From: Flammeovirgaceae bacterium
GTDB taxonomy: Bacteria; Bacteroidota; Bacteroidia; Cytophagales; Cyclobacteriaceae
NCBI GenBank assembly: GCA_027487845.1
Contig: JAIYCV010000042.1
Span: forward strand, 372,001-436,000
DNA: 64,000 nt
Direction: 5' to 3'
Shown here: piece after piece, positions 1 through 64,000 of the stretch
Layout: the number at the start of each line of letters is the position of its first letter
Position numbering within the stretch: position 1 is the first letter of the stretch
Translations under genes and position numbers: made by a program
The notes under the pieces: model-generated
The model's input: the letters and a program-made list of their open reading frames with translations, nothing else
Database searches by the model: none
Told to the model about the DNA's origin: nothing

Positions 1-1442
1 GAAACGTTTGCGAAGATAGGGGCCGTTAAAGGAGTTTTTGCATCTCCTTGTGCGTTGTTATCCGACTCAAATCCATTTGAACCTGATTTATCGGCAATGT
101 TAGGATCACGATAAGAAACCAAGAATTGGTTAGATCCTGTATATCCAAAATCAGTATCAAATTCATCATCCCAGCCTCTATAGGCAATCAAATTACTTCC
201 ATTCACAGTTCCGCCAAACCACTCATAAGAATCATCGCCAGAGTAAGAAACTTGGATATTATTAATCTTAGTTGTACTGCCTACGCTACCTAGGGTAAGG
301 CCGTTCAACTCGTTATCAGTCGATAAAGCAATACCTGCAAACTCAATGCGAGCGTATGACAATTCACCGCTATCATCGTTTTCTGTTGTAGTTGCACCTA
401 CTGTTTTAGTTCCAATACCATATTTTCCGTTATCGCCAGTTGGTGCCGATATACCTTCAATTGCTTGATCGGCAGATTGATTGTTTTGAGCAAATCCTAA
501 AATTACTACACCTCCCCAGTCACCATAATTGCGGAAACCTTGAGGCGCACTGGATGTAAAAACAATGGGGCTTGTAGCTGTACCTTTAGCTATGATTTTA
601 GCACCACGGCTAATAATCAGTGCCCCTTTAGTCAATTTGTCTCCAAAAATTACTGTACCCGCCTCAATAGTAAGTACCGCTGGAGCTTGTACATACACAT
701 TACCAGATAATATGTATTTATTATTCTTTGTCCAAGATGTATTTGCTGATATAATACCTGTAACATTAACAGGTGCAGGTAAAGAAACACTTGTAACCGC
801 AGTTGCAAAGCTTGTTAAGTTGTTTACATCTTTTACTGTCAATGTAACAGATCCTGCGCCTGCAGTCGTTCCAGTGTAAGTAACTACAATGTCTCCAGAA
901 GTGGCATTAGCTGCAAGAGGAGTCTTAACAACGGCTGTACCGCCAGTAGCAGTTACAGTCGCAGAGCTAAATTTACCAGGAACGGTTGTCGCGAATGTAA
1001 TATCAACAGGAGTTGTTGTAACTACAGCCGTGGTCGTTGTAGGTGCCGTCACCGTTGGGGAACCAGGAATGGTAATGCTAAGCACCGCTGTGGCAGTACC
1101 GGTCTTTGAATTGTTATCCGTTGTTGTAATAGAAACCGAACCAGCACCAGCTGTAGCACCAGCCGTAAACGTAACCACCACAGACGCTGTTGTCTGGCCA
1201 ACTGTTCCGTCTGTTTTTATCGAAGCTGTACCACCATTAGCAGCTACTGTAGAAGACTTGTACCCACCTGGGATAGTCACTGTAAAAGTGATGTCAGATG
1301 AAGCCCCAGCTTGAACTGCTGTTACTGCAGCGGGCCCAGCTACTGTTGGCGCATCTGGCTTTACCTCGTCTTTACAGGCGTTAAATGCAAATGGCAATGC
1401 AAGTAGCAATGCAAATGCAAGAATGGAATTAAATTTTTTCAT
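1..1442 (-). CDS. Exported Ig-like/beta-helix lipoprotein, partial (3' end outside window)
   Basis: The frame opens at ATG 1442 and stays open to the left edge, giving at least 480 residues; the C-terminus is missing. It starts with a lipoprotein signal peptide (MKKF, hydrophobic stretch, then a lipobox ending FNAC at Cys23), so it is probably anchored in the outer membrane. Two consecutive repeats of about 85 residues, rich in Thr, Val, Ala and Gly, follow (about 40-125 and 130-215) and look like bacterial Ig-like beta domains. The rest (about 215-480) is Gly/Asn-rich with phrases such as GTVIFGDK, GDWGGVVILG and SGDDSYEWFGG, typical of right-handed beta-helix surface proteins. It lies 160 nt downstream of a TonB-dependent receptor on the same strand, and lipoprotein/receptor pairs are common in Bacteroidetes. 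An accessory role in substrate capture is inference; the ligand is unknown. Confidence 0.8.
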   Translation of the reverse strand, partial: MKKFNSILAFALLLALPFAFNACKDEVKPDAPTVAGPAAVTAVQAGASSDITFTVTIPGGYKSSTVAANGGTASIKTDGTVGQTTASVVVTFTAGATAGAGSVSITTTDNNSKTGTATAVLSITIPGSPTVTAPTTTTAVVTTTPVDITFATTVPGKFSSATVTATGGTAVVKTPLAANATSGDIVVTYTGTTAGAGSVTLTVKDVNNLTSFATAVTSVSLPAPVNVTGIISANTSWTKNNKYILSGNVYVQAPAVLTIEAGTVIFGDKLTKGALIISRGAKIIAKGTATSPIVFTSSAPQGFRNYGDWGGVVILGFAQNNQSADQAIEGISAPTGDNGKYGIGTKTVGATTTENDDSGELSYARIEFAGIALSTDNELNGLTLGSVGSTTKINNIQVSYSGDDSYEWFGGTVNGSNLIAYRGWDDEFDTDFGYTGSNQFLVSYRDPNIADKSGSNGFESDNNAQGDAKTPLTAPIFANV

Positions 1443-1602
1443 GTTTATTTTTTTAGTTGAAATTAATACAAAGCTAGATGGAAGCTATTACCTAAATATT
1501 ACCAGTGTGTTAGCAGTAATTTAATTAAACAGATTGAACCGCTGCTTTTAATGAAAATATCCACTCAAACTTAATTTGACTGGCTATTATCTTAACATTA
1601 AC

Positions 1603-4440
1603 TTAAAGTTTCCAGATCACCCCTAGTGTAGTATACTGACCAAATTTATAAGCCTGAATAACCTCGTCAACATCTGTAATTTCTTTATCACGATTGGAGT
1701 CTTGAATAAGCCTGTACTGCTGGTTAATAATGTCTTGAATACCAAATCTTAATTCGAAATGTTGATTGATTTCCTTGGTAATTGTTAAGTCAACCTGATT
1801 TCTTGGCATTTCATACTGATTTGGATTTGCGTCTTTATCTCCTACAGCAAAAATTCGCTTTCCAAAAACATTGTACTGAAGGCTCATCTGGAATCCTTTG
1901 TCAGGATGGTTGTAATATGCTCCTGCATTAAACACATACGGAGATTGCCCTTGCAATGCACGATTTTTGTCCAGGTTACTTAAGCTTGCTGGCAGTTCCA
2001 CTTCGCTGCTAATTAGAGCCCCGTTAAGAACAAGTGTGATTTTATTTAGAAATGGAGATGTTAAGTTTTGGAGTGACTTTCTGGCTTCTGCCTCCACGCC
2101 ATAAGCTGTGGCCTTATCGGCATTGATATATCCGTATCTCAAGTTCGAGCCAGGAGATAAGTATTGCTCAATCGGATTCTTAAAGTTTTTATAAAATACG
2201 CCAAAAGAGATTTTTTCCGCAGGTGTTGGGTACAGTTCCCAACTCAAGTCAATGTTATCGATCTCGGCTGTCTTCAAGTCTTTATTCCCAAAAATATCTG
2301 CGTTCCGATCAAAATCATAAAAGTTAAAAGGGGCGAGTTCCCTAAATACCGGGCGATTAACTGTTTTGCTGTACGCAACTCTCAAATACATCTTTTCTGT
2401 AACATTATACGAGAGATTCAAAAATGGCATAGGAACAGTCAACGGGCTATTGGTAACTTGGGTTTTTGCGCCCGTAGCCTGATAGACGTCAATTTTTTGG
2501 GTGTTGCTTTCAACACGCAAGCCAGCAGACAGTCTGAACTTATCAGCAAACGGTGTAACAATTCCTGCATATCCTGCCAGTAACGTATTTTGGCCATCAT
2601 ATCTGTCAAATAAATCGGGTCCTGTGTTGGTTCCTTCTTCCAGAATGAACTTTGTGCCAACGTTTTGAGGTGTAAAAACCTGATCAAATGGTTTTTCCAA
2701 AAGTGAATTGTCAATTGCGTTGTTGTTCAGCCATTTATAGGAAATCCATCGGGCATTAAAGGTTCTATCTTTCTTCTCTAAATAGTAACCACCTATTATT
2801 TTAGCCTGTTTATTTTCTTCCGCTTCCGTATTGAGTTTGATTTCAAGATTTCCCGCAGCAGAAAGTACATCCTCATTTAGCTTAGAGTAAAATCTACCCG
2901 CGTCAAAAGAGCTTGCTCCTGGTGGAATAACAATTGAAAAAGGATCTTTTGAACCTTTCACTCTCTGAGACCTTATCCTTCTATAATCAGGTTGATTTGC
3001 ACTCGTATTATTATAACCAAAAATCCAATTGAAGCTAATGGCATCAGTCAAACTATGCTTGCCAGACAATTGTCCAGAATAAATACTTCTTCCAAAATAG
3101 TTAAGAGATTCATTATTTACATCATAACCTTGCGCATCATCCGTTCCTGTTCTGATGGTTGATTGGTTCTGTCCTTGTTGGTTGTAAAAATTTCTAAACT
3201 CAATTCTGTTGCTCGGGTTAATTTGAAATGTGAAATTGCTTACAATTCCTATTCTATTTGTTTTGGTGAAACGCACATCATTGAATTTATAACGAGCTGT
3301 GCTTTTTTGAGCAGAAGCAGAAAATACATCATAATAATTCTGGCTCAACTCTAGTTTTTGGTTCGTCTCTGCAAACGAGATGGATGTAATATTTTGCAGT
3401 TTTGACTGTTCGCCAATGTTAATTGTTCTGGCTATGTCAACATTCATTCTAAAGTCGGGCGATGCCGTTAGACTTCTGGTTCCCCATGTATTGGGAAGAA
3501 GTTTTGTTGCATTAATCAAAGTTGCTTGCTCGGTCGCGTTCGATAGAGATAACGTGCGTAGGTTAACCGATGGAAAGGAAGAAGGAAGTGCCCTTGTTCC
3601 ATCATCAGAACCAAGCCAATCAGTGCCACCCTTTTCAGAGCCTAATTTTACGTCAGCGCCTGTAGTTGCATTGCGTAAGCTCCCAGAAACTGAAATTGAA
3701 AATGAGTTTTCATCTACGACACTTTTGGTGTAAATACTTACGACAGCACCCGCAAACTCGCCTTGAAGCTCTGGCGAACCTGACTTATAAACCAGCATTC
3801 TATCCAGCATGTTGCTGGGTATTAGATCAAAAGAAAATGCTTTCGAGTCCACCTCAGAACTTGGCGCGATTATTCCGTTCAGAAGCACGGTACTGTATCG
3901 CTCACTTAAACCACGCACATTAATAAACCTGTTTCCAATAATAGTTACGCCTGGCACTCTTCGAATAACTTGTGCTGCATCTCGATCTTGAGATAATTTT
4001 ATTTGCTGAGACGAAATCCCGACCGCAATAAGATCTGCTTTTTTTAATTCTGTTACAACTGAAACGTCTGTATCGGTAACTCGCCCGGCCGAAACAGTGA
4101 CTGCCTGTAGTTCGGTGGCTTCTTCTTTAATTGTCGTGTTGACGATCGTTGTTTGATCTGGATAAACCTCTATGTTAGGTATCGTCTTGGTTACGTACGA
4201 AAGGTAGGTTACCACTAGGTTGTATTTACCCGCCTTTACTTTCGGGATCATATAATTGCCCTCAACGTCAGTCGCAGCACCTATCGAAGTGCCCTCTATA
4301 ACAATGTTTCCGCCAATAATGGCTTCTCCATTTTTTTCATCTTTGATAACACCTTTTATAGTTCCAACTTGAGCGAACGCTGCTGAGAAAAATAGAAACA
4401 GAACTAGTGTAAGAATTGATTTGTAGAGATTTTGTCTCAT
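1603..4440 (-). CDS. TonB-dependent outer-membrane receptor with CarboxypepD_reg-like domain
   Basis: This 945-residue protein has a signal peptide (cleavage near AFAQ, about residue 24). A carboxypeptidase-D regulatory-like beta-sandwich follows (about 26-110; GTIKGVIKDEKNGEAIIGG and later GKYNLVVTYLSY). A TonB plug domain comes next (about 135-240; QVIRRVPGVTIIGNRFINVRG) and then a long beta-barrel ending in an aromatic/hydrophobic tail (TTLGVIWKL). Such receptors import large or scarce ligands across the outer membrane using TonB/ExbBD energy. It is followed by the lipoprotein at 1-1442 and is probably co-transcribed or co-regulated with it. It lacks the SusC signature features and has no SusD neighbour, so a glycan-utilisation role is not supported. 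The substrate is unknown; PhoB-like repeats upstream weakly suggest a phosphate-limitation response. Confidence 0.92.
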   Translation of the reverse strand: MRQNLYKSILTLVLFLFFSAAFAQVGTIKGVIKDEKNGEAIIGGNIVIEGTSIGAATDVEGNYMIPKVKAGKYNLVVTYLSYVTKTIPNIEVYPDQTTIVNTTIKEEATELQAVTVSAGRVTDTDVSVVTELKKADLIAVGISSQQIKLSQDRDAAQVIRRVPGVTIIGNRFINVRGLSERYSTVLLNGIIAPSSEVDSKAFSFDLIPSNMLDRMLVYKSGSPELQGEFAGAVVSIYTKSVVDENSFSISVSGSLRNATTGADVKLGSEKGGTDWLGSDDGTRALPSSFPSVNLRTLSLSNATEQATLINATKLLPNTWGTRSLTASPDFRMNVDIARTINIGEQSKLQNITSISFAETNQKLELSQNYYDVFSASAQKSTARYKFNDVRFTKTNRIGIVSNFTFQINPSNRIEFRNFYNQQGQNQSTIRTGTDDAQGYDVNNESLNYFGRSIYSGQLSGKHSLTDAISFNWIFGYNNTSANQPDYRRIRSQRVKGSKDPFSIVIPPGASSFDAGRFYSKLNEDVLSAAGNLEIKLNTEAEENKQAKIIGGYYLEKKDRTFNARWISYKWLNNNAIDNSLLEKPFDQVFTPQNVGTKFILEEGTNTGPDLFDRYDGQNTLLAGYAGIVTPFADKFRLSAGLRVESNTQKIDVYQATGAKTQVTNSPLTVPMPFLNLSYNVTEKMYLRVAYSKTVNRPVFRELAPFNFYDFDRNADIFGNKDLKTAEIDNIDLSWELYPTPAEKISFGVFYKNFKNPIEQYLSPGSNLRYGYINADKATAYGVEAEARKSLQNLTSPFLNKITLVLNGALISSEVELPASLSNLDKNRALQGQSPYVFNAGAYYNHPDKGFQMSLQYNVFGKRIFAVGDKDANPNQYEMPRNQVDLTITKEINQHFELRFGIQDIINQQYRLIQDSNRDKEITDVDEVIQAYKFGQYTTLGVIWKL

Positions 4441-4491
4441 AAGTAATAGTTTGTTACAAAAGTCGCTACGACATATTACCTAAGCGGGTCG

Positions 4492-4513
4492 TCAATGTTA
4501 AGAAATTATTAAG
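4492..4513 (-). promoter_or_regulatory. 11-bp direct repeats upstream of the receptor (PhoB/OmpR-type box candidate)
   Basis: On the minus strand this holds two head-to-tail 11-bp units, CTTAATAATTT and CTTAACATTGA, ending about 52 nt before the receptor start codon. Similar 11-bp spaced units on the plus strand occur at 4604-4635 (ACAT, ACAT and AAAT cores at 4607, 4618 and 4629). Another pair lies at 1591-1609 (CTTAACAT, CTTAAAGT), upstream of the lipoprotein. OmpR/PhoB-family regulators bind tandem 11-bp repeats, so a shared response regulator is a reasonable inference. The sequence is A/T rich and chance occurrence is possible. Confidence 0.35.
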
Positions 4514-4710
4514 GAGTCTGGAAGCAGCAATAGTTCACCCTACTGATTTTTGCTGAATTTTAAACTTAAGTGTGCAAATAGGGGCTTCCGCGTCAATCAA
4601 TCGCTAACATTGGCTTGACATTAGCTTAAAATGGGAAATATTGAGTTAACTTGCCTTCCGCGGGCTGTTCTTTGACTATCGTAAACAAGAATATAACTCA
4701 GCCACCAAAT

Positions 4711-5700
4711 CTACTTACTGATCGGTATTTTAGATAATAATACCTTAATTATATCCGCGGTTTTTACATTATCCGCTTCTGCCTCATAATTGAGCAAAAT
4801 ACGATGCCCCATCACGTCACGAGCAATCTCTTTGATGTCTTCGGGAAGCACATAATCGCGGCCATCAAAATAAGCAATTGCCTTTGCTGCTAAATTCAAG
4901 TTGATGCTAGCACGAGGCGATGCCCCAAACTGGATGTATTGTGCTTCGTGGTCTAGTTTATATTCCTTCGGCTTTCTGGTGGCGCTCACCAGCTCAATAA
5001 TGTACTTCTCTAACGACTCTGAGATCTTCACTTTATTCACCTCCCCGCGGATCGCAAAAATATCTTCTTTGGTAAGCACCGTGTTTACCTGAAAATCAAA
5101 TTGCATGTTAGAAATTCTGCGCATAATCTCTAATTCCTGATCCTTCGTTGGGTAGTCGACAAATACTTTCATCATAAATCGGTCTACCTGCGCTTCTGGC
5201 AACGGATAAGTTCCTTCCTGATCGACAGGGTTTTGCGTTGCTAAAACCAAGAATGGTTTATCCAACGTAAACGTGGTTTCTCCAATAGTGACTTGTTTTT
5301 CCTGCATGGCCTCTAACAGAGCCGATTGCACCTTGGCGGGAGATCTGTTGATCTCATCGGCCAGAATAATATTGGCGAAAATAGGGCCTTTCTTCACTTC
5401 GAATTTTCCATCTTTCTGATTGTAGATCATCGTTCCCACTAAATCCGCGGGAAGTAAATCGGGTGTAAATTGAATGCGTTGAAAATCTAAATGGAGCACC
5501 CTGGCGAGGGTACTTATGGTTAAGGTTTTCGCAAGACCAGGAACGCCTTCCAACAAAATATGACCATTCGTAAAAAGACCGGCTAACAATCGATTTACCA
5601 TATATTCTTGTCCTACAACCACTTTACCTACCTCAGTAAAGACTTCTTTTATCTTTTTTTGATGTTCTTGATGTAATTCGGTTGTTCCTGCAAACGCCAT
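4711..5700 (-). CDS. MoxR-family AAA+ ATPase
   Basis: This 329-residue protein has a Walker A motif (GVPGLAKT, about 54-61), a Walker B motif (ILADEINR, about 112-119) and the pre-sensor phrase LLEAMQEKQVTIG. It also has a sensor 1 region (LVLATQNPVDQEGTYPLPEA) and a C-terminal lid helical domain. This is the normal length and pattern for MoxR ATPases, which act as chaperones activating metalloenzymes or VWA-domain protein complexes. MoxR genes usually precede DUF58, VWA and BatA/BatD genes. Here the downstream neighbour is an unrelated receptor 270 nt away and the upstream 318 nt is non-coding, so the gene is an orphan and its partner cannot be inferred from context. Confidence 0.93.
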   Translation of the reverse strand: MAFAGTTELHQEHQKKIKEVFTEVGKVVVGQEYMVNRLLAGLFTNGHILLEGVPGLAKTLTISTLARVLHLDFQRIQFTPDLLPADLVGTMIYNQKDGKFEVKKGPIFANIILADEINRSPAKVQSALLEAMQEKQVTIGETTFTLDKPFLVLATQNPVDQEGTYPLPEAQVDRFMMKVFVDYPTKDQELEIMRRISNMQFDFQVNTVLTKEDIFAIRGEVNKVKISESLEKYIIELVSATRKPKEYKLDHEAQYIQFGASPRASINLNLAAKAIAYFDGRDYVLPEDIKEIARDVMGHRILLNYEAEADNVKTADIIKVLLSKIPISK

Positions 5701-6018
5701 AATTGCTAAAAATTAAGATGTAAATTTAACATCATTTATTCTTTCTGGATACTTCTTAACTAATTTTTGATTCTTATAAAAAGTGTCTCCGTTATTGAAA
5801 TCAATTACTTGATGGGTGTTTTGGATCCATTTTTTCTCCACCTGGGAATAGTTTGTGTGTCAATTTGGCTGAAATTCTTGTTTTGATTAGGTTCGCCATT
5901 CCTTCGGGTATCCTTCGGGTAACCTCTAAGTAAGCTTCGATTGAGACTAAAGTGAATTTCTGGCAGGGTCGCGAACCGTTCTAAAGCGCTTAAACTAAGT
6001 TCAATAAGTTTAGTTATC
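5701..6018. other. Non-coding stretch with a short tandem repeat
   Basis: No convincing gene is visible in these 318 nt. They contain a tandem duplication of an 11-bp unit of the form CCTTCGGGTA(A/T) near 5912-5935. Close to the end of the upstream gene there is a weak 6-bp inverted repeat (AACTAA/TTAGTT near 5990-6015) without a clear T-tract. An open frame across this stretch (5805-6035) has low-complexity composition and no recognisable features. Confidence 0.4.
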
Positions 6019-6366
6019 CTATGCACCCTGATCAATCCAGCATAGGATCAATGCTTTTTGATGGCTGGAAAGCTGACCGCCCGCACTGCCTGAAGGGGGC
6101 ATCGCCCCATTTTGCAGCTGAAAAGGGATGTCGGATTTGGTAGGGCTAATCTCCTTCCAATTCGTTAAGTAGGGGATTAAATTGTTATCGTGATTGTGGC
6201 ACTTGGCGTATGAACACTTTGTTTCAAAAATAAGGTGGATATCCTTCGAGAAACTAATTGCGGTTTCAGGGGTACAGGGCCGTTCCACTTCTGCTGTGCC
6301 AATGTCCTTATACTCGCACGAAGCGAACAATAAAAAAGCAATTACAAACTGTTGGGACTTTGTCAT
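6019..6366 (-). CDS. Small lipoprotein with CX4CH haem-c-type motif
   Basis: This 115-residue protein starts with a lipoprotein signal peptide (MTKSQQFVIAFLLFASC, lipobox LFASC at Cys17). The phrase FETKCSYAKCHN has a CXXXXCH arrangement, a spacing seen in many Bacteroidetes cytochrome-c-like lipoproteins in place of CXXCH. The later phrase GAMPPSG offers a plausible distal Met ligand, as in class I mono-haem cytochromes. It is therefore read as a membrane-anchored c-type cytochrome-like domain facing the periplasm or cell surface; covalent haem binding is inferred. It starts 2 nt after the stop of the 140-residue gene upstream, so the two are probably translated from one mRNA. Confidence 0.75.
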   Translation of the reverse strand: MTKSQQFVIAFLLFASCEYKDIGTAEVERPCTPETAISFSKDIHLIFETKCSYAKCHNHDNNLIPYLTNWKEISPTKSDIPFQLQNGAMPPSGSAGGQLSSHQKALILCWIDQGA

Positions 6367-6368
6367 TA

Positions 6369-6791
6369 TTACTTTGCAGAACCATCTAACAATGTATTCA
6401 GGTTTATGTTCAAAACTTCGCTAAATGACGAATCTACCGCTTCACTCAAATTACTTTTCATTTTATGCCAAACGTTCTTCTTATAGTCGTAGACAAACCC
6501 TTCTTGCACTTCATAATCCTTCATCAGGTTCAATACCTTGGCAGTATCTTTTTTCACACCTGTTGAATGCGTTACTTCAATTATCAAAAATGTTTTTTCA
6601 AGCTTATGATCGTACAACAAAATATCAGGAGCAGGACTTGTTTGCCCTTCATCGATCATTGTTTCGGGATACGGAAAAAGAGCTGTTCGATTTTTCAGAT
6701 AAATTTCAGTCAAGCCGTGGATTAGTCTCGTAACAATTGCCTGATGTTCCTTTGGCGCGTTCCTCCACTGAATGATCAAATTGTCTTGCAT
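6369..6791 (-). CDS. Uma2-like / PD-(D/E)XK-fold hypothetical protein
   Basis: This 140-residue soluble protein has the phrase SPAPDILLYD, then FLIIEVTHSTGVKKD about 15 residues later, then an amphipathic KVLNLMKDYEVQEGFVYD helix-strand. The order PD, (I/V)IEV, kD and Y resembles Uma2-family proteins, which have a restriction-endonuclease-like fold. The canonical second acidic/Lys pair is not clear (E-V-T rather than E-x-K), so nuclease activity is doubtful. The gene is immediately upstream of, and apparently coupled to, the CX4CH lipoprotein, an odd pairing of a cytoplasmic and an exported protein. The function is unknown and the family call is tentative. Confidence 0.7.
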   Translation of the reverse strand: MQDNLIIQWRNAPKEHQAIVTRLIHGLTEIYLKNRTALFPYPETMIDEGQTSPAPDILLYDHKLEKTFLIIEVTHSTGVKKDTAKVLNLMKDYEVQEGFVYDYKKNVWHKMKSNLSEAVDSSFSEVLNINLNTLLDGSAK

Positions 6792-6836
6792 TGCTTTTGC
6801 AATTAGTTGGTAAAGCTAAAAACAAAACACCTTCCC

Positions 6837-8207
6837 TTAAAATTGTACCACCTCTACACCTTTGGGGTTTATCAAATATGAATTCACTAAATGCTGCACT
6901 ACCCGGTTGTCTTTACTTAACCGAATGAAATTTTTTGCACTTTCAAAATCACTTATTTTTTCTTGGTGGTCGTAAAAGCCAAAGCCCAAATAATTTCCTT
7001 TTTCTACCAATACCAGTGAACGTTCACCGTCTTCGCGCCCCTGTCCGATAATAGCCGCTGAACTACCCGATTCAAAAAAAGAATCGATGGCCTGCTGCAC
7101 CTTCTTATTATATTTTTTGGTCTTCTCTACCCCTTGGCAGGCACCTCTGCATGCGCCCGTCTGATGGCTGAAACACAAACCCTTAGCCACTTGCAGGCCA
7201 CTCAGCTTAGGGCAGAGATCATATTCTTTCACTTTCTCCCACATGAAATTCCATGCCTCGCCTTTTGACGGAAAAGTAATGAGCGGTTTTGTTCCTCTCG
7301 AAACGGCATTCACAGAAAAGCGCAAGTACCCGTTTCTATCTTCATAATCAAACACACCCCACTCCTCCACTTTAAACTTCTGCGCAAGGTTATATTTTGG
7401 CCACAATCGTCTTATTTCCTGCGATTCTAAAATCAGGGCTATTAATTCATTTCCAGTAAGCTCATACATAATATTGCAGATCTCATTTCTGATGTTCGAT
7501 CGGTTCCATTCCTTTGCCTCGCCACTAAAATGACTGGTAATCCGCTTTTTAATGTTGATGGCCTTGCCTACATAAATTACCGTGCCCTTGGCATCCAGAA
7601 AATAATAAACCCCCGCTTTGTTTGGCAGTTTATCGTAATCCGCTTTGTCGAGGTTAGACGGCAAGGTTGCTTCACCAGAGTTTCTTTTTATCGACTTTGC
7701 AATTACTCCTTGCTGATCGCGCTTCAGCAGAATATCAAAAATCTTAGCCGTGGCGTGGGCGTCACCCAATGCCCTGTGTCTGTTTGGTATTTTTATCCCA
7801 AAGCTTTCTGCCAACGCCCCGAGGCTGTACGAATCGAGTCCGGGAACAATTTTTCTGCTCAGGCGCACGGTACACAATTTCTTTGTTTGCCACTGAATCC
7901 CCGCCAGTTCAAACTCCCGTTTAAGAAAACTATGGTCGAAGTGGGCATTGTGGGCAACGAAAACCCGATCCTTTAGCCATTCGTAAATCTCCTCGGCTAC
8001 ATCCTCAAAAGTAGGCGCCTCCTCCACCATGGCGGTAGTAATTCCCGTAAGGCCAGTAATAAAATTGGGTATCGCTCTTCCTGGATTTATAAGCGTGCTA
8101 AATTTATCGGTAATCCGACTGCCATCGAAATGATAGATTGCCACCTCCGTTACCCGATGGTGTTGGGCATAACCTCCGGTAGTTTCTATATCAACAATGG
8201 CGTACAT
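6837..8207 (-). CDS. DEDDh 3'-5' exonuclease fused to GIY-YIG nuclease domain
   Basis: This 456-residue protein has two nuclease modules. Residues 1-170 are a DnaQ/PolC-epsilon-like exonuclease: motif I DIETTGG (Asp6, Glu8), motif II VAHNAHFDHSFL and motif III HRALGDAHATAKIF, the DEDDh pattern. Residues about 192-275 are a UvrC-type GIY-YIG domain (AGVYYFLDAKGTVIYVGKA followed by IKKRITSHF). The C-terminal about 170 residues have a Cys cluster (GLCFSHQTGACRGACQG), as in the UvrC/Cho family. Such fusions are annotated in many bacteria as an exonuclease/UvrC-like (Cho-like) protein and are thought to act in DNA repair. It appears to be a single-gene unit, divergent from the holin-like gene. The domain call is strong; the physiological role is inferred. 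Confidence 0.93.
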   Translation of the reverse strand: MYAIVDIETTGGYAQHHRVTEVAIYHFDGSRITDKFSTLINPGRAIPNFITGLTGITTAMVEEAPTFEDVAEEIYEWLKDRVFVAHNAHFDHSFLKREFELAGIQWQTKKLCTVRLSRKIVPGLDSYSLGALAESFGIKIPNRHRALGDAHATAKIFDILLKRDQQGVIAKSIKRNSGEATLPSNLDKADYDKLPNKAGVYYFLDAKGTVIYVGKAINIKKRITSHFSGEAKEWNRSNIRNEICNIMYELTGNELIALILESQEIRRLWPKYNLAQKFKVEEWGVFDYEDRNGYLRFSVNAVSRGTKPLITFPSKGEAWNFMWEKVKEYDLCPKLSGLQVAKGLCFSHQTGACRGACQGVEKTKKYNKKVQQAIDSFFESGSSAAIIGQGREDGERSLVLVEKGNYLGFGFYDHQEKISDFESAKNFIRLSKDNRVVQHLVNSYLINPKGVEVVQF

Positions 8208-8306
8208 AATGAGTTTACGAAAGTAGGGCTTGTGAAACCAAGATAAAAGGAGATATTGAATTTAAATTTGAAGCTATTTTTTGACAGTAAACTGGATATT
8301 ACAACT

Positions 8307-8657
8307 ATGAACAGCATCATAAAGTTCTTCCTTACCGGGTTAGCAGTTTTACTAACTGCTTACTTGTTACCGGGTGTGCATGTTGAAAACTATGGACAAG
8401 CATTGCTGGTGGCATTAGTACTGTCTATTGCAAATGTAATTGTAAAGCCCATTCTTATACTATTTACCATCCCCCTTACTGTGCTTTCGCTTGGCCTTTT
8501 TCTATTGGTAATCAACGCAATAATTATTTTGATGGTAGATTACTTTGTACCGGGTTTTTCAGTAGACGGGTTTTGGTGGGCACTGGCTTTTAGCTTAATC
8601 CTGTCGGTTTTCAACAGTATGTTTTCTGACTTGACCAAAGAATCTAAGAAAGAGTAA
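8307..8657 (+). CDS. Phage-holin-4_2/YvlD-like small membrane protein
   Basis: This 116-residue protein is almost entirely hydrophobic, with about four membrane segments (IIKFFLTGLAVLLTAYLLPG, ALLVALVLSIANVIVKPIL, LTVLSLGLFLLVINAIIIL and WWALAFSLILSVFN). The pattern LPGV, NxxVKPIL, PLTxLxLGLFLLVINA matches the chromosomal Phage_holin_4_2 (YvlD-like) family, whose function is not established. A longer frame extends upstream to 8256, but ATG 8307 directly precedes the first membrane helix and gives the family's usual length, so it is preferred. The gene ends about 100 nt before a strong terminator hairpin. Confidence 0.85.
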   Translation: MNSIIKFFLTGLAVLLTAYLLPGVHVENYGQALLVALVLSIANVIVKPILILFTIPLTVLSLGLFLLVINAIIILMVDYFVPGFSVDGFWWALAFSLILSVFNSMFSDLTKESKKE

Positions 8658-8758
8658 GCTCATTATTTGATTAACGGCTTTCAAAAATAGCTTTTAACAA
8701 ATCCGTTAATGGTGTTTGCCTTTTATGTTAAGTAGACAACGGATGAGAAATTTGGGAT

Positions 8759-8794
8759 AAAATAAAAAGCCTCATTGCTGAGGCTTTTTATTTT
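8759..8794 (+). terminator. Intrinsic terminator after the holin-like gene
   Basis: A perfect 16-bp stem (AAAATAAAAAGCCTCA pairing with TGAGGCTTTTTATTTT) closes on a TTGC loop and ends in a T-rich tract. The A-rich left arm means it could work in either direction. It separates the holin-like gene from the histidine kinase, so the kinase start must lie beyond it. Confidence 0.85.
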
Positions 8795-8822
8795 ACTTTG
8801 TGTTCCTTTCAATGGATTGCTT

Positions 8823-10220
8823 ATGAGGTACAATATTGGTCTGGATACGCTCGACACGGTTTTAACAATTGGTTATTTTGCGCAATTCATTTTAGCGGTT
8901 CTGCTTGCTTACATATTCAATCTTTACTACAAGACTTTTAAAATCAATTTTTTAAGCGATTGGTCTATTGGGTGGATTTTTTATGCATTGGCCATGGTCA
9001 TATACCCCATTATAATGGTTGTTTTTAATTGGAAAACCAGCTCAAGCCCAATTGGCCTGGCAACTAGCTTGGCTGCGCTTTTGTTTTCTTATTGCCATAT
9101 TTTCGCCATGCTCTGTGGCCTGTCCATGATGGACAGTGGTAAGAACGCTTTATCCAAGAACTTGAAAATAGTGGGTTATCTCGGCATTTTTGTGTTTTCT
9201 TTGATCTGTGTGTTACTTTATTCTCAAAGTCCACCTGATTATAAATCAAGATTATTCTTGCGTATTGGCTTAAAAGACATAATCACTTCAGTTGCCTATT
9301 TATTCGTTGCGGCAAAATTGGTTGGCAGGAAAACCCCAGGTGTAGGCTTTAAGCTGATGACAACCTCGATTTTTGCATATGGACTAACACAGGCATTTTA
9401 TTTCGGTGTTGTGTTAGCTACCATCTTAAATGTGGATGTTAATCCTATAATACCGAGTTATTTCAACATTGTCGACTTATTTCTTATTTCATCTATTGGG
9501 CTGGGCATTACTATTTGGTTGTTAGAAAATGAAGCCTCCAAAATGGCAAAGGTAAATAGCGAGTTAGATAGTTTCATTTACCGAACTTCGCATGACCTAC
9601 GCGCACCTATTGCTTCAATCTTAGGAATAACCAACCTAGCTAAAATGGAAGTAAAAGATGAAACGGGTTTACGCTACTTTGATATGGTGGAGAGCAGGGC
9701 TGAGAAAATGGACTCTGTTATTGCAGACATCTTAACGTTAGCAAGAACTACAAAGGCAGGATTGAAAATTGAAATGATTGATTTTGATAAAGTGCTGCAA
9801 GAAGTGATTTCTGACGTAAAATTTAACAAAGGAGCCAAGGCTATAAATTTACGCTACACTCCCGACCCAACCTATGTTTTCTATTCAGATTACGTGCAAG
9901 TAACCATTATTGTTGGCAATCTAATCAGCAACGCAGTAAAGTATCATAACGTAGAGCAGGCAGACCCCTTCATCTCAGTCGCCTTTATTGTAAAGCCAAC
10001 GGAAGTTGTTATTGAAATTGAAGACAATGGAACGGGTATTGCAAAAGAACACCAAAAAAAAATATTTGATATGTTCTTCCGCGCCTCCACCCAGTCAGAT
10101 GGTACTGGTCTTGGCTTATACATTGTTACAGAGGCCATATCCAAATTGCGGGGGAGAATTACAGTTGAATCTGAGTTAGGGAAAGGAAGTGTGTTCAGGG
10201 TTACTTTACCCAAAGGCTAA
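8823..10220 (+). CDS. Membrane sensor histidine kinase (orphan)
   Basis: The N-terminal half of this 465-residue protein has about seven hydrophobic segments (residues about 10-230), like 7TM receptor-type sensor modules. A HisKA dimerisation domain follows (FIYRTSHDLRAPIASILG, phospho-acceptor His about 258). A HATPase_c domain comes next, with N box NLISNAVKYH, G1 box DNGTGIA and G2 box GTGLGLYIV. It autophosphorylates in response to an unknown signal and would pass phosphate to a response regulator. No receiver or DNA-binding gene is nearby, so the partner is elsewhere. ATG 8823 is chosen because an upstream TTG alternative (8775) lies inside the terminator loop. Its stop overlaps the convergent flavoprotein stop. 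Confidence 0.92.
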   Translation: MRYNIGLDTLDTVLTIGYFAQFILAVLLAYIFNLYYKTFKINFLSDWSIGWIFYALAMVIYPIIMVVFNWKTSSSPIGLATSLAALLFSYCHIFAMLCGLSMMDSGKNALSKNLKIVGYLGIFVFSLICVLLYSQSPPDYKSRLFLRIGLKDIITSVAYLFVAAKLVGRKTPGVGFKLMTTSIFAYGLTQAFYFGVVLATILNVDVNPIIPSYFNIVDLFLISSIGLGITIWLLENEASKMAKVNSELDSFIYRTSHDLRAPIASILGITNLAKMEVKDETGLRYFDMVESRAEKMDSVIADILTLARTTKAGLKIEMIDFDKVLQEVISDVKFNKGAKAINLRYTPDPTYVFYSDYVQVTIIVGNLISNAVKYHNVEQADPFISVAFIVKPTEVVIEIEDNGTGIAKEHQKKIFDMFFRASTQSDGTGLGLYIVTEAISKLRGRITVESELGKGSVFRVTLPKG

Positions 10221-11455
10221 TTGGGTTTGGCTATATACTTAGCCGCCACCCAAGCCGTAGTCCATGCTGCCTGAAAATTAAAGCCGCCTGTTTCCCCGTC
10301 AATATTTAGCACTTCCCCCGCAAAGAATAAATTCTCAACTTTTTTACTCTGCATTGTCGAGTGGTCAATCTCTTTCAAATCAACGCCACCACATGTTACA
10401 AACTCTTCTTTAAAAGTAGTTTTGCCCTTAATGTTGAATGGGCATCGGATGAGAAATTCGATTAACTTATTCAAGTTTTTGGTTGGCAATTCTGCCCAAA
10501 TTTTGGTCTCTTCAATTTCAGCAAGTTGGCAAAGGCGTGTCCATAGCCGTTGGGGTAATTCAAATAGTGGATTTTTTAAAACGCTTTGTTTTCCTCGCGC
10601 TTCTTGATGCGACTTTAATTTTTGCCGCAGGTCATCTTCGTTTACATCGCCAATCCAGCTCACCAAACAGGTAAACTGATAGTTGATTTGATGAAGGTAC
10701 TCTGCTGCCCATGCAGAAAGTTTTATAACAGCAGGCCCGCTCAATCCCCAATGGGTAATGAGCAATGGCCCCACCTCAAAAAATTTAGTGCCTGCAATTT
10801 TAATTTTCGCGTTGGGTACTGAAATTCCCATTAAGTCAGTGAATTTTTTTTGCGAATCGTTAAACGTGAAGAGGGACGGGATGAGCATTGTTATTTTATG
10901 CCCTAGCTTCTCTATCCATTCATATGCTCTAGGCTGGTTGTGCCCACCCATGGCCACTAAAAGTTTCTTCGTTTGAAATGTTTTATCGTTACTTGATTTA
11001 ACTATGAAGTGGTTTGTGTGAATCACTTCCTCAACGCCCTCATTCGTAAATACCTGAATCTTTAATCGGTTGGCTTCATTCAAAAAGCAATCGATTATTG
11101 TTTGCGAATCATTGGTGGTCGGAAACATGCGCCCGTCTTCTTCCACTTTTAGGCTTACTCCTTTGGCAGCAAGCCATGTTACCATATCCACTGCTTGAAA
11201 TGCGCGAAAAACTTCCTTTAACTCTTTTTGCCCTCGGGGGTAATGCTTGGACAAAGGAGTGGGTTCAAAGCAATTGTGCGTAACATTGCAGCGCCCACCT
11301 CCGCTCACTTTTACTTTTGATAAAAGCTTAGGTGTTTTTTCAAGAATTAAAATTTTTAAAGTAGGATTAGTTTCTGCTGCAACGATCGCTCCAAAGAAGC
11401 CAGCCGCTCCTCCGCCAACAACTATAAGGTCAAAGGTTTGGGAAGGTTTATTCAT
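10217..11455 (-). CDS. BaiN/HI0933-family NAD(P)/FAD-dependent oxidoreductase
   Basis: This 412-residue flavoprotein has an N-terminal Rossmann dinucleotide motif (VVGGGAAGFFGAI, residues about 12-24). It also has the family phrase VSGGGRCNVTH (about 50-60), an internal AMGGHNQPRAYEW motif and a C-terminal FAGEVLNIDGETGGFNFQAAW segment that completes FAD binding. This is the usual length and signature set for the HI0933/YhiN/BaiN family, proposed to include flavin reductases acting on unsaturated substrates; the natural substrate is mostly unknown. It follows lysA on the same strand across 72 nt that can fold into a nested hairpin. Its 3' end overlaps the convergent kinase by 4 nt. Confidence 0.92.
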   Translation of the reverse strand: MNKPSQTFDLIVVGGGAAGFFGAIVAAETNPTLKILILEKTPKLLSKVKVSGGGRCNVTHNCFEPTPLSKHYPRGQKELKEVFRAFQAVDMVTWLAAKGVSLKVEEDGRMFPTTNDSQTIIDCFLNEANRLKIQVFTNEGVEEVIHTNHFIVKSSNDKTFQTKKLLVAMGGHNQPRAYEWIEKLGHKITMLIPSLFTFNDSQKKFTDLMGISVPNAKIKIAGTKFFEVGPLLITHWGLSGPAVIKLSAWAAEYLHQINYQFTCLVSWIGDVNEDDLRQKLKSHQEARGKQSVLKNPLFELPQRLWTRLCQLAEIEETKIWAELPTKNLNKLIEFLIRCPFNIKGKTTFKEEFVTCGGVDLKEIDHSTMQSKKVENLFFAGEVLNIDGETGGFNFQAAWTTAWVAAKYIAKPN

Positions 11456-11477
11456 AAACTTATGATATTGAAAAGGA

Positions 11478-11515
11478 TGCTTCGGGCTTTGGGTAAGCCC
11501 ACTTGGCGCGAAGCA
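11478..11515 (-). terminator. Nested hairpin between lysA and the flavoprotein
   Basis: An outer stem (TGCTTCG/CGAAGCA) encloses an inner stem (GGGCTT/AAGCCC with loop TGGGT). Read on the minus strand it falls just after the lysA stop and is followed by a short T-rich segment (TCCTTTTC). It may be a weak lysA terminator or a processing/attenuation structure before the flavoprotein. The T-tract is short, so this is tentative. Confidence 0.4.
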
Positions 11516-11527
11516 AGAAACTCGCTG

Positions 11528-12760
11528 CTAAAATTCGGCTTCCACCTGCCCTCTCAAAATATCTTCAAATGTGTCCCGTTCTCTTATCAACTGTGCTTTT
11601 CCCTTATAAATCAAAACTTCTGCGGGCCGAAACCTGGAGTTATAATTAGAAGCCATTGAATAACCGTACGCCCCCGCATTTTTGATAGCAAGAATATCGC
11701 CCTCACGTACTTCATTTAACTTTCTGTCCGACCCCAATGTATCGGTCTCGCAGATATTACCGACCACTGTGTAGGTTTCTTGCACTCCTGTTAGATTCGT
11801 AACATTTTCGATTTCATGGTAGGCATCGTACATCATCGGGCGAATCAAATGGTTGAGCCCTGTATTCACTCCCACGAAAGTGACAGTAGGATTTCTCTTT
11901 ACTGTATTTACCTTAGTGAGAAGATAGCCGGCATCGCTCACCAGAAATTTTCCGGGTTCGATCCACATTTGTAGTTTTCTTCCTGTCGCGCTTTCAAACT
12001 GCTCAAACAATTTTTCTAAGTGTGTGCCGATTTCGTCTACGTTGGTTTCTTTGTCGCCCGCTTTATAAGCCACTTTAAACCCACCGCCAAAATCTAAGAA
12101 TTTTACGTTTGAAAAATCTTTTGCCCACTCAAAAAGAATAGAAGCCATTTTAAGAAAAACCTCGGTATCCGAAATTTCGGAACCCGTATGAATATGGAGG
12201 CCGTTAACCTTGATATAGTAGCGGTCAATCAACGCATTGATTTGATCTAGCTGTTCAATCGGTATTCCAAATTTTGAAAGCTTGTGGCCAGTAGATATTT
12301 TGTAGTTGCCTCCGGCCAAGATGCTTGGGTTTAGGCGCAAGCAGCAGGGATAGCTGTTGCCATACTTTTTGCCGAAATGTTCTAAGATAGAAAGGTTATC
12401 GAGGTTAATGTTTAGGCCAAGACTCACCCCTTCGCTTACTTCTTCCAGATCAATGCAGTTAGAGGTGAACATAATTTCATTGGCTTCAAACCCAGCTTTA
12501 AGTGCAAGCCTAGCTTCGTTAATGGAAACAACATCTACGCCCGATCCGTTTTTCTTAAGCAACTTTAAAATGGAAATATTGGTAAGTGCTTTGGCAGCAA
12601 ACTTTACTTTTACGTCACATCCCGCGAAAGCGGTTTGCAGTTTCTTTAGCTGTTCAATTATCTTTTCGCCATCATATACATAGAGCGGAGTGCCGAAGTG
12701 AGCTTTCAACTCCGAAATGTTAATTCCACTAACTTTGTAACCGTCCTGAGCAAATTGCAT
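11528..12760 (-). CDS. lysA: Diaminopimelate decarboxylase
   Basis: This 410-residue fold-type III PLP enzyme catalyses the last step of lysine synthesis, meso-diaminopimelate to L-lysine plus CO2. Visible features are the PLP-lysine region VKFAAKALTN (Lys about 56) and HIHTGSEI (about 190-197). The Gly-rich phosphate loop FLDFGGGF, IEPGKFLV, the catalytic-Cys region NICETDTLG and the C-terminal AGAYGYSMASNYNSR are also present. Length and motif order are standard for LysA. A TATATTTG box sits 35 nt upstream of the ATG. No other lysine-pathway genes are adjacent. Confidence 0.96.
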   Translation of the reverse strand: MQFAQDGYKVSGINISELKAHFGTPLYVYDGEKIIEQLKKLQTAFAGCDVKVKFAAKALTNISILKLLKKNGSGVDVVSINEARLALKAGFEANEIMFTSNCIDLEEVSEGVSLGLNINLDNLSILEHFGKKYGNSYPCCLRLNPSILAGGNYKISTGHKLSKFGIPIEQLDQINALIDRYYIKVNGLHIHTGSEISDTEVFLKMASILFEWAKDFSNVKFLDFGGGFKVAYKAGDKETNVDEIGTHLEKLFEQFESATGRKLQMWIEPGKFLVSDAGYLLTKVNTVKRNPTVTFVGVNTGLNHLIRPMMYDAYHEIENVTNLTGVQETYTVVGNICETDTLGSDRKLNEVREGDILAIKNAGAYGYSMASNYNSRFRPAEVLIYKGKAQLIRERDTFEDILRGQVEAEF

Positions 12761-12795
12761 GACCCGTTGTTTTATTTGATAAATTGCAAAGCCAC

Positions 12796-12803
12796 AAATA
12801 TAT
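12796..12803 (-). promoter_or_regulatory. Bacteroidetes -7 box upstream of lysA
   Basis: On the minus strand this reads TATATTTG, a perfect match to the Bacteroidetes sigma-A -7 consensus TAnnTTTG, 35 nt before the lysA ATG. A -33 TTG at the usual 19-21 nt spacing is not evident. Confidence 0.5.
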
Positions 12804-12862
12804 CAGGAATGATTTTTCAATTTAACTTGGCGCAGAATAAAAGAATTCGTTAACCAAGTCTT

Positions 12863-12898
12863 ATGTCTAAATACTCAGATCTCAATACCATTAAATGA
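12863..12898 (+). CDS. Possible 11-codon leader ORF overlapping the hydrolase start
   Basis: An ATG at 12863 opens an 11-residue frame (MSKYSDLNTIK). Its TGA stop overlaps the ATG of the downstream hydrolase gene as ATGA, the classic arrangement for translational coupling. Nothing else supports its expression and short frames are common by chance. Confidence 0.25.
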   Translation: MSKYSDLNTIK

Positions 12899-13659
12899 AA
12901 CTTTTCTTTCGCGAATCAGGTCAAGGCCAACCGTTGATTATTCTGCACGGACTTTTTGGGTCGTCCGACAATTGGTTTACATTGGCAAAAACGTTTGCTG
13001 AATTCTTCCATGTTTACTTAGTCGACCAGCGCAATCATGGGCAATCGCCTCACAGCGATGACTTCAATTATAAACTCTTGGCAGAAGACCTGAAAGAATT
13101 TATTGAAACCAACAACATAAAAGATCCCATCATTATTGGCCATTCTATGGGAGGCAAAGCTGTAATGAATTTTGCGGTGAAATATCCGGAAATAGCGCAA
13201 AAAATTATCGTAGTAGATATTGTACCAAAAGCCTACCCGATTCACCACGATCAAATATTGGAAGGCCTTACAAAAATGCCTTTAACCGAGTTGAAGTCAA
13301 GAAATGATGCGGAGGAATTTTTGAGCAAGTATGTGCCCGATAGTTCTGAACGGCAATTCTTATTGAAAAATTTAGTTCGCACTGCGGCAGGTGGTTTTGC
13401 CTGGAAGTTAAATGTTAACGTGATTGACCAGCATATCGAAGAAATTGGCGAGGGGATGCAGTACGAGGGCACGTTTAGCAAACCCAGCTTATTTATAAAA
13501 GGTCTTAAATCGCGATATTATAAAACGGGTGATGAAGAATTGATTCAAACAATATTCCCCAACGCCAAGTTTGTAACCATCGACTCAGGTCATTGGGTGC
13601 AAGCTGAAAAGCCAGTGGAGTTTTCGCAAGAGGTATTAAAATTCATTAAAGCCAACTGA
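12895..13659 (+). CDS. Alpha/beta-fold hydrolase (YbfF-like esterase)
   Basis: This 254-residue cytosolic hydrolase begins with LIILHGLFGSSDNWFTLA, holding the oxyanion HG motif. It continues with VDQRNHGQSPHS, the nucleophile elbow GHSMGGKA (Ser about 83) and a late VTIDSGHWVQAEKP that supplies the catalytic His. The order and length fit the YbfF/acyl-CoA esterase branch of the alpha/beta-hydrolase superfamily; the substrate is not predictable from sequence. Its TGA stop is followed one base later by the TTG start of the methylase gene, so the two are probably co-translated. Confidence 0.9.
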   Translation: MKLFFRESGQGQPLIILHGLFGSSDNWFTLAKTFAEFFHVYLVDQRNHGQSPHSDDFNYKLLAEDLKEFIETNNIKDPIIIGHSMGGKAVMNFAVKYPEIAQKIIVVDIVPKAYPIHHDQILEGLTKMPLTELKSRNDAEEFLSKYVPDSSERQFLLKNLVRTAAGGFAWKLNVNVIDQHIEEIGEGMQYEGTFSKPSLFIKGLKSRYYKTGDEELIQTIFPNAKFVTIDSGHWVQAEKPVEFSQEVLKFIKAN

Positions 13660-13660
13660 T

Positions 13661-14371
13661 TTGAAACTGGGCACACTCTATCTTATTCCCAATGTTATTG
13701 CGGAAGCAACGCAGCAATCGGTCATTCCTAATCAGGTTATTGAGGTCTTAAAATCCCTCCGATTTTTCCTTGCTGAGGATGTTCGCACCGCGCGAAGGTA
13801 CTTCAGCAGCCTTAAGATTTTTGATTCGATTGAGCGTCTTCACTTCACAGTTTTGGATAAAGAAACAGCGGTGAGCGACCTCTCGTTGATTATGAAGCCC
13901 CTGCTCGAAGGTTATGATCTGGGCATTGTGAGCGAATCAGGCTGCCCGGGTGTAGCTGATCCGGGGGCGATCGCAGTTCGTTTTGCTCATCAACATATGA
14001 TTAAAGTTGTGCCACTGGTAGGACCATCCTCTATTCTTCTCGCGCTGATGAGTTCGGGTCTTAACGGCCAGCAGTTTGCATTTCATGGCTACTTGCCAAT
14101 TGAAGCAAAGGAGGCATCAGTAAAAATTAAAGAACTTGAGAAAGAGTCTTCAATGAAAAATCAGACCCAAATTTTTATTGAAACTCCTTTCAGGAACAAT
14201 TCGTTGTTAACCAACCTAATCAAGTCATTAAAGCCATCCACTATTTTATGTATCGCAATGGATTTAACATCGCCCCAAGAGCAGATCGTTTCAAAAAGTG
14301 TTCGAGAATGGGCTAATGAGTCAATTCAGTTGGCAAAAGTGAATACGGTATTTTTGTTTCTGGGTAATTAG
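13661..14371 (+). CDS. RsmI-like SAM-dependent methyltransferase (tetrapyrrole methylase family)
   Basis: This 236-residue protein has the tetrapyrrole-methylase fold signatures: LGTLYLIPN at the start, FFLAEDVRTARRYF, LGIVSESGCPGVADPG (SAM-binding loop) and VVPLVGPSSILLALMSSGLNG. This resembles RsmI, which 2'-O-methylates C1402 of 16S rRNA. The C-terminal part is shorter and more divergent than in classical RsmI, so a paralogous rRNA or other methylase is possible. The start is TTG (13661), one base after the hydrolase stop. No ATG lies near and the conserved GTLYLIPN motif begins immediately, which makes this start convincing. Confidence 0.88.
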   Translation: MKLGTLYLIPNVIAEATQQSVIPNQVIEVLKSLRFFLAEDVRTARRYFSSLKIFDSIERLHFTVLDKETAVSDLSLIMKPLLEGYDLGIVSESGCPGVADPGAIAVRFAHQHMIKVVPLVGPSSILLALMSSGLNGQQFAFHGYLPIEAKEASVKIKELEKESSMKNQTQIFIETPFRNNSLLTNLIKSLKPSTILCIAMDLTSPQEQIVSKSVREWANESIQLAKVNTVFLFLGN

Positions 14372-14400
14372 CTTTATGTTTTAGCTATCAAATAAAAGTT

Positions 14401-14408
14401 TAAATTTG
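14401..14408 (+). promoter_or_regulatory. Bacteroidetes -7 box upstream of metK
   Basis: TAAATTTG matches the -7 consensus TAnnTTTG exactly and ends 19 nt before the metK ATG. The -33 region is T-rich (ATGTTTTAG) but has no clear TTG. Confidence 0.5.
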
Positions 14409-14427
14409 CGGCTTAATTAAAAAAAGA

Positions 14428-15684
14428 ATGGCATATCTATTTACTTCCGAGTCTGTTTCCGAAGGTCACCCTGATAAAGTTGCTGACCAAATTTCTGATG
14501 CGCTTATTGATTATTTCTTAGCTTACGATCCTTCCTCTAAAGTTGCTTGCGAAACGTTGGTAACAACTGGCCAAGTAGTACTTGCCGGAGAAGTAAAATC
14601 TGAAGCTTATCTAGATGTGCAAGAAATTGCGCGCGAAGTGATCCGCAAAATCGGGTACACAAAAAGCGAGTACATGTTTGAAGCTCATTCTTGCGGAATC
14701 TTCTCTGCGATCCATGAACAATCTGCCGATATCAATCAAGGTGTGGAACGCAAAAAGAAGGAAGAACAGGGTGCTGGCGACCAAGGTATGATGTTTGGTT
14801 ACGCTACGAGCGAGACTGATAATTTTATGCCACTTCCGCTAGAGCTTGCTCATTTGCTATTGAAAGAGCTCGCTGCCATCCGCAAAGAAGGCAAAGTGAT
14901 GAAATATCTCCGTCCTGACGCTAAATCGCAGGTTACCATAGAATATAGCGATGATAACAAACCTCAGGCAATTGACACAATAGTGATCTCTACTCAGCAC
15001 GATGATTTCGCAAAAGATGCCATCATGTTGAAGCAAATTAAAGATGATGTTATTAATGTGCTTGTTCCCCGCATTAAGAAAAAGTTGCCAAAAAGGATTC
15101 AAAAACTGTTTGGCGAAAATATTAAATACCATGTAAATCCGACAGGCAAGTTTGTAATCGGTGGCCCTCACGGTGATACTGGTTTAACGGGCAGGAAAAT
15201 TATTGTTGATACCTATGGTGGAAAAGGTGCACATGGTGGTGGGGCTTTCTCAGGTAAAGACCCTTCTAAGGTAGATCGTTCGGCTGCGTATGCCACCCGC
15301 CACATTGCCAAAAACTTAGTGGCTGCTGGCGTTTGCGATGAAGTGTTGGTTCAAGTTGCTTATGCGATTGGTGTAGCAAAACCGGTTGGTTTGTATGTAA
15401 ACACCTATGGCACTTCTAAAGTAGGTATGACGGATGGCCAGATCTCTCAGAAGATTGCTACCATTTTTGATATGCGCCCTTATTTTATTGAAGAACGTTT
15501 TAAACTAAGAACACCTATTTATTCTGAAACCGCTGCCTATGGGCATATGGGCAGAGAGTCGAAGGTAGTAGAGAAAACGTTTAATAAAGGCAAGAAGAAT
15601 GAGCTGACGACCACCGTAGAGTTGTTTCCTTGGGAAAAACTTGATTATGTGGATGCCGTAAAGAAAGCTTTTAAAATCGCCTAA
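14428..15684 (+). CDS. metK: S-adenosylmethionine synthetase
   Basis: This 418-residue enzyme makes S-adenosylmethionine from methionine and ATP in the cytoplasm. Signature motifs are [21 protein letters not shown] (His15 and Asp17, ATP/Mg2+ binding), [12 protein letters not shown] (the MetK ATP motif), [16 protein letters not shown] and [19 protein letters not shown] (the P-loop-like signature). It is slightly longer than the roughly 384-residue E. coli enzyme because of an insertion around KKEEQ and a longer C-terminal tail, as is usual in Bacteroidetes. The gene has its own -7 box and ends in a strong bidirectional terminator shared with the convergent hpf gene. Confidence 0.98.
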
Positions 15685-15701
15685 TTCAGAAATCTGCAAA
15701 A

Positions 15702-15739
15702 AAAAGAGGCGGTCTCAGTTAACTGAGACCGCCTCTTTT
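15702..15739. terminator. Bidirectional terminator between metK and hpf
   Basis: A perfect 38-nt palindrome with arms of 19 bases (AAAAGAGGCGGTCTCAGTT and its complement, centred on GTTAAC) is flanked by A- and T-tracts. It can terminate transcription arriving from either convergent gene. Confidence 0.9.
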
Positions 15740-15753
15740 CATTCATGTCCAGA

Positions 15754-16056
15754 TTAAACCCTTCCGTTTTTAATTTTTGTTTTAAACTTATTCAATTGAC
15801 TTTTTAAGGCCTCTGTTGCTAAATCCGCTGCAGCCTCAAATGATTTTGCATGTTCTTTGGCAAAAAGTTCGTTGCCCGGCACCTTCAATTTTATTTCTAC
15901 CGTTTTGTTTTCAATACCTTCATTATTCAATCTTAAAAAAACTTCCCCAGACACGAGTCGGTCATAAAATGTCTCGAGTTTATTCACTTTTTGTTCGATA
16001 AAGCCAATCAGCTTTTGGTCAGCAGTGAAATGAATAGAATGAACTTGTAACTTCAT
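15754..16056 (-). CDS. hpf: Ribosome hibernation-promoting factor (HPF/RaiA family)
   Basis: This 100-residue protein has the short HPF/YfiA fold: VHSIHFTADQKLIGFIEQKVNKLE (strand-helix), then GEVFLRLNN and VEIKLKVPGNELFAKE, then SFEAAADLATEALKSQLNK, the second conserved helix. Short-form HPF binds the 30S decoding region and inactivates ribosomes in stationary phase. It follows the tyrosine recombinase and rpsU on the same strand, the usual Bacteroidetes order rpsU-xer-hpf. The tRNA-tuf genes that commonly follow in that synteny are absent; metK is convergent here. Confidence 0.93.
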   Translation of the reverse strand: MKLQVHSIHFTADQKLIGFIEQKVNKLETFYDRLVSGEVFLRLNNEGIENKTVEIKLKVPGNELFAKEHAKSFEAAADLATEALKSQLNKFKTKIKNGRV

Positions 16057-16108
16057 AAGAATAAAAATTTAAGTAAAACAATTAGACTAGAAAATTCTTT
16101 CATAAAAA

Positions 16109-16993
16109 TTAGGCTTTTGGATGAGCTTGATCAAAAACCCGCTTAAGTTTTTCCATTGAATTGTGTGTATACACTTGCGTAGCGGCCAGACTGCTATGAC
16201 CCAAAAGGTCTTTTACAGCATTGATTTCTGCTCCTTTGTTTAGCAAATGAGTTGCGTAGGTGTGCCTTAATACGTGCGGGCTCTTTTTTTCAACAGAGGA
16301 ATATACTCTTAAATATTTTTTTACAATACGCTGAATAAACATAGGATAACCTTTTTCGCCTGTATCTGTAACGATCAAAAGATCATTTTCGATGCTGAAT
16401 TCTTTCTGTCGAGCCTTTAGGTACGCTTGAAGGACAGTCTCAAGCTGGCTGGTAAACGGAATTATTCTTTCTTTATTCCTCTTACCCAATACCTTTAAGG
16501 TTCGTTCAGCGTGATTTATCTGGCCAATTTTCAGCGAAAGAAGTTCGGACAGCCTCATACCGGTGCCGTAAAACAATTCGATTATTACCTGATCGCGTAA
16601 TCCAGAAAAGTTCATTTCAAATCGCCCTTGGTTATCGAGCATCGAAACCATATCATTTTCTAACACAAAATGAGGAAGCCTTTTAGGGGTCTTTAAAATT
16701 TTAAGCTTAGCTGTTGGGTTAGATGTTATTACTTCCTGTCTGAGAAGAAACTTGTAGAAAGATCGAAGACACGCTATTTTTCTATTGATAGAAGAGGGAT
16801 CGAGTTTTTGTTCAACCAATGTGACAATCCAAGAACGGATCATAACATGCGTAGCTCCCACTATGCTGTCTTGGTTATAGGTTTCAGAAAGAAAGATTTC
16901 GAATTGGGAGAGATCCGTTTGATAAGAAAGACTCGTATTCCTGCTAAATCTTTTCTCGAACTCTAAATAACTTATGAAGGTTTTTATCATCAC
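16109..16993 (-). CDS. xerC: Tyrosine recombinase XerC/XerD-like
   Basis: This 294-residue recombinase has an N-terminal SAM-like core-binding domain (about 1-90; FISYLEFEKRFSRNTSLSY) and a catalytic domain with the R-K-H-R-H-Y set. Those are TGMRLSELLSL (Arg), VLGKRNKERIIPF (Lys), HVLRHTYATHLL (His and Arg), LGHSSLAATQVYTH (His, then the nucleophilic Tyr). Length and location next to rpsU and hpf fit a chromosomal dimer-resolution Xer protein rather than a mobile integrase. XerC versus XerD cannot be settled from sequence alone. It starts 28 nt beyond the rpsU terminator hairpin. Confidence 0.92.
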   Translation of the reverse strand: MMIKTFISYLEFEKRFSRNTSLSYQTDLSQFEIFLSETYNQDSIVGATHVMIRSWIVTLVEQKLDPSSINRKIACLRSFYKFLLRQEVITSNPTAKLKILKTPKRLPHFVLENDMVSMLDNQGRFEMNFSGLRDQVIIELFYGTGMRLSELLSLKIGQINHAERTLKVLGKRNKERIIPFTSQLETVLQAYLKARQKEFSIENDLLIVTDTGEKGYPMFIQRIVKKYLRVYSSVEKKSPHVLRHTYATHLLNKGAEINAVKDLLGHSSLAATQVYTHNSMEKLKRVFDQAHPKA

Positions 16994-17020
16994 CCAAATT
17001 TCCTCTTGAGCAATGTAAAC

Positions 17021-17052
17021 AAAAAAACCTCAATGGAGCATTACCGTTGAGG
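17021..17052 (-). terminator. Intrinsic terminator after rpsU
   Basis: On the minus strand CCTCAACGG and CCATTGAGG form a 9-bp stem (one G-U pair) with a 7-nt loop, followed by seven T residues. It lies 26 nt after the rpsU stop and just before the recombinase gene, so it could make rpsU largely monocistronic. Confidence 0.8.
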
Positions 17053-17078
17053 ATTGTTCATAAATTGTTAATAGAATG

Positions 17079-17273
17079 TTAGCTGTTCTCGGTGGCGAAC
17101 TTCTTTTGAACGTAAGTGGCATGTATAATTTCAGAACGCCTGGTAACAGAGGGTTTTTCAAAAGCTGTTCTAGACCTTAATTCTTTTAAAACGCCAGTTT
17201 TTTCAAATTTCTTCTTAAAGCGCTTCAGCGCTTTGTCAATTGATTCGTTCTCTTTAATGTTTATTATGAGCAT
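17079..17273 (-). CDS. rpsU: 30S ribosomal protein bS21
   Basis: This 64-residue, highly basic protein reads MLIINIKENESIDKALKRF, then KKKFEKTGVLKELRSRTAFEKPSV, typical of bS21. It joins the small subunit near the 16S 3' end. In Bacteroidetes bS21 helps sequester the anti-Shine-Dalgarno sequence (established for Flavobacterium). A longer frame reaches 17324, but that extension would start inside the promoter's -33 element, and ATG 17273 gives the family N-terminus. The bases immediately before the ATG are AAAGAG, too close for a standard Shine-Dalgarno interaction. Confidence 0.97.
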   Translation of the reverse strand: MLIINIKENESIDKALKRFKKKFEKTGVLKELRSRTAFEKPSVTRRSEIIHATYVQKKFATENS

Positions 17274-17292
17274 CTCTTTGCGATTTGGGTTG

Positions 17293-17324
17293 CAAATATA
17301 ATTTTCTTTTTCAGATAAACGCAA
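17293..17324 (-). promoter_or_regulatory. Promoter of rpsU
   Basis: On the minus strand a TTG (-33; plus positions 17322-17324) is followed after 21 nt by TATATTTG (-7; 17293-17300), fitting the Bacteroidetes sigma-A consensus TTTG-N19-21-TAnnTTTG. The expected transcription start would give a leader of only about 12-15 nt before the rpsU ATG. Confidence 0.75.
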
Positions 17325-17327
17325 CCT

Positions 17328-18488
17328 TCATTTTAAAATAGCTCGTGAAATCACAAGTTTCTGAATTTCGGAAGTGCCTTCTCCAATCGTGCATAGTTTG
17401 GCATCGCGGTAATATTTTTCTGCGGGAAAATCTTTGGTATAACCGTATCCGCCAAAAATTTGAACCGCTTCATTGGCAACTTCTACCGCCACTTCAGAGG
17501 CATAAAGCTTCGCCATAGCCGATTCTTTTGTTACATTAAGTCCGTTGTTTTTCATTTCGGCAGCCTGAAATGTGAGCAGTTTGGCGGCTTCTATTTTAGT
17601 TGCCATATCGGCTAATTTGAACGAAATACCTTGAAAACTAGCTATTGGCTGATTGAATTGCTGCCTTTCTTTAGAATAGTTAAGAGCTGCATCAAAAGCA
17701 CCTTGCGCGATTCCTAGGCTTAAAGCGGCAATAGAAATTCGTCCGCCATCCAACACCTTAAGCGATTGCACAAAACCGTCTCCCACCCTACCGAGCACTT
17801 GGCTTTTATGGACTTTGCAATCTGAAAAAATTAGTTCTGCAGTTTCTGAAGCGCGCATGCCAAGCTTGTTTTCCTTTTTGCCCGATGAAAAGCCGGGAGT
17901 TCCTTTTTCGATAATGAAAGCTGTCATGCCGTGCGAATCTCCTACTTCACCAGTTCGAACAACTACTACCGCTACGCTGCCGGATTTTCCGTGCGTGATG
18001 AAGTTTTTTGCTCCGTTGATAATGTAATAATCACCCTCTTCTTTTGCGACTGTGCGCATATTGCCTGCATCAGAGCCTGTATTTGGCTCCGTTAGCCCCC
18101 AAGCACCAATCCATTCTGCGGAAGCAAGCTTAGGAAGGTATTTTTCCTTTTGATCTTTGTTACCAAATTGGAGTATGTGCCCTGTGCATAACGAATTATG
18201 AGCCGCCACCGACAATCCGATGGAGCCATCTATTCTGGCTAGTTCGGAAATAGCTGTCACATAATCGGAATAACCAAAGCCGCTCCCTCCATATTCTATG
18301 GGCACAAGCACGCCCATTAAACCTAACGCGCCTAACTTTTTGAAGAGATGAATAGGAAACTCTTGCGTTTCGTCCCACTCCATACTTTTCGGTTTGATCT
18401 CTAGTTTACCAAAATCTTGCACCATTTTGGCTATTAATTGCTGATTTTCAGATTCTTGAAAAGAAATTTCCAAATTGTTTTTTGCCAT
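17328..18488 (-). CDS. Acyl-CoA dehydrogenase
   Basis: This 386-residue FAD enzyme catalyses alpha,beta-dehydrogenation of acyl-CoA thioesters. It has the N-terminal helical domain, the flavin-binding middle phrase GAWGLTEPNTGSDAGNM and FITHGKSGSVAVVV. The loop KLGMRASETAELIFSDCKV and the C-terminal QIFGGYGYTKDFPAEKYYRDAK and IGEGTSEIQKLVISR are also present. The C-terminal catalytic Glu (in IGEGT) fits short/medium or branched-chain dehydrogenases. No other beta-oxidation genes are adjacent, so chain-length preference is open. It is divergent from ugd. Confidence 0.96.
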   Translation of the reverse strand: MAKNNLEISFQESENQQLIAKMVQDFGKLEIKPKSMEWDETQEFPIHLFKKLGALGLMGVLVPIEYGGSGFGYSDYVTAISELARIDGSIGLSVAAHNSLCTGHILQFGNKDQKEKYLPKLASAEWIGAWGLTEPNTGSDAGNMRTVAKEEGDYYIINGAKNFITHGKSGSVAVVVVRTGEVGDSHGMTAFIIEKGTPGFSSGKKENKLGMRASETAELIFSDCKVHKSQVLGRVGDGFVQSLKVLDGGRISIAALSLGIAQGAFDAALNYSKERQQFNQPIASFQGISFKLADMATKIEAAKLLTFQAAEMKNNGLNVTKESAMAKLYASEVAVEVANEAVQIFGGYGYTKDFPAEKYYRDAKLCTIGEGTSEIQKLVISRAILK

Positions 18489-18587
18489 AAGTAATTGAAA
18501 TTTAGTGGTAAAGCTAATAAATTAACAAACGACTGTTAGTTTGTTTTTATTATTTTGTCAAAAATTCAAACAACTGTTCAAATTGGA

Positions 18588-18595
18588 TATTTTTG
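18588..18595 (+). promoter_or_regulatory. Bacteroidetes -7 box upstream of ugd
   Basis: TATTTTTG matches TAnnTTTG and ends 21 nt before the ugd ATG. A -33 TTG at the standard spacing is not clear. Confidence 0.45.
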
Positions 18596-18616
18596 CGATT
18601 CAAATAAATCTAAGCT

Positions 18617-19927
18617 ATGAAAATTGCAGTCGTTGGAACTGGTTATGTTGGTCTGGTTACAGGTACTTGTTTCGCAGAAACAGGAAACACCGTGACATGC
18701 ATTGATATTGACAAGCAAAAGGTGGAGAACCTAAACAATGGGGTTATTCCGATATATGAACGTGGTTTAGATGAATTTTTCCATCGCAATACGAAAGAAG
18801 GAAGGCTTTTTTTTACAACCGACCTAAAGCAAGGAATCAAAGACGCTAAGATTATATTTCTAGCATTGCCAACCCCTCCTGGCGAGGATGGAAGTGCTGA
18901 CTTGAAGTACATTTTAAAAGTTGCCTCTGATCTTGGTCCTCTATTGATCGAATACACTGTAATTGTTGACAAAAGCACGGTGCCCGTAGGAACAGCGGAG
19001 AAAGTTCGCGCCATCATTCAAGAGAGAGCAACGGTAGAGTTTGATGTGGTCTCGAACCCAGAGTTTTTACGTGAAGGAGTAGCCATTGATGACTTTATGA
19101 AGCCAGAGCGTGTAGTAGTAGGCACTAAATCTGCCAAGGCCAAAAAGTTAATGGAGTTGCTGTATTCTCCGCTGGTTCGGCAGGGCAACCCGGTTATCTT
19201 CATGGATGAAAAATCCGCAGAACTGACAAAGTATGCAGCGAATTCTTTTCTGGCTACAAAAATCAGTTTTATGAACGAGGTAGCAAATCTTTGTGAACGT
19301 GTTGGTGCTGATATTGATGCAGTTAGGTTAGGAATAGGTTCCGATTCACGAATAGGAAAGAGATTTTTATTTGCCGGCATTGGCTATGGCGGAAGCTGTT
19401 TTCCTAAAGATGTCCAAGCATTATCGAAATCATCAGAAGATGCAAATTATGATTTCAAGATCTTGAAATCGGTAATGGAAGTCAATGAGCTACAAAAAAC
19501 CGCATTACTTCCACGCATCAAAAAGCATTTTGCAGATTTAAAGGGCAAAAAAATTGCTGTTTGGGGATTAGCTTTTAAGCCACATACAGATGACATTCGC
19601 GAAGCACCCGCACTTTATAATATTGAAGAGCTTTTAGAAGCAGGTGCAATTGTAAATGCCCATGACCCAGAAGCAATGCCAAATGTGAAACGGCTTTTAG
19701 GCGAGCGGATCAATTTTTTCGAAAATCCATACGATGCCATAGTTGATGCAGATGCGCTGTTTATTGCAACAGAGTGGCCAGAATACCGTGCGCCAGATTT
19801 TGATCGAATAAATAAGGGGCTTTCATCGAAATTAATTTTTGATGGCAGGAATCTTTTCGACCTTTCGGCCATGAAAGAATTAGGTTTCACTTATTACAGC
19901 ATTGGCAGAGAAACAATTTATGGATAA
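18617..19927 (+). CDS. ugd: UDP-glucose 6-dehydrogenase
   Basis: This 436-residue enzyme oxidises UDP-glucose to UDP-glucuronate with two NAD+. It has an N-terminal NAD-binding motif ([17 protein letters not shown]), [14 protein letters not shown] and [12 protein letters not shown]. The central helix region has [20 protein letters not shown], and the catalytic-Cys segment reads [16 protein letters not shown]. The C-terminal UDP-binding domain includes [16 protein letters not shown]. The next gene, which decarboxylates the product, overlaps by 8 nt, so the two form a UDP-glucuronate to UDP-xylose module for extracellular polysaccharide or LPS sugars. Confidence 0.96.
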
Positions 19928-20909
19928 GAAAAGAGTATTAATTACGGGTGGTGCAGGTTTCCTTGGTTCCCACTTGTGTGATCGTTTTATAAATGAGGGC
20001 TATTCTGTCATCGCAATGGATAACCTTATAACAGGTGATCTTAAAAATATTGAACATCTATTCAAACATGCCGATTTTGAATTTTACAATCATGATGTTT
20101 CGAAGTTCGTGCACGTGCCTGGTCGCTTAGATTTTATCTTGCACTTTGCCTCGCCCGCAAGTCCAATAGATTATTTAAAAATACCCATCCAAACCTTAAA
20201 AGTAGGCTCGCTTGGCACACACAATTTATTGGGTCTAGCGCGGGCTAAAAAAGCCCGCATTTTAGTTGCCTCCACCTCTGAGGTGTATGGAGACCCAACA
20301 GTACATCCGCAGCCAGAAGAATATTATGGCAACGTAAATACGGTAGGCCCTCGCGGGGTGTACGATGAAGCCAAGCGTTTTCAAGAGGCCATCACAATGG
20401 CTTATCATACCTATCACAACGTAGAAACACGCATTATTCGAATCTTTAATACCTATGGGCCGAGAATGCGGTTGAATGACGGAAGGGTGCTTCCTGCTTT
20501 TATCGGTCAGGCATTGCGTGGAGAAGATTTAACTATTTTCGGAGATGGGTCACAAACGCGCTCGTTTTGTTACGTGGATGATTTGGTGGAAGGTATTTAT
20601 AGACTATTACTTTCCGATTATGCCTACCCAGTAAACATTGGTAATCCAAGTGAAATCACAATCAAAGATTTTGCGGAAGAGATAATTAAACTCACTGGAA
20701 CGAGTCAAAAAATAGTGTATCAACCGTTGCCAAAAGATGACCCTAAACAACGCCAGCCAGATATAAGTAAAGCACGAAGTATTCTAAATTGGGAGCCTAA
20801 GGTTTCTAGGAAAGAGGGCTTAAAAATCACGTACGATTATTTTAAGTCATTAACAAAAGAAGAATTGTACCACAACGATCATCGAGACTTCGAATTTTTT
20901 AAGAAGTAA
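19920..20909 (+). CDS. UDP-glucuronate decarboxylase (UDP-xylose synthase)
   Basis: This 329-residue short-chain dehydrogenase/reductase-type enzyme has the NAD motif [15 protein letters not shown]. It also has the UDP-xylose-synthase phrase [40 protein letters not shown], and the catalytic YDEAK (YxxxK). [14 protein letters not shown] and [17 protein letters not shown] follow. These resemble UXS proteins, which convert UDP-glucuronate to UDP-xylose. ATG 19920 is preferred over an upstream TTG (19902) because the NAD motif follows at once. It overlaps the end of ugd by 8 nt, supporting co-translation. Confidence 0.92.
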
Positions 20910-20942
20910 ATGCCTTGCCGTTGTTCCAAAATCTGATAAGAT

Positions 20943-20973
20943 TTTGCGTTCAATTAAAAATACCATACCTTTG
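20943..20973 (+). promoter_or_regulatory. Promoter of the rimP-nusA-infB operon
   Basis: TTTG at 20943-20946, then 19 nt, then TACCTTTG at 20966-20973: an exact match to the Bacteroidetes sigma-A consensus TTTG-N19-TAnnTTTG. It lies upstream of a terminator-like hairpin and rimP, so the transcript starts about 15-20 nt before that hairpin. Confidence 0.8.
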
Positions 20974-20996
20974 TTGTACTTCTGATTCAAATCGAT

Positions 20997-21024
20997 AAAG
21001 AGGGGACCGCAAGTCCCCTCTTTT
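20997..21024 (+). terminator. Leader hairpin/attenuator before rimP
   Basis: An 11-bp perfect stem (AAAGAGGGGAC pairing with GTCCCCTCTTT, loop CGCAA) is followed by TATTATA, with the T-tract partly inside the stem. It ends 15 nt before the rimP ATG and sits downstream of the consensus promoter. It can therefore act as an attenuator of the operon as well as a terminator for the upstream sugar genes. The operon encodes NusA, a factor that modulates intrinsic termination. Confidence 0.75.
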
Positions 21025-21038
21025 ATTATAGGAATTTT

Positions 21039-21503
21039 ATGGTAACTAATGAACGTATAAAAGAACTTGTAGAGCAAAGTCTAGCAGATCAAAATCATTT
21101 TTTGGTCGATTTAGTTGTCAACTCTAAAAGTAATCCTATAAAAATCACAGTTGTTTTGGATGGAGATAAAGGGATTTCGATTGATGATTGTGCCACTGTA
21201 AGCCGCACTTTCGCAGCATTATTGGACGAAGAAAATTCGCTTGAAAATTACGCGCTTGAGGTTACGACCCCGGGATTAGATCAACCTTTGAGATTAAAGA
21301 GGCAGTACGTTAAGAACATTGGAAGAGAGGTGAAAATACAGTTAAAAGACAAAAAGATAGAAAGGGGTAAGCTGGTAGAGTCAACAGAAGACACCGTAGT
21401 AATTGAACACGAGGTGAAAGAAGGCAAGCAAAAAGAACTTAAGAAAACCACTTTCACTTTTGAAGAAATTGAGAGAACACTAGTAGAAGTTTCGTTTAAA
21501 TAA
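21039..21503 (+). CDS. rimP: Ribosome maturation factor RimP
   Basis: This 154-residue protein has the RimP two-domain layout: an N-terminal alpha/beta domain (VDLVVNSKSNPIKITVVLDGDKGISIDDCATVSR) and ENYALEVTTPGLDQPLRLKRQYVKNIGREV. A C-terminal SH3-like barrel follows (GKLVESTEDTVVIEH). The TTPGLDQPL phrase is diagnostic. RimP assists 30S assembly. It is the first gene of rimP-nusA-infB, 13 nt before nusA. Confidence 0.95.
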   Translation: MVTNERIKELVEQSLADQNHFLVDLVVNSKSNPIKITVVLDGDKGISIDDCATVSRTFAALLDEENSLENYALEVTTPGLDQPLRLKRQYVKNIGREVKIQLKDKKIERGKLVESTEDTVVIEHEVKEGKQKELKKTTFTFEEIERTLVEVSFK

Positions 21504-21516
21504 ATTTTAGGTAACC

Positions 21517-22761
21517 ATGATGGACACCTCAACACTGATAGAATCGTTTGCAGATTTTGCAAAACAAAAAAACATCGATCGCCCAACAATGATCCGAATT
21601 TTGGAAGACGTATTCCGAAATATGATCCGTAAGAAGTATACAACAGATGACAATTTCGACATCATTGTAAATGCTGATAAGGGAGATTTGGAGATTTGGA
21701 GATTCCGAGAAATTGTGGAAGATGATTCGGAAGATATTTGGGAGCATGACAAAATCAGCCTCACAGACGCACAAAAAATCGAACCCGACTTTGAGGTAGG
21801 AGAGGAAGTGGCAGAAGAAATTCACCTGGAGGACTTTGGAAGAAGAGCGGTAACTACGGCTCGCCAAACATTAATTCAAAAGGTAAAGGATCTTGAAAAA
21901 GATATCATTTATCAAAAATATAAAGACATTGTTGGCGAAATCATCACGGGTGAAGTTTACCAAGTATTAAGCCGCGAAGTGCTTTTGATAGATGCGGAAG
22001 GAAATGAAATTTCCATTCCAAGAAGCGAGCAGATCTCTAAAGACCGCTACCGCAAAGGTGAAAATGTCAGGGCCATTGTTCACAAGGTGGAAATGGTAAA
22101 TGGCAATCCAAAGATCATTCTATCCAGAACTTCGCCTGTTTTCTTGGAGCGCTTATTTGAGCAAGAAGTGCCCGAAGTATATGATGGGTTAATCACTATA
22201 AAACGGGTTGTTAGAGAGCCTGGTGAACGAGCGAAAGTGGCCGTTGAATCATATGACGATCGCATCGATCCGGTAGGGGCGTGTGTGGGTATGAAAGGAT
22301 CCCGAATTCATGCGGTAGTGCGCGAACTCCAAAATGAAAACATCGATGTGATTAACTACACCGAAAACATTGATTTGTATATCGCCCGCGCTTTAAGTCC
22401 TGCGAAAATAACCAGTCTCAAAATTGACAAAGAGAACGGAAGAGTTTCCGTAAATCTTAAGCCCGACCAAGTATCGCTTGCGATAGGCAAAGGCGGGTTA
22501 AATATTCGTTTAGCCAGCAGGTTAGTAGAAATGGAAATTGATGTCTTCCGCGAAACAGATGGAATTCCTGAAGAAGATGTTGATTTAGATGAATTCTCAG
22601 ATGAAATTGAAAGCTGGGTTATCGATGAGTTGAAACGAATTGGGCTTGATTCAGCGAAAAGCGTACTTGCCTTAAACAAAGAAGAACTCGTAAGGCGCAC
22701 CGATTTGGAAGAAGAGACAGTAGACCTTGTGTTTAATGTGTTAAAGAAAGAATTTGAATAA
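21517..22761 (+). CDS. nusA: Transcription termination/antitermination factor NusA
   Basis: This 414-residue protein binds RNA polymerase and modulates pausing and termination. It has an N-terminal polymerase-binding domain (about 1-130), an S1 domain (about 135-205; GEIITGEVYQVLSREVLLID) and two KH domains. KH1 is marked by DDRIDPVGACVGMKGSRIHAV and KH2 by VSLAIGKGGLNIRLAS. A short C-terminal helix-hairpin-helix-like tail follows the acidic linker. The two C-terminal acidic repeats of E. coli NusA are absent, giving the shorter length normal for Bacteroidetes. The gene starts ATGATG. Confidence 0.97.
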   Translation: MMDTSTLIESFADFAKQKNIDRPTMIRILEDVFRNMIRKKYTTDDNFDIIVNADKGDLEIWRFREIVEDDSEDIWEHDKISLTDAQKIEPDFEVGEEVAEEIHLEDFGRRAVTTARQTLIQKVKDLEKDIIYQKYKDIVGEIITGEVYQVLSREVLLIDAEGNEISIPRSEQISKDRYRKGENVRAIVHKVEMVNGNPKIILSRTSPVFLERLFEQEVPEVYDGLITIKRVVREPGERAKVAVESYDDRIDPVGACVGMKGSRIHAVVRELQNENIDVINYTENIDLYIARALSPAKITSLKIDKENGRVSVNLKPDQVSLAIGKGGLNIRLASRLVEMEIDVFRETDGIPEEDVDLDEFSDEIESWVIDELKRIGLDSAKSVLALNKEELVRRTDLEEETVDLVFNVLKKEFE

Positions 22762-22877
22762 CAATTTATTTCAAAATAGGTAAAGGCTTTAAGTTCAAAT
22801 TGTTGCATTTTTGCAATAATTTTTGAGATTCCTTTCTTTGAGATGAGATTTAATTAACGAAGTAACAAAAAAAGTAA

Positions 22878-25679
22878 GTGGCTGAAGAGAAACTAATTAG
22901 GTTAGGGCAAGCATCAAGAAAACTCAATGTTGGTCATAACACCATTTTGGAATTTTTAGCCAAAAAGGGCTCAATCGTTGAAAACAATCCGAATGCTAAG
23001 CTTACTCCTGAGCAATATTCGATGCTTGCGAAAGAATATGCTTCGTCCGCTTCAGAAAAATTGGAGGCGTCTAGTCTCACTATTGGAACAAAACACGCAG
23101 AACCTGCAGCTCCTCAGGTAGAGCCCGAAGTGCATCGAAAAAAAGTTGAGGAAGAGGATCGGATAATGATTAAAAACCTTGGTTCAAAAGAGATCAAAGC
23201 CAAGGAAGAAATCAAAAAAGAAGAAGTTAAGATTGAAAAGACGGAGAAAGTAGAGGTTGAAAAACCAAAGCTTGAAGGCTTTAAAGTGCTGGGCAAAATC
23301 GAACTCGACAAAAAGAAAACGGTTGTCGCAGAGCCAGCGCCCGTTATTCAAGAACCGCCTGTTGAGAAAAAAGAAGTAGAAGAAAAAGAAATAATAACAC
23401 CAGCTGCCGAGAAAGAGACGGCAAGCAAAATAGAGATAACGCAAGTCATTGAAGTTCCCGCACCTGCGGTTGTGGAAAAGGCGCCAGAGCAAGAGTTGAT
23501 AAAAGCAAAAGCGGAAAGGCTCCAGGGCCTTAAGGTGGTGGATCGGATTGAACTTCCTTCTGAAAAAAAGAAAGAACAACCCATTGCCTCCTCAGATCCA
23601 AGAAGCGAAGCTCAGAAAAAACGGCCTCGGAAAAGGCTTCCGCCAACTCCAGGTCCCAATCAAGGATCAGGAAATAGCGGACCGAATCGACCTTATCAGT
23701 CGGGAGGAAATCAATCAGGTGTGGGTACACCTCATAAAAGGCCTCTGCCTTCACGGACACCGAAAGCGGAGCCAACGGAAAAAGAAATTCAAGATCAAAT
23801 AAAAGCTACGCTGGCTAAATTAAGCGGTGGCAGTAAGAAATTTACGGGGGCAAAATACAGAAGAGAAAAACGCCAGGCCAACTCCGATGCCGAGGAAGAA
23901 CGTTTTCAACAGGAACAAGAAGATTCTAAAACATTAAAAGTAACTGAATTCATTTCTGCCAATGATTTGGCTTCGATGATGGATATCTCAGTAAACGATG
24001 TAATATCTGCTTGTTTAGGTCTGGGAATGTTCGTGTCTATCAATCAACGATTGGACGCTGAAGCGATCACTGTTATTGCGAGCGAATTTGGTTATGAAGT
24101 TCAATTCACTAATACAGAAGATGAGAATTTAGTTGAAGAAGTTGCCGATACCGAAGAAGAACTGCTGGCACGTGCGCCTATTGTAACTATAATGGGGCAT
24201 GTTGACCACGGCAAAACCTCCTTATTGGATTATATCCGTAATACCAAAGTGGTAGCTTCTGAAGCGGGTGGTATCACGCAGCACATTGGCGCATATGATG
24301 TAATGACCAAAAGTGGCCACAAGATTGCATTCCTTGATACACCTGGCCACGAGGCCTTTACCGCTATGCGTGCCCGGGGTGCCAAGTTAACTGATATAGC
24401 CATTATTGTTGTAGCTGCTGACGATGACGTAATGCCTCAAACAAAAGAGGCAATTAACCACGCGCAAGTGGCTGGCGTTCCTATTGTGATCGCCATCAAC
24501 AAAGTGGACAAAGCCACTGCTAATCCTGATCGAATTAGAGAAGGGTTATCGAAAATAAATGTGTTAGTTGAAGAGTGGGGAGGTAAATATCAATGTCAAG
24601 AAATATCCGCGAAAAGCGGAAAAGGAATTGACGACCTGCTTGAAAAGGTATTGCTAGAAGCTGAGATTCTAGATCTAAAAGCAAATCCAGACAAAGCCGC
24701 CTCTGGTTCGATCATTGAAGCTTCACTTGACAAGGGAAGAGGATATGTAGCCACCATTATGGTGCAAACGGGCACGTTAGAAGTTGGCAATATATTATTG
24801 GCCGGCTCAAACTACGGGCGCGTAAAAGCCATGTTTGACGATACTGGTAAAAAGGTGAATAAAGTTGGGCCATCCACACCTGTGGTGGTGCTGGGTTTAG
24901 ATGGCGCGCCACAAGCAGGTGAGAAGTTTTCTGTGATGGAAACCGATCGTGAAGCCCGTGAAATTGCTACCAAACGCGGCCAGATAATGCGCGAGCAAAG
25001 CATCCGCACTAAAAAGCATATCACCTTGGATGAAATTGGAAGGCGCTTGGCCATTGGTTCGTTCAAACAATTGAATGTAATTGTGAAGGGAGACGTGGAT
25101 GGATCTGTTGAAGCCTTATCTGATTCATTATTGAAACTTTCTACTCCAAAAATACAAGTTAGCATTATCCATAAGGGTGTTGGACAGATTTCTGAATCAG
25201 ATGTGTTGCTGGCTTCTGCTTCAGATGCCGTTGTCATTGGTTTCCAAGTTAGGCCGTCACCTAGTGCCCGTAGGCTTGCCGATAATGAAGAAATTGAAAT
25301 CCGCCTTTACTCTATCATCTATGACGCTATCAACGATGTGAAAGGCGCTATGGAGGGCATGCTTGAGAAAGAGATGGAAGAAGTGATTGTAGGGAATGCC
25401 GAAATACGTGAAATATTCAAAATCACGAAAGTGGGTACAGTCGCAGGTTGTATGGTAACTGATGGTTATATTAAGCGAACCAACCCGATTCGTTTAATTC
25501 GCGATGGTATTGTGGTTTATACTGGTGAGATGACTGCTTTAAAAAGATTTAAGGACGATGCTTCGGAAGTGCGCTCAGGATTTGACTGCGGTATCAGCAT
25601 AAAGAGTTTTAACGATATGCAGATTGGAGATGTGATAGAGAGTTACGAGAACCGCGAGGTTAAAAAGATAGGCGGATAG
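22878..25679 (+). CDS. infB: Translation initiation factor IF-2
   Basis: This 933-residue GTPase positions fMet-tRNA on the 30S subunit. Residues 1-50 form the IF2_N-like motif ([21 protein letters not shown]). About 60-330 is a long, charged, Lys/Glu/Pro-rich linker. The G domain starts about 435 (G1 [13 protein letters not shown]2 GGITQHIG, G3 DTPGHEAF, G4 NKVD). Domains II-IV follow, ending [17 protein letters not shown]. The start is GTG (22878), right for the family N-terminus MAEEK. A 116-nt gap separates it from nusA and may hold a secondary promoter, but no exact -7 box is seen there. Confidence 0.98.
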
Positions 25680-25715
25680 TTCTTTTCAGTTTGTTTCATT
25701 AAACAATCGCCCTTT

Positions 25716-26549
25716 ATGGAAAAAAAAATAGTTCGTGTTGGAAATATAGAATGCGGAAGTAAAGAGTTGTTTCTTATCTCAGGTCCGTGCGTGATAGAGG
25801 AAGAAAGCATTATGATGAAAACGGCTGAGAAGCTTAAAGAAGTTTCTGAGAAGTTAAAGATCAAAGTCATTTATAAATCGTCTTATCAAAAAGACAATAG
25901 AAGTAACCTGAGTTATTATACAGGGCCAGGCATTACAAAAGGTATTGCTTTACTTGCTAAGGTGAAAGAACAATTTGGGTTTCCTGTTCTTACAGACATT
26001 CATTATCCCAGCCAAGTAACGGAAGTAGCTACGGTTGTAGACGTACTTCAAATTCCAGCCTATTTGTGTATGCAAACTGATCTGATGGTGGCAGCTGCAA
26101 AATCAGGAAGAGTGGTGAACATTAAGCATGGCCAGTTCCTCGCTCCAGAAAATATGAAACGCCCTGTTGGAAAATGTGTTGATTCTGGCAACGATCAAAT
26201 TATTTTAACAGAACGCGGTTTTACGTTTGGTTATAACGACCTAGTGGTTGATCCAAGAAGTTTTTACCACATGAACAAAACCGGCTACCCTGTGGTGTTT
26301 GATATCACCCATTCAATTCGAAAGTATGGAATTCCAAGCGCAGACTCTAAAGGTGGTGCCCGGGAATTCTTACCCGTTCTTTCAAGGGCTGGAGTTGCGG
26401 CAGGTGTGGATGGCGTGTTTATCGAAACCCATCCTGATCCTGAAAAAGCGTTGTGCGATGCAGCTAGTCAATTATCTGTTTACGAATTAGAAGAATTTTT
26501 GAAACCCTTGATAGAAATTCATAACATTGAAGTAAGTACAAGAAAATAA
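25716..26549 (+). CDS. kdsA: 3-deoxy-8-phosphooctulonate synthase (metal-dependent type)
   Basis: This 277-residue enzyme condenses arabinose-5-phosphate with phosphoenolpyruvate to Kdo-8-phosphate for LPS inner core. Motifs are FLISGPCVIEEES, YKSSYQKDNRSNL, GPGITKGIALL and LTDIHYPSQ, then IKHGQFLAPENM, ERGFTFGYNDLVVDPR and FDITHSIRKYG. The Cys25 in GPCVIE, with the later His and Glu (THSI, FIETHPDP), marks the metal-dependent KdsA class; the metal-independent enterobacterial type has Asn there. It begins 36 nt after infB and is followed at 23 nt by the aldolase/CBS gene and then a kdsC-like gene. Confidence 0.95.
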   Translation: MEKKIVRVGNIECGSKELFLISGPCVIEEESIMMKTAEKLKEVSEKLKIKVIYKSSYQKDNRSNLSYYTGPGITKGIALLAKVKEQFGFPVLTDIHYPSQVTEVATVVDVLQIPAYLCMQTDLMVAAAKSGRVVNIKHGQFLAPENMKRPVGKCVDSGNDQIILTERGFTFGYNDLVVDPRSFYHMNKTGYPVVFDITHSIRKYGIPSADSKGGAREFLPVLSRAGVAAGVDGVFIETHPDPEKALCDAASQLSVYELEEFLKPLIEIHNIEVSTRK

Positions 26550-26572
26550 TTTATTACAGTCAATTACGCCCT

Positions 26573-27586
26573 ATGGAATTATACCTCGACTCAGCGGATC
26601 TTAAAGAAATAGAAGAAGCTTTCAAATTAGGCTTCTTGAATGGCCTCACTACAACGCCTACGTTCATGCATCGCGGTGGAGTTACCGATATTGATGGTCT
26701 TATTTTGAAGCTGGCTAAGATTGTACCGGTACTGCAAATAGAAGCGTTAGGAAATTCTGCTGAAGAAGTAGTGGCAGAAGCAAAAAGACAATTGGATTTA
26801 GGGCTCGATCCTAAAAAGACCGTTTTTAAAATTCCTGTTTCATTGGAAGGAGTTCGCGCCTGCCATATGCTTAGAAAGCAAGATCTATTAGTAAATGTTC
26901 ACCTTGTTTATACCCTGCAGCAAGCTTACATGGCAATGCAAGCAGGCGCTACCTACGTTTGCCCGCTTGTAGGTCGTTTGCAAGACCAAGGGCATGATGC
27001 ACTTGAGCTGGTGAATCAATGCGTGGATGCAGTAGAAACCTATGGTTATGATACAAAAGTAATGTTCTCTTCGGTACGACACGCGGAACACGTTCGCAAT
27101 GCCATTACGCTTGGCGTGCACACCATCACAGCTCCCTGGAAAGTATTAAAGGCATTGACGGAAAATAACTTTACAGCACTTGGCACACAACAATTCGTAG
27201 AGCACACTCGGCTTTTAACAACAAAAGTGAAAGATGTAATAAAGCCGATCAATCCCATCGTAAGTGCTGACCTTTCAGTAACCGATGCGCTTATTAAGAT
27301 GACTGAATTTGGTTTCGGAAGTGTAGGTGTTGTGAACTCAACGGGGTCTGTAATTGGCGTGTTTACCGATGGCGATCTTAGGAGAAAGCTTCAGGAAAAG
27401 GGCCGTGAAGTATTGGCTCTACCACTTAGTTCTTTTTCTTACAAAGCACCCATAACAATTGAAGCTACCGCTATCTTAAATGATGCTGCTGATATCTTTA
27501 AGAAAACAAAGGTAGATACCATTTTAGTGACCGATAACGGCAAGCCCGTTGGGATGTTGGATATTCAGGATTTGAAAGAAGAATAA
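26573..27586 (+). CDS. Transaldolase/fructose-6-phosphate-aldolase-like domain fused to a KdsD-type CBS pair
   Basis: This 337-residue protein is a fusion. Residues 1-215 resemble fructose-6-phosphate aldolase (FSA): MELYLDSADL with Asp6, FKIPVSLEGVRA with the Schiff-base Lys86, a TIM-barrel repeat pattern and VMFSSVRHAEHV with the conserved Ser167. Residues about 226-337 are two CBS motifs; SVIGVFTDGDLRRKL is the signature CBS phrase of KdsD/KpsF arabinose-5-phosphate isomerases. The usual TTNP motif reads TTTP (Asn28 to Thr). The positions matching FSA Thr109, Ala129 and Tyr131 are His110, Cys130 and Leu132, so the active site differs from FSA. Its place between kdsA and a kdsC-like gene suggests a role in supplying or regulating arabinose-5-phosphate. 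That function is inference; another sugar-phosphate aldol reaction is possible. Confidence 0.85.
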   Translation: MELYLDSADLKEIEEAFKLGFLNGLTTTPTFMHRGGVTDIDGLILKLAKIVPVLQIEALGNSAEEVVAEAKRQLDLGLDPKKTVFKIPVSLEGVRACHMLRKQDLLVNVHLVYTLQQAYMAMQAGATYVCPLVGRLQDQGHDALELVNQCVDAVETYGYDTKVMFSSVRHAEHVRNAITLGVHTITAPWKVLKALTENNFTALGTQQFVEHTRLLTTKVKDVIKPINPIVSADLSVTDALIKMTEFGFGSVGVVNSTGSVIGVFTDGDLRRKLQEKGREVLALPLSSFSYKAPITIEATAILNDAADIFKKTKVDTILVTDNGKPVGMLDIQDLKEE

Positions 27587-27588
27587 AC

Positions 27589-28284
27589 TTGGCGCTTACA
27601 ACAATCGAAAAATTATTCGCAGCTAAAGGTGGAGCATTTCTTGTTTCACCTTTTTCTTTGCAGCACAAGCTATCAAAAGCAAAAGCTTTTATTTTTGACT
27701 GGGATGGTGTCTTTAATTCGGGCACCAAAGGTGTTGGCCTCACTAGCAGTTTTAGCGAACCAGATGCAATGGGCACTAATCTACTTAGATTTAGTCATTG
27801 GTTACTGCGTGGCAGTTTACCAACCGTGGCCATCATCACAGGCGAAGCGAATGAATCAGCGATAAGCTTAGCCACAAGAGAGCATTTTACATCCATCTAC
27901 ACAAAAGCGAAAAATAAGATCGAATCGTTGCATCACTTTCTTGAAACCAATCACTTAACCGCTGAGGAAGTTGTTTTTATTTTTGATGACGTGTTGGACT
28001 TGGGCATGGCCAAAAAATGTGGGGTAACGATTCAGATACATAGAAATGCAAGCCCACTGCTCAACGATTTTATCCGCAAAGAAAGCCTTGCTGATTACGT
28101 TACGGCCAATGAAGGTGGCCAACATGCGGTGCGAGAGGTCTGCGAGTTAATCATTGGATTGAGAGGAAATTATTCTGAAACGGTTACCCATAGACTTGAA
28201 TTTTCATCAGAGTACCAAACCTATTTGACTTCGCGCCAAGCGGTTGATACGCTCGTATTCGCAGGTGGGGTTAAAATTCAATAA
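27589..28284 (+). CDS. KdsC-like HAD-superfamily phosphatase
   Basis: This 231-residue protein has HAD motif I FIFDWDGVFNSG (Asp nucleophile and DxD), motif II VAIITGEANES (the KdsC TG phrase), motif III Lys in KAKNKIESL and motif IV FIFDDVLDLGMAKKCG. It ends with GGQHAVREVCELI, matching the diagnostic C-terminus of KdsC (GGRGAVREVC). KdsC hydrolyses Kdo-8-phosphate to Kdo. It is longer than typical KdsC (about 170-190 residues), with about 25 extra N-terminal and about 45 extra C-terminal residues and a changed specificity loop. The substrate could therefore be a related sugar acid phosphate. It starts with TTG 2 nt after the aldolase stop and is probably co-translated. Confidence 0.87.
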   Translation: MALTTIEKLFAAKGGAFLVSPFSLQHKLSKAKAFIFDWDGVFNSGTKGVGLTSSFSEPDAMGTNLLRFSHWLLRGSLPTVAIITGEANESAISLATREHFTSIYTKAKNKIESLHHFLETNHLTAEEVVFIFDDVLDLGMAKKCGVTIQIHRNASPLLNDFIRKESLADYVTANEGGQHAVREVCELIIGLRGNYSETVTHRLEFSSEYQTYLTSRQAVDTLVFAGGVKIQ

Positions 28285-28397
28285 GGCTAATGTTAGCGCA
28301 ATGAATTTGATCCGCAATGTCGGTCTGACATAAATCAAAAAAAATCACTGCTTGCTTTGTTATTGAAGTTCCTTTAAGCCGCAGTTTATCTCTCGCC

Positions 28398-31287
28398 TCA
28401 AACCTTCTTTTTTGTTCTCTTCACTTTTTCTTTGGTGAACAAATCGGCTGTATATTTCTCATAGAGTTCAAATAGGAATTCCATGCGCTTTGCTTCGGAA
28501 GAAAATGGTAGGGGGCGATAGCAACTGTCAACAAACTTATCTAACTCTTGATGGGCGTGAACCAAATCGGTTGGCATAGTGAGTGGATCATACAAGTCGG
28601 CCAATGAGCTATCAGGATAACGCTCACGCACTTTTAATACTTGCTGTGCTAATTTTTCAACTCCTTGAATTTTTTGCTTCGGTAAATCTTGCGGCCACGG
28701 GAAGTTATTGTAAACTATATCCTTAGAATAACGAAAATCACTTTTCAATCTACCGCAAACGTTACGAACCCAAGTCATGTGCATTTCGGAACTAAGAATG
28801 CCAAAGTGAAATAGTGTAGTCTTTGGAATTGCAAAACAAGAATCACTGACAATGAAGTTTTTTGTAAAGAAGCCAAAAGGTACGTACTTTCTATTCTCTG
28901 ATGAATGACGTGGAATCAGTATAAAATCCGACTCTGGTTGTCTGATTTCACCAAATAGCGTTGGTGTTTCAGCGATTTTTCTTGTCGCTGCACGTGCGCT
29001 ATTCAAACGATATTTTTTAACATGCTCAACTCTAACAATTACTGCTGGCAGCTTCTTAATGTCTGATGGATTTGCATTCTTGAGCCATAAACACCACCTA
29101 TTATCACCATTTAAAAACTCTTTGGCACTAAGAACGGGGAAAAAATACTTTTTTGAATTGGGCTCAGTTTCTATAAAATCATTTTTTTCTTCCTCTGTAA
29201 ATAAAAAATTGCCATCATCATTGGGCATATTGCCAAAAGAAATTTGGGGGACTTTGCAAATAGGATTGGACTTCTTCTCGATCAGTAAGTCTTTGGCATC
29301 AACCAAATAAGGGTTAATATTTTTAGCCTTAATCTCTTGTGCCTCGCCTTTAATGTCTTCGTATTCAAAAATGCTTTTGTTTGGAGTGTCAAAACTTGCA
29401 AAGCCTATGATTACGCAATACACGGCTGCGTTTCCTTTCGCTTCATTACTCCATTTAAAGGTGCGGTGTGCAAAATGAATTTTGATGTTGTACTTATGCA
29501 ACATCTGCCCCCACAAAATACTTGTCTGCTCGCCTTGCACGATTGAATTGGTTGACACAAACGCAACTTTGGTACGTGTGCCTTGAATATATTTTGCGGC
29601 CTTTATATACCAAGCAGTTACATAGTCTAAAACGCCACTTCCTTGCACATGGTCAAATTCCCTTACTACCGAATCGCGTTGAGATTGGGTCATTATTTTA
29701 GAACCAATAAAAGGTGGGTTGCCTATGATATAATCAAACTTGCTTTCCTCGGCCACTGCTGGGCTTTTTCCCTTGTGGATTTCAATGGTTTCAGTTTGTA
29801 CGTTTAGTGTTTTATACTCGGCAGTTGGCTCTTCTACTAAAAATATATTGGCATGTTTGGCAATGATATTTATCGTGTTCACTGGGTTCAATAAACTTTG
29901 CCAATCCGTTGTCAAGGCATTGCCATGAATAATTTTAGCCGCTTTTTTCAATGGCAAACGCACAAAGTATTGACCAAACTCATTACTGATTGCCATGTTC
30001 ATTTGATGATCTATCAGCCACATGGCTACTTCGGCTATTCGCGCGGGGAACTCTTCGTACTCAATGCCGTGCATCATGTCAACGTCCAGCAAAATAATTT
30101 CGCGCACGTCTAACACACCCGTTCCGCTTTTTATTCAACGCTCTCAATACTTCAATCTCCAAAAGGCGTAGTTCGCGATACGTTATTACCAAGAAGTTAC
30201 CACAACCACACGCTGGATCGAGAAATTTTAATTGACTCAGTTTCTTATGAAATTCAGGTAGCTTATTCTTATTGGTTTTAATCGTATCAAACTCCTGCCA
30301 AAGTTCATCGAGGAATAACGGCTTTATAAGTTTGAGTATGTTTTTTTCGCTTGTATAGTGAGCACCTAAATTTCTCCGCTCTGTGGGGTTCATCACGCTT
30401 TGAAACATAGAACCAAAAATGGCGGGGGATATTTTACTCCAATCTAGATAACAACATTCTAATAGGCTTTGCCTCATCTTAGAATCAAAGCTTGCACTTG
30501 GCAACATTTCTTCAAACAATTTTCCGTTTACGTAAGGAAAAGCGTTAAGCTGTTCATCAAGATTTTTAAATCTCTTTTCAATTGGGGTATTTAGAACTTG
30601 AAATAGTTCCTGAAGTTTAGCCGCTAAGTCGCTTCCATCCTCTGAGGTACGTTGCTCAACGAATTCCTGAAATTGCTGCTTCTCAAATATGGTGGTGTCT
30701 TCGGCAAAGAGTAAAAACAGAATGCGGACAAGGTAGATTTCTAATGGATGTCCTTCATAACCGATTTCTTTTAGTCGGTCATGCAGCTTACCCATTAACT
30801 CTGCTGCCTTTATATTTACAGGGTCTTGCTCTTTGTATGTGCGCTTTTGATAACCTGCTATAAAGCCAAAGTGTTGAATATTGTTAACAAAATCCTTTAG
30901 TTTGAATTCGATGACTTTTGTTTCTTCAAGGTCGTGTAGCCTTATTATGTCAAAGTCAGATACAAGAATGTACTTGGGTAGTTCATGTTGCTTGATTCCA
31001 TACAGATAGTCTTTTGCTTGCGTGAATGCCTTGTCGAGGTTTTTGCCGCGACTTTTCATTTCTATTACCAAAGTGCCTTTCCAAAATAGATCTATATAGC
31101 CATCGTGCTCGTCAAGTTTCATTACCCTTTCCTCAAAGGTTGCCACCTTCTTGCGGCTTACTCAAAATACATTAAAGAACTCTACTAAAAATGGCTTTGC
31201 ATCTGCTTCTTCATTTTGAGTGTTTGCCCATTCCTTCGAGAATTTTAGTGCTCTATCTTTTATCTCATTCCAGCTTAATGCCGCCAT
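28398..31287 (-). pseudogene. MmeI-type (type IIG/IIL) restriction-methyltransferase, broken by a nonsense codon and a frameshift
   Basis: The intact reading starts at ATG 31287 (MAALSWNEIKDRALKFSKEW). It hits an in-frame TGA at 31162-31164, inside FFNVF-stop-VSRKKVATFEERV, where MmeI-like proteins normally continue with Gly (GGA would differ by one base). It then runs 30079-31146 with a nuclease phrase (IDLFWKGTLVIEMKSRG, EXK-type) and methylase motif I (FLDPACGCGNFL). The frame is lost at an A5 run (plus 30128-30132). Removing one base joins ALNK to SGTGVLDVREIILL, restoring the second half (28398-30116) with motif IV NPPFIGSK and the target-recognition region. The span is 3 x 963 + 1 nt, consistent with one inserted base. 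The repaired protein would be about 962 residues with one internal stop codon. It has probably lost function unless the errors lie in the assembly. Confidence 0.88.
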
Positions 31288-31558
31288 ACGCTTTTCTAAA
31301 TTACATGGCCAATTTAGTTATTTACGGCTGCTCTTTATACTGTGGGTGATTGAAGATTCTGTCTATCGCCTACGGAATAACACCAGAAACTGCCTCCAAA
31401 AGCAGAGGAGGCAAACACTAACTTCAACCTGTTTACAGAGTCTTACTTATACTCCTCCAACACAGGGAACTAGTTTGGAAAAAAGGTGAAATAGTTATGT
31501 AAAATGGCAAACTGGATTGCTTCAAAGAAGATACCTGTCGGCAAAAAGATGGCTTGAA

Positions 31559-32674
31559 TTATTTTAAGACAAGCATAGTTGCCGTTTGATTTACATGACC
31601 AATATACGTTTCGCCATAAGTACTGAAACCCACTGTTGGAATATCTGAAAAAAGTTCGCCATAGTTTTCAGTTCTTTTCTGGTCTTTCAATTCAAGCGTG
31701 CGCAAAATGCAATTGAAGTTTACTATGCCAGAAATTTCCCCAAAATCGGCTTTTGTTTTTTCTAAGTCAATTTTGGTTTCTTTTACTATATCGCGACCTT
31801 CTAAGATATTAAGTCCAAATCCTTCTTTCAGCGAGCAGAAAAACAAAATATCGGTACCTTCCTTCGTGTGCGGACTTCTAACAAACGGGTCGGCATTATC
31901 AAGGACAACGCCCAATGGGTATTTTGTAAAATACTTTGCTAAATCTTCTTCTTTAACTCCAATTGCTTCGGCATAAGCTTGACTGGCAGGCTTGTGATCA
32001 AATTCAATTACACGTCTTTGGGCTTCATTTACTTTGGTAGGCGTTAATATCTTATCGGTAACATTGAAACTCTGGGTTTTCAATATTGTAAACCCTTTGG
32101 CAGGCTTAATAAGGATTAGGAGCAGCGCGTTTTGATACGCCTTGCCGTTGGCATACAAATACGTATTTTTAAATTTGAGATCGTCACCGGCTGATCCGCC
32201 AACAAAAGAAACACTGGTTCTATTCCCAATTAAGTCATTGATTTCTTCTTCTACACCCGAGAGGCCATCGAATAATACCATCCCCACATACTTTGTAAAG
32301 TCTAGTGTAGCCAAAGGTTCGCCATAATACGTTTCAAATTTTGCAAACGCGGTATCAAGGCCGTTTATGCTGTTTTCCTTTATTCCTTCAACTACTTGTA
32401 GGTTTAAGTCTTCAATAACTTCCGATGAAAAGGCACTCGCCACCAGCGCGTTGTCTAACATTTTACCAGAGGTGATTTCACCTGAAGTGGAACATCCTAC
32501 CACAACTGAATCGGGAAAAGCCAATGCCATTTGGGCACTTAATTCAGTAGGGTCATAAATAGAACTGGCAAAAAATAGAACGAGCGTTGGTTTTACATCC
32601 TTCAATTGTTCGGTTATGTCTTTAACCGATCCTATTACCGAAGTATCTGTTGAGAACGCTGTTTTTGATTTCAT
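31559..32674 (-). CDS. FIST-domain signal-transduction protein
   Basis: This 371-residue protein resembles the FIST family, predicted sensory domains that bind small ligands such as amino acids. The FIST N part reads PTLVLFFASSIYDPTELSAQM and VVVGCSTSGEITSGKML, with the typical GCST.GEI core. GMVLFDGLSG and FVGGSAGDDLKFKNTYLY follow, and the FIST_C part begins about residue 225 with PASQAYAEAIGV. There is no output domain and no membrane segment, so it acts in the cytoplasm as a stand-alone sensor. A 68-residue gene lies upstream on the same strand and may be its partner. Confidence 0.88.
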   Translation of the reverse strand: MKSKTAFSTDTSVIGSVKDITEQLKDVKPTLVLFFASSIYDPTELSAQMALAFPDSVVVGCSTSGEITSGKMLDNALVASAFSSEVIEDLNLQVVEGIKENSINGLDTAFAKFETYYGEPLATLDFTKYVGMVLFDGLSGVEEEINDLIGNRTSVSFVGGSAGDDLKFKNTYLYANGKAYQNALLLILIKPAKGFTILKTQSFNVTDKILTPTKVNEAQRRVIEFDHKPASQAYAEAIGVKEEDLAKYFTKYPLGVVLDNADPFVRSPHTKEGTDILFFCSLKEGFGLNILEGRDIVKETKIDLEKTKADFGEISGIVNFNCILRTLELKDQKRTENYGELFSDIPTVGFSTYGETYIGHVNQTATMLVLK

Positions 32675-32737
32675 AATGGAGAGTTTAAATTTTTTTTGAT
32701 GCGCTTTAAAAATAGATCGTGCGGAGAAAACAAGTTA

Positions 32738-32944
32738 TCAATTAGACGAAACGCTAGGTATCATCACATTAAACTCTTTGGCTGCTTGGTAAATTTTCTC
32801 TAAAATAATAGGGTCATTTGGCGTTTCATCGGTTATGCTTTTTACAGGTATACCCTTCAGCATTAACTTCATAGTGTAGTTCATTTCTTGAAAGCTGTTC
32901 CCATTTGCTTTGGCGTAAATTATCGCATCAATAAGTTTTTTCAT
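32738..32944 (-). CDS. Small conserved-looking hypothetical protein
   Basis: This 68-residue soluble, mostly helical protein begins MKKLIDAIIYAKANGNSF and contains LKGIPVKSITDETPNDP, with no known motif. ATG 32944 is chosen because a further upstream TTG start (32962) falls inside the -7 box TATATTTG. It lies 63 nt upstream of the FIST gene on the same strand. Composition and promoter position support a real gene; the function is unknown. Confidence 0.6.
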   Translation of the reverse strand: MKKLIDAIIYAKANGNSFQEMNYTMKLMLKGIPVKSITDETPNDPIILEKIYQAAKEFNVMIPSVSSN

Positions 32945-32959
32945 ATGCTTGACTTTAGA

Positions 32960-32967
32960 CAAATATA
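32960..32967 (-). promoter_or_regulatory. Bacteroidetes -7 box before the small gene upstream of FIST
   Basis: The minus strand reads TATATTTG, an exact TAnnTTTG match 15 nt before ATG 32944. No matching -33 TTG is visible at 19-21 nt. Confidence 0.5.
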
Positions 32968-33079
32968 TCGAAGAAAATTAGCTTCTTCATTAATTCCTTG
33001 TTAACCCTTTCCACTTAGCGAAACGTGTTGCGCTGGCCGTGCTAGCAAAGCCGTTACCACTGCGAAAATTACTCTAGCT

Positions 33080-33838
33080 TTATTTTCTCGCACTTTCAGA
33101 AGAGAATGGTACGTAGGTAAATTCTATAATTACTGCCTCAGGCGTTTTGCTCCCCGGGTTTGAAAATTGAAATCCCGCTGAAAGCACCCAATGTTGATTC
33201 AGGTAATAGGCTCCGCCAACGGTGGTTTCACCTAAGTTATGGAGGCCCGAAATATTCTCGGCAATAAACAACAGCTTGTCCTCAATGATAGGCTGTTCTA
33301 GCCCAATTTGAAGCCCCAATCGGGTGTTTCCGCTAATTAATGGAAACCTGCTTTCCGAGCCCAAAAAAGTATTTGTTCCATAGTAAATCCCTGTAATGAT
33401 TTTCGATTTAAATGTTGGGATAATACTAACTAGATTAAGGTAATTATAAGACCCAAAATGTCCACCCTGAGAAAAGCCCGTTTGGGTTCCTATGGCTAAC
33501 TTGTGTCTATCGCTTAGCTCAAATGCTTTTTGAAAATTGACTAAGTAAAATGGAAAAACAGGATTGTTTCCGGAATTTGTGTTTGTTTGGATTAAGCTCC
33601 CCGCAGAGGTTGTATTTACATTTACTCCAACCAGATTAACTCCGACCTCCATATTCTTGCCCAAGCCGAAGCTAAAAGTTGAGTTTAACTGCACAACATC
33701 CGCTTCGATTGTTAACTGTTGTTGAAAGAAGGGCTTAGCTTTTGGAGTAATATCCGAAGAGGGGACATTAAACAAATTCTGCTGGCCAAAAACGGAGACC
33801 GATAAAAGAGAGAAAAAAACTAGCGTGAGACTTTTCAA
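33080..33838 (-). CDS. Exported hypothetical protein, probable outer-membrane beta-barrel
   Basis: This 252-residue protein has a signal peptide (MKSLTLVFFSLLSVSVFGQQ). The rest alternates hydrophobic and polar residues in beta-strand fashion with many Gly/Asn turns (FSFGLGKNMEVGVNLVGVNV, TRLGLQIGLEQPI, WVLSAGFQFS) and ends in strand FTYVPFS. This is what a small outer-membrane barrel looks like, though no named family is recognised. It is a single gene between polA and the small FIST-side gene. Confidence 0.75.
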   Translation of the reverse strand: MKSLTLVFFSLLSVSVFGQQNLFNVPSSDITPKAKPFFQQQLTIEADVVQLNSTFSFGLGKNMEVGVNLVGVNVNTTSAGSLIQTNTNSGNNPVFPFYLVNFQKAFELSDRHKLAIGTQTGFSQGGHFGSYNYLNLVSIIPTFKSKIITGIYYGTNTFLGSESRFPLISGNTRLGLQIGLEQPIIEDKLLFIAENISGLHNLGETTVGGAYYLNQHWVLSAGFQFSNPGSKTPEAVIIEFTYVPFSSESARK

Positions 33839-33907
33839 GAAAAAAATAAGTTACCTGTGCAAAGATAGTTGTTGTGCCGATTTGCTGTAGCAAGAATTAA
33901 AATCAGA

Positions 33908-36640
33908 TCAATGTGCCTCTAACCAATTTTTTCCAATTCCAACTTCTACCTCCATGGGCACTTCAAGCATCACCGCACCTTTCATTAATTCAATCACTTT
34001 TGGTTTTACAATATCTATTTCTTCTTTATGCAAATCGAAAACTAATTCATCGTGCACTTGCAAAATCATTTTGGATTGTAGTTTCTCTTTTTGAAGCCAA
34101 CGATGAATATTCACCATCGCAATTTTTATTATATCTGCTGCACTACCTTGTATGGGAGCGTTGATGGCATTTCGTTCGGCAAAGCCGCGGGTAGTAACGT
34201 TTCGGGAATTAATATCGCGTAGGTAACGCCTTCTTCCCAAAATCGTTTCTACATATTCCTTTTCACGCGCCATGTTGATGGCATCGTCCATATATCTTTT
34301 GATGGCAGAGAACTCAGTAAAATAAGATTCAATCATTTCGGCTGCTTCTGTTCTCGCGATGTTAAGATTTTGCGAAAGCCCAAATGCCGTGCTGCCATAG
34401 AGAATTCCAAAATTTACCTCTTTCGCTTTTCGCCTCATGTCGGGTGTTACTTCTTCTAAGGCCACTTTAAATACTTTGGCCGCAGTGGTAGTGTGGATGT
34501 CTCGCTTATTTTTGAAAGCTTCTATCATGGTTTGATCGTTCGCGAAGGAAGCGGCAATTCTTAATTCTATTTGCGAATAATCGGCCGACATAAAAAGAAA
34601 GTCATTACCTCGCGGCACGAAGGCACCTCGTATCATTCTCCCCTTCTCGGTGCGTATGGGAATGTTTTGTAAATTAGGGTTGTTGGAACTTAATCGGCCA
34701 GTTGCGGCAACCGCTTGCCGGAAATCGGAGTGGATTCTATGATCGGTTTTGCTCACCATTTTAGGTAACGCTTCTACGTAGGTAGAGCGAAGCTTTTCAT
34801 ACTCTCTGTATTCTAAAATTTTTCTCGCAATTTCGTGTTCGCCCGCCAACTTGCTCAGCACTTCTTCGCCCGTAGCGTACTGACCTGTTTTGGTCTTCTT
34901 CGTTTTGTCGAGCAATTTCATTTTGTCGAACAGCACCTCACCTAGTTGCTTTGGCGAGCCAATGTTAAATTCCGTGCCTGCCAATGAATAGATTTCTTTT
35001 TGAAGGATTTCAAGGTCAGCACGTAATGAGTCTCCTTGAATCTTTAGTTCAACCTCATCGATGCTAACTCCTTCAAACTCCATGGCAGCAAGCACTTGAA
35101 GTAATGGCATTTCAATGTCGCGCATCAACAACGAATGCCTTTTATCTTCTAGCTTCCGGTATAGTTTATGTTTCAATTGAAGGGCAAGGTCAACGCGTTC
35201 ACAAAACTGATTGGTTTTGTTCTCTTGCTCGGCTTGAAGTTGATAATCTAGGAATTGATTACACAAAATAGAAAGATCATGACTTGATTCTGGCTCGATG
35301 ATGTAATGTGCTAGCAACGTGTCAAACAACTGACCTTTTACTTCGATATCATATTTTTTTAGCGCAAGTATGGTATACTTAATGTTATGACCTACTTTTT
35401 TTATGGCACTATTTTCTAGTATTTTTTTGAATGAAGATAGGACTTCAGTGGAATCATTAACATCAACAAAGAAAGCCTCACCGATCGCGAAAGAGAACGA
35501 AATGTAATCGACTTTAAAATCAAAATTGGCAGCTCCGTTTGTGCCAACCTCAAGGCAAATTTCTTTTTGCACTTCTAATTTTTGTGCCAGGGCCGCTCGC
35601 TCTTCCGATGATATTACTGCGCGATAGTTTACAGCTGTGGCGTCAAAATTTTTCTTTTCGGCTGGAATTGATTCAACAGCCGGATTGGCTCCGCCAAACA
35701 TGGAAAGTTGAGATCCTTCATTTGAATGTGCTGTTGGAGTTGGCGTGGGTGACGGTGCGGTGAGACCAAAGATGCGCGGCATCATCGTTTTAAACTCAAG
35801 CTCCTCTAGTATTGGCTTTAGCTTTTCTACATCGGGTGAAGTATACAACAACTGCTGTTCATTGAATTCAATGGGCACATCTAAAATAATGGTTGCCAAT
35901 TTTTTCGAAAGCAACGCTTGGTCGCCAAACTGTTCTACACGTTCTTTTAATTTCCCTTTAAGAGATGCACTGTTGGCTAACACATTTTCAAGCGTGCCAA
36001 ATTGTTTTATTAAGTCGGCAGCAGTTTTTGGCCCCACGCCCGGTATGCCCGGAATGTTATCCGATGCATCGCCTTGTAAACCCAAGATATCAATCACCTG
36101 ATTTACATTTTCTATCTCCCACTTTTCACACACTTCCTTAATGCCCATAATGTCAACAGCGTTGCCCATGTAAGCTGGTTTGTATAGAAACACATTTTCT
36201 TTTACGAGCTGTCCGTAGTCTTTATCGGGAGTCATCATAAAGACGTCAAACCCCAGCGATGCCGCTTGCGTTGCCAACGTGCCAATCACATCATCGGCCT
36301 CAAAGCCGTCCATTTCCAAAACAGGGATGTTGAACGCCCTTATTATTTCCTTACACTTTGGCACGCCATAGCGAATGTCTTCGGGTGTTTCTTGACGGTT
36401 TGCTTTGTATTCAGTAAAAATCTCATCGCGAAAAGTGGGTGCAGACGTATCGAATGCCACGCCAATGTGCGTGGGTTTTTGCTTCTGAATAACTTCTAAT
36501 AACGTATTAGTAAAGCCAAAGGGCACACTGGTATTTAATCCTTTTGAGTTGATTCGTGGATTTTTTGTGAAGGCGAAATGCGCACGGTAAATAAGCGCAT
36601 ACGCATCCAAAAGGAAAAGTTTTTTTTGATTTGTTGACAT
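33908..36640 (-). CDS. polA: DNA polymerase I with degenerate 3'-5' exonuclease motifs
   Basis: This 910-residue polymerase has an N-terminal 5'-3' exonuclease (about 1-290; LLDAYALIYRAHFAF, GFEADDVIGTLA, DASDNIPGIPGVGPKTA). A linker (about 292-330), a 3'-5' exonuclease-like domain (about 335-500) and a family A polymerase domain (about 505-910) follow. Polymerase motif A is ADYSQIELRI, motif B RRKAKEVNFGILYG and motif C QVHDELVFDL. In the middle domain the metal-binding positions are changed. Motif I reads CLEVGTN (about 362-368) instead of DTET; motif II reads HNIKYTIL (Thr423 in place of Asp); motif III reads QFCERVD in place of YxxxD. Proofreading is therefore probably lost while the polymerase and 5' nuclease look intact. 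Confidence 0.96.
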   Translation of the reverse strand: MSTNQKKLFLLDAYALIYRAHFAFTKNPRINSKGLNTSVPFGFTNTLLEVIQKQKPTHIGVAFDTSAPTFRDEIFTEYKANRQETPEDIRYGVPKCKEIIRAFNIPVLEMDGFEADDVIGTLATQAASLGFDVFMMTPDKDYGQLVKENVFLYKPAYMGNAVDIMGIKEVCEKWEIENVNQVIDILGLQGDASDNIPGIPGVGPKTAADLIKQFGTLENVLANSASLKGKLKERVEQFGDQALLSKKLATIILDVPIEFNEQQLLYTSPDVEKLKPILEELEFKTMMPRIFGLTAPSPTPTPTAHSNEGSQLSMFGGANPAVESIPAEKKNFDATAVNYRAVISSEERAALAQKLEVQKEICLEVGTNGAANFDFKVDYISFSFAIGEAFFVDVNDSTEVLSSFKKILENSAIKKVGHNIKYTILALKKYDIEVKGQLFDTLLAHYIIEPESSHDLSILCNQFLDYQLQAEQENKTNQFCERVDLALQLKHKLYRKLEDKRHSLLMRDIEMPLLQVLAAMEFEGVSIDEVELKIQGDSLRADLEILQKEIYSLAGTEFNIGSPKQLGEVLFDKMKLLDKTKKTKTGQYATGEEVLSKLAGEHEIARKILEYREYEKLRSTYVEALPKMVSKTDHRIHSDFRQAVAATGRLSSNNPNLQNIPIRTEKGRMIRGAFVPRGNDFLFMSADYSQIELRIAASFANDQTMIEAFKNKRDIHTTTAAKVFKVALEEVTPDMRRKAKEVNFGILYGSTAFGLSQNLNIARTEAAEMIESYFTEFSAIKRYMDDAINMAREKEYVETILGRRRYLRDINSRNVTTRGFAERNAINAPIQGSAADIIKIAMVNIHRWLQKEKLQSKMILQVHDELVFDLHKEEIDIVKPKVIELMKGAVMLEVPMEVEVGIGKNWLEAH

Positions 36641-36701
36641 AGGGCGAAGGTAGGAATTAGTCGTTAGACATTAGGCAAAGTAGTAAGACAATCTAGCGCA
36701 T

Positions 36702-36728
36702 AAAAAAACCCGAAGGATTCCCTCGGGT
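36702..36728 (-). terminator. Intrinsic terminator after the dienelactone hydrolase gene
   Basis: On the minus strand ACCCGAGGG and CCTTCGGGT pair in a 9-bp stem (one G-U) with an AAT loop, followed by seven T residues. It lies 23 nt past the hydrolase stop and before polA, isolating the two transcripts. Confidence 0.85.
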
Positions 36729-36751
36729 CTTTAAGCAACAAATGGTTTTGC

Positions 36752-37594
36752 CTATTTTAATCTAGCTTTAAAGAATGCTAACGTATTTTTATATGCATCT
36801 GCGGTAAACTCTTTATTATGCTTCGGATTGCTTGGGTTTGCAAATGCATGATCTGCGTCATACGATTTAACCGTAAGTTTCTTACCAGCAGCTTTCATGT
36901 TGGCTTCAAACTTATCGGTCATCTCCTTATTGATCCACTTATCTTGAGTTGGCCAGATGTCAAGAACATCGCTATTCAACGTTTTTAGCCGCTCCAAGTT
37001 ATCTTCTGGTTGGCCATAATAAATAACCGTAGCAGCAGCTTGTTTGCCAGCGGTTAAACTTGCTTGCATGGACTGCCCGCCACCAAAGCACCAGCCAATA
37101 GTGCCGATTTTTGCATTTGGACCAGCGTAAGCCAACGCGCCCTTCACAATTTCATTACCTCTGTCTTGCTTAAACTCTTGCATGTACTTACCAGCTGATT
37201 GTGGATCGCTGGCCACTTTGCCGTCATACATATCAAGGGCAATTACGTTTACATTACCTAAGTCTTGATACAACTTTTCTGCTTCGCGTTTGATGTGGTC
37301 GTTCAAGCCCCACCATTCCTGAAATACAAATACCCAGTTATTGCTTTTCTTTTTTGCTTCAATAAAGTATGCATTGGCATCCGCGCCAGCGGTCTTAACA
37401 GTTATCATTTTACCACCTTCTTCGCTTATATGCACATAAGCAAGCGGGTTTGGGTGCATTTTCTTAAACTCTTTGTTGGAAGCAAACAGTGCGAACTTTT
37501 CAGTTGAAGGCGTATGACAGACGGTTTCTTTTTCTTGAGCACTTACAAGGATGGTGAAACAGACGAATGCCGCAATAAGAAACGTTTTTTTCAT
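36752..37594 (-). CDS. Exported dienelactone hydrolase family protein
   Basis: This 280-residue protein has a signal peptide (MKKTFLIAAFVCFTILVSAQ), so it acts in the periplasm or outside. The dienelactone-hydrolase fold is marked by WVFVFQEWWGLNDHI (Glu), the Cys nucleophile elbow IGTIGWCFGGGQSM, the acid region IWPTQDKWI and the catalytic His in SYDADHAFANP. Such enzymes hydrolyse cyclic esters/lactones or act as general esterases. It is followed by its own terminator; the DinB gene 23 nt upstream is on the same strand and may share its promoter. Confidence 0.92.
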   Translation of the reverse strand: MKKTFLIAAFVCFTILVSAQEKETVCHTPSTEKFALFASNKEFKKMHPNPLAYVHISEEGGKMITVKTAGADANAYFIEAKKKSNNWVFVFQEWWGLNDHIKREAEKLYQDLGNVNVIALDMYDGKVASDPQSAGKYMQEFKQDRGNEIVKGALAYAGPNAKIGTIGWCFGGGQSMQASLTAGKQAAATVIYYGQPEDNLERLKTLNSDVLDIWPTQDKWINKEMTDKFEANMKAAGKKLTVKSYDADHAFANPSNPKHNKEFTADAYKNTLAFFKARLK

Positions 37595-37617
37595 GATTAT
37601 TAGGGTTTAGTTATTTT

Positions 37618-38091
37618 TTAATCTTTTAATTGGCCGCGAAGTACGCGGTCATAAGTAATAAAATCGGTATTGACTGGATCATACCCCTTCTCTCTCAACA
37701 AAACAGCCACTTGGCCGCGGTGGTAAGTTCCGTGGTTTACTAAATGCGCCATAATATCGCCAATACTGTTTTCGTAATAGTCGTTAACATAATTGGTGTA
37801 TTTAAGTTCACGTTCAAAGTTGTCGGCAGTTTCAATAAATTCAATCCAGAGGGTATTTGCCTTTTCAATCATCTCTCGTAATTGCTCAAGCGAATAATTA
37901 CCCCACAACAAATATTCACTTTTGGGAAGGCCTGAAAAGCGATTGTACCAAATAAACTGTGCGCTCACCAAATGATTAAAAATGGAAAGTATCTTTTGAT
38001 CGGTTACATTTTGATTTACAAGGCAGCTCACCACCTTTCGGTTGGCCCACGCATTATATTGATATAATTTTAGGAAATAGGATTTAGTCAT
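37618..38091 (-). CDS. DinB-family protein
   Basis: This 157-residue four-helix-bundle protein begins YFLKLYQYNAWANRKV, with a metal-binding His in IFNHLVSAQFIWYNRF and two more in IMAHLVNHGTYHRGQV. This is the DinB/YfiT His triad that holds a divalent metal. DinB-like proteins include thiol-S-transferases (bacillithiol or other cofactors) and damage-inducible proteins of unknown role. It lies 23 nt upstream of the dienelactone hydrolase gene. The specific function is not predictable. Confidence 0.9.
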   Translation of the reverse strand: MTKSYFLKLYQYNAWANRKVVSCLVNQNVTDQKILSIFNHLVSAQFIWYNRFSGLPKSEYLLWGNYSLEQLREMIEKANTLWIEFIETADNFERELKYTNYVNDYYENSIGDIMAHLVNHGTYHRGQVAVLLREKGYDPVNTDFITYDRVLRGQLKD

Positions 38092-38175
38092 TACTTTTAA
38101 TACAGCTTAAACTTTAGGTCTATTATTCGATTCTTTGAGTGGCAGCAAAATTATAAAATGATTTACAATAATATC

Positions 38176-39816
38176 ATGAACAAACCTATCTGCTTACACT
38201 TTTCAATGGTGATGATGGTCTTCTCGGTGACCAGGGCGCAAACAAAATACCCTACGGAAGAAATTGAATCGATCTATGATCTAACTTTTACAAAAGCAGA
38301 GCGCGACTCTCTTATTTCTAACCTCGAGGACTATCAAAAGTCATTTCAGGCAATTCACAAATACACGCTTAAAAACAGTGTCGGCATGTCGCTTGTATTC
38401 AATCCGATTCCAGTAGGCTTTACCCTCAATACTCAACAAAAAGAAATTAGTTGGGGATTGCCTGCCGATGTGAAAGTACCTGAAAACAAAAGTGAACTTG
38501 CCTTTTTTCCTGTTTATAAACTTGCGGTCTTACTAAAGTCAAAGAAAATCACCTCTACCCAATTAACAAAATTGTATCTGGAGCGAATTAAAAAATATGG
38601 TGATACACTTCAATGTGTCATTACACTTCTTGAAGATTCCGCCTTGAAGCAAGCAAGGCTAGCGGATGAAGAAATTGCAAAAGGAAAATACAGAGGCCCT
38701 TTACATGGAATACCTTACGGGATTAAAGATCTCCTCGCTGTAGAAGGCATCGAAACTACGTGGGGAGCTGGTCCATACAAAGGTCAGGTATTGAACGAAA
38801 CGGCTACGGTGGTTAAAAAACTCGAAGCCGCTGGGGCCGTTTTACTTGGTAAGTTAACGCTCGGAGCCTTGGCGATGGGCGATATCTGGTATGGGGGTGT
38901 TACGAAAAACCCTTGGGATTTAAAACAAGGATCGAGCGGGTCGTCTGCAGGTTCCGCTTCGGCCACCGTTGCCGGGCTTGTTGCTTTTGCCATCGGCACC
39001 GAAACGTTGGGATCTATTGTTTCGCCATCCACACGATGTGGTGCAACGGGGCTTCGCCCCACTTTTGGGCGGGTAAGTCGAAATGGAGCAATGGCATTGA
39101 GTTGGAGCATGGACAAGATAGGGCCCATTTGCAGGTCTGCGCTGGACTGTGGAATTGTATTGAATGCCATTCGTGGAGCCGATAAGCTTGATCCATCAAC
39201 AAAAGACGCTGCCTTCAATTACAATTCGAAAGTTGATTTTAAGAAGCTCAAGGTTGGTTTCCTAAAAGGACTATTTGAAGCCAACTATCCTACGAAAGAG
39301 AATGATCAAAAAACGTTAGCAACCATTAAAAATATGGGTGTTGATTTAGTGCCTATCGATATCACTTCCGCCCTCCCGATCAACGCAATTAGAATTATGC
39401 TTACGGCAGAAGCGGCAGCCGCTTTTGACGAGCTTACCCGATCTAACAGAGATAGTCTTCTAACCGATCAACGAAAGTTTGCGTGGCCAAATACGTTTCG
39501 TGCAGCTCGTTTCATTCCTGCCGTTGAATACATTAACGCCTCCCGAATAAGGGGTGAAGCCGTTCAGGAGTTTTATGAAAAGACCAAGGATTTTGATGTG
39601 ATTGTTGCCCCAAGCTTCGGTGGCAATCAGCTCTTGCTAACAAACCTTACTGGGAATCCATGCCTTGTGATGCCAAACGGATTTAATGAAAAAGGAAGCC
39701 CAACAAGTATTTCATTTATTGGAAAACTGTTTGGAGAGGCTGACTTAGTGATGTTTGCCAATAAACTTCAAGAGGCCACAGAATGGGATGAAAAAATACC
39801 TCCCTTTTTTAAATAG
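38176..39816 (+). CDS. Exported amidase-signature hydrolase
   Basis: ATG 38176 places a signal peptide at the N-terminus (MNKPICLHFSMVMMVFSVTRAQ), giving 546 residues; an upstream ATG at 38158 is less likely. The amidase-signature core has the catalytic Lys in GIPYGIKDLLAVEG, the Ser-rich loop QGSSGSSAGSASATVAGLV with the cis-Ser, and the nucleophile region GTETLGSIVSPS. A C-terminal VAPSFGGNQLLLTNLTGNP follows. These enzymes hydrolyse amides by a Ser-cisSer-Lys triad; GatA-type function is unlikely because the protein is exported. The substrate is unknown. It is a single-gene unit convergent with the TPR gene, 3 nt apart. Confidence 0.9.
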   Translation: MNKPICLHFSMVMMVFSVTRAQTKYPTEEIESIYDLTFTKAERDSLISNLEDYQKSFQAIHKYTLKNSVGMSLVFNPIPVGFTLNTQQKEISWGLPADVKVPENKSELAFFPVYKLAVLLKSKKITSTQLTKLYLERIKKYGDTLQCVITLLEDSALKQARLADEEIAKGKYRGPLHGIPYGIKDLLAVEGIETTWGAGPYKGQVLNETATVVKKLEAAGAVLLGKLTLGALAMGDIWYGGVTKNPWDLKQGSSGSSAGSASATVAGLVAFAIGTETLGSIVSPSTRCGATGLRPTFGRVSRNGAMALSWSMDKIGPICRSALDCGIVLNAIRGADKLDPSTKDAAFNYNSKVDFKKLKVGFLKGLFEANYPTKENDQKTLATIKNMGVDLVPIDITSALPINAIRIMLTAEAAAAFDELTRSNRDSLLTDQRKFAWPNTFRAARFIPAVEYINASRIRGEAVQEFYEKTKDFDVIVAPSFGGNQLLLTNLTGNPCLVMPNGFNEKGSPTSISFIGKLFGEADLVMFANKLQEATEWDEKIPPFFK

Positions 39817-39819
39817 CCT

Positions 39820-40767
39820 TTACTTTGAAACACGCTCTAGTCCTTCTTTCGCCTCTTTTAGACTTCCATCTTCTTTAAGGGCAGCTTCGAATAGTTTTTT
39901 TGCTTCCGGCTTTTTACCCTTTTTCTCGTAGATCTGAGCCAAGCGCATATTTGCCCCAGCAAGGGAGGGCTCATTTATTTTGGGTTTGTAAGTAAGATAC
40001 TTTTTGAGGCATTCTTCGCCTCTTTCTAATTTCTGGCCAGTAACAGCAGCGGTTCTGCCTAATTGATAAGTGGCCAGCATATCATCGGGGTTGCTTTTCA
40101 ACGCATCTTCAAACAAAGAGAATGCTTGGTCGTATTTCTTTTCTTTCACATAAAAATTTGCAAGAGCCGAAACATAAACCTGATCGGCTTTCACCATCTC
40201 TTTAAACTCCTTTTCTGCCTCAACCGATTTTTTTTCCGACAGATAAACATTACCCATTTGTCGGTGACCCTCTGCCGGTTTTATCTTTATAATCTGGTTC
40301 GCCATTTCTTTAGCCTTGTCAACGCTCCCGCCCATAAACCCGGGAGCTTGCAAATAAAATTGAATCAGCGATGTACGCGAGTCGAGATCTTTGGGGTCTA
40401 ACGCAATTGCTTTCTCCCACTCTTTTTTCATTTTGGGCGCCAACATCCCTTGTTTAATAACGTTTGCATCTTGAGCTATTACTCCATAGGTATTTCCAAG
40501 CCAGCTGTGGTATTCGGCAACTTTGTCATTTCTCTCCACCGCATTCTCGAAAAAGTCTTCGGCATCGTCATATTTCTTCGCTTCAAAGGCAATGCGCCCC
40601 AAATAGAACTGAGCAGCAGCGTAATCGGGAGACTCGCTTTTTATGGGCGTCAACATTTTAGAGGCTTCTGCAAACTTTCTTTCATCAATCAGTTTTTTGG
40701 CGGTTTCAATTTTTGATTGAGCTATAGCTGCCAAGGATAAAAAACTAAAAAGTACAATTTTCCACAT
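39820..40767 (-). CDS. Exported tetratricopeptide-repeat protein
   Basis: This 315-residue protein has a signal peptide (MWKIVLFSFLSLAAIAQ). About seven TPR-like helix pairs follow, for example AAQFYLGRIAFEAKKYDDAED, VSALANFYVKEKKYDQAFSLF, MLATYQLGRTAAVTGQKLE and ANMRLAQIYEKKGKKPEAKKL. TPRs scaffold protein interactions, here in the periplasm. No enzymatic domain is present. The function is unknown. Confidence 0.88.
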   Translation of the reverse strand: MWKIVLFSFLSLAAIAQSKIETAKKLIDERKFAEASKMLTPIKSESPDYAAAQFYLGRIAFEAKKYDDAEDFFENAVERNDKVAEYHSWLGNTYGVIAQDANVIKQGMLAPKMKKEWEKAIALDPKDLDSRTSLIQFYLQAPGFMGGSVDKAKEMANQIIKIKPAEGHRQMGNVYLSEKKSVEAEKEFKEMVKADQVYVSALANFYVKEKKYDQAFSLFEDALKSNPDDMLATYQLGRTAAVTGQKLERGEECLKKYLTYKPKINEPSLAGANMRLAQIYEKKGKKPEAKKLFEAALKEDGSLKEAKEGLERVSK

Positions 40768-40887
40768 AGGTTTGGAGTTTAATGAGATATAGACTGATAT
40801 TTTAAATAAAAAGTTGCTTTTTCGAAATGAAAACCCTGACTTAACGTCCCCTTATTTAAGAAGAACTAAATTACCTGAAATTTTTTT

Positions 40888-41430
40888 ATGAGACACCTAC
40901 TGCTTCCAATGATACTGTGCATTTCTACCTGTTTAAAAGGCCAAAACGATTTGATTGGCAAGCTATTTCCTACAATGGAAGTAGAGACGATCAATGATTT
41001 GAAAGTAAAATTGCCTGATAGCGTGGCCGGAAAATATACCTTGTTAGGCTTGGCCTATTCAAAAAAAGCGGAAGATGATCTACTAACTTGGTTTGAGCCC
41101 ATCTTCAACAAGTTTGTGAATAAACCAGAAGGCGTTTTGAAAGGTTTTGGTCACGATGTAAACGTTTTTTTTATTCCCATGTTTACGGGGATTAATGCTG
41201 CTGCCGCTGGAACTGTAAAAAGAAAATCGCTAAAGAAAACTGACCCTCAACTGTTTCCCTACATTCTATTTTATAAAGGCCAATTGAAACCGTATAAAGA
41301 GTCGCTTAATTTTGATAACAAAGAGGCACCCTACTTTTTTGTGCTTGACCCCCGAGGAGTAATAGTATATGCAACAACAGGAGTTTTTTCAGATGTTAAA
41401 CTCGATGAGATTGAATCCGTGCTGGAGTAA
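40888..41430 (+). CDS. Exported thioredoxin-fold protein lacking the CXXC (ATP10-like)
   Basis: This 180-residue protein has a signal peptide (MRHLLLPMILCISTCLKGQ) followed by a thioredoxin/peroxiredoxin-like fold. It contains YTLLGLAYSKKAEDDLLTWFEP, then VNVFFIPMFTGINAAAAG and the C-terminal strand pair YFFVLDPRGVIVYATTG. There is no CXXC or peroxidatic Cys in the mature part, so redox chemistry is not expected. Layout and the TG(V/x)F ending resemble ATP10-type proteins, which assist ATP-synthase assembly in mitochondria; whether that applies here is unknown. Confidence 0.7.
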   Translation: MRHLLLPMILCISTCLKGQNDLIGKLFPTMEVETINDLKVKLPDSVAGKYTLLGLAYSKKAEDDLLTWFEPIFNKFVNKPEGVLKGFGHDVNVFFIPMFTGINAAAAGTVKRKSLKKTDPQLFPYILFYKGQLKPYKESLNFDNKEAPYFFVLDPRGVIVYATTGVFSDVKLDEIESVLE

Positions 41431-41441
41431 GTTATTAACGA

Positions 41442-41654
41442 TTACTTTTTCATCCAACTATATTCTGCGACAGCTCTGCCAAAGAGCGAAAGGCCACTAT
41501 TAAAAATTATTAGGGCTATAGTTCCTTTCATAACCCAAGCGAGATCATTCGACTTATCTATCCCCGCGTCAATTGCCAATGAGAGACCCAATCCTGTTAG
41601 AAGCAACCCCGAAATGGAAAAAAGGAGCCACTTTGTTTTTCGACTAGCCCTCAT
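41442..41654 (-). CDS. Small two-helix membrane protein
   Basis: This 70-residue protein has two hydrophobic segments (LLFSISGLLLTGLGLSLAI and GTIALIIFNSGLSLFG), a positively charged N-terminus and a Lys-rich end. The first helix is preceded by RKTK, so both termini are probably cytoplasmic. It starts 3 nt after the stop of the 1581-residue exported protein and is likely translated from the same mRNA. No family is recognised. Confidence 0.75.
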   Translation of the reverse strand: MRASRKTKWLLFSISGLLLTGLGLSLAIDAGIDKSNDLAWVMKGTIALIIFNSGLSLFGRAVAEYSWMKK

Positions 41655-41657
41655 ACA

Positions 41658-44600
41658 CTAAAACCCATCGTCCTCCTTTTTTTCTTCTTTCTTTTTGTCT
41701 GACTTTTTTGCGGCACTTGTTCCACTGCTTAAATCATATGGAACCTCAACACCATAGTAAGTTTGGCGAAATCGGTTTATAAAACTCAACGTCTCTTCAT
41801 TACTGCCAGGCACAAACACAAGCTCCCCTACTTTGGCTTTTGCCCCATTCGTCTTTTTGGCAATTATTTGATTGAACGTTTCATCTCCTGAGTGAACCAT
41901 CAAGCGGTTGTCTTCATATCCAAAATAATACCATACTTCGGGCGAAGCTTTAAAAAAGGTGTGAAATATTGGGTTACCGCCCTCATCTTTCTTAATTTCC
42001 ATGAAGCCTTCGAATCCCCCGTTTATGTCTTTTGTTAATATATTTGAGACACCTAATGTGCCTTCGCTATAAAACGATTTTTGTTTCTTTGACCATTTTA
42101 AGTTTACGTTAGAAAAAACCAATGGCTTCACTAATGCAGGTAGGGTAGCTAGTGAGGTATAGCCTTTCAATGATTTCTGTTCATACTCCTTAACCGCTTT
42201 TTCGCCCACGATATCGGCTATCTTATACAATAATTCAGTTTGGTCGCCCAAGCCTTCGGCTACCCCTTCATTTTTTATCACTTCCTGAAGTGAAGACGCC
42301 ATCAGTTGAAATGCATCTGAGGGGAGTTTCATTTCAGAGACTAAAAATGAATTCATCTTTATTTCGTTTGTTTCTAAATTACCACTGCCAATCACGGTGG
42401 CGTTTAACTTGAAGTCGTTGCTACTTTTGAAAAAATTAACGGGGCCTTCAAATCGCACGTCTTGCGTGTCTTCGTTATATGAAAAGATTCTTCCAGACAA
42501 TTTATTGCCTGCTGCTTTTTCTCTGTCTTCAATTTTAAATTCCTTCTTTTCATGATCAAAAAAAAGAACGCCACTAGGAACAAAAAAATCCTCGTGTTCG
42601 TCTGCCTTTTTATTACTAATGAACGAGATATAGAGACTATTGTCGTCAGCAAAATGGAGTCCAGCATCTGGCTTTTTTCCTTCGTCTGTCAATGTCTTGT
42701 CAAAATCAATAAAGATTTCTTTCTCATCACCAGTGCTCTCATAACTTAGCCATAGGTCATGGCCTTTCACTTTCTTCAAATCTAATTTAATAAACCCCTT
42801 TAGCTGCAATGCAGGCTTTGTAGCATACATGGTGAGGTCGCCTTTGAATAAAATATTTGGGGCGAGATGGAAAATTGACGAAGCCTCAACTATGCCAGTA
42901 GCAACAGTTTGTTTGCCTATATCCGTTTTGGCCTTTTTTGTATTTGCTTTCTTAGATTTTGTTTTGGTGCCCTGAGCATCTGCTTCCGTTATTATAGGTT
43001 CATAACGAAAATCAGACATTTTTATACCAAACGTATCATTGGCAATATTTACATACTGATAGGTAGCATATCCTTTAAATTCCTTTCTAGAAATAATATC
43101 TACAACGCCAGCCGTTAATCGATGATAACTATTCAGCGTATCCAGAATGATAGTGGTGTTCTTCAATTGACCAATTTTTGCGTTTTCAAGAATCAATATC
43201 TCATTATTTTCAGGGGTTATCTTTGCATCGGCCACGATAATATAAGGTATCCCACTAACTTTTAATTCTTGCTTTTGAATATCATATTCGGCTTTCTCGG
43301 CATTGAACCGAAGTGAGTCTAAATCTTTCCGCGTAGTATAGAAATAAGAATCTTCAATTGCCACATCTGGGGCTTTACTCATTTGGATCTTCTGAGTTTT
43401 TATATCCCAATGCGCGTTCGGTATAGAGGTTTTAAATTGAGCAAAAGGAAAATCTATTGCGGCATCGCCAAGCCTTTCAGGGCTGATGTCAGCAAAGCCC
43501 TTCTCGAGATTAAAAGTCAATTTAACATTTCTGCCTTTTAGCGCTGGCTTGGCCTCGTCTGAAGATTTTACGTTAAAAATGGCACGGTGGGCTGAAAACT
43601 CATTCCCCGTAAACTGCATTTGCTTAGACTTGGTTGTTGTACCTAGCGCGTCCAGCACGCCTGCTCCATGCACACCTTTTCTTGTCTCCGTTAACGAGCC
43701 GTTTAACTTTGCTGTTCCTTGGTAAAGACTAAACGGTTCTTTAAGGTTCTTCAGGTTCAGACTGTCCTTTTTGGGAATCCAAGTCATTTTAAAACTTGGA
43801 ATAGTCACTTGTGGGAAAGACACCCCGTTTATCACCTTATTCTTTATTTCGGCTTTGTTCCCTTTTGCGGAAACAGAATCTTCATAGAAAGCAAAGTCGT
43901 TGGATTCAATTATAGAAGCTAAATAATCAACCTTCCCTTTGCCTCTGAGGCCTGAGTTGTCAAGATTTATTGTACCAAAAAATTTGCCCTCTCCCTGATA
44001 AGTTTGATACCCTGCTTTTGGAACTTGGTGGATGAATCCAAATGACCTATCCTTCATTCCATGTAGATTCTCTTCAAAATCAGGAAAAATTCCATTTGAT
44101 TTGAATACCCCGTCAAATTTCATTGACTCATGATCGATGTAAGTCAGGCTATCCATCTGGAACGGAGGTGCCACAAAAGACAGTCCTTTGCTTTCACCAA
44201 AATAGACTAGGTGGTTTGATTCTCCTTTTACAATCTTATGCTGGCCAAAATGAACAACACCCCCAGAACTAGCGTCCATTCTAGGATAGTTGGGCTCTTT
44301 CCTTAATCCCGCTTTGTTATTGGGCATATTAACGTAAAGCTTGCCGTGAGATCTATTTTTTGCACTAATTGCGGATGAATCGCCACCTACCATGGAGTTT
44401 TTAATTCGCACCCGAGAGCCATCTTTTTCAAACATGTAAAAACGAATTGAATCAATTTGTTTCAAATTGATTAGAAAGCTGTCGTATCGCAGTCGAAAGT
44501 CTTTTCCGATAATCTCAAAAGTGCCAGCATTTAATCTACCACTAAACTCAATATCTCGTCCTTTTAAAATTTTTATCTCACTGCTGTCGGGTTTGATTTC

Positions 44601-46403
44601 TACTTGAAGTGAGTCGCTAAGTATAAATTCCTCGACCCCTCTTATCGTCATAAACTGCTTAGAGAGATTAATGGTAGCATTAGCCGACCCTTTTTTTGAA
44701 TAGGATTGTATTTTCAAATTATCGTAATCTGATTTGCCTTTTGCTGATTGGACTAGATGAATAGCCTTATCACTAACGTGGATCTTTCCGCTTTCTTTAT
44801 CATACTCAATCATACCTTTTTGAGCTAAAAAATCCATGCCGAGTTTGACTTCTTCAAGGGAGTATTTTCCGAGGATATCATAAACGGAAACGTCTTGCGT
44901 GCCTGCCTTGGTTGCATAATTTGCTACTAACGCCAGAGGATGGAATTTAAACCCCTGTCCACGAAGTATCCTATAATCTTCCGGATCATAGAAATCGTTA
45001 GACTCCAGAATAAGTGGCGAGGCTATGCCACTTCCAAAATTAAAAATATTTAGGCTGTCTGATTTTAAATCCCATCTGAGTTGATCGGCATTAAAATCCA
45101 TCTTAAAAAAATTGGAGGTAAATGGAGCACTTCTTAGACTGCCCTTTTCTCTGGAAATGATTACGTTGTCTTTTCCAAAATTGTAGTTGAAGTAAGCACT
45201 TGGGTGGTAAACTGAATCTGAATCAATATAAATTGAAATTTTTGAGTGCTGCGAAGTGATGGTGCTATCTTTAAATTGAAATTCCTTTGACCATGCGCCA
45301 AATTTTGTCGCGCTATCTCCCTTTACTTTGATTTGAGACCAGCCTCCTGCCACCGATGAGCTGCTAATCTTTGAACCTGACAGAGCAAAGCCCCCTTTAT
45401 ACTCAATTTTATCTGTTCCCAACAAAACAGGTACATCATTTACATATGAAGCAAACTTGGGATAGTTAGCCGTTCGTTCGTCCTTATGCGCCACACTTTT
45501 AAATTCGAAAATACCTGGTATCGCTCTTTCCACACGACCCACGTACGTTAATTTTCCTTGGCCAGCTTTTATCGAGGCTTTAACAACGTTGAAATTAAAT
45601 TTCGAAAATTCGTAAAAAACAGAATCTTCACCCAAACCAGCGGAACTCCAATTCATTTTTCCACCTTCACCAACAAAAAGATGGTCTATTAAGCCTAAAG
45701 TTCCTTTCGTGCTGGTTAAAAAAACGGAGTCAAAAGGAGTCGCAATATTGAACGAAAGTCGATCGAAGAAAAAAACTGGGCCGGTAACTTCTGGCTGTTG
45801 AATCGGCTGAAGATAACTGGGAAGGTTCGCAATGGTAGTATCGGGTTCTGGGGCAACAATAGGGATGGTGTCTGTTTCTGGATTATACGGTTTGGGCGGC
45901 TCAATGTAGTCCAATCGATACGTATCATCCATTACTCGAACTTTCAATACTTTATTGGAGGCCAACAAGTGATCTTTAAAAAATAACTCGCAAGAGGCTA
46001 GGTATATATTGGCTCTTGCTGCCGATTCTTTAGCTATAACTCTTTTGGTAACACGCAGAAAATTATCTAAAAGGGTAGGATCTACGTTTTCCGTTCTGGC
46101 AATGGTTACTAAAGCGCCAAAAAAATTGAAAAAATGAGGTTTCATTTTGAATGACTTCCTCTTCATTAAGAATACTTGAGATTGAATACTGCTTTGTTGC
46201 GTTGGGGTAAGGTTGTTCCATACGTCTACAAAACTGCTTCCTAGCGCAATTGCCTCGACTCCTTTTGTATTTTCGAAAGCAACTCGAATACTGTCTTGAA
46301 AGCTTATATGGTAGGAGCTATCAACCGACTGACCTTTCGCACAGAAGGTTGAAATCAATAGACAGCTGATTAATAAGAGCTTTTTCACGCCTAAAATCCT
46401 CAA
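41658..46403 (-). CDS. Very large exported beta-rich protein of unknown function
   Basis: This 1581-residue protein starts with a signal peptide (KKLLLISCLLISTFCAKGQS). The body lacks known enzymatic motifs and consists of many consecutive beta-strand segments. Phrases such as FDGVFKSNG, GEGKFFGTI, GLRGKGKVDY, AKLNGSLTETRKG and ISASFMKxLN-like edges recur at roughly 25-40 residue intervals. This pattern fits a long beta-solenoid or AsmA/OstA-like periplasmic structure rather than an outer-membrane receptor. It ends in a Lys/Glu-rich tail (KKSDKKKEEKKEDDGF). Bacteroidetes carry large conserved exported proteins of this general type, but I cannot name a family. It forms a unit with the 70-residue membrane protein. 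Confidence 0.8.
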   Translation of the reverse strand: MRILGVKKLLLISCLLISTFCAKGQSVDSSYHISFQDSIRVAFENTKGVEAIALGSSFVDVWNNLTPTQQSSIQSQVFLMKRKSFKMKPHFFNFFGALVTIARTENVDPTLLDNFLRVTKRVIAKESAARANIYLASCELFFKDHLLASNKVLKVRVMDDTYRLDYIEPPKPYNPETDTIPIVAPEPDTTIANLPSYLQPIQQPEVTGPVFFFDRLSFNIATPFDSVFLTSTKGTLGLIDHLFVGEGGKMNWSSAGLGEDSVFYEFSKFNFNVVKASIKAGQGKLTYVGRVERAIPGIFEFKSVAHKDERTANYPKFASYVNDVPVLLGTDKIEYKGGFALSGSKISSSSVAGGWSQIKVKGDSATKFGAWSKEFQFKDSTITSQHSKISIYIDSDSVYHPSAYFNYNFGKDNVIISREKGSLRSAPFTSNFFKMDFNADQLRWDLKSDSLNIFNFGSGIASPLILESNDFYDPEDYRILRGQGFKFHPLALVANYATKAGTQDVSVYDILGKYSLEEVKLGMDFLAQKGMIEYDKESGKIHVSDKAIHLVQSAKGKSDYDNLKIQSYSKKGSANATINLSKQFMTIRGVEEFILSDSLQVEIKPDSSEIKILKGRDIEFSGRLNAGTFEIIGKDFRLRYDSFLINLKQIDSIRFYMFEKDGSRVRIKNSMVGGDSSAISAKNRSHGKLYVNMPNNKAGLRKEPNYPRMDASSGGVVHFGQHKIVKGESNHLVYFGESKGLSFVAPPFQMDSLTYIDHESMKFDGVFKSNGIFPDFEENLHGMKDRSFGFIHQVPKAGYQTYQGEGKFFGTINLDNSGLRGKGKVDYLASIIESNDFAFYEDSVSAKGNKAEIKNKVINGVSFPQVTIPSFKMTWIPKKDSLNLKNLKEPFSLYQGTAKLNGSLTETRKGVHGAGVLDALGTTTKSKQMQFTGNEFSAHRAIFNVKSSDEAKPALKGRNVKLTFNLEKGFADISPERLGDAAIDFPFAQFKTSIPNAHWDIKTQKIQMSKAPDVAIEDSYFYTTRKDLDSLRFNAEKAEYDIQKQELKVSGIPYIIVADAKITPENNEILILENAKIGQLKNTTIILDTLNSYHRLTAGVVDIISRKEFKGYATYQYVNIANDTFGIKMSDFRYEPIITEADAQGTKTKSKKANTKKAKTDIGKQTVATGIVEASSIFHLAPNILFKGDLTMYATKPALQLKGFIKLDLKKVKGHDLWLSYESTGDEKEIFIDFDKTLTDEGKKPDAGLHFADDNSLYISFISNKKADEHEDFFVPSGVLFFDHEKKEFKIEDREKAAGNKLSGRIFSYNEDTQDVRFEGPVNFFKSSNDFKLNATVIGSGNLETNEIKMNSFLVSEMKLPSDAFQLMASSLQEVIKNEGVAEGLGDQTELLYKIADIVGEKAVKEYEQKSLKGYTSLATLPALVKPLVFSNVNLKWSKKQKSFYSEGTLGVSNILTKDINGGFEGFMEIKKDEGGNPIFHTFFKASPEVWYYFGYEDNRLMVHSGDETFNQIIAKKTNGAKAKVGELVFVPGSNEETLSFINRFRQTYYGVEVPYDLSSGTSAAKKSDKKKEEKKEDDGF

Positions 46404-46462
46404 ATTCGGAATATTTTAGTAAAACTACTAATCACAGTATTTTTAAATGGAAAGGTTGTTTA

Positions 46463-47293
46463 CTACAATTTTATTAATAACAGTGCAGCCCACGTTTCTC
46501 TTTCGTCATTTGAAATTGTCGAAAGTCCATATTTGGCAGCCTCTAGCTTTAAATCCTCGACATCTTTTGTATAAAACCCACTCAACAAAAGTTGACCGCC
46601 TGATGACAGATAATTTGCGTAACTCTTCATTTCTGCTAACAACACATTCTTATTAATATTAGCCAAGAGAACGTCAAACTTGCCTTCAAATTTCATGTCA
46701 GCAATAGTTCCTTGCCGAAGAGTAATATTTGCGCATTTGTTATTTTCAATATTTTCCTGTCCATTGATTGCACTCCACTCATCAATATCAAATGCTTCCA
46801 CTTGACCTGCGCCAAGTTTAGAAGCCATAATGGATAGAATCGCTGTTCCACAACCCGCATCCATCACTCGCTTGCCTTTGTGGTTCATTTTTAGTTGATT
46901 CCGGATCATCAAATAGGTTGTTTGGTGATGGCCTGTGCCAAACGACATTTTTGGAGTGATTATAATTTCATAAGGATACTTTTTTTCAATCCTATGAAAG
47001 TCCGCCCTGATCAAACAGGTGTCATCTACAATAATCGGCTCCAGATTTTTCTCCCACTCTTCATTCCAATTTTGCTTTTGAATCCGATCCATTGAAAACA
47101 CGAATGGATCGACATGGCTGTACTTCTTTTTTATTTCAGTCAAGCCCACATTATCAAAATGGTCTTCCTCCGCATACGCTTCAAAACCTTCTGTGGTTTC
47201 CAGAAAGGTATCAAAGCCAAGCTCTGCAATCTCAGCCATTAAAATCTCAGAGAAGTCAGGATCGCAGGTAACTTGAAGACGTGTGTGGTACAT
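46463..47293 (-). CDS. prmA: Ribosomal protein L11 methyltransferase
   Basis: This 276-residue SAM methyltransferase modifies ribosomal protein uL11. The N-terminal part (MYHTRLQVTCDPDFSEILMAEIAE) is the substrate-recognition domain. The catalytic domain has the PrmA phrase ITPKMSFGTGHHQTTYLM, SAM motif I VMDAGCGTAILSIMASKLGA and FDVLLANINKNVLL. A longer frame extends to 47401, but that extension (IFKFSSLFIFKFSS...) is translation of the intergenic TTGAAAAT repeats; ATG 47293 gives the family N-terminus. Confidence 0.95.
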   Translation of the reverse strand: MYHTRLQVTCDPDFSEILMAEIAELGFDTFLETTEGFEAYAEEDHFDNVGLTEIKKKYSHVDPFVFSMDRIQKQNWNEEWEKNLEPIIVDDTCLIRADFHRIEKKYPYEIIITPKMSFGTGHHQTTYLMIRNQLKMNHKGKRVMDAGCGTAILSIMASKLGAGQVEAFDIDEWSAINGQENIENNKCANITLRQGTIADMKFEGKFDVLLANINKNVLLAEMKSYANYLSSGGQLLLSGFYTKDVEDLKLEAAKYGLSTISNDERETWAALLLIKL

Positions 47294-47300
47294 ACTATCT

Positions 47301-47455
47301 AATTTGAAAATGAGGTGACTTGAAAATTTGAAAATGAAAAGACTTGAAAATTTGAAAATGAAAGGATCTGAAAATAAGGACTCCTGCACCCGTATTTTCA
47401 AATTCTCACACTACCAAATTTTCAAATCAGCAATTTTCAAATTGCTTTTACTATT
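47301..47455. repeat. TTGAAAAT tandem and inverted repeat array between prmA and tpiA
   Basis: Two consecutive 24-bp copies (47317-47340 and 47341-47364) and partial copies on either side contain the core TTTGAAAATG. Further right, inverted copies (ATTTTCAAAT near 47393, 47415 and 47433-47443) could pair with them as a long AT-rich hairpin. The tpiA stop codon (47437-47439) lies within one inverted copy, so the array touches the coding end. Confidence 0.85.
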
Positions 47456-48198
47456 TCTACAAACTCCCTTGATTTCAACGAGGCGCCACCTACCAAACCG
47501 CCATCTACATTGGGTTGAGAGAATAGCTCTTTTGCATTATCAGATTTTACGCTACCCCCGTAAAGAATAGAAATGGATTCTGAAACCTCAGCGCCATACT
47601 TAGATGCCAAGTGTTTACGAATCACTGCATGCATATCTTCGGCCTGCTGTGAGGATGCAGTCTTGCCCGTGCCAATTGCCCAAACAGGCTCGTAGGCAAT
47701 TACTACCTTTTTCAATTCATTGGCCGAAAGATGAAAGAGGCTTTCTTCCACTTGCTGCTTCACTAAACTTTCATGCGTTCCGTTTTCACGGATTTCCAAC
47801 GGTTCGCCACAACAAAAAATTGGAGTTAACCCGCCTGCCAATACTTTATTTACTTTCGTTGCCAGCAATTTTGCGTCTTCGCCAAAATATTGTCTGCGCT
47901 CGCTGTGCCCAATGATTACGTAAGGAACACCCACTGATTTAATCATTGCAACCGAGGTCTCTCCGGTGTAAGCCCCCGAATCATGCTCACTTGCGTTCTG
48001 CGCTCCAACAAAAATTGTAGCGTTTGCACCCAACTGGTTTTTGATGGTAACCAAATACGGAAACGGAACACATAGTACCACTTTTACGGAGCCATTCACT
48101 TCATCAGCAACCATGCCCATAATTTCAGAAGTTAATGCCTGCGCTTCCTCCAGCGTTTTGTTCATCTTCCAGTTGCCAGCTACAATTTTGTGTCGCAT
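47437..48198 (-). CDS. tpiA: Triosephosphate isomerase
   Basis: This 253-residue glycolytic enzyme interconverts glyceraldehyde-3-phosphate and dihydroxyacetone phosphate. Signatures are VAGNWKMNKTLEEA (Asn and Lys), GHSERRQYFGED (catalytic His about 100), AYEPVWAIGTGKTAS (catalytic Glu and loop 6) and SILYGGSVKSDNAKEL with VGGASLKS (phosphate binding). Length and motif order are standard. Its stop codon lies in a repeat copy of the adjoining intergenic array. The DUF6702-like gene ends 11 nt upstream of its start on the same strand. Confidence 0.98.
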   Translation of the reverse strand: MRHKIVAGNWKMNKTLEEAQALTSEIMGMVADEVNGSVKVVLCVPFPYLVTIKNQLGANATIFVGAQNASEHDSGAYTGETSVAMIKSVGVPYVIIGHSERRQYFGEDAKLLATKVNKVLAGGLTPIFCCGEPLEIRENGTHESLVKQQVEESLFHLSANELKKVVIAYEPVWAIGTGKTASSQQAEDMHAVIRKHLASKYGAEVSESISILYGGSVKSDNAKELFSQPNVDGGLVGGASLKSREFVEIVKAI

Positions 48199-48209
48199 AC
48201 AAATTTAGT

Positions 48210-48824
48210 TTATGATTTTTGTTTTGTTTCTACTTTGAAAATATCAGACGGTTTTTCCTTCATTAATCGGAAGCTTTTTACGGGCCCTTTATAGGTAATG
48301 TGCACCAAATTCGACTGGTCGTTATGGATTTCCTGAATAACACTATTATACACCTCCAGCGTTTTGAATTTCTTCACACTTTCAATTTCGATGTAGCAAA
48401 TAATCGCCAAATCTTCAATTTCGTGACCGAGATAGTGAATTTTCACGGGTTTATTATCCAACTTGAACTTCAAATGATCGGTCAAGTAATCGCTAACCAA
48501 AAGGTCGATTGTTTGACCAGTTGGCGGGTGTAGTAAATCCAACTCTGGATTGTTGAGTTTTGATCGAATTGCCAACTCTAAATCATCAATAAAAATACGG
48601 GATGAGATTTGCAAGGCCTTGTCCTTTTCGCTGTAATTAATTTCGGAAACAGAAACGTGGATAGCGTGAAGCTGATTTGAGATTACAGATTTAAGATTTA
48701 AGATTTGAGATAGGTTTGAGCTGCTAGTTTCGAGTTTCGAGCTTGATTGCGAGGCACACTCAAAGCTTGAAACCCGAAACTCTAAACCCGTAACCAAAAG
48801 CATTACAAATGCGATAACTTTCAT
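48210..48824 (-). CDS. DUF6702-like exported protein with an in-frame interspersed-repeat linker
   Basis: This 204-residue protein begins with a short hydrophobic leader (MKVIAFVMLLVTG). Residues about 14-52 are then encoded by an interspersed repeat (LEFRVSSFE..., SSSKLETSSSN, QILNLKSVISNQ). The mature domain starts at HAIHVSVSEINYSEKDKALQ and continues RIFIDDLEL..., LVSDYLTDHLKFKLDNKPV, HYLGHEIEDLAIICYIE and VYNSVIQEIHNDQSNLVHI. That domain matches the DUF6702 pattern as I recall it; the function is unknown. It is divergent from the HupE-like gene, with the M1 peptidases beyond. The truncated leader makes export uncertain. Confidence 0.75.
   Translation of the reverse strand: MKVIAFVMLLVTGLEFRVSSFECASQSSSKLETSSSNLSQILNLKSVISNQLHAIHVSVSEINYSEKDKALQISSRIFIDDLELAIRSKLNNPELDLLHPPTGQTIDLLVSDYLTDHLKFKLDNKPVKIHYLGHEIEDLAIICYIEIESVKKFKTLEVYNSVIQEIHNDQSNLVHITYKGPVKSFRLMKEKPSDIFKVETKQKS
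48668..48785 (-). repeat. Interspersed repeat captured in the DUF6702-like coding region
   Basis: The DNA consists of runs of short degenerate units (GTTTCGAGTTTCGAG-like and GATTTAAGATTTAAG-like motifs). This is the kind of mosaic normally found between genes in Bacteroidetes. Here it stays in frame between the leader and the mature domain, forming a Ser/Leu-rich linker of about 39 residues. Confidence 0.7.
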
Positions 48825-48897
48825 AGAACCTCAAAATTACCCCGAATTGTCCTAAATCAAAATTAGTTATACTTGCAGTTTGGAGATTTTACTCAAT

Positions 48898-49482
48898 ATG
48901 GGCGAGTTTCAACTTTACTTTGGACTAGGGAAAGACCATATTTTGGATTATGCCAATGGGTATGATCATATTTTATTCGTGCTGTCATTGTGCGCGGTCT
49001 ATGTGGTAAGTGATTGGAAACGGATTTTTGTTTTAGTAACTGCTTTTACCATTGGCCATTCCATTACCTTGGCACTGGCTACACTTAGCATCATTTCAGT
49101 AAATAGTTCGCTGGTGGAATTCCTGATTCCATTGACGATATTCATTACCTCTTGTAGCAATTTGTTTAAAAAGGACAAGTCTTCGACCCGAATCATTCAG
49201 GCAAACTATGTGATGGCGCTTTTCTTTGGTTTGATTCACGGAATGGGCTTTTCTAATTATTTGAAAGCTCTGTTAGGCAAGGATCAATCCATTCTATCCC
49301 AACTTTTGGCCTTTAATCTTGGCCTAGAGTTCGGTCAAATAGTTATAGTTGGTGTCTTTATGGCCATTTGCTTTACTTTAGTGGATTTAATGAAAGTGAA
49401 TAGAAGAGACTGGAAGATGGTGCTTTCTTCTGCTATTGCTGGAATTGCACTTATTTTAATTAAAGACAGAATATTTTGGTGA
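48898..49482 (+). CDS. HupE/UreJ-like membrane protein
   Basis: This 194-residue protein has about six membrane segments (HILFVLSLCAVYVV, IFVLVTAFTIGHSITLAL, VEFLIPLTIFITS, MALFFGLIHGMGFSN, LAFNLGLEFGQIVIVGVFM, MVLSSAIAGIALILI). Three His-containing motifs (YDHILF, TIGHSIT, GLIHGMGF) are characteristic of the HupE/UreJ family, proposed metal (nickel/cobalt) transporters or accessory proteins. ATG 48898 is preferred over TTG 48880. It lies 89 nt upstream of the first of three M1 metallopeptidases and divergent from the DUF6702-like gene, a neighbourhood that recurs in Bacteroidetes as I recall it. Metal supply to the peptidases is a possible but unproven link. Confidence 0.88.
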   Translation: MGEFQLYFGLGKDHILDYANGYDHILFVLSLCAVYVVSDWKRIFVLVTAFTIGHSITLALATLSIISVNSSLVEFLIPLTIFITSCSNLFKKDKSSTRIIQANYVMALFFGLIHGMGFSNYLKALLGKDQSILSQLLAFNLGLEFGQIVIVGVFMAICFTLVDLMKVNRRDWKMVLSSAIAGIALILIKDRIFW

Positions 49483-49571
49483 AAAACGAGAATCGAAATG
49501 TAACCTTTACGCCAACAACTAACCCAAAAAACAACTCGAACTACTTGATACTTTATTATTAACTACTACTT

Positions 49572-51827
49572 ATGAAACGAATACTACTCTTATTGCTTTT
49601 TCCCTTGTCATATTTGGCTTTTGGCCAGCAAGCAGCCAAAACAGAAGCCCCGAAATGGCAGGGCAAATTTGAACAGCTTGACCAGCTTCTGCCAACGCCT
49701 AATGAATATCGTACGGGTTCTGGTTCACCTGGCCCTAAATACTGGCAACAGCTTGCTGATTACGTAATTACTGCTGAGTTAAATGACGATACTCAAAGCC
49801 TTAGCGGAGCAGAGACCATCACATATACCAATAATTCGCCCGATGTGCTAAAATATCTTTGGCTTCAAGTGGATCAGAACATTAATGAAAAAGACAACAA
49901 CACAGCGAAAACAGCGACAAACTCTGTCCGCGACTCTGTTGCCACAAAAGAGCTTGCTAGCAACTTACTTCTTTATGATTTTGACGGTGGTTATAAAATT
50001 AAGTCCGTAAAAGACATAACAGGCAAACCACTCAATTACTTCGTTAATCAAACTATGCTCAGAATAGATCTTCCCCAGGCTCTTGGGGCAGGTCAAAAAT
50101 ATACATTCCAAATCGAGTGGTCTTTCAAAATCAATGATCGCATGCACGGTCAAACTCCTAATGACAGCCGAAGTGGTTATGAATATTTTCCCGAAGACGG
50201 AAATTACCTGTATGCGGTGGCACAATGGTTTCCGCGCATGTGCGTATATGATGATGTAAATGGTTGGCAAAACAAACAGTTTCTTGGTCGAGGAGAGTTC
50301 ACCCTTGCCTTTGGCGACTACAAAGTAAAACTAACAGTGCCTGCCGACCATGTTGTAGCAGGAACAGGCTCGTTAAAAAACGCTAGTGCCGTCTTAACTA
50401 ACGACCAATTAGCGCGCTATGAAAAGGCTAAAATAACGTTTGATAAACCGGTTATCATTTGCACGCAGGAGGAAGCAATAGCGCGCGAAAAATCAAAATC
50501 AAAGGAAAAAAAGGTTTGGGAGTTTGAAGCAATCAATGTGCGTGACTTCGCGTTCGCTTCTAGTCGCAAATTTATTTGGGATGCTCAGGCTGTAAAAATT
50601 GCAAATAAAACACCGTTGGCTATGTCGTTCTATCCAAAAGAAGGCAATCCGCTGTGGGAACAGGAATCGACCAAAGCAGTGAAGAACACGATCACCACGT
50701 ACTCCAAGTATTCCATTGATTATCCTTATCCGCAAGCTACGTCTGTTCATACTGCTTCCATTGGAATGGAATACCCGATGATCTGCTTTAACTTTGGTAG
50801 ACCCAATAAAGACGGTACCTACACCCCCGAAAAGAAATGGGGTATGATAGGTGTAATCGTTCACGAAGTAGGTCATACGTTCTTCCCTATGATTATCAAC
50901 AACGATGAGCGCCAGTGGACTTGGATGGATGAAGGTGTTAATACCTTCGTTCAGTATAGAACACAAGTGGAAAACTATCCTGACATGCCACAACGGAGAG
51001 GCCCAGCAGATAAAATTGTTCCTTACATGAAAGGCGACAAAAATTTGATGCGCCCGTTGATGACCAACTCGGAACAAATTATACAATTCGGCCCAGAGCA
51101 GTATGCAAAATGTGCCACTGGATTAAATATACTTCGCGAAACAGTTATGGGGCCAGCGCTTTTTGATAAGGCATTTAAAGAGTATTGCAGCCGGTGGGCA
51201 TTCAAACACCCCAAGCCAGCCGATTTTTTTAGAACGCTGGAAGATGCCTCGGCTGTTGACTTGGACTGGTTTTGGAGAGGTTGGTTTTACTCAACAGATA
51301 ACAACGATGTTTCGCTGGATAAAGTAAAATGGTTTCAGGTGCGCAAGCCATCTTCACCCGTTGAGAACAAAGATAAAACGGTGGCCAAAGGCGATTTAGC
51401 AACCGCTTCTGCTAACGACAAAAAGCTTGAGAATTTTGAAAAAGGACCAGAGCTGTTTACTGTCATCCCAACCCCTGATCGTTTTTATGGCGAATTCGAA
51501 AATCGCGTAGACGACAAAGCTATTATAACAAAACTCGAAGACAAAAACATCTATGAAATTACGCTCACCAACAAGGGGGGATTGGTAATGCCAGTAATTG
51601 TTGAGTGGACTTACAAAGATGGAACAAAAGAAACAGAACGCCTACCAGTGGAGATATGGAGAACAAACGAGGCTACCATCACAAAAATATTTGTAAAAGA
51701 AAAAGAAGTAACGAACGTAGTCATCGATCCGTTGAAAGAGACTTCAGACATCAATACCGATGATAACATGTTTCCAAAGGTCGCTCAGCCATCTAAGTTC
51801 GATGAACTGAAGAAAAAGACAAACTAA
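49572..51827 (+). CDS. Exported M1-family metallopeptidase, paralogue 1
   Basis: This 751-residue protein has a signal peptide (MKRILLLLLFPLSYLAFGQQ). The M1 N-terminal beta domain (about 50-400) contains SGAETITYTNNSPDVLKYLWLQ. The catalytic domain has HEVGHTFFPMIINNDERQW, then the third zinc ligand Glu in TWMDEG (HEXXH-X18-E). The usual substrate motif GxMEN is replaced by SIGMEYPMI. A C-terminal domain of about 200 residues ends DELKKKTN. It probably acts as a periplasmic or secreted aminopeptidase. It begins the three-gene tandem array and is 35 nt from paralogue 2. Confidence 0.93.
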   Translation: MKRILLLLLFPLSYLAFGQQAAKTEAPKWQGKFEQLDQLLPTPNEYRTGSGSPGPKYWQQLADYVITAELNDDTQSLSGAETITYTNNSPDVLKYLWLQVDQNINEKDNNTAKTATNSVRDSVATKELASNLLLYDFDGGYKIKSVKDITGKPLNYFVNQTMLRIDLPQALGAGQKYTFQIEWSFKINDRMHGQTPNDSRSGYEYFPEDGNYLYAVAQWFPRMCVYDDVNGWQNKQFLGRGEFTLAFGDYKVKLTVPADHVVAGTGSLKNASAVLTNDQLARYEKAKITFDKPVIICTQEEAIAREKSKSKEKKVWEFEAINVRDFAFASSRKFIWDAQAVKIANKTPLAMSFYPKEGNPLWEQESTKAVKNTITTYSKYSIDYPYPQATSVHTASIGMEYPMICFNFGRPNKDGTYTPEKKWGMIGVIVHEVGHTFFPMIINNDERQWTWMDEGVNTFVQYRTQVENYPDMPQRRGPADKIVPYMKGDKNLMRPLMTNSEQIIQFGPEQYAKCATGLNILRETVMGPALFDKAFKEYCSRWAFKHPKPADFFRTLEDASAVDLDWFWRGWFYSTDNNDVSLDKVKWFQVRKPSSPVENKDKTVAKGDLATASANDKKLENFEKGPELFTVIPTPDRFYGEFENRVDDKAIITKLEDKNIYEITLTNKGGLVMPVIVEWTYKDGTKETERLPVEIWRTNEATITKIFVKEKEVTNVVIDPLKETSDINTDDNMFPKVAQPSKFDELKKKTN

Positions 51828-51862
51828 ATGACAAAAAATTAATAAGGAATAACCCATTTCAA

Positions 51863-54076
51863 ATGAAAACACTATTGTATTTATATTGTGCGCTAGCATT
51901 CTCATCAGCCGTTGGGCAAGACTGGAAAGGAAAGTTTGAACAACTAGGCGAAACACTGCCAACACCAAACAGCTATCGCACCAGTTCTGGGGCTCCCGGT
52001 GTGGCCTACTGGCAACAGCGTGCCGATTATGTTATTAACGCAGAGGTGAATGATCAAACCCAAGAACTGACTGCATCAGAAACGATCACGTACTTTAACA
52101 ACTCACCTGAAACATTAAAGTTTCTTTGGTTGCAACTTGATCAGAATCTATATGCAAAGGGAAGTCTTACAGCAAAAAGCTCAAACAACAGCATTCGCGA
52201 TTCGGTAGCGGCAAAAAATTTGGCCACTCAAATTGGCGCTGTTGATTATGAAGGTGGGTATAAAATTAAATCGGTAAAAGATGTGTTGGGCAAAGATCTA
52301 TCCTATACAATAAACTACACCATGATGAGAATTGATTTGCCCGTGCCATTAAAAACGGGAGAGAAAGTCAGTTTTTCTATTGGCTGGTCATTCCAAATTA
52401 ATGACAGAATGCTTGTTGGTGGACGTGGCGGCATGGAATTCTTTCCCGAAGACGGCAATTACTCGTACACATTGGCTCAATGGTTCCCACGCATGTGTGT
52501 TTTTGATGACTACGAAGGATGGCAAAACAAGCAATTTCTTGGAGCAGGTGAATTCGCATTAGTTTTTGGAAATTATCGAGTTCGTATTACGGTTCCGTCT
52601 GATCATGTGATTGGGGCGACAGGGTGGTTACAAAATCCTAAAGAAGTACTAAGCGCTGAACAAATTTCGCGATTTGAAAAAGCACGAAAAACGTTTGATG
52701 CTCCCGTATTCATTGTAACTGAAGACGAAGCCAAGAGTAAGGAAAAAGAAAAGTCGACAAAGAAAAGCACATGGGAATTTTATGCCGAAAATGTGCGCGA
52801 CTTTGCGTTTGCCACTTCACGCAAATTTATTTGGGATGCCATGGCCGTAAAAGTGGGTGATAAAACCCCGCTTGCACAATCTATGTATCCAAAAGAGGGC
52901 AATCCACTTTGGTCAAAAGAATCTACCAAGGCAATAAAGAACACGCTTGAAATATATTCGTCTCGCACACTAGACTATCCATATCCTACTGCCTTTTCTA
53001 TACACAGTGCTAACCAAGGTATGGAATATCCGATGATCTGCTTCAATTACGGAAGGCCCAAAAAAGACGGCACATACGATGACCGCACGCTAGACGGAAT
53101 GGTTTCAGTAGTAGTGCATGAAGTAGGTCATAATTTCTTCCCTATGATTGTAAACAATGATGAGCGTCAATGCACTTGGCTTGATGAAGGATTGAATACC
53201 TTCTTGGAAAAAGAGACAAAACGCGAGCGTTACCCAACACTTGACTTAGTGCATGGCACGCCAAAAGGTATTGTGCCGTTTATGAAGGGCGATAAAAGTA
53301 TTATGCGCCCAATAATGGCTACTGCTGATAACCAAGGCAGAAGTCATGGGCCTAACGGTTATACAAAACCATCTGCCGCTCTTACGCTCTTGAGAGAAAC
53401 GGTAATGGGGCCAGAACTTTTCGACAAAGCGTTTAAAGAGTATGCGCAGCGCTGGGCTTTTAAACATCCTAAGCCTGCGGATTTTTTTAGAACAATGGAA
53501 GACGCTTCAGCAGTAGATCTAGATTGGTTCTGGAAGGGTTGGTTCTATTCAACAGATAATGTAGACGTTACTTTAGACGAAGTTAAATGGTATAAGGTAA
53601 AGACAACCCAGGCAGATCCAGAAAACAAAACAGTGAAAGTTCAGAGTGGCGACCTCAACGCAAAAAGCTCAGGTGACAAGGCAACCGACTTTACAAAAGG
53701 ACCAAAGGAATTTACACTTTTAAACACCCCCGACAATTACTATGGCGAGTTTAAAAATAGAATTGACGATAACGGTGTTCGTCAAAAATTAGAAAACCAA
53801 AATTTATATGAAGTTACGCTAAAGAACACAGGCGGGTTAGTTTCACCTGTAATTATTGAGTGGACTTTCAAGGACGGCTCAAAAGAAATTGAACGGATAC
53901 CAGCCGAAATTTGGAGAACGAACGAAAGTGAAGTAAAGAAGATTTTTGTGAAAGAAAAGGAAGTGGTGAACATAGTGATCGATCCAAATTTTGAAACGGC
54001 AGATGTAAACACAACTGATAATGTTTTTCCAAAGAAACCTGTAGAATCCAAATTTGATCAGTTAAAAAAGAATTAG
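51863..54076 (+). CDS. Exported M1-family metallopeptidase, paralogue 2
   Basis: This 737-residue protein has a signal peptide (MKTLLYLYCALAFSSAVGQ) and is clearly related to its neighbours. It has ASETITYFNNSPETLKFLWLQL, QGMEYPMICFNYGRPK, and the zinc site VHEVGHNFFPMIVNNDERQ followed by WLDEGLNTF. It differs in reading ERQCTWLDEG where the others have ERQWTWMDEG, and in its following acidic segment (EKETKRERYP), suggesting altered specificity. The catalytic zinc residues are intact. It sits 35 nt after paralogue 1 and 19 nt before paralogue 3 and is probably part of one transcript. Confidence 0.93.
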   Translation: MKTLLYLYCALAFSSAVGQDWKGKFEQLGETLPTPNSYRTSSGAPGVAYWQQRADYVINAEVNDQTQELTASETITYFNNSPETLKFLWLQLDQNLYAKGSLTAKSSNNSIRDSVAAKNLATQIGAVDYEGGYKIKSVKDVLGKDLSYTINYTMMRIDLPVPLKTGEKVSFSIGWSFQINDRMLVGGRGGMEFFPEDGNYSYTLAQWFPRMCVFDDYEGWQNKQFLGAGEFALVFGNYRVRITVPSDHVIGATGWLQNPKEVLSAEQISRFEKARKTFDAPVFIVTEDEAKSKEKEKSTKKSTWEFYAENVRDFAFATSRKFIWDAMAVKVGDKTPLAQSMYPKEGNPLWSKESTKAIKNTLEIYSSRTLDYPYPTAFSIHSANQGMEYPMICFNYGRPKKDGTYDDRTLDGMVSVVVHEVGHNFFPMIVNNDERQCTWLDEGLNTFLEKETKRERYPTLDLVHGTPKGIVPFMKGDKSIMRPIMATADNQGRSHGPNGYTKPSAALTLLRETVMGPELFDKAFKEYAQRWAFKHPKPADFFRTMEDASAVDLDWFWKGWFYSTDNVDVTLDEVKWYKVKTTQADPENKTVKVQSGDLNAKSSGDKATDFTKGPKEFTLLNTPDNYYGEFKNRIDDNGVRQKLENQNLYEVTLKNTGGLVSPVIIEWTFKDGSKEIERIPAEIWRTNESEVKKIFVKEKEVVNIVIDPNFETADVNTTDNVFPKKPVESKFDQLKKN

Positions 54077-54095
54077 TAGGTAAATCAACCAATCC

Positions 54096-56300
54096 ATGAA
54101 TAAATTAATTATCGTTTTATTTTTTAGCGCAACCGCATCGTTGGCGCAAACACAACAATGGCAAGGCAAGTTCGAGCAATTGGACACCAAGCTTCCAACG
54201 CCCAATGAATATCGCTCTGCTTCCGGTGCGCCAGGGCCAAAGTACTGGCAACAAAAGGCTGATTATGTTATCACCGCAGAATTGGATGACACAAACCAAC
54301 GCATCACCGGGTCGGAAACCATTACCTACACAAACAATTCACCAGATAACTTGAAATACGTTTGGTTGCAATTAGATCAAAACATTCTGGCCAAAGGCAA
54401 CATGACTCGCAAAACCCTGACTAGCTCCATGGCAGATACACTGGCTACTAAGCAGCTTGCACAACGAGTATCCGATTTCGTTGGTGGCGATAACATCAAA
54501 TCGGTAAAAGATGCTACAGGGAAAGCGTTGCCCTTTACTATCAATTATACCATGATGAGAGTGGATTTTCCGCAGCCACTAAAATCGGGCGCCAAGATTG
54601 TGTTTTCGATAGATTGGAGTTATAATATTGGAGACCGCATGCTTGATGGAGAAAGAAGCGGTTATGAGTATTTCCCTGAAGATAAAAATTATTTATATAC
54701 CATCGCTCAATGGTTTCCACGTATGTGTGTGTATGATGATGTTGTTGGGTGGCAAAACAAACAGTTTCTTGGGCAAGGAGAATTCGCGTTAGCGTTTGGC
54801 GATTACAAAGTAAGACTTACCGTACCGGCTGACCATATTGTAGCAGCAACAGGATGGCTACAAAACCCAGCCACAGTGCTAACAAAAGATCAATGGGCTC
54901 GTTTAGAACAGGCGAAAACGAGCTTTGAAAAACCAATAATTATTGCGACACAAGCGGAGGCGATAGAACGGGAGAAAACAAAATCTAGTTTAAAGAAAAC
55001 CTGGGAATTTAATGCTACCAATGTTCGTGATTTTGCCTTTGCAACTAGCCGTAAGTTAATTTGGGATGCTCAAGCGGTGAAACTTGCTACCAACACGCCA
55101 CTTGCAATGTCTTTCTATCCCAAAGAAGGTAATCCGCAATGGGAACAAGAGTCAACCAAGGCGGTGAAGAATACGATTGAGACTTATTCAAAATATACTA
55201 TTGATTACCCTTATCCGGTGGCCATCTCCGTAAACACTGCATCAATTGGTATGGAATATCCTATGATTTGCTTTAACGGTGGTCGCCCCAATGCAAAAGG
55301 TGAAATGAGCGATCGCAAAAAGTCGGGTATGATCAGTGTTATTATTCACGAAGTAGGCCATAATTTTTTCCCCATGATCATTAACAATGACGAGCGTCAA
55401 TGGACTTGGATGGATGAGGGCATCAATTCTTTTGTTCAGTTTAGAACGGAACAAGAGCGTTATAAAGACTTCCCTTCATGGTATGGCTTTCCTAAAGATA
55501 TAGCAGGCTTCATGAAAAGTGACAAAAGTATTCAGCGTCCTGTGATGACAAACTCTGAGCAAATTATTGAATTCGGTGCTGAGCAATATGCTAAGGTGGC
55601 CACGGCCATGAGCATTTTGCGTGAGACAGTGATGGGGCCAGAGCTTTTCGATAAAGCCTTTAAAGAATATGCACAGCGTTGGGCGTTCAAACATCCGAAA
55701 CCAGCAGATTTTTATCGCACCATGGAAGATGCTTCAGCCGTTGATCTCGATTGGTATTGGAAAGGTTGGTTTTATTCTGTTGACCACGTTGATCTTGAAC
55801 TAGACCAAGTAAAATGGTTCAAGATCAAATCAGAGCAAAGCACACTTGAAAACAAAGGCGTAAAGGTTCAAGCTGGTGATTTAGCAACCAGTGCCACAAA
55901 CAAGCCATCCGATTTCAGTAAAGGACCTCAAGAAATAACTATGATTGATACGCCCGAACGATTCTATGGCGAATTCAAAAATAAAGTTGACGACAAAGGC
56001 ATCCGTACAAAACTGGAGGGTAAAAATATTTATGAGCTTACGCTGAAAAATAAAGGCGGGCTTGTAATGCCCGTTATTGTTGAATGGACGTTTAAAGATG
56101 GCAGCAAAGAAATTGAAAGGCTGCCAGCCGAAATATGGAGAATGAATGAAAGCCAGATCACCAAAACATTTGTGAAAGATAAAGAAGTAGCAAGCGTTAT
56201 AATCGATCCAAATCAAGAAACAGCAGATACTGAAATTAGTGATAACGTTTTCCCTAAGAAAGCAGCGGAATCAAAATTTGATCAGCTGAAGAAGAATTAA
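54096..56300 (+). CDS. Exported M1-family metallopeptidase, paralogue 3
   Basis: This 734-residue protein has a signal peptide (MNKLIIVLFFSATASLAQ), the M1 beta domain (GSETITYTNNSPDNLKYVWLQ), GMEYPMICFNGGRP and an intact HEVGHNFFPMIINNDERQW with TWMDEGIN zinc site. It resembles paralogue 1 more than paralogue 2 in this region. The transcript ends in a terminator 21 nt after the stop. The array looks like two successive duplications. Confidence 0.93.
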   Translation: MNKLIIVLFFSATASLAQTQQWQGKFEQLDTKLPTPNEYRSASGAPGPKYWQQKADYVITAELDDTNQRITGSETITYTNNSPDNLKYVWLQLDQNILAKGNMTRKTLTSSMADTLATKQLAQRVSDFVGGDNIKSVKDATGKALPFTINYTMMRVDFPQPLKSGAKIVFSIDWSYNIGDRMLDGERSGYEYFPEDKNYLYTIAQWFPRMCVYDDVVGWQNKQFLGQGEFALAFGDYKVRLTVPADHIVAATGWLQNPATVLTKDQWARLEQAKTSFEKPIIIATQAEAIEREKTKSSLKKTWEFNATNVRDFAFATSRKLIWDAQAVKLATNTPLAMSFYPKEGNPQWEQESTKAVKNTIETYSKYTIDYPYPVAISVNTASIGMEYPMICFNGGRPNAKGEMSDRKKSGMISVIIHEVGHNFFPMIINNDERQWTWMDEGINSFVQFRTEQERYKDFPSWYGFPKDIAGFMKSDKSIQRPVMTNSEQIIEFGAEQYAKVATAMSILRETVMGPELFDKAFKEYAQRWAFKHPKPADFYRTMEDASAVDLDWYWKGWFYSVDHVDLELDQVKWFKIKSEQSTLENKGVKVQAGDLATSATNKPSDFSKGPQEITMIDTPERFYGEFKNKVDDKGIRTKLEGKNIYELTLKNKGGLVMPVIVEWTFKDGSKEIERLPAEIWRMNESQITKTFVKDKEVASVIIDPNQETADTEISDNVFPKKAAESKFDQLKKN

Positions 56301-56320
56301 ATCTATAAAACAAGGAATAG

Positions 56321-56348
56321 AAAGCCTGCAATTACAGCAGGCTTTTTT
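56321..56348 (+). terminator. Terminator of the M1 peptidase array
   Basis: AAAGCCTGC and GCAGGCTTT form a 9-bp stem with a 7-nt loop (AATTACA), followed by a T-tract. It sits between the third M1 gene and the convergent dehydratase gene, overlapping that gene's stop codon. Confidence 0.85.
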
Positions 56349-57294
56349 ATTGAAACAGCTTGGCAATTTTATTAAGGTCTACATTTCCACCTGTTAAAAT
56401 GATGCCTACTTTTTTGTTTTTGAATTGACTTTTGTCTTTCAGCAATGCAGCAAAAGGTACAGCACATGAAGGCTCGATAATTATTTTAAGCCGTTCCCAA
56501 ATCAAACGCATTGCCGCAATTATTTCCTCATCGGTTACTGTGATTACTTCTTTCACATTTTCTTTTATAATAGGAAATGTTTTATCTCCTAGTGATGTAA
56601 GCAAACCGTCAGCAATACTTGTTGGTGGCGATGCCGGCTGAATAGAACCCCTCTGCAAAGATCGAAAAGCATCATCCGCCAATGCCGGCTCACCTGCTAT
56701 TACTTGTGTGCTAGGGGAAAAGAATTTTGCTGCCAAGGCTGTTCCACTTAACAAACCTCCACCACCTACGGGTGCAATCAGAAAATCCAACTGCCCCGTT
56801 TCTTCCAGTAGTTCTTTTGCAGCAGTCGCCTGGCCTTCCATCACGTTATAATTATTGAACGGATGAATCTCCACCGCCCCTGTTTTTTCGATCACCTCTG
56901 CTAACGTACTTTCACGGGCTGCTAATGTTGGTTCACACTCAAATACTTCGCCACCGTAACCCTGCACACCTTGCTTCTTAATTATTGGCGCAGTGCGAGG
57001 CATTACAATATAGGCTTTGATGCCCATGATCTTTCCAGCCCTTGCAATTGCTTGCGCATGGTTACCGGAAGAGTGCGTAGCTATTCCCTTCGCGCGTTCT
57101 TCATCTGTTAATGAAAGCACAGCATTCAATGCGCCCCTTGCTTTAAATGCCCCTACCTTTTGAAAATTCTCACATTTAAAAAAAATTTCACATCCAGCCA
57201 TTTCATTCAGACTTTGTGAAGTCAATACAGGTGTTTTGTGAATAAATGGTTTGATGCGCTCATGTGCTGCCTCGATAGATTCTTTTGTAATCAT
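56347..57294 (-). CDS. PLP-dependent threonine/serine dehydratase or serine-racemase-type enzyme
   Basis: This 315-residue fold-type II PLP enzyme has the Schiff-base lysine in ENFQKVGAFKARGALN (Lys about 52). It also has the substrate loop THSSGNHAQAIA, the phosphate-binding PVGGGGLLSGTAL and a Ser near the end (LTGGNV) for the ring nitrogen. At this length, without a C-terminal ACT domain, it belongs to the serine/threonine dehydratase and serine racemase group. Catabolic threonine dehydratase, serine racemase and hydroxyaspartate dehydratase are all possible and cannot be separated from sequence alone. Confidence 0.92.
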   Translation of the reverse strand: MITKESIEAAHERIKPFIHKTPVLTSQSLNEMAGCEIFFKCENFQKVGAFKARGALNAVLSLTDEERAKGIATHSSGNHAQAIARAGKIMGIKAYIVMPRTAPIIKKQGVQGYGGEVFECEPTLAARESTLAEVIEKTGAVEIHPFNNYNVMEGQATAAKELLEETGQLDFLIAPVGGGGLLSGTALAAKFFSPSTQVIAGEPALADDAFRSLQRGSIQPASPPTSIADGLLTSLGDKTFPIIKENVKEVITVTDEEIIAAMRLIWERLKIIIEPSCAVPFAALLKDKSQFKNKKVGIILTGGNVDLNKIAKLFQ

Positions 57295-57347
57295 ATTTTT
57301 ATTTATTTTAACAAATTAAATTTATTGCGATAAAAATTTCCAAACCT

Positions 57348-57377
57348 CGCTTGGCGTAGATCCAACTACGTCAAGCG
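57348..57377. repeat. Inverted repeat/hairpin in the intergenic region
   Basis: CGCTTGGCGTAG and CTACGTCAAGCG form a 12-bp stem with one G-T mismatch around the loop ATCCAA. A shorter inverted copy of its outer arm, GCCAAGCG, lies at 57485-57492. The surrounding 57295-57505 stretch holds no gene. Confidence 0.5.
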
Positions 57378-57505
57378 TTTGCAAATCTAAGATTAGCTTA
57401 ATATAAAATCTTAAAAATTGAATTGGTAAAGACAATCTATTCAAATCAAAGATTTGATGACATTGTAACGTAACTTGACACTAAGCCAAGCGGGGGACAA
57501 CCTTT

Positions 57506-58138
57506 TTATTTAACATTTAAGTTAACAGTATTGGATTTAGCATATCCTTGATAAACCAAAGCTCTATTGATTATTTCATCATTTTTAATTTCTTTTTCAT
57601 ATATTAAATTAGTTATATTCTTACCGCAATAGTAGACCAAATACATTTTATAATTTCCCTTTTGAATTCTCTCTTTAACAAATTCAAGTTTTATTGTTTT
57701 TTCAATACTTTTATTTTTTGGCACAACTAAATTGTTCTCTTTTATGTCTTTCAATAGATTATCATAAGTATAAGTAAATTTGTTATCTCTATTTTTCCAT
57801 TCAGAACTATTTAATGGCAAGCTTTTTTTGCCATTTGCACTGGCTATAAAAAAAACTAAGCCAACCGTGACGTCATTTTCCTTAAACAAAGATTCATGTC
57901 CTTTCCAGCTTTCAAAGTCTACGAATCCATAAAGCAGAAATGCGGTATCTGTCCGGTTGGTGAACAGCAATCGTAAATTGCAAGATGCAACTTTTGAATC
58001 AACGGTAATTGAGCTATTAACGATCGATACTTCGAGTTTCTTGTTCTTATCATGTGCCATCATTTGGCAGCATGAGGGAAAAGTAGGAATTAAAAAAAAA
58101 GAACAAAGCCAACACCGCCTAAAGGCTTTATTCATCAT
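57506..58138 (-). CDS. Exported hypothetical protein (putative immunity-type lipoprotein)
   Basis: Starting at ATG 58138 (MMNKAFRRCWLCSFFLIP) this gives 210 residues with an export signal and Cys-Cys at the cleavage region (FPSCC), possibly a lipoprotein. The mature part is a beta-rich domain (ASCNLRLLFTNRTDTAFLLYG, VGLVFFIASANGKKSLP, YKMYLVYYCGKNITNLIYE) resembling immunoglobulin-like exported proteins. An upstream in-frame start (58267) adds a basic stretch that reads like non-coding sequence. It overlaps the HEXXH fragment upstream by 11 nt. An immunity role is only an inference from that arrangement. Confidence 0.6.
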   Translation of the reverse strand: MMNKAFRRCWLCSFFLIPTFPSCCQMMAHDKNKKLEVSIVNSSITVDSKVASCNLRLLFTNRTDTAFLLYGFVDFESWKGHESLFKENDVTVGLVFFIASANGKKSLPLNSSEWKNRDNKFTYTYDNLLKDIKENNLVVPKNKSIEKTIKLEFVKERIQKGNYKMYLVYYCGKNITNLIYEKEIKNDEIINRALVYQGYAKSNTVNLNVK

Positions 58139-58385
58139 AGTATTCCCTAAATTTATACTCATACTTCTTTGGCTTTGCTTCACGGTGCTCGTTATGCTTC
58201 TGTTTAGAATCTGGCGTCTCAAATTTATCTCTGGTATGTTCCCAAGCTTTTGCTTCCGAGATATCACTTGCTATCCGATATTTTTTCTTCCATTTTGCCC
58301 ATGCTCCATTTCTAAAATGTACAATATGTACCCACTCATGGTCAAATATTGATTTAATATAGGTCTCATCTCCAGGTAAATACAA
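58128..58385 (-). CDS. HEXXH-containing fragment, probable toxin-domain remnant
   Basis: An 85-residue frame (TTG start 58385) contains IFDHEWVHIVHFRNGAW, an HEXXH zinc-metallopeptidase motif (His16, Glu17, His20), with a possible third ligand Glu44 or Glu49 in ISEAKAWEHT. It ends in a charged Lys/Glu tail. The frame stays open a few codons upstream, through a hairpin, to a TGA stop. It resembles the C-terminal metallopeptidase domains of polymorphic (Rhs-type) toxins but lacks the large N-terminal part, so it is probably a remnant or an orphan cassette. The following gene overlaps it and could encode the cognate immunity protein. Confidence 0.5.
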   Translation of the reverse strand: MYLPGDETYIKSIFDHEWVHIVHFRNGAWAKWKKKYRIASDISEAKAWEHTRDKFETPDSKQKHNEHREAKPKKYEYKFREYYDE

Positions 58386-58393
58386 TACAAACG

Positions 58394-58418
58394 CTGTGAG
58401 GTGAAAAACACCTCACAG
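58394..58418 (-). terminator. Perfect 10-bp hairpin downstream of coaX
   Basis: CTGTGAGGTG and CACCTCACAG pair perfectly around AAAAA (TTTTT on the minus strand), 43 nt past the coaX stop. The following sequence is only moderately T-rich (CGTTTGTATTGTATTT), so it is a weak intrinsic terminator or a structured element before the HEXXH fragment. Confidence 0.5.
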
Positions 58419-58460
58419 GGCAAAAAATCCATAAGGTAGTGTTGCAATTCTCAATTAGGA

Positions 58461-59228
58461 TTATGTTGCTTTATGATCCGCGATAAATCTCAATCCGTCC
58501 AATGTGTGTTTATGGTCTATCACATCAAAGAATGCTTGCAATGGTGTAATAATAGAGGCCAAGCCACCTGTAGCAACCACCAAACAATTTTCATTAAGTT
58601 CACTTCGGATTTTCTCCACCACATTCTTTACCAATCCTTCGTAGCCCAATAGTATACCCGACTGAATTGCGGTTGCCGTGTTTTTACCTAAGGAGGACGT
58701 TGGCATTGTCAGGGGCACTTCAAAAAGCTTAGCTGTATTTTGTGATAGCGCTTTAATAGCTGTCTTAAGCCCTGGGGCTATAGACACTCCTAAGATCTTG
58801 CCTTCTTTGGAGATGGTTAGAATAGTTAATGCAGTACCAAAATCAACAACAATGCATGTTTGTTTATACTTCATATAAGCGGCCATCGCATTGGCTACAA
58901 GATCGGAACCGATTTCATAAGGATTTAAAATTTCTATGGGTAAATGCTGGTATACCGTGGGGCCAAGTAAAATTGGTTCTTGCTGAAACAGGGCTCTAAT
59001 TACATGTTGAATCTTTTCAGTAAGACCTGGAACTACGCTGCTAATAACAATTTTTCTTACCGACTGGATGGGTGCAGATTGTTCTAAAAAGTAATCATTT
59101 ATTTTTATGCCATAAAAAAGCTCTGGTTGATCTGGTAACGAAGGTATGCGCCAATGGTGTGTCCATACTTCCTTATCCCAAAGACCAATTGTTATTTCGC
59201 TATTTCCAATATCGAGGGCAAGTAGCAT
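58461..59228 (-). CDS. coaX: Type III pantothenate kinase
   Basis: This 255-residue ASKHA-fold kinase phosphorylates pantothenate in coenzyme A synthesis. It has LLALDIGNSEITIGLWDK (phosphate-1 motif, catalytic Asp6), KIVISSVVPGLTEKI, NPYEIGSDLVANAMAAY and IVVDFGTALTILTISKEGKILG. GVSIAPGLKTAIKAL and VATGGLASII follow (GGL adenosine motif). Length and motifs fit CoaX, which is insensitive to CoA feedback. The upstream TPR gene ends 75 nt before its start on the same strand. Confidence 0.95.
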   Translation of the reverse strand: MLLALDIGNSEITIGLWDKEVWTHHWRIPSLPDQPELFYGIKINDYFLEQSAPIQSVRKIVISSVVPGLTEKIQHVIRALFQQEPILLGPTVYQHLPIEILNPYEIGSDLVANAMAAYMKYKQTCIVVDFGTALTILTISKEGKILGVSIAPGLKTAIKALSQNTAKLFEVPLTMPTSSLGKNTATAIQSGILLGYEGLVKNVVEKIRSELNENCLVVATGGLASIITPLQAFFDVIDHKHTLDGLRFIADHKAT

Positions 59229-59303
59229 TTCAATTTGTTAATTCAGTGAAGTCTAATTATTAGGCCACCAAATTAGCAATTTAACGATTGAAATTGCCAT
59301 GAA

Positions 59304-60074
59304 TCAAGAACTCTTCCTAATCCTTGAAAGCAACTGCGAACACTTTTCCTTGCGCTGAATATCATCGGGCTCGCGTGGTGAGAGTTGCAAGGCTTGATTT
59401 AAAGATTTTTCGGCTAATAAATCTTCATCGCGGTAGTGGTAAAGTGAAGCGCGTCCATATAAATAGAGTATGTTATCAGGATCCAACGCTATCGCCTGAT
59501 TAAAATACTTCATGGAAGCATCCATTGAAATGTCGTCCGGTAAGCCGCCCAAAAATTTACAGGCAAGTTGCTCCAACCAATTTAACTTGGCTAGCTCATA
59601 GTGCCACTTACCCAGCACAAAATAAGCCTGGGCATAGGTTGAGTCTAACTTCACAATCATCTCCGCCTCATTGCGAATAGTTTTTGCATTTCTTATTTTC
59701 TCCCTTGGGTTAGCCGCAATCTCTGACATTAAGCCAAGCGAGATAATATAGGCAAGTCGTGCATCGGCACTTTTTGGATCTGCTTTTATAGAACGCTCTG
59801 CATATATCTTTGCTTTCTCGTATAATTCAATTTTCAAGCTGCGCTTTTCAGACTTCATTCTACCGCCAATGTTAGAAAGCATTCTACTGGCATGGTGAAG
59901 TGCAACTGCATTTAATGGGTCCGTTTTTATCACGACCTCAAATTTCTCAAGTGCAGCCTCCACTTTAAATGCCTTTTCCAACTGAATTCCTTGTTGCAAG
60001 GCAACTTGATCTTGGGCAAAAGAGAATTGGACAAGAAAAAAACAAACGAACAAAACTGACTGCGGTTTTACCAT
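59304..60074 (-). CDS. Exported tetratricopeptide-repeat protein
   Basis: ATG 60074 gives 256 residues with a signal peptide (MVKPQSVLFVCFFLVQFSFA). TPR-type helices follow: LQQGIQLEKAFKVEAALEKF, ADARLAYIISLGLMSEIA, AQAYFVLGKWHYELAKLNW, YLYGRASLYHYRDEDLLAEK. The middle phrase ANPREKIRNAKTIRNEAE matches regulator-of-microtubule-dynamics-like TPR proteins seen in Bacteroidetes. An upstream GTG (60080) is possible but less likely. The function is unknown. Confidence 0.85.
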   Translation of the reverse strand: MVKPQSVLFVCFFLVQFSFAQDQVALQQGIQLEKAFKVEAALEKFEVVIKTDPLNAVALHHASRMLSNIGGRMKSEKRSLKIELYEKAKIYAERSIKADPKSADARLAYIISLGLMSEIAANPREKIRNAKTIRNEAEMIVKLDSTYAQAYFVLGKWHYELAKLNWLEQLACKFLGGLPDDISMDASMKYFNQAIALDPDNILYLYGRASLYHYRDEDLLAEKSLNQALQLSPREPDDIQRKEKCSQLLSRIRKSS

Positions 60075-60130
60075 AACCACAAAATTAATTGATCAGACCT
60101 TATAACAAGAAGAAAGATCTTTGGTTATGA

Positions 60131-61957
60131 TTAAAAAAACCTCAGCCCAACGCGAGCCCCCCACCACATTTTTAAATTGTTGTTGTCGCCTAGGTTTTGA
60201 TCGGAGAAGATAGATGGGTGAAAATCGGTGAACAACTGCGGGTATTGAGTAAACGACTTACTTGTTAAATATCCATTTAAAGTAACGCCAACTGCAATAG
60301 AAAATTGGCGTGCCAGCCTGGCATCAAATCCCACGTACGCCTTATTGAGTAAGCTTAAACTGTTAGTAAATCCGTCTTTGTTCACATGATCTGCTGATAG
60401 GTCTAAGTTTAAATCAAGCCAAGGAGTAACTTTTCTGGCCGTTCCCACCCCATAGCCAAATGACCAAACAGTTTCGGCAAGCAGCAATGAACCGGGTTTA
60501 AAGCCTACATGTAAAATGTTATAAAATTTTCGAACCCCCGTTCTAAAAGCAAGGTTCGTATAGAAGATCTCGTCCGCTGAAATTTCGAGTTTGTGATAGC
60601 CCTTTTTTACCACGCTTATCAAACCAATGGGAATTCCGCTTAAACTATCAGCCACATTTACTAATCCAAATTGAAAGCCTTTCACATTTCTTGCATAATT
60701 AAATAATCCAGAAATCTGCGAACCGCCAACATAATCACTTGCAACATTTGCAATTCCAGCTAGTTGACTTCCTTTTATGTAAACCTTATTCACATTGACC
60801 ACACCAGCTACTTGAGTGCCCTGATAACCGTCTAATTGTATGTTTGTTAGCCCGGCCACTTGAACACCTTTGGAGCTTTTTAGAACAATATTTGCAACGC
60901 CTGCCGCCAGTACTCCATCTGCTGATTTTAAATTCAAGTTAACTATACCAGACGCTTGAACTCCTCGTGCTTCGCCAAAGTTGATGTTGGTAATTCCCGA
61001 AAGCTGGGCAGCCTTAACTTCGCCACCAGTGATATTAAAAACACCCGCCCCCTGTATGCCATAGACATTACGCCCAACCAAATTGCCAATTCCTGCTATC
61101 TGGAGCCAGCTGACATCGTTGCGGTCAGCATTTACAAAAAAACCTAATTCAATTTGACGAGTGCCTCTCGAATAACCTCCAAAAAAGTTAATCGAATAAT
61201 CGTTGATAGTTCGGCCGCTATTCCAACCATTCGTTCCAACAAAAGGCAATATAGAAATCTGGATGTCTTTGTATAAGGTGTCGCTATAGTTTTGAGCATT
61301 ATCGCTTTCGTTAATTAATTCGTTGATATCGATTTTTGTCGAATCTACTTTAGGCAAAATGGCGATCGTACTATCTTTTTGAATCGGTTCAATCAATATT
61401 GAAATAAATTGATCTTTATCTAGGGCAACAATTACCACCGTATCAGCATAATTTTTTCTGCGAATTGACAACGCGGCCGTCTTTTGCTTTTTATCTAATG
61501 TTAGTTGAAAGAACCCATATTCATTAGTTAATACAGATGTTATTGAATTTTTGTCATACACGTGCGTGTCAGCCAATCGTTTACTTGTATTTGCATCTTG
61601 AACATATCCACTTACTAGAACAGTAGTAGACTTAATAACCTTAGGTTTTATCTTTGAAAGAATCAGATAGTTTCCACGTTCCTTAGAGGAAATGGATTCC
61701 TTAAAAATTTCATCTACTATTTCCTTGACTGATTTAGATTTGGCATCGATCGTTATTAGTTGATCTTCATTTATAATTGCCGGGTTATAAGAAAATGAAA
61801 ATCCTCCTGCTTCCGCGATTTTATTCAAAACAGTCGGCAACGATTCGTTTGAAGCAGAAACGGAAATCACCCGCTGAAGAATGGGCGTATTTTGGGTTTG
61901 TCCTTTTCCTTGAAAAAAAACAAAAGAAAGCAGTATTGTTGTGAAAAGTGTCTTCAT
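60131..61957 (-). CDS. STN-domain surface protein with glycine/asparagine repeat barrel
   Basis: From ATG 61957 this is 608 residues: a signal peptide (MKTLFTTILLSFVFFQGKGQ), an STN (secretin/TonB N-terminal) domain (about 31-90; LPTVLNKIAEAGGFSFSYNP) and a CarboxypepD_reg-like domain (about 112-190; LVSGYVQDANTSKRLADTHV). About ten repeats of roughly 20 residues follow, of the form GxQxAGxxNxxxx (GVQASGIVNLNLKSADGV, GVQVAGLTNIQLDGYQGT), then beta-barrel strands ending ARVGLRFF. It has no TonB plug. It is the last gene of a sigma/FecR/STN set, 7 nt after FecR, and is the likely surface signalling or target protein of that system. The repeats resemble the LA_2272-type surface repeat family as I recall it. 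Confidence 0.82.
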   Translation of the reverse strand: MKTLFTTILLSFVFFQGKGQTQNTPILQRVISVSASNESLPTVLNKIAEAGGFSFSYNPAIINEDQLITIDAKSKSVKEIVDEIFKESISSKERGNYLILSKIKPKVIKSTTVLVSGYVQDANTSKRLADTHVYDKNSITSVLTNEYGFFQLTLDKKQKTAALSIRRKNYADTVVIVALDKDQFISILIEPIQKDSTIAILPKVDSTKIDINELINESDNAQNYSDTLYKDIQISILPFVGTNGWNSGRTINDYSINFFGGYSRGTRQIELGFFVNADRNDVSWLQIAGIGNLVGRNVYGIQGAGVFNITGGEVKAAQLSGITNINFGEARGVQASGIVNLNLKSADGVLAAGVANIVLKSSKGVQVAGLTNIQLDGYQGTQVAGVVNVNKVYIKGSQLAGIANVASDYVGGSQISGLFNYARNVKGFQFGLVNVADSLSGIPIGLISVVKKGYHKLEISADEIFYTNLAFRTGVRKFYNILHVGFKPGSLLLAETVWSFGYGVGTARKVTPWLDLNLDLSADHVNKDGFTNSLSLLNKAYVGFDARLARQFSIAVGVTLNGYLTSKSFTQYPQLFTDFHPSIFSDQNLGDNNNLKMWWGARVGLRFF

Positions 61958-61964
61958 GAAGTAA

Positions 61965-62960
61965 TTAATTATTGCAACCTGCTCCACTAAAGATTACTTC
62001 ATCGCCTGTTTTAGTAACGCTCAGATGAAGTGTTTCAGCGATCACATCGACTATCGTTTCCAGTCGATCGTTGTTGAAGTTTACAGTCAGTCTACATTTT
62101 CTGATAACCTCATTAGCTATAGAAATTTTAGCATCATACGCGTCATTCAATGAAGTGACTATGCTCTCCAAATCAGAATTTTTAAATGTGAACGTTTTCG
62201 TTTTGTAAGCGAGCACATTTGTATCTCGTTTAAGAATTTTTGAAAATGCTTTCAACGCCTTATCGTAAATTCCTTTTTCACCCGCTTTCAGGTGAAGGCC
62301 CGGATTGTTTGCCGTATAAAATTGGACTTCACCACTTGAAACATTTACTACCACAATGGAGTCTTCAGGGTAAGCTTTCACATTAAATTCTGTTCCAATA
62401 TCTTTTATTAACACTTCTTCAGCTTCAATAATAAAAGGCTTTTTGATGTCGTGCTTTACTGTAAAAAAAGCTTCGCCATTCAGAGTTACTTTTCTAACAT
62501 TCTTTTTTGCATCGTAAGTAAAAACAAGTTTGCTTTTTTTATTGATGAAGGCTGTACTTCCATCAAGCAGTGTGTCTTGTTCTGTTTGCTTATCCGTTTT
62601 TATAACAAGTCGTTGATTCTGTTCTTCCAATACTCTGTTTTGGAAAAACATAAAAACAAGAAAGCCTAGCCAAACAATGCCTGCCGCAATTTTCAAAACA
62701 GTCCAATAGTTTGTTGGTTCTTTAGGGGTTGGTTGCCGCAATTGTATTTTCACTTTTTGCCAGGCGGCATCGGCATCTACCTGCAATTGAATGTTCTTCG
62801 ATGACGCCTTGTCAAAAATTAGTTGTAAATGTTCGAAGTATGCTCTGTTGTGGTCGCTTTGATTTATCCATTGCGCAACGCTTTCTTTTTCATCGGCCGT
62901 TGCCTCGCCTGCAAGTACATTGCCGATTAAGTTATCAATATCTTCTGTTTCGTGTGCCAC
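61965..62960 (-). CDS. FecR-family anti-sigma factor
   Basis: This 331-residue protein has a cytoplasmic N-terminus that binds the sigma factor (VAQWINQSDHNRAYFEHLQ). One membrane segment follows (about 88-105; VLKIAAGIVWLGFLVFMFF), then the periplasmic FecR domain (DTLLDGSTAFINKKSKLVF, ITLNGEAFFTVKHDIKKPF, DIGTEFNVKAYPEDSIVVV) and the C-terminal DUF4974-type STN-binding part (DLESIVTSLNDAYDAKISI). It keeps the ECF sigma factor inactive until a signal from the outer membrane arrives. It starts 3 nt after the sigma gene and is followed at 7 nt by the STN protein. Confidence 0.93.
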   Translation of the reverse strand: MAHETEDIDNLIGNVLAGEATADEKESVAQWINQSDHNRAYFEHLQLIFDKASSKNIQLQVDADAAWQKVKIQLRQPTPKEPTNYWTVLKIAAGIVWLGFLVFMFFQNRVLEEQNQRLVIKTDKQTEQDTLLDGSTAFINKKSKLVFTYDAKKNVRKVTLNGEAFFTVKHDIKKPFIIEAEEVLIKDIGTEFNVKAYPEDSIVVVNVSSGEVQFYTANNPGLHLKAGEKGIYDKALKAFSKILKRDTNVLAYKTKTFTFKNSDLESIVTSLNDAYDAKISIANEVIRKCRLTVNFNNDRLETIVDVIAETLHLSVTKTGDEVIFSGAGCNN

Positions 62961-62963
62961 TTT

Positions 62964-63542
62964 TTAATCGATAAAGTTTCCTAAAAAAAGTATGAACAAA
63001 GGCAGGTAGTCTTTCAGCTCTTCTCGCATAATTTTTAGCGCTTTGCCTATATGGTTCTCCACTGTTTTCACAGAAATACTCAGTTGATCGGCTATCTCTT
63101 GATATTTCAATTCTTCAAATCGGCTAAGTTGAAAAACAAGGCGGCACTGTTCGGGTAGCACTTGAATGGCATTTAAAATCCTAGTCTCCAGTTCAGTTGT
63201 CAAAAGCCCCTCACTTACTGCTTCATGTATTGGTTCTCCTGTCAACTTCTCTTGGTCTGCATACAATTTTTTTACCTTTTCATGTTTGATTGTATTGAGG
63301 CACGCATTGCGAACCATGCGATAGAGGTATGACTTAAAAGATGTTTGTATTGAAATGGTATCGCGCTTTTCCCACAACGAGATAAAAGACGATTGCACCA
63401 CCTCCTCGGCTTCGTCCTTGTCGTTCAAAAACGAATATGCATAACTGCATAGTGGCTTGTAATGCGTTTTAAAAATCATTTCTAGAGCCGTTTGGTTCCC
63501 CTTTTTAAGCCCTAACCATAAATTTTGATCTAATAAATCCAC
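62964..63542 (-). CDS. ECF RNA polymerase sigma factor (FecI-like, Bacteroidetes type)
   Basis: This 192-residue sigma-70 factor has region 2 (LEMIFKTHYKPLCSYAYSFLNDKDEAEEVVQSSFISLWEKR split over residues about 18-60) and region 4 (LPEQCRLVFQLSRFEELKYQEIADQLSISVKTVENHI) with a helix-turn-helix. It lacks region 1 and 3, as in ECF types. The C-terminal LFILFLGN extension is typical of Bacteroidetes FecI-like sigma factors. It is the first gene of the set and would direct transcription of FecR-controlled surface genes. Confidence 0.95.
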   Translation of the reverse strand: MDLLDQNLWLGLKKGNQTALEMIFKTHYKPLCSYAYSFLNDKDEAEEVVQSSFISLWEKRDTISIQTSFKSYLYRMVRNACLNTIKHEKVKKLYADQEKLTGEPIHEAVSEGLLTTELETRILNAIQVLPEQCRLVFQLSRFEELKYQEIADQLSISVKTVENHIGKALKIMREELKDYLPLFILFLGNFID

Positions 63543-63647
63543 TGCAACAAGTTAAGCAATGCAATTTACGGTTTTAGGGCGTTGAGGTTATGACAACCAG
63601 AAAAACAATTACCCCTACCAAGGCTGAAAATATTTTTCCCTAGTTCC

Positions 63648-64000
63648 TTAATTCGATCCGATGATTAAATCTGCGCCTTTTTCAGCAATCATAATAGTGG
63701 GGGCATTTGTGTTGCCACTGGAAATTTGTGGCATTATAGAGGCATCCACTACGCGCAGCTTTTCTATTCCATGAACTCTTAATTCGGGATCAACGACCGC
63801 CAGTTCATCTACTCCCATTTTGCAAGTTCCAACGGGATGGTAAACACACTCAGCATGATGTTGAATATGATGCACTAGTTCGTCATCTGAGTTTCGCTTG
63901 GAGGGTATGTGGGTTCGTAATCGCATGGATGAAAAGGCATCTGCCTCTAACACTTCTAACGCCTTCTTTGCTCCTTTCAACAAAATTTCTCTATCCAATT
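63648..64000 (-). CDS. GMC oxidoreductase, C-terminal fragment (5' end outside window)
   Basis: The frame is open to the right edge and codes for the last about 117 residues. It has the GMC C-terminal signature: the catalytic His in AECVYHPVGTCKMG, AVVDPELRVHGIEKLRVVDASIMP and the FAD-binding NTNAPTIMIAEKGAD, matching choline/alcohol dehydrogenases. The N-terminal FAD-binding part lies outside the window. The downstream sigma gene begins 105 nt beyond this stop on the same strand. Confidence 0.9.
   Translation of the reverse strand, partial: LDREILLKGAKKALEVLEADAFSSMRLRTHIPSKRNSDDELVHHIQHHAECVYHPVGTCKMGVDELAVVDPELRVHGIEKLRVVDASIMPQISSGNTNAPTIMIAEKGADLIIGSN

Follow-up and report, generated by a model that had tools for sequence, protein, structure and literature searches.

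Kdo is an essential component of the outer membrane and arabinose-5-phosphate (A5P) is its sugar building block; in textbook Gram-negative biochemistry, the A5P step of Kdo synthesis is assigned to SIS isomerases of the KdsD type. The window analyzed here, a 64,000-nt stretch of a Flammeovirgaceae bacterium genome, contains a kdsA cluster in which a transaldolase-like barrel fused to a CBS pair lies before the kdsC-like gene, the slot that kdsD occupies in E. coli. This arrangement raises the question of how A5P is formed in such an organism. The order kdsA, aldolase-CBS fusion and kdsC-like gene, first proposed in the initial annotation, was borne out by ORF coordinates and profile matches, with all three ORFs on the forward strand and separated by 23 and 2 nt (Table 1). 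The KdsC-like phosphatase sequence contains a DxD motif (DWD).

Table 1. Features of the kdsA cluster, in window coordinates.
Feature	Position	Strand	Description
kdsA	25716..26549	+	277 aa; TIGR01362 347.2 bits, above the equivalog cut-off of 314
Transaldolase/FSA-fold + CBS-pair fusion	26573..27586	+	337 aa; proposed A5P-forming enzyme
KdsC-like HAD phosphatase, divergent	27589..28284	+	231 aa, TTG start; NF007019 62.6 bits, below the equivalog cut-off of 208
TAL/FSA (beta/alpha)8 barrel	26573..27202	+	residues 1-210; PF00923 at residues 3-202, 118 bits
Codon of Thr28	26654..26656	+	Asn in transaldolases (TalB N35); T in 105/105 fusions, N in 9/9 TalC
Codon of Lys86, Schiff-base lysine	26828..26830	+	aligned to E. 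coli TalB K132 and FsaA K85
Codon of His110	26900..26902	+	Thr in transaldolases (TalB T156); H in 105/105 fusions, T in 9/9 TalC
Codons of Cys130, Pro131, Leu132	26960..26968	+	Ser (130) and Phe (132) in transaldolases (TalB S176, F178)
CBS pair	27209..27574	+	residues 213-334; nearest is the KdsD/KpsF CBS pair
GVFTDGDLRR motif of CBS pair	27356..27385	+	fusion residues 262-271

Across genome contigs, 225 places related to the fusion were found. In the best 80 of the 225, identity was 72-93% and every match spanned fusion residues 1 to at least 334; full length in 80/80 loci rules out a chance read-through or an assembly error, and the protein is conserved in Bacteroidota. Among 76 matching plasmid records, no single place reached 80% coverage of the query; the 10 plasmid matches listed were confined to the aldolase part. 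Among the same best 80 of 225 loci, kdsA was present within the fetched flanks in 51 and less than 150 nt upstream of the fusion in 37, while a KdsC-like gene was found near the fusion in 68 (67 by another method), its distance downstream being under 150 nt in 54. KdnA-like and KdnB-like genes occurred together in 26 of these 80 loci, all 26 of which also had kdsA; solved homologues of both are named as acting on manno-octulosonate. The loci resemble known Kdo/8-amino-Kdo clusters (KdsA, KdsC, KdsB, KdnA, KdnB) in that kdsA and a kdsC-like gene are clustered, sometimes with kdsB and kdnA-kdnB, but they carry the aldolase-CBS fusion at what would be the A5P-forming step and a KdsA of a distinct clade.

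The C-terminus of the fusion consists of two CBS stretches (PF00571), and its best NCBIfam match is of the KdsD/KpsF type. The KpsF/GutQ profile TIGR00393 matched residues 213-329 only (64.6 vs. 203.7 bits) and was covered solely at profile positions 151-267, its CBS part, so that the reading of this region as a KdsD-like CBS pair with the SIS isomerase domain absent held. The best PDB match of the CBS pair was 4o9k, "Arabinose 5-phosphate isomerase" (1.8e-19; next match, 1.7e-11). In a phylogenetic tree, the CBS pairs of the fusions and of KdsD clustered together (96/92) against two outgroups from their own genomes, a rooting that is weak since both outgroup rows are very long-branched. The fusion therefore shares with KdsD/KpsF/GutQ a homologous CBS pair with a GVFTDGDLRR-type motif, a gene position beside kdsC and, among KdsA genomes, a near-complementary distribution, but it has a Schiff-base aldolase barrel where those proteins have a SIS domain.

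A complete KdsD elsewhere in the genome would have spoken against a replacement. A genome-wide search of the window genome, which is scored 100% complete, found no KdsD and thereby rules out one elsewhere; the four SIS places detected lie in three ORFs, of 627 aa (two places), 206 aa and 269 aa (one place each). KdsA was present in 116 of 158 genomes of the class, and these 116, which are not phylogenetically independent, comprised 92 with a KdsD-type SIS protein and 24 with the fusion; none had both and none had neither. Of the 92, 84 were above the TIGR00393 cut-off, two were full length and slightly below it, and six were recognized by the SIS half only. The absence of KdsD from the complete genome and the complementarity over 116 genomes agree with the earlier proposal that the fusion stands in for KdsD, and a swap of KdsD for the fusion is well supported by genome comparison. 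The expectation that the fusion co-occurs with loss of KdsD stood for this 24 vs. 92 split, but not in a second set, in which 3 of 51 genomes (likewise not phylogenetically independent), including the isolate Chryseolinea serpens, had a KdsD above cut-off alongside the fusion. These three double carriers rule out strict mutual exclusion as a general rule; in each, kdsD adjoins a RecQ helicase gene. Loci of the second set partly overlap the class draw, in that L013 and L012 have fusions that match the one of L093 identically over 300 residues; the fusion of L071, from outside the 51 genomes, is identical to that of L096. The pairing of the fusion with KdsA also had exceptions: one fusion genome (G247) and four genomes of family f38, whose fusions are degenerate, had no KdsA match.

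These f38 fusions, in which Lys86 is replaced by R in three and by S in one while the CBS pair is retained, would suit a different explanation, in which the fusion serves as a regulatory transaldolase, or as an unrelated one, and A5P is supplied by GlmS or another promiscuous isomerase. One ORF of the window genome does have the size of GlmS and contains two SIS stretches, and several eukaryotic GFATs are reported, in the accessible part of PMC11301363, to complement an E. coli A5P-isomerase mutant. Such a side activity would likewise give A5P without KdsD, but it belongs to a SIS-type isomerase that is no aldolase and is unlinked to Kdo genes (PMC11301363, same part). However, KdsA was matched in none of the f38 genomes and, as SIS proteins were detected in 14/14 control genomes, GlmS cannot account for the exact correspondence between presence of the fusion and absence of KdsD in the class-draw genomes that have KdsA. 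We therefore consider this explanation highly improbable.

The N-terminal part of the fusion is a recognizable aldolase. TIGR00875 matched residues 1-210, and the AF2 model of the fusion (mean pLDDT, 90.7; pTM, 0.67) had TalC-kind transaldolases as its best Foldseek matches (TMt ~0.9). The (beta/alpha)8 fold, the Schiff-base lysine and the catalytic Asp/Glu were all present. In an alignment of 105 KdsA-type fusions, which excluded the window copies (L001 and L085) and second fetches (L150-L154) and set the four f38 sequences apart, D6, E57, K86, N108, R135, S167 and R169 were invariant (105/105), and the earlier assignment of Lys86 as the Schiff-base residue proved sound. Few fusion rows are identical (103 distinct among 108). 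By contrast, the usual Asn28, Thr110, Ser/Ala130 and Phe/Tyr132 were not found at four positions that we take to form the donor/water site of transaldolases, with 110 being that of the catalytic-water Thr. All 105 fusions have T, H, C and L there; positions 130 and 132 are S and F in 9/9 TalC of the same class, a hand-chosen rather than random set; in E. coli FsaA they are A and Y. The fusion thus shares with FSA/TalC (TIGR00875, PF00923) its fold, Lys86, Asp6, Glu57, Asn108, Arg135, Ser167 and Arg169, but differs in having T28, H110, C130 and L132 where TalC has N, T, S and F, in carrying a CBS pair and in scoring 151.8 bits against the FSA equivalog cut-off of 245.95. Because Thr28, His110, Cys130 and Leu132 replace the usual residues, the kinetics of FSA/TalC cannot be assumed for the fusion. 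A separate, plain TalC is also encoded in the window genome.

Three reactions of such a barrel could yield A5P. In the first, an aldol addition, the two carbons of glycolaldehyde would be bound to Lys86 as a Schiff base, whose enamine would attack glyceraldehyde-3-phosphate (G3P) held by Arg135, Arg169 and Ser167. We know of no sufficient source of glycolaldehyde, which counts against this route. E. coli FsaA and FsaB are, however, reported to form A5P from glycolaldehyde and G3P (PMC6298115; PMC9947464, in the parts available). In the second, ribose-5-phosphate (R5P) would form a C1 Schiff base on the barrel and be epimerized at C2, through an enamine or by retro-aldol cleavage and re-addition, a route that would dispense with free glycolaldehyde. 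R5P is a standard metabolite, commonplace in metabolism, and His110, which replaces the catalytic-water Thr in 105/105 fusions, is a possible acid-base residue. Against this, no sugar epimerase with a TAL/FSA fold is known to us, and Asp6 is strictly conserved although its presumed role, that of the base in C-C cleavage, would be unneeded for direct deprotonation. The TalB F178Y variant was reported to give both A5P and R5P from glycolaldehyde and G3P (PMC9947464, in the part available), so that one scaffold reaches both C2 epimers; all considered, we regard epimerization as rather unlikely. The third reaction, isomerization of ribulose-5-phosphate to A5P through a non-covalent enediol with Glu57 and His110 as bases, would let the barrel directly take the place of KdsD in function; the fusion and KdsD also have related CBS pairs and occupy the same slot before kdsC. 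Isomerization is harder still to credit, as none of the aldolase residues tested, Schiff-base Lys86 included, varies and, on chemical grounds, a lysine imine at the ketose C2 should yield no free aldose. The aldol route is favored over both for A5P.

Whether the cluster still makes Kdo was addressed through the enzymes that follow. In a KdsA tree covering 21 fusion genomes (out of 24 that have KdsA) and 30 KdsD/SIS genomes (out of 92), one branch (100/99) separated the two groups; the E. coli row was long-branched, and the second KdsA of G272 and of G302 was placed in neither group. The groups differed at 17 columns, among them A61D (KANRS loop), F117Y, R120M, Q205R and R207Y (E. coli numbering), which together with a one-residue insertion were found in 21/21 fusion genomes vs. 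0/30; all 30 KdsD/SIS sequences have A, F and R at 61, 117 and 120. Phe112 of N. meningitidis KdsA, which we equate with F117 through the KANRS-loop offset, is described as lying in the A5P pocket (PMC6650799, in the part available). Because its acceptor loops are remodeled, the acceptor of this KdsA may not be A5P, which leaves some room for the idea in the initial annotation that the fusion forms another aldose phosphate for a Kdo-like acid. The downstream enzymes argue otherwise. KdsB was above cut-off in 28/29 fusion genomes and the WaaA N-domain was found in 26/29. A KdsB tree that covered 20 genomes (out of 25) with a catalytic fusion and 26 chosen KdsD/SIS genomes was not split by KdsD/fusion state (at least four changes forced), the KdsB of G000 being sister to that of G049, a KdsD-bearing member of its family (98/84), and no KdsB column discriminated the two states. 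KdsB was thus inherited across the switch, and its co-transfer, which would have hinted at another product, was not seen in the tree. Since KdsB is common to both states and the KdnA/KdnB-like neighbors presumably modify Kdo, the cluster most likely still makes Kdo, with the fusion as the source of A5P; a Kdo-like acid seems improbable.

The anatomy, gene order, distribution, and conserved and changed residues of the fusion are established by sequence, from which we infer its reaction, substrates and regulation. On balance, we think that a variant Kdo pathway obtains its A5P from the fusion, which would be a non-orthologous replacement of KdsD and most likely a class I aldolase. It would have been inherited together with its own KdsA, which would condense A5P with PEP before the KdsC-like phosphatase frees Kdo; the CBS pair, as in KdsD, probably adjusts the barrel in response to a nucleotide of the pathway, for instance CMP-Kdo.

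The accessible part of a 2024 paper describes at least three prokaryotic routes to D-arabinose, with no aldolase among them (PMC11301363), and work on engineered glycolaldehyde assimilation, as far as its available text goes, names an A5P aldolase with very high glycolaldehyde affinity as one possibility (PMC9947464). No transaldolase-CBS enzyme of the Kdo pathway appeared among the literature matches listed, which comprised titles and abstract openings, with subscription journals and preprints mostly outside. Many Bacteroidota appear, from their genomes, to make A5P via a repurposed aldolase bearing an isomerase's regulatory tail instead of via the usual isomerase. It is likely that a class I aldolase scaffold has become dedicated to forming A5P under CBS regulation, by C2 + C3 aldol addition or Schiff-base C2 epimerization of R5P, and has displaced KdsD, with a co-adapted KdsA, repeatedly across Bacteroidota; this would be a new route to an essential precursor of LPS and possibly new sugar-epimerase chemistry. 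Should the fusion indeed supply A5P, an essential enzyme is missing from the annotation and metabolic models of many Bacteroidota, KdsD inhibitors would be ineffective on fusion-bearing bacteria, and the engineering of glycolaldehyde assimilation could draw on a regulated A5P aldolase or epimerase of natural origin.

Re-examination of the window returned the three ORFs of the initial annotation, kdsA, the transaldolase-CBS fusion and a KdsC-like gene, in the same order and at the same coordinates, separated by gaps of 23 and 2 nt. In a profile search, the match of the fusion's C-terminus to the KpsF/GutQ family was confined to the CBS region, and its scores against both the transaldolase/FSA and KpsF/GutQ families fell far under the respective cut-offs. 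An AlphaFold2 model, built from 36 input sequences (window and loci), had a mean pLDDT of 90.7 and a pTM of 0.67, and the top Foldseek matches of its barrel were TalC-kind transaldolase structures (target-normalised TM-score ~0.9). Sequence comparison placed the CBS part nearest to 4o9k, an entry titled arabinose 5-phosphate isomerase, and it grouped with the CBS pairs of KdsD in a tree, which suggests that the two share a ligand; KdsD CBS structures bind CMP-Kdo. Unlike KdsD, the fusion has no SIS domain and so is not a member of that family, and it stands apart from FSA/TalC proper in missing the family cut-off and four active-site residues; its function may nonetheless resemble both in part. 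Downstream, one MmeI-like restriction-modification protein is spread over two overlapping ORFs, N-terminal domains and then C-terminal ones, with the methyltransferase domain divided between them (Pfam).

Features of the kdsA-fusion cluster and adjoining ORFs in the window
Feature	Position	Strand	Remarks
infB-like ORF	22878-25679		closely upstream of kdsA; read by eye from sequence
kdsA	25716-26549	+	above KdsA curated cut-off
fusion	26573-27586	+	residues 1-210 transaldolase/FSA type; 213-334 CBS-pair type
KdsC-like gene	27589-28284	+	KdsC-like, below family cut-off
MmeI-like ORF, N-terminal domains	28398-30116	-	overlaps the next ORF
MmeI-like ORF, C-terminal domains	30079-31146	-

A complete KdsD elsewhere in the window genome (4.55 Mb, completeness score 100%) would have spoken against a role of the fusion in arabinose-5-phosphate (A5P) supply, and none was found: the TIGR00393 search gave CBS matches and, apart from these, a single SIS match that was weak and partial. 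Of the four SIS places, two lay in a GlmS-sized ORF of 627 aa and one each in ORFs of 206 and 269 aa. In a draw of 158 genomes of the class, KdsD was above cut-off in 87, while 29 had a full-length fusion (E up to 1e-42) and 116 had KdsA (E up to 1e-60). Every one of the 116 KdsA genomes had either a KdsD-type SIS protein (92; 84 over the cut-off, two full length just under it and six with the SIS half only) or the fusion (24), and none had both (Fisher 2e-25, with kinship of the genomes ignored). Four families (f1, f40, f46 and f68) each contained both types of genome, so the switch from KdsD to the fusion probably occurred more than once. Co-occurrence of the fusion with KdsD loss held among the KdsA genomes of this draw but not in 3 of 51 further fusion genomes (50 loci from the best 80 of 225 fusion relatives, plus G091), Chryseolinea serpens among them, in which KdsD was above cut-off. 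A RecQ helicase gene adjoined KdsD in each of these three (L265, L266 and L267; Pfam), and in two also a mannose-1-phosphate guanylyltransferase-like gene (L265, nucleotidyl transferase by Pfam; L266, by eye); they are possibly transitional states. At E up to 1e-60, a KdsA match was absent from 42 of the 158 genomes, 34 of which had neither KdsD nor the fusion; one fusion genome, G247, likewise had no KdsA match.

KdsA sequences from 21 fusion genomes were parted from those of 30 KdsD/SIS genomes by a single branch (100/99, length 0.86), and 17 columns discriminated the two states. A61D, F117Y, R120M, Q205R and R207Y (E. coli numbering) occurred in 21/21 versus 0/30 sequences, and a residue was inserted after R207 in all 21; these positions lie in substrate loops. 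Phe112 of the N. meningitidis enzyme, which we equated with F117 through the KANRS-loop offset, is described in PMC6650799 as belonging to the A5P pocket. Judged from sequence, this kdsA is paired with the fusion, and the fusion-genome KdsA is rebuilt. Two fusion genomes without KdsD (G302 and G272) carried a second KdsA of the KdsD-genome clade (L242 and L243, respectively), which may be a relic, have a second role or reflect a binning mix. The rebuilding of KdsA at the discriminating positions could mean that it uses an acceptor other than A5P, but KdsB appears to be inherited vertically across both states. Its tree (20 fusion and 26 KdsD/SIS genomes) forced at least four label changes, the window-genome KdsB was sister to that of the KdsD-bearing relative G049 (98/84), and no KdsB column separated the states. 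Of 29 fusion genomes, 28 had KdsB and 26 the WaaA N-domain family above cut-off.

Gene neighbourhoods also bear on the product. A genome_contigs scan gave 225 fusion relatives, and each of the best 80 of these covered at least residues 1-334 at 72-93% identity. Labels of Bacteroidota, or a group thereof, applied to 78 loci; one other was labelled Saccharibacteria and one only 'bacterium'. In the fetched flanks of the same 80, a KdsC-like gene was present in 68, kdsA in 51 and kdsB in 10. Genes for an aminotransferase and for an iron-type alcohol dehydrogenase each occurred in 27 loci, jointly in 26, all with kdsA. The top solved relative of the aminotransferase was 5k8b, '8-amino-3,8-dideoxy-alpha-D-manno-octulosonate transaminase' (432 bits, against 169 for the runner-up), and that of the dehydrogenase 5k8c, '3-deoxy-alpha-D-manno-octulosonate 8-oxidase' (420 bits; then 3rf7 at 406, then 88); these enzymes are known as KdnA and KdnB. 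The order was kdnA-kdnB-kdsA-fusion-kdsC in 25 of the 26 loci. KdnB-like genes (E up to 1e-60) were present in 14/25 genomes whose fusion keeps Lys86, in 0/4 with the degenerate f38 fusions and in 3/129 remaining class genomes; the window genome had none at this threshold. Because KdsB behaves vertically and the neighbours are Kdo 8-oxidase-like, the simplest reading is a pathway that still ends in Kdo, or 8-amino-Kdo in some genomes, with a co-adapted KdsA. Among the matches listed for 178 genomes drawn from across the phylum were at least three full-length fusions (the window genome G000, G146 and G091); the others were plain TalC.

The fusions of family f38 (n = 4; L117-L120, also L150-L153; G274, G219, G249 and G298) were divergent, with 37-42% identity. 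Three of them had R and one had S in place of Lys86; all four had lost Arg135 and Arg169 and retained a conserved CBS pair. No KdsA match (E up to 1e-60) was found in these genomes, and no kdsA- or kdsC-like sequence in the four stretches fetched around the fusions. An M61-peptidase-like gene adjoined each, with a phosphodiesterase-like gene beyond it in three (Pfam confirmed both for L150 and the peptidase only for L153). Decay of the barrel where KdsA is missing argues that fusion catalysis is bound to the KdsA pathway. The f38 proteins may be either moonlighting regulators or a hint that another protein replaced KdsA. All four genomes, which were the f38-type genomes examined for this, had KdsB and WaaA matches, so another route to Kdo-8-phosphate may exist; G298 also had a SIS-half KdsD match.

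Lys86, proposed as the Schiff-base residue, aligned with K132 of TalB and was invariant in 105 KdsA-type fusions, as were the residues aligned with TalB D17, E96, N154, R181, S226 and R228. The positions of TalB N35, T156, S176 and F178 were T, H, C and L in 105/105 fusions and N, T, S and F in 9/9 plain TalC proteins of the same class. In TalB, N35 and S176 contact the dihydroxyacetone donor at its C1 end, T156 positions the catalytic water, and D17 accepts the proton in C-C cleavage. If these roles hold, the aldol engine and phosphate site would be retained and the donor pocket rebuilt, suiting an aldose or glycolaldehyde imine without a C1 hydroxymethyl group. The barrel would join glycolaldehyde to glyceraldehyde-3-phosphate (G3P) to give A5P, a route put first since the C-C bond machinery is invariant. 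It gains credibility from E. coli FsaA and FsaB, for which PMC6298115 reports glycolaldehyde as preferred donor and G3P as preferred acceptor in forming A5P, and quotes a KM of 0.2 mM and kcat of 16 per s for glycolaldehyde condensation; according to PMC9947464, the work that it cites gives no glycolaldehyde KM for A5P formation by FsaA. The source of glycolaldehyde is the weak point, and we hold the full aldol mechanism with modest confidence. Epimerization of ribose-5-phosphate (R5P) to A5P, which would remove the need for free glycolaldehyde, is conceivable because the F178Y variant of TalB is reported to yield A5P and R5P alike (PMC9947464), and the scaffold thus reaches both C2 epimers. 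A lysine-imine ketose-aldose isomerase would be chemically awkward.

Whichever chemistry applies, the fusion very probably serves as the A5P source in place of KdsD, and we regard its cluster as a variant form of Kdo synthesis. For D-arabinose, PMC11301363 names three or more routes in prokaryotes, none of them aldolase-based, and also describes GFAT as able to serve as an A5P isomerase. Among the matches listed in a literature search covering few subscription papers, we recognised no earlier description of this transaldolase-CBS enzyme.
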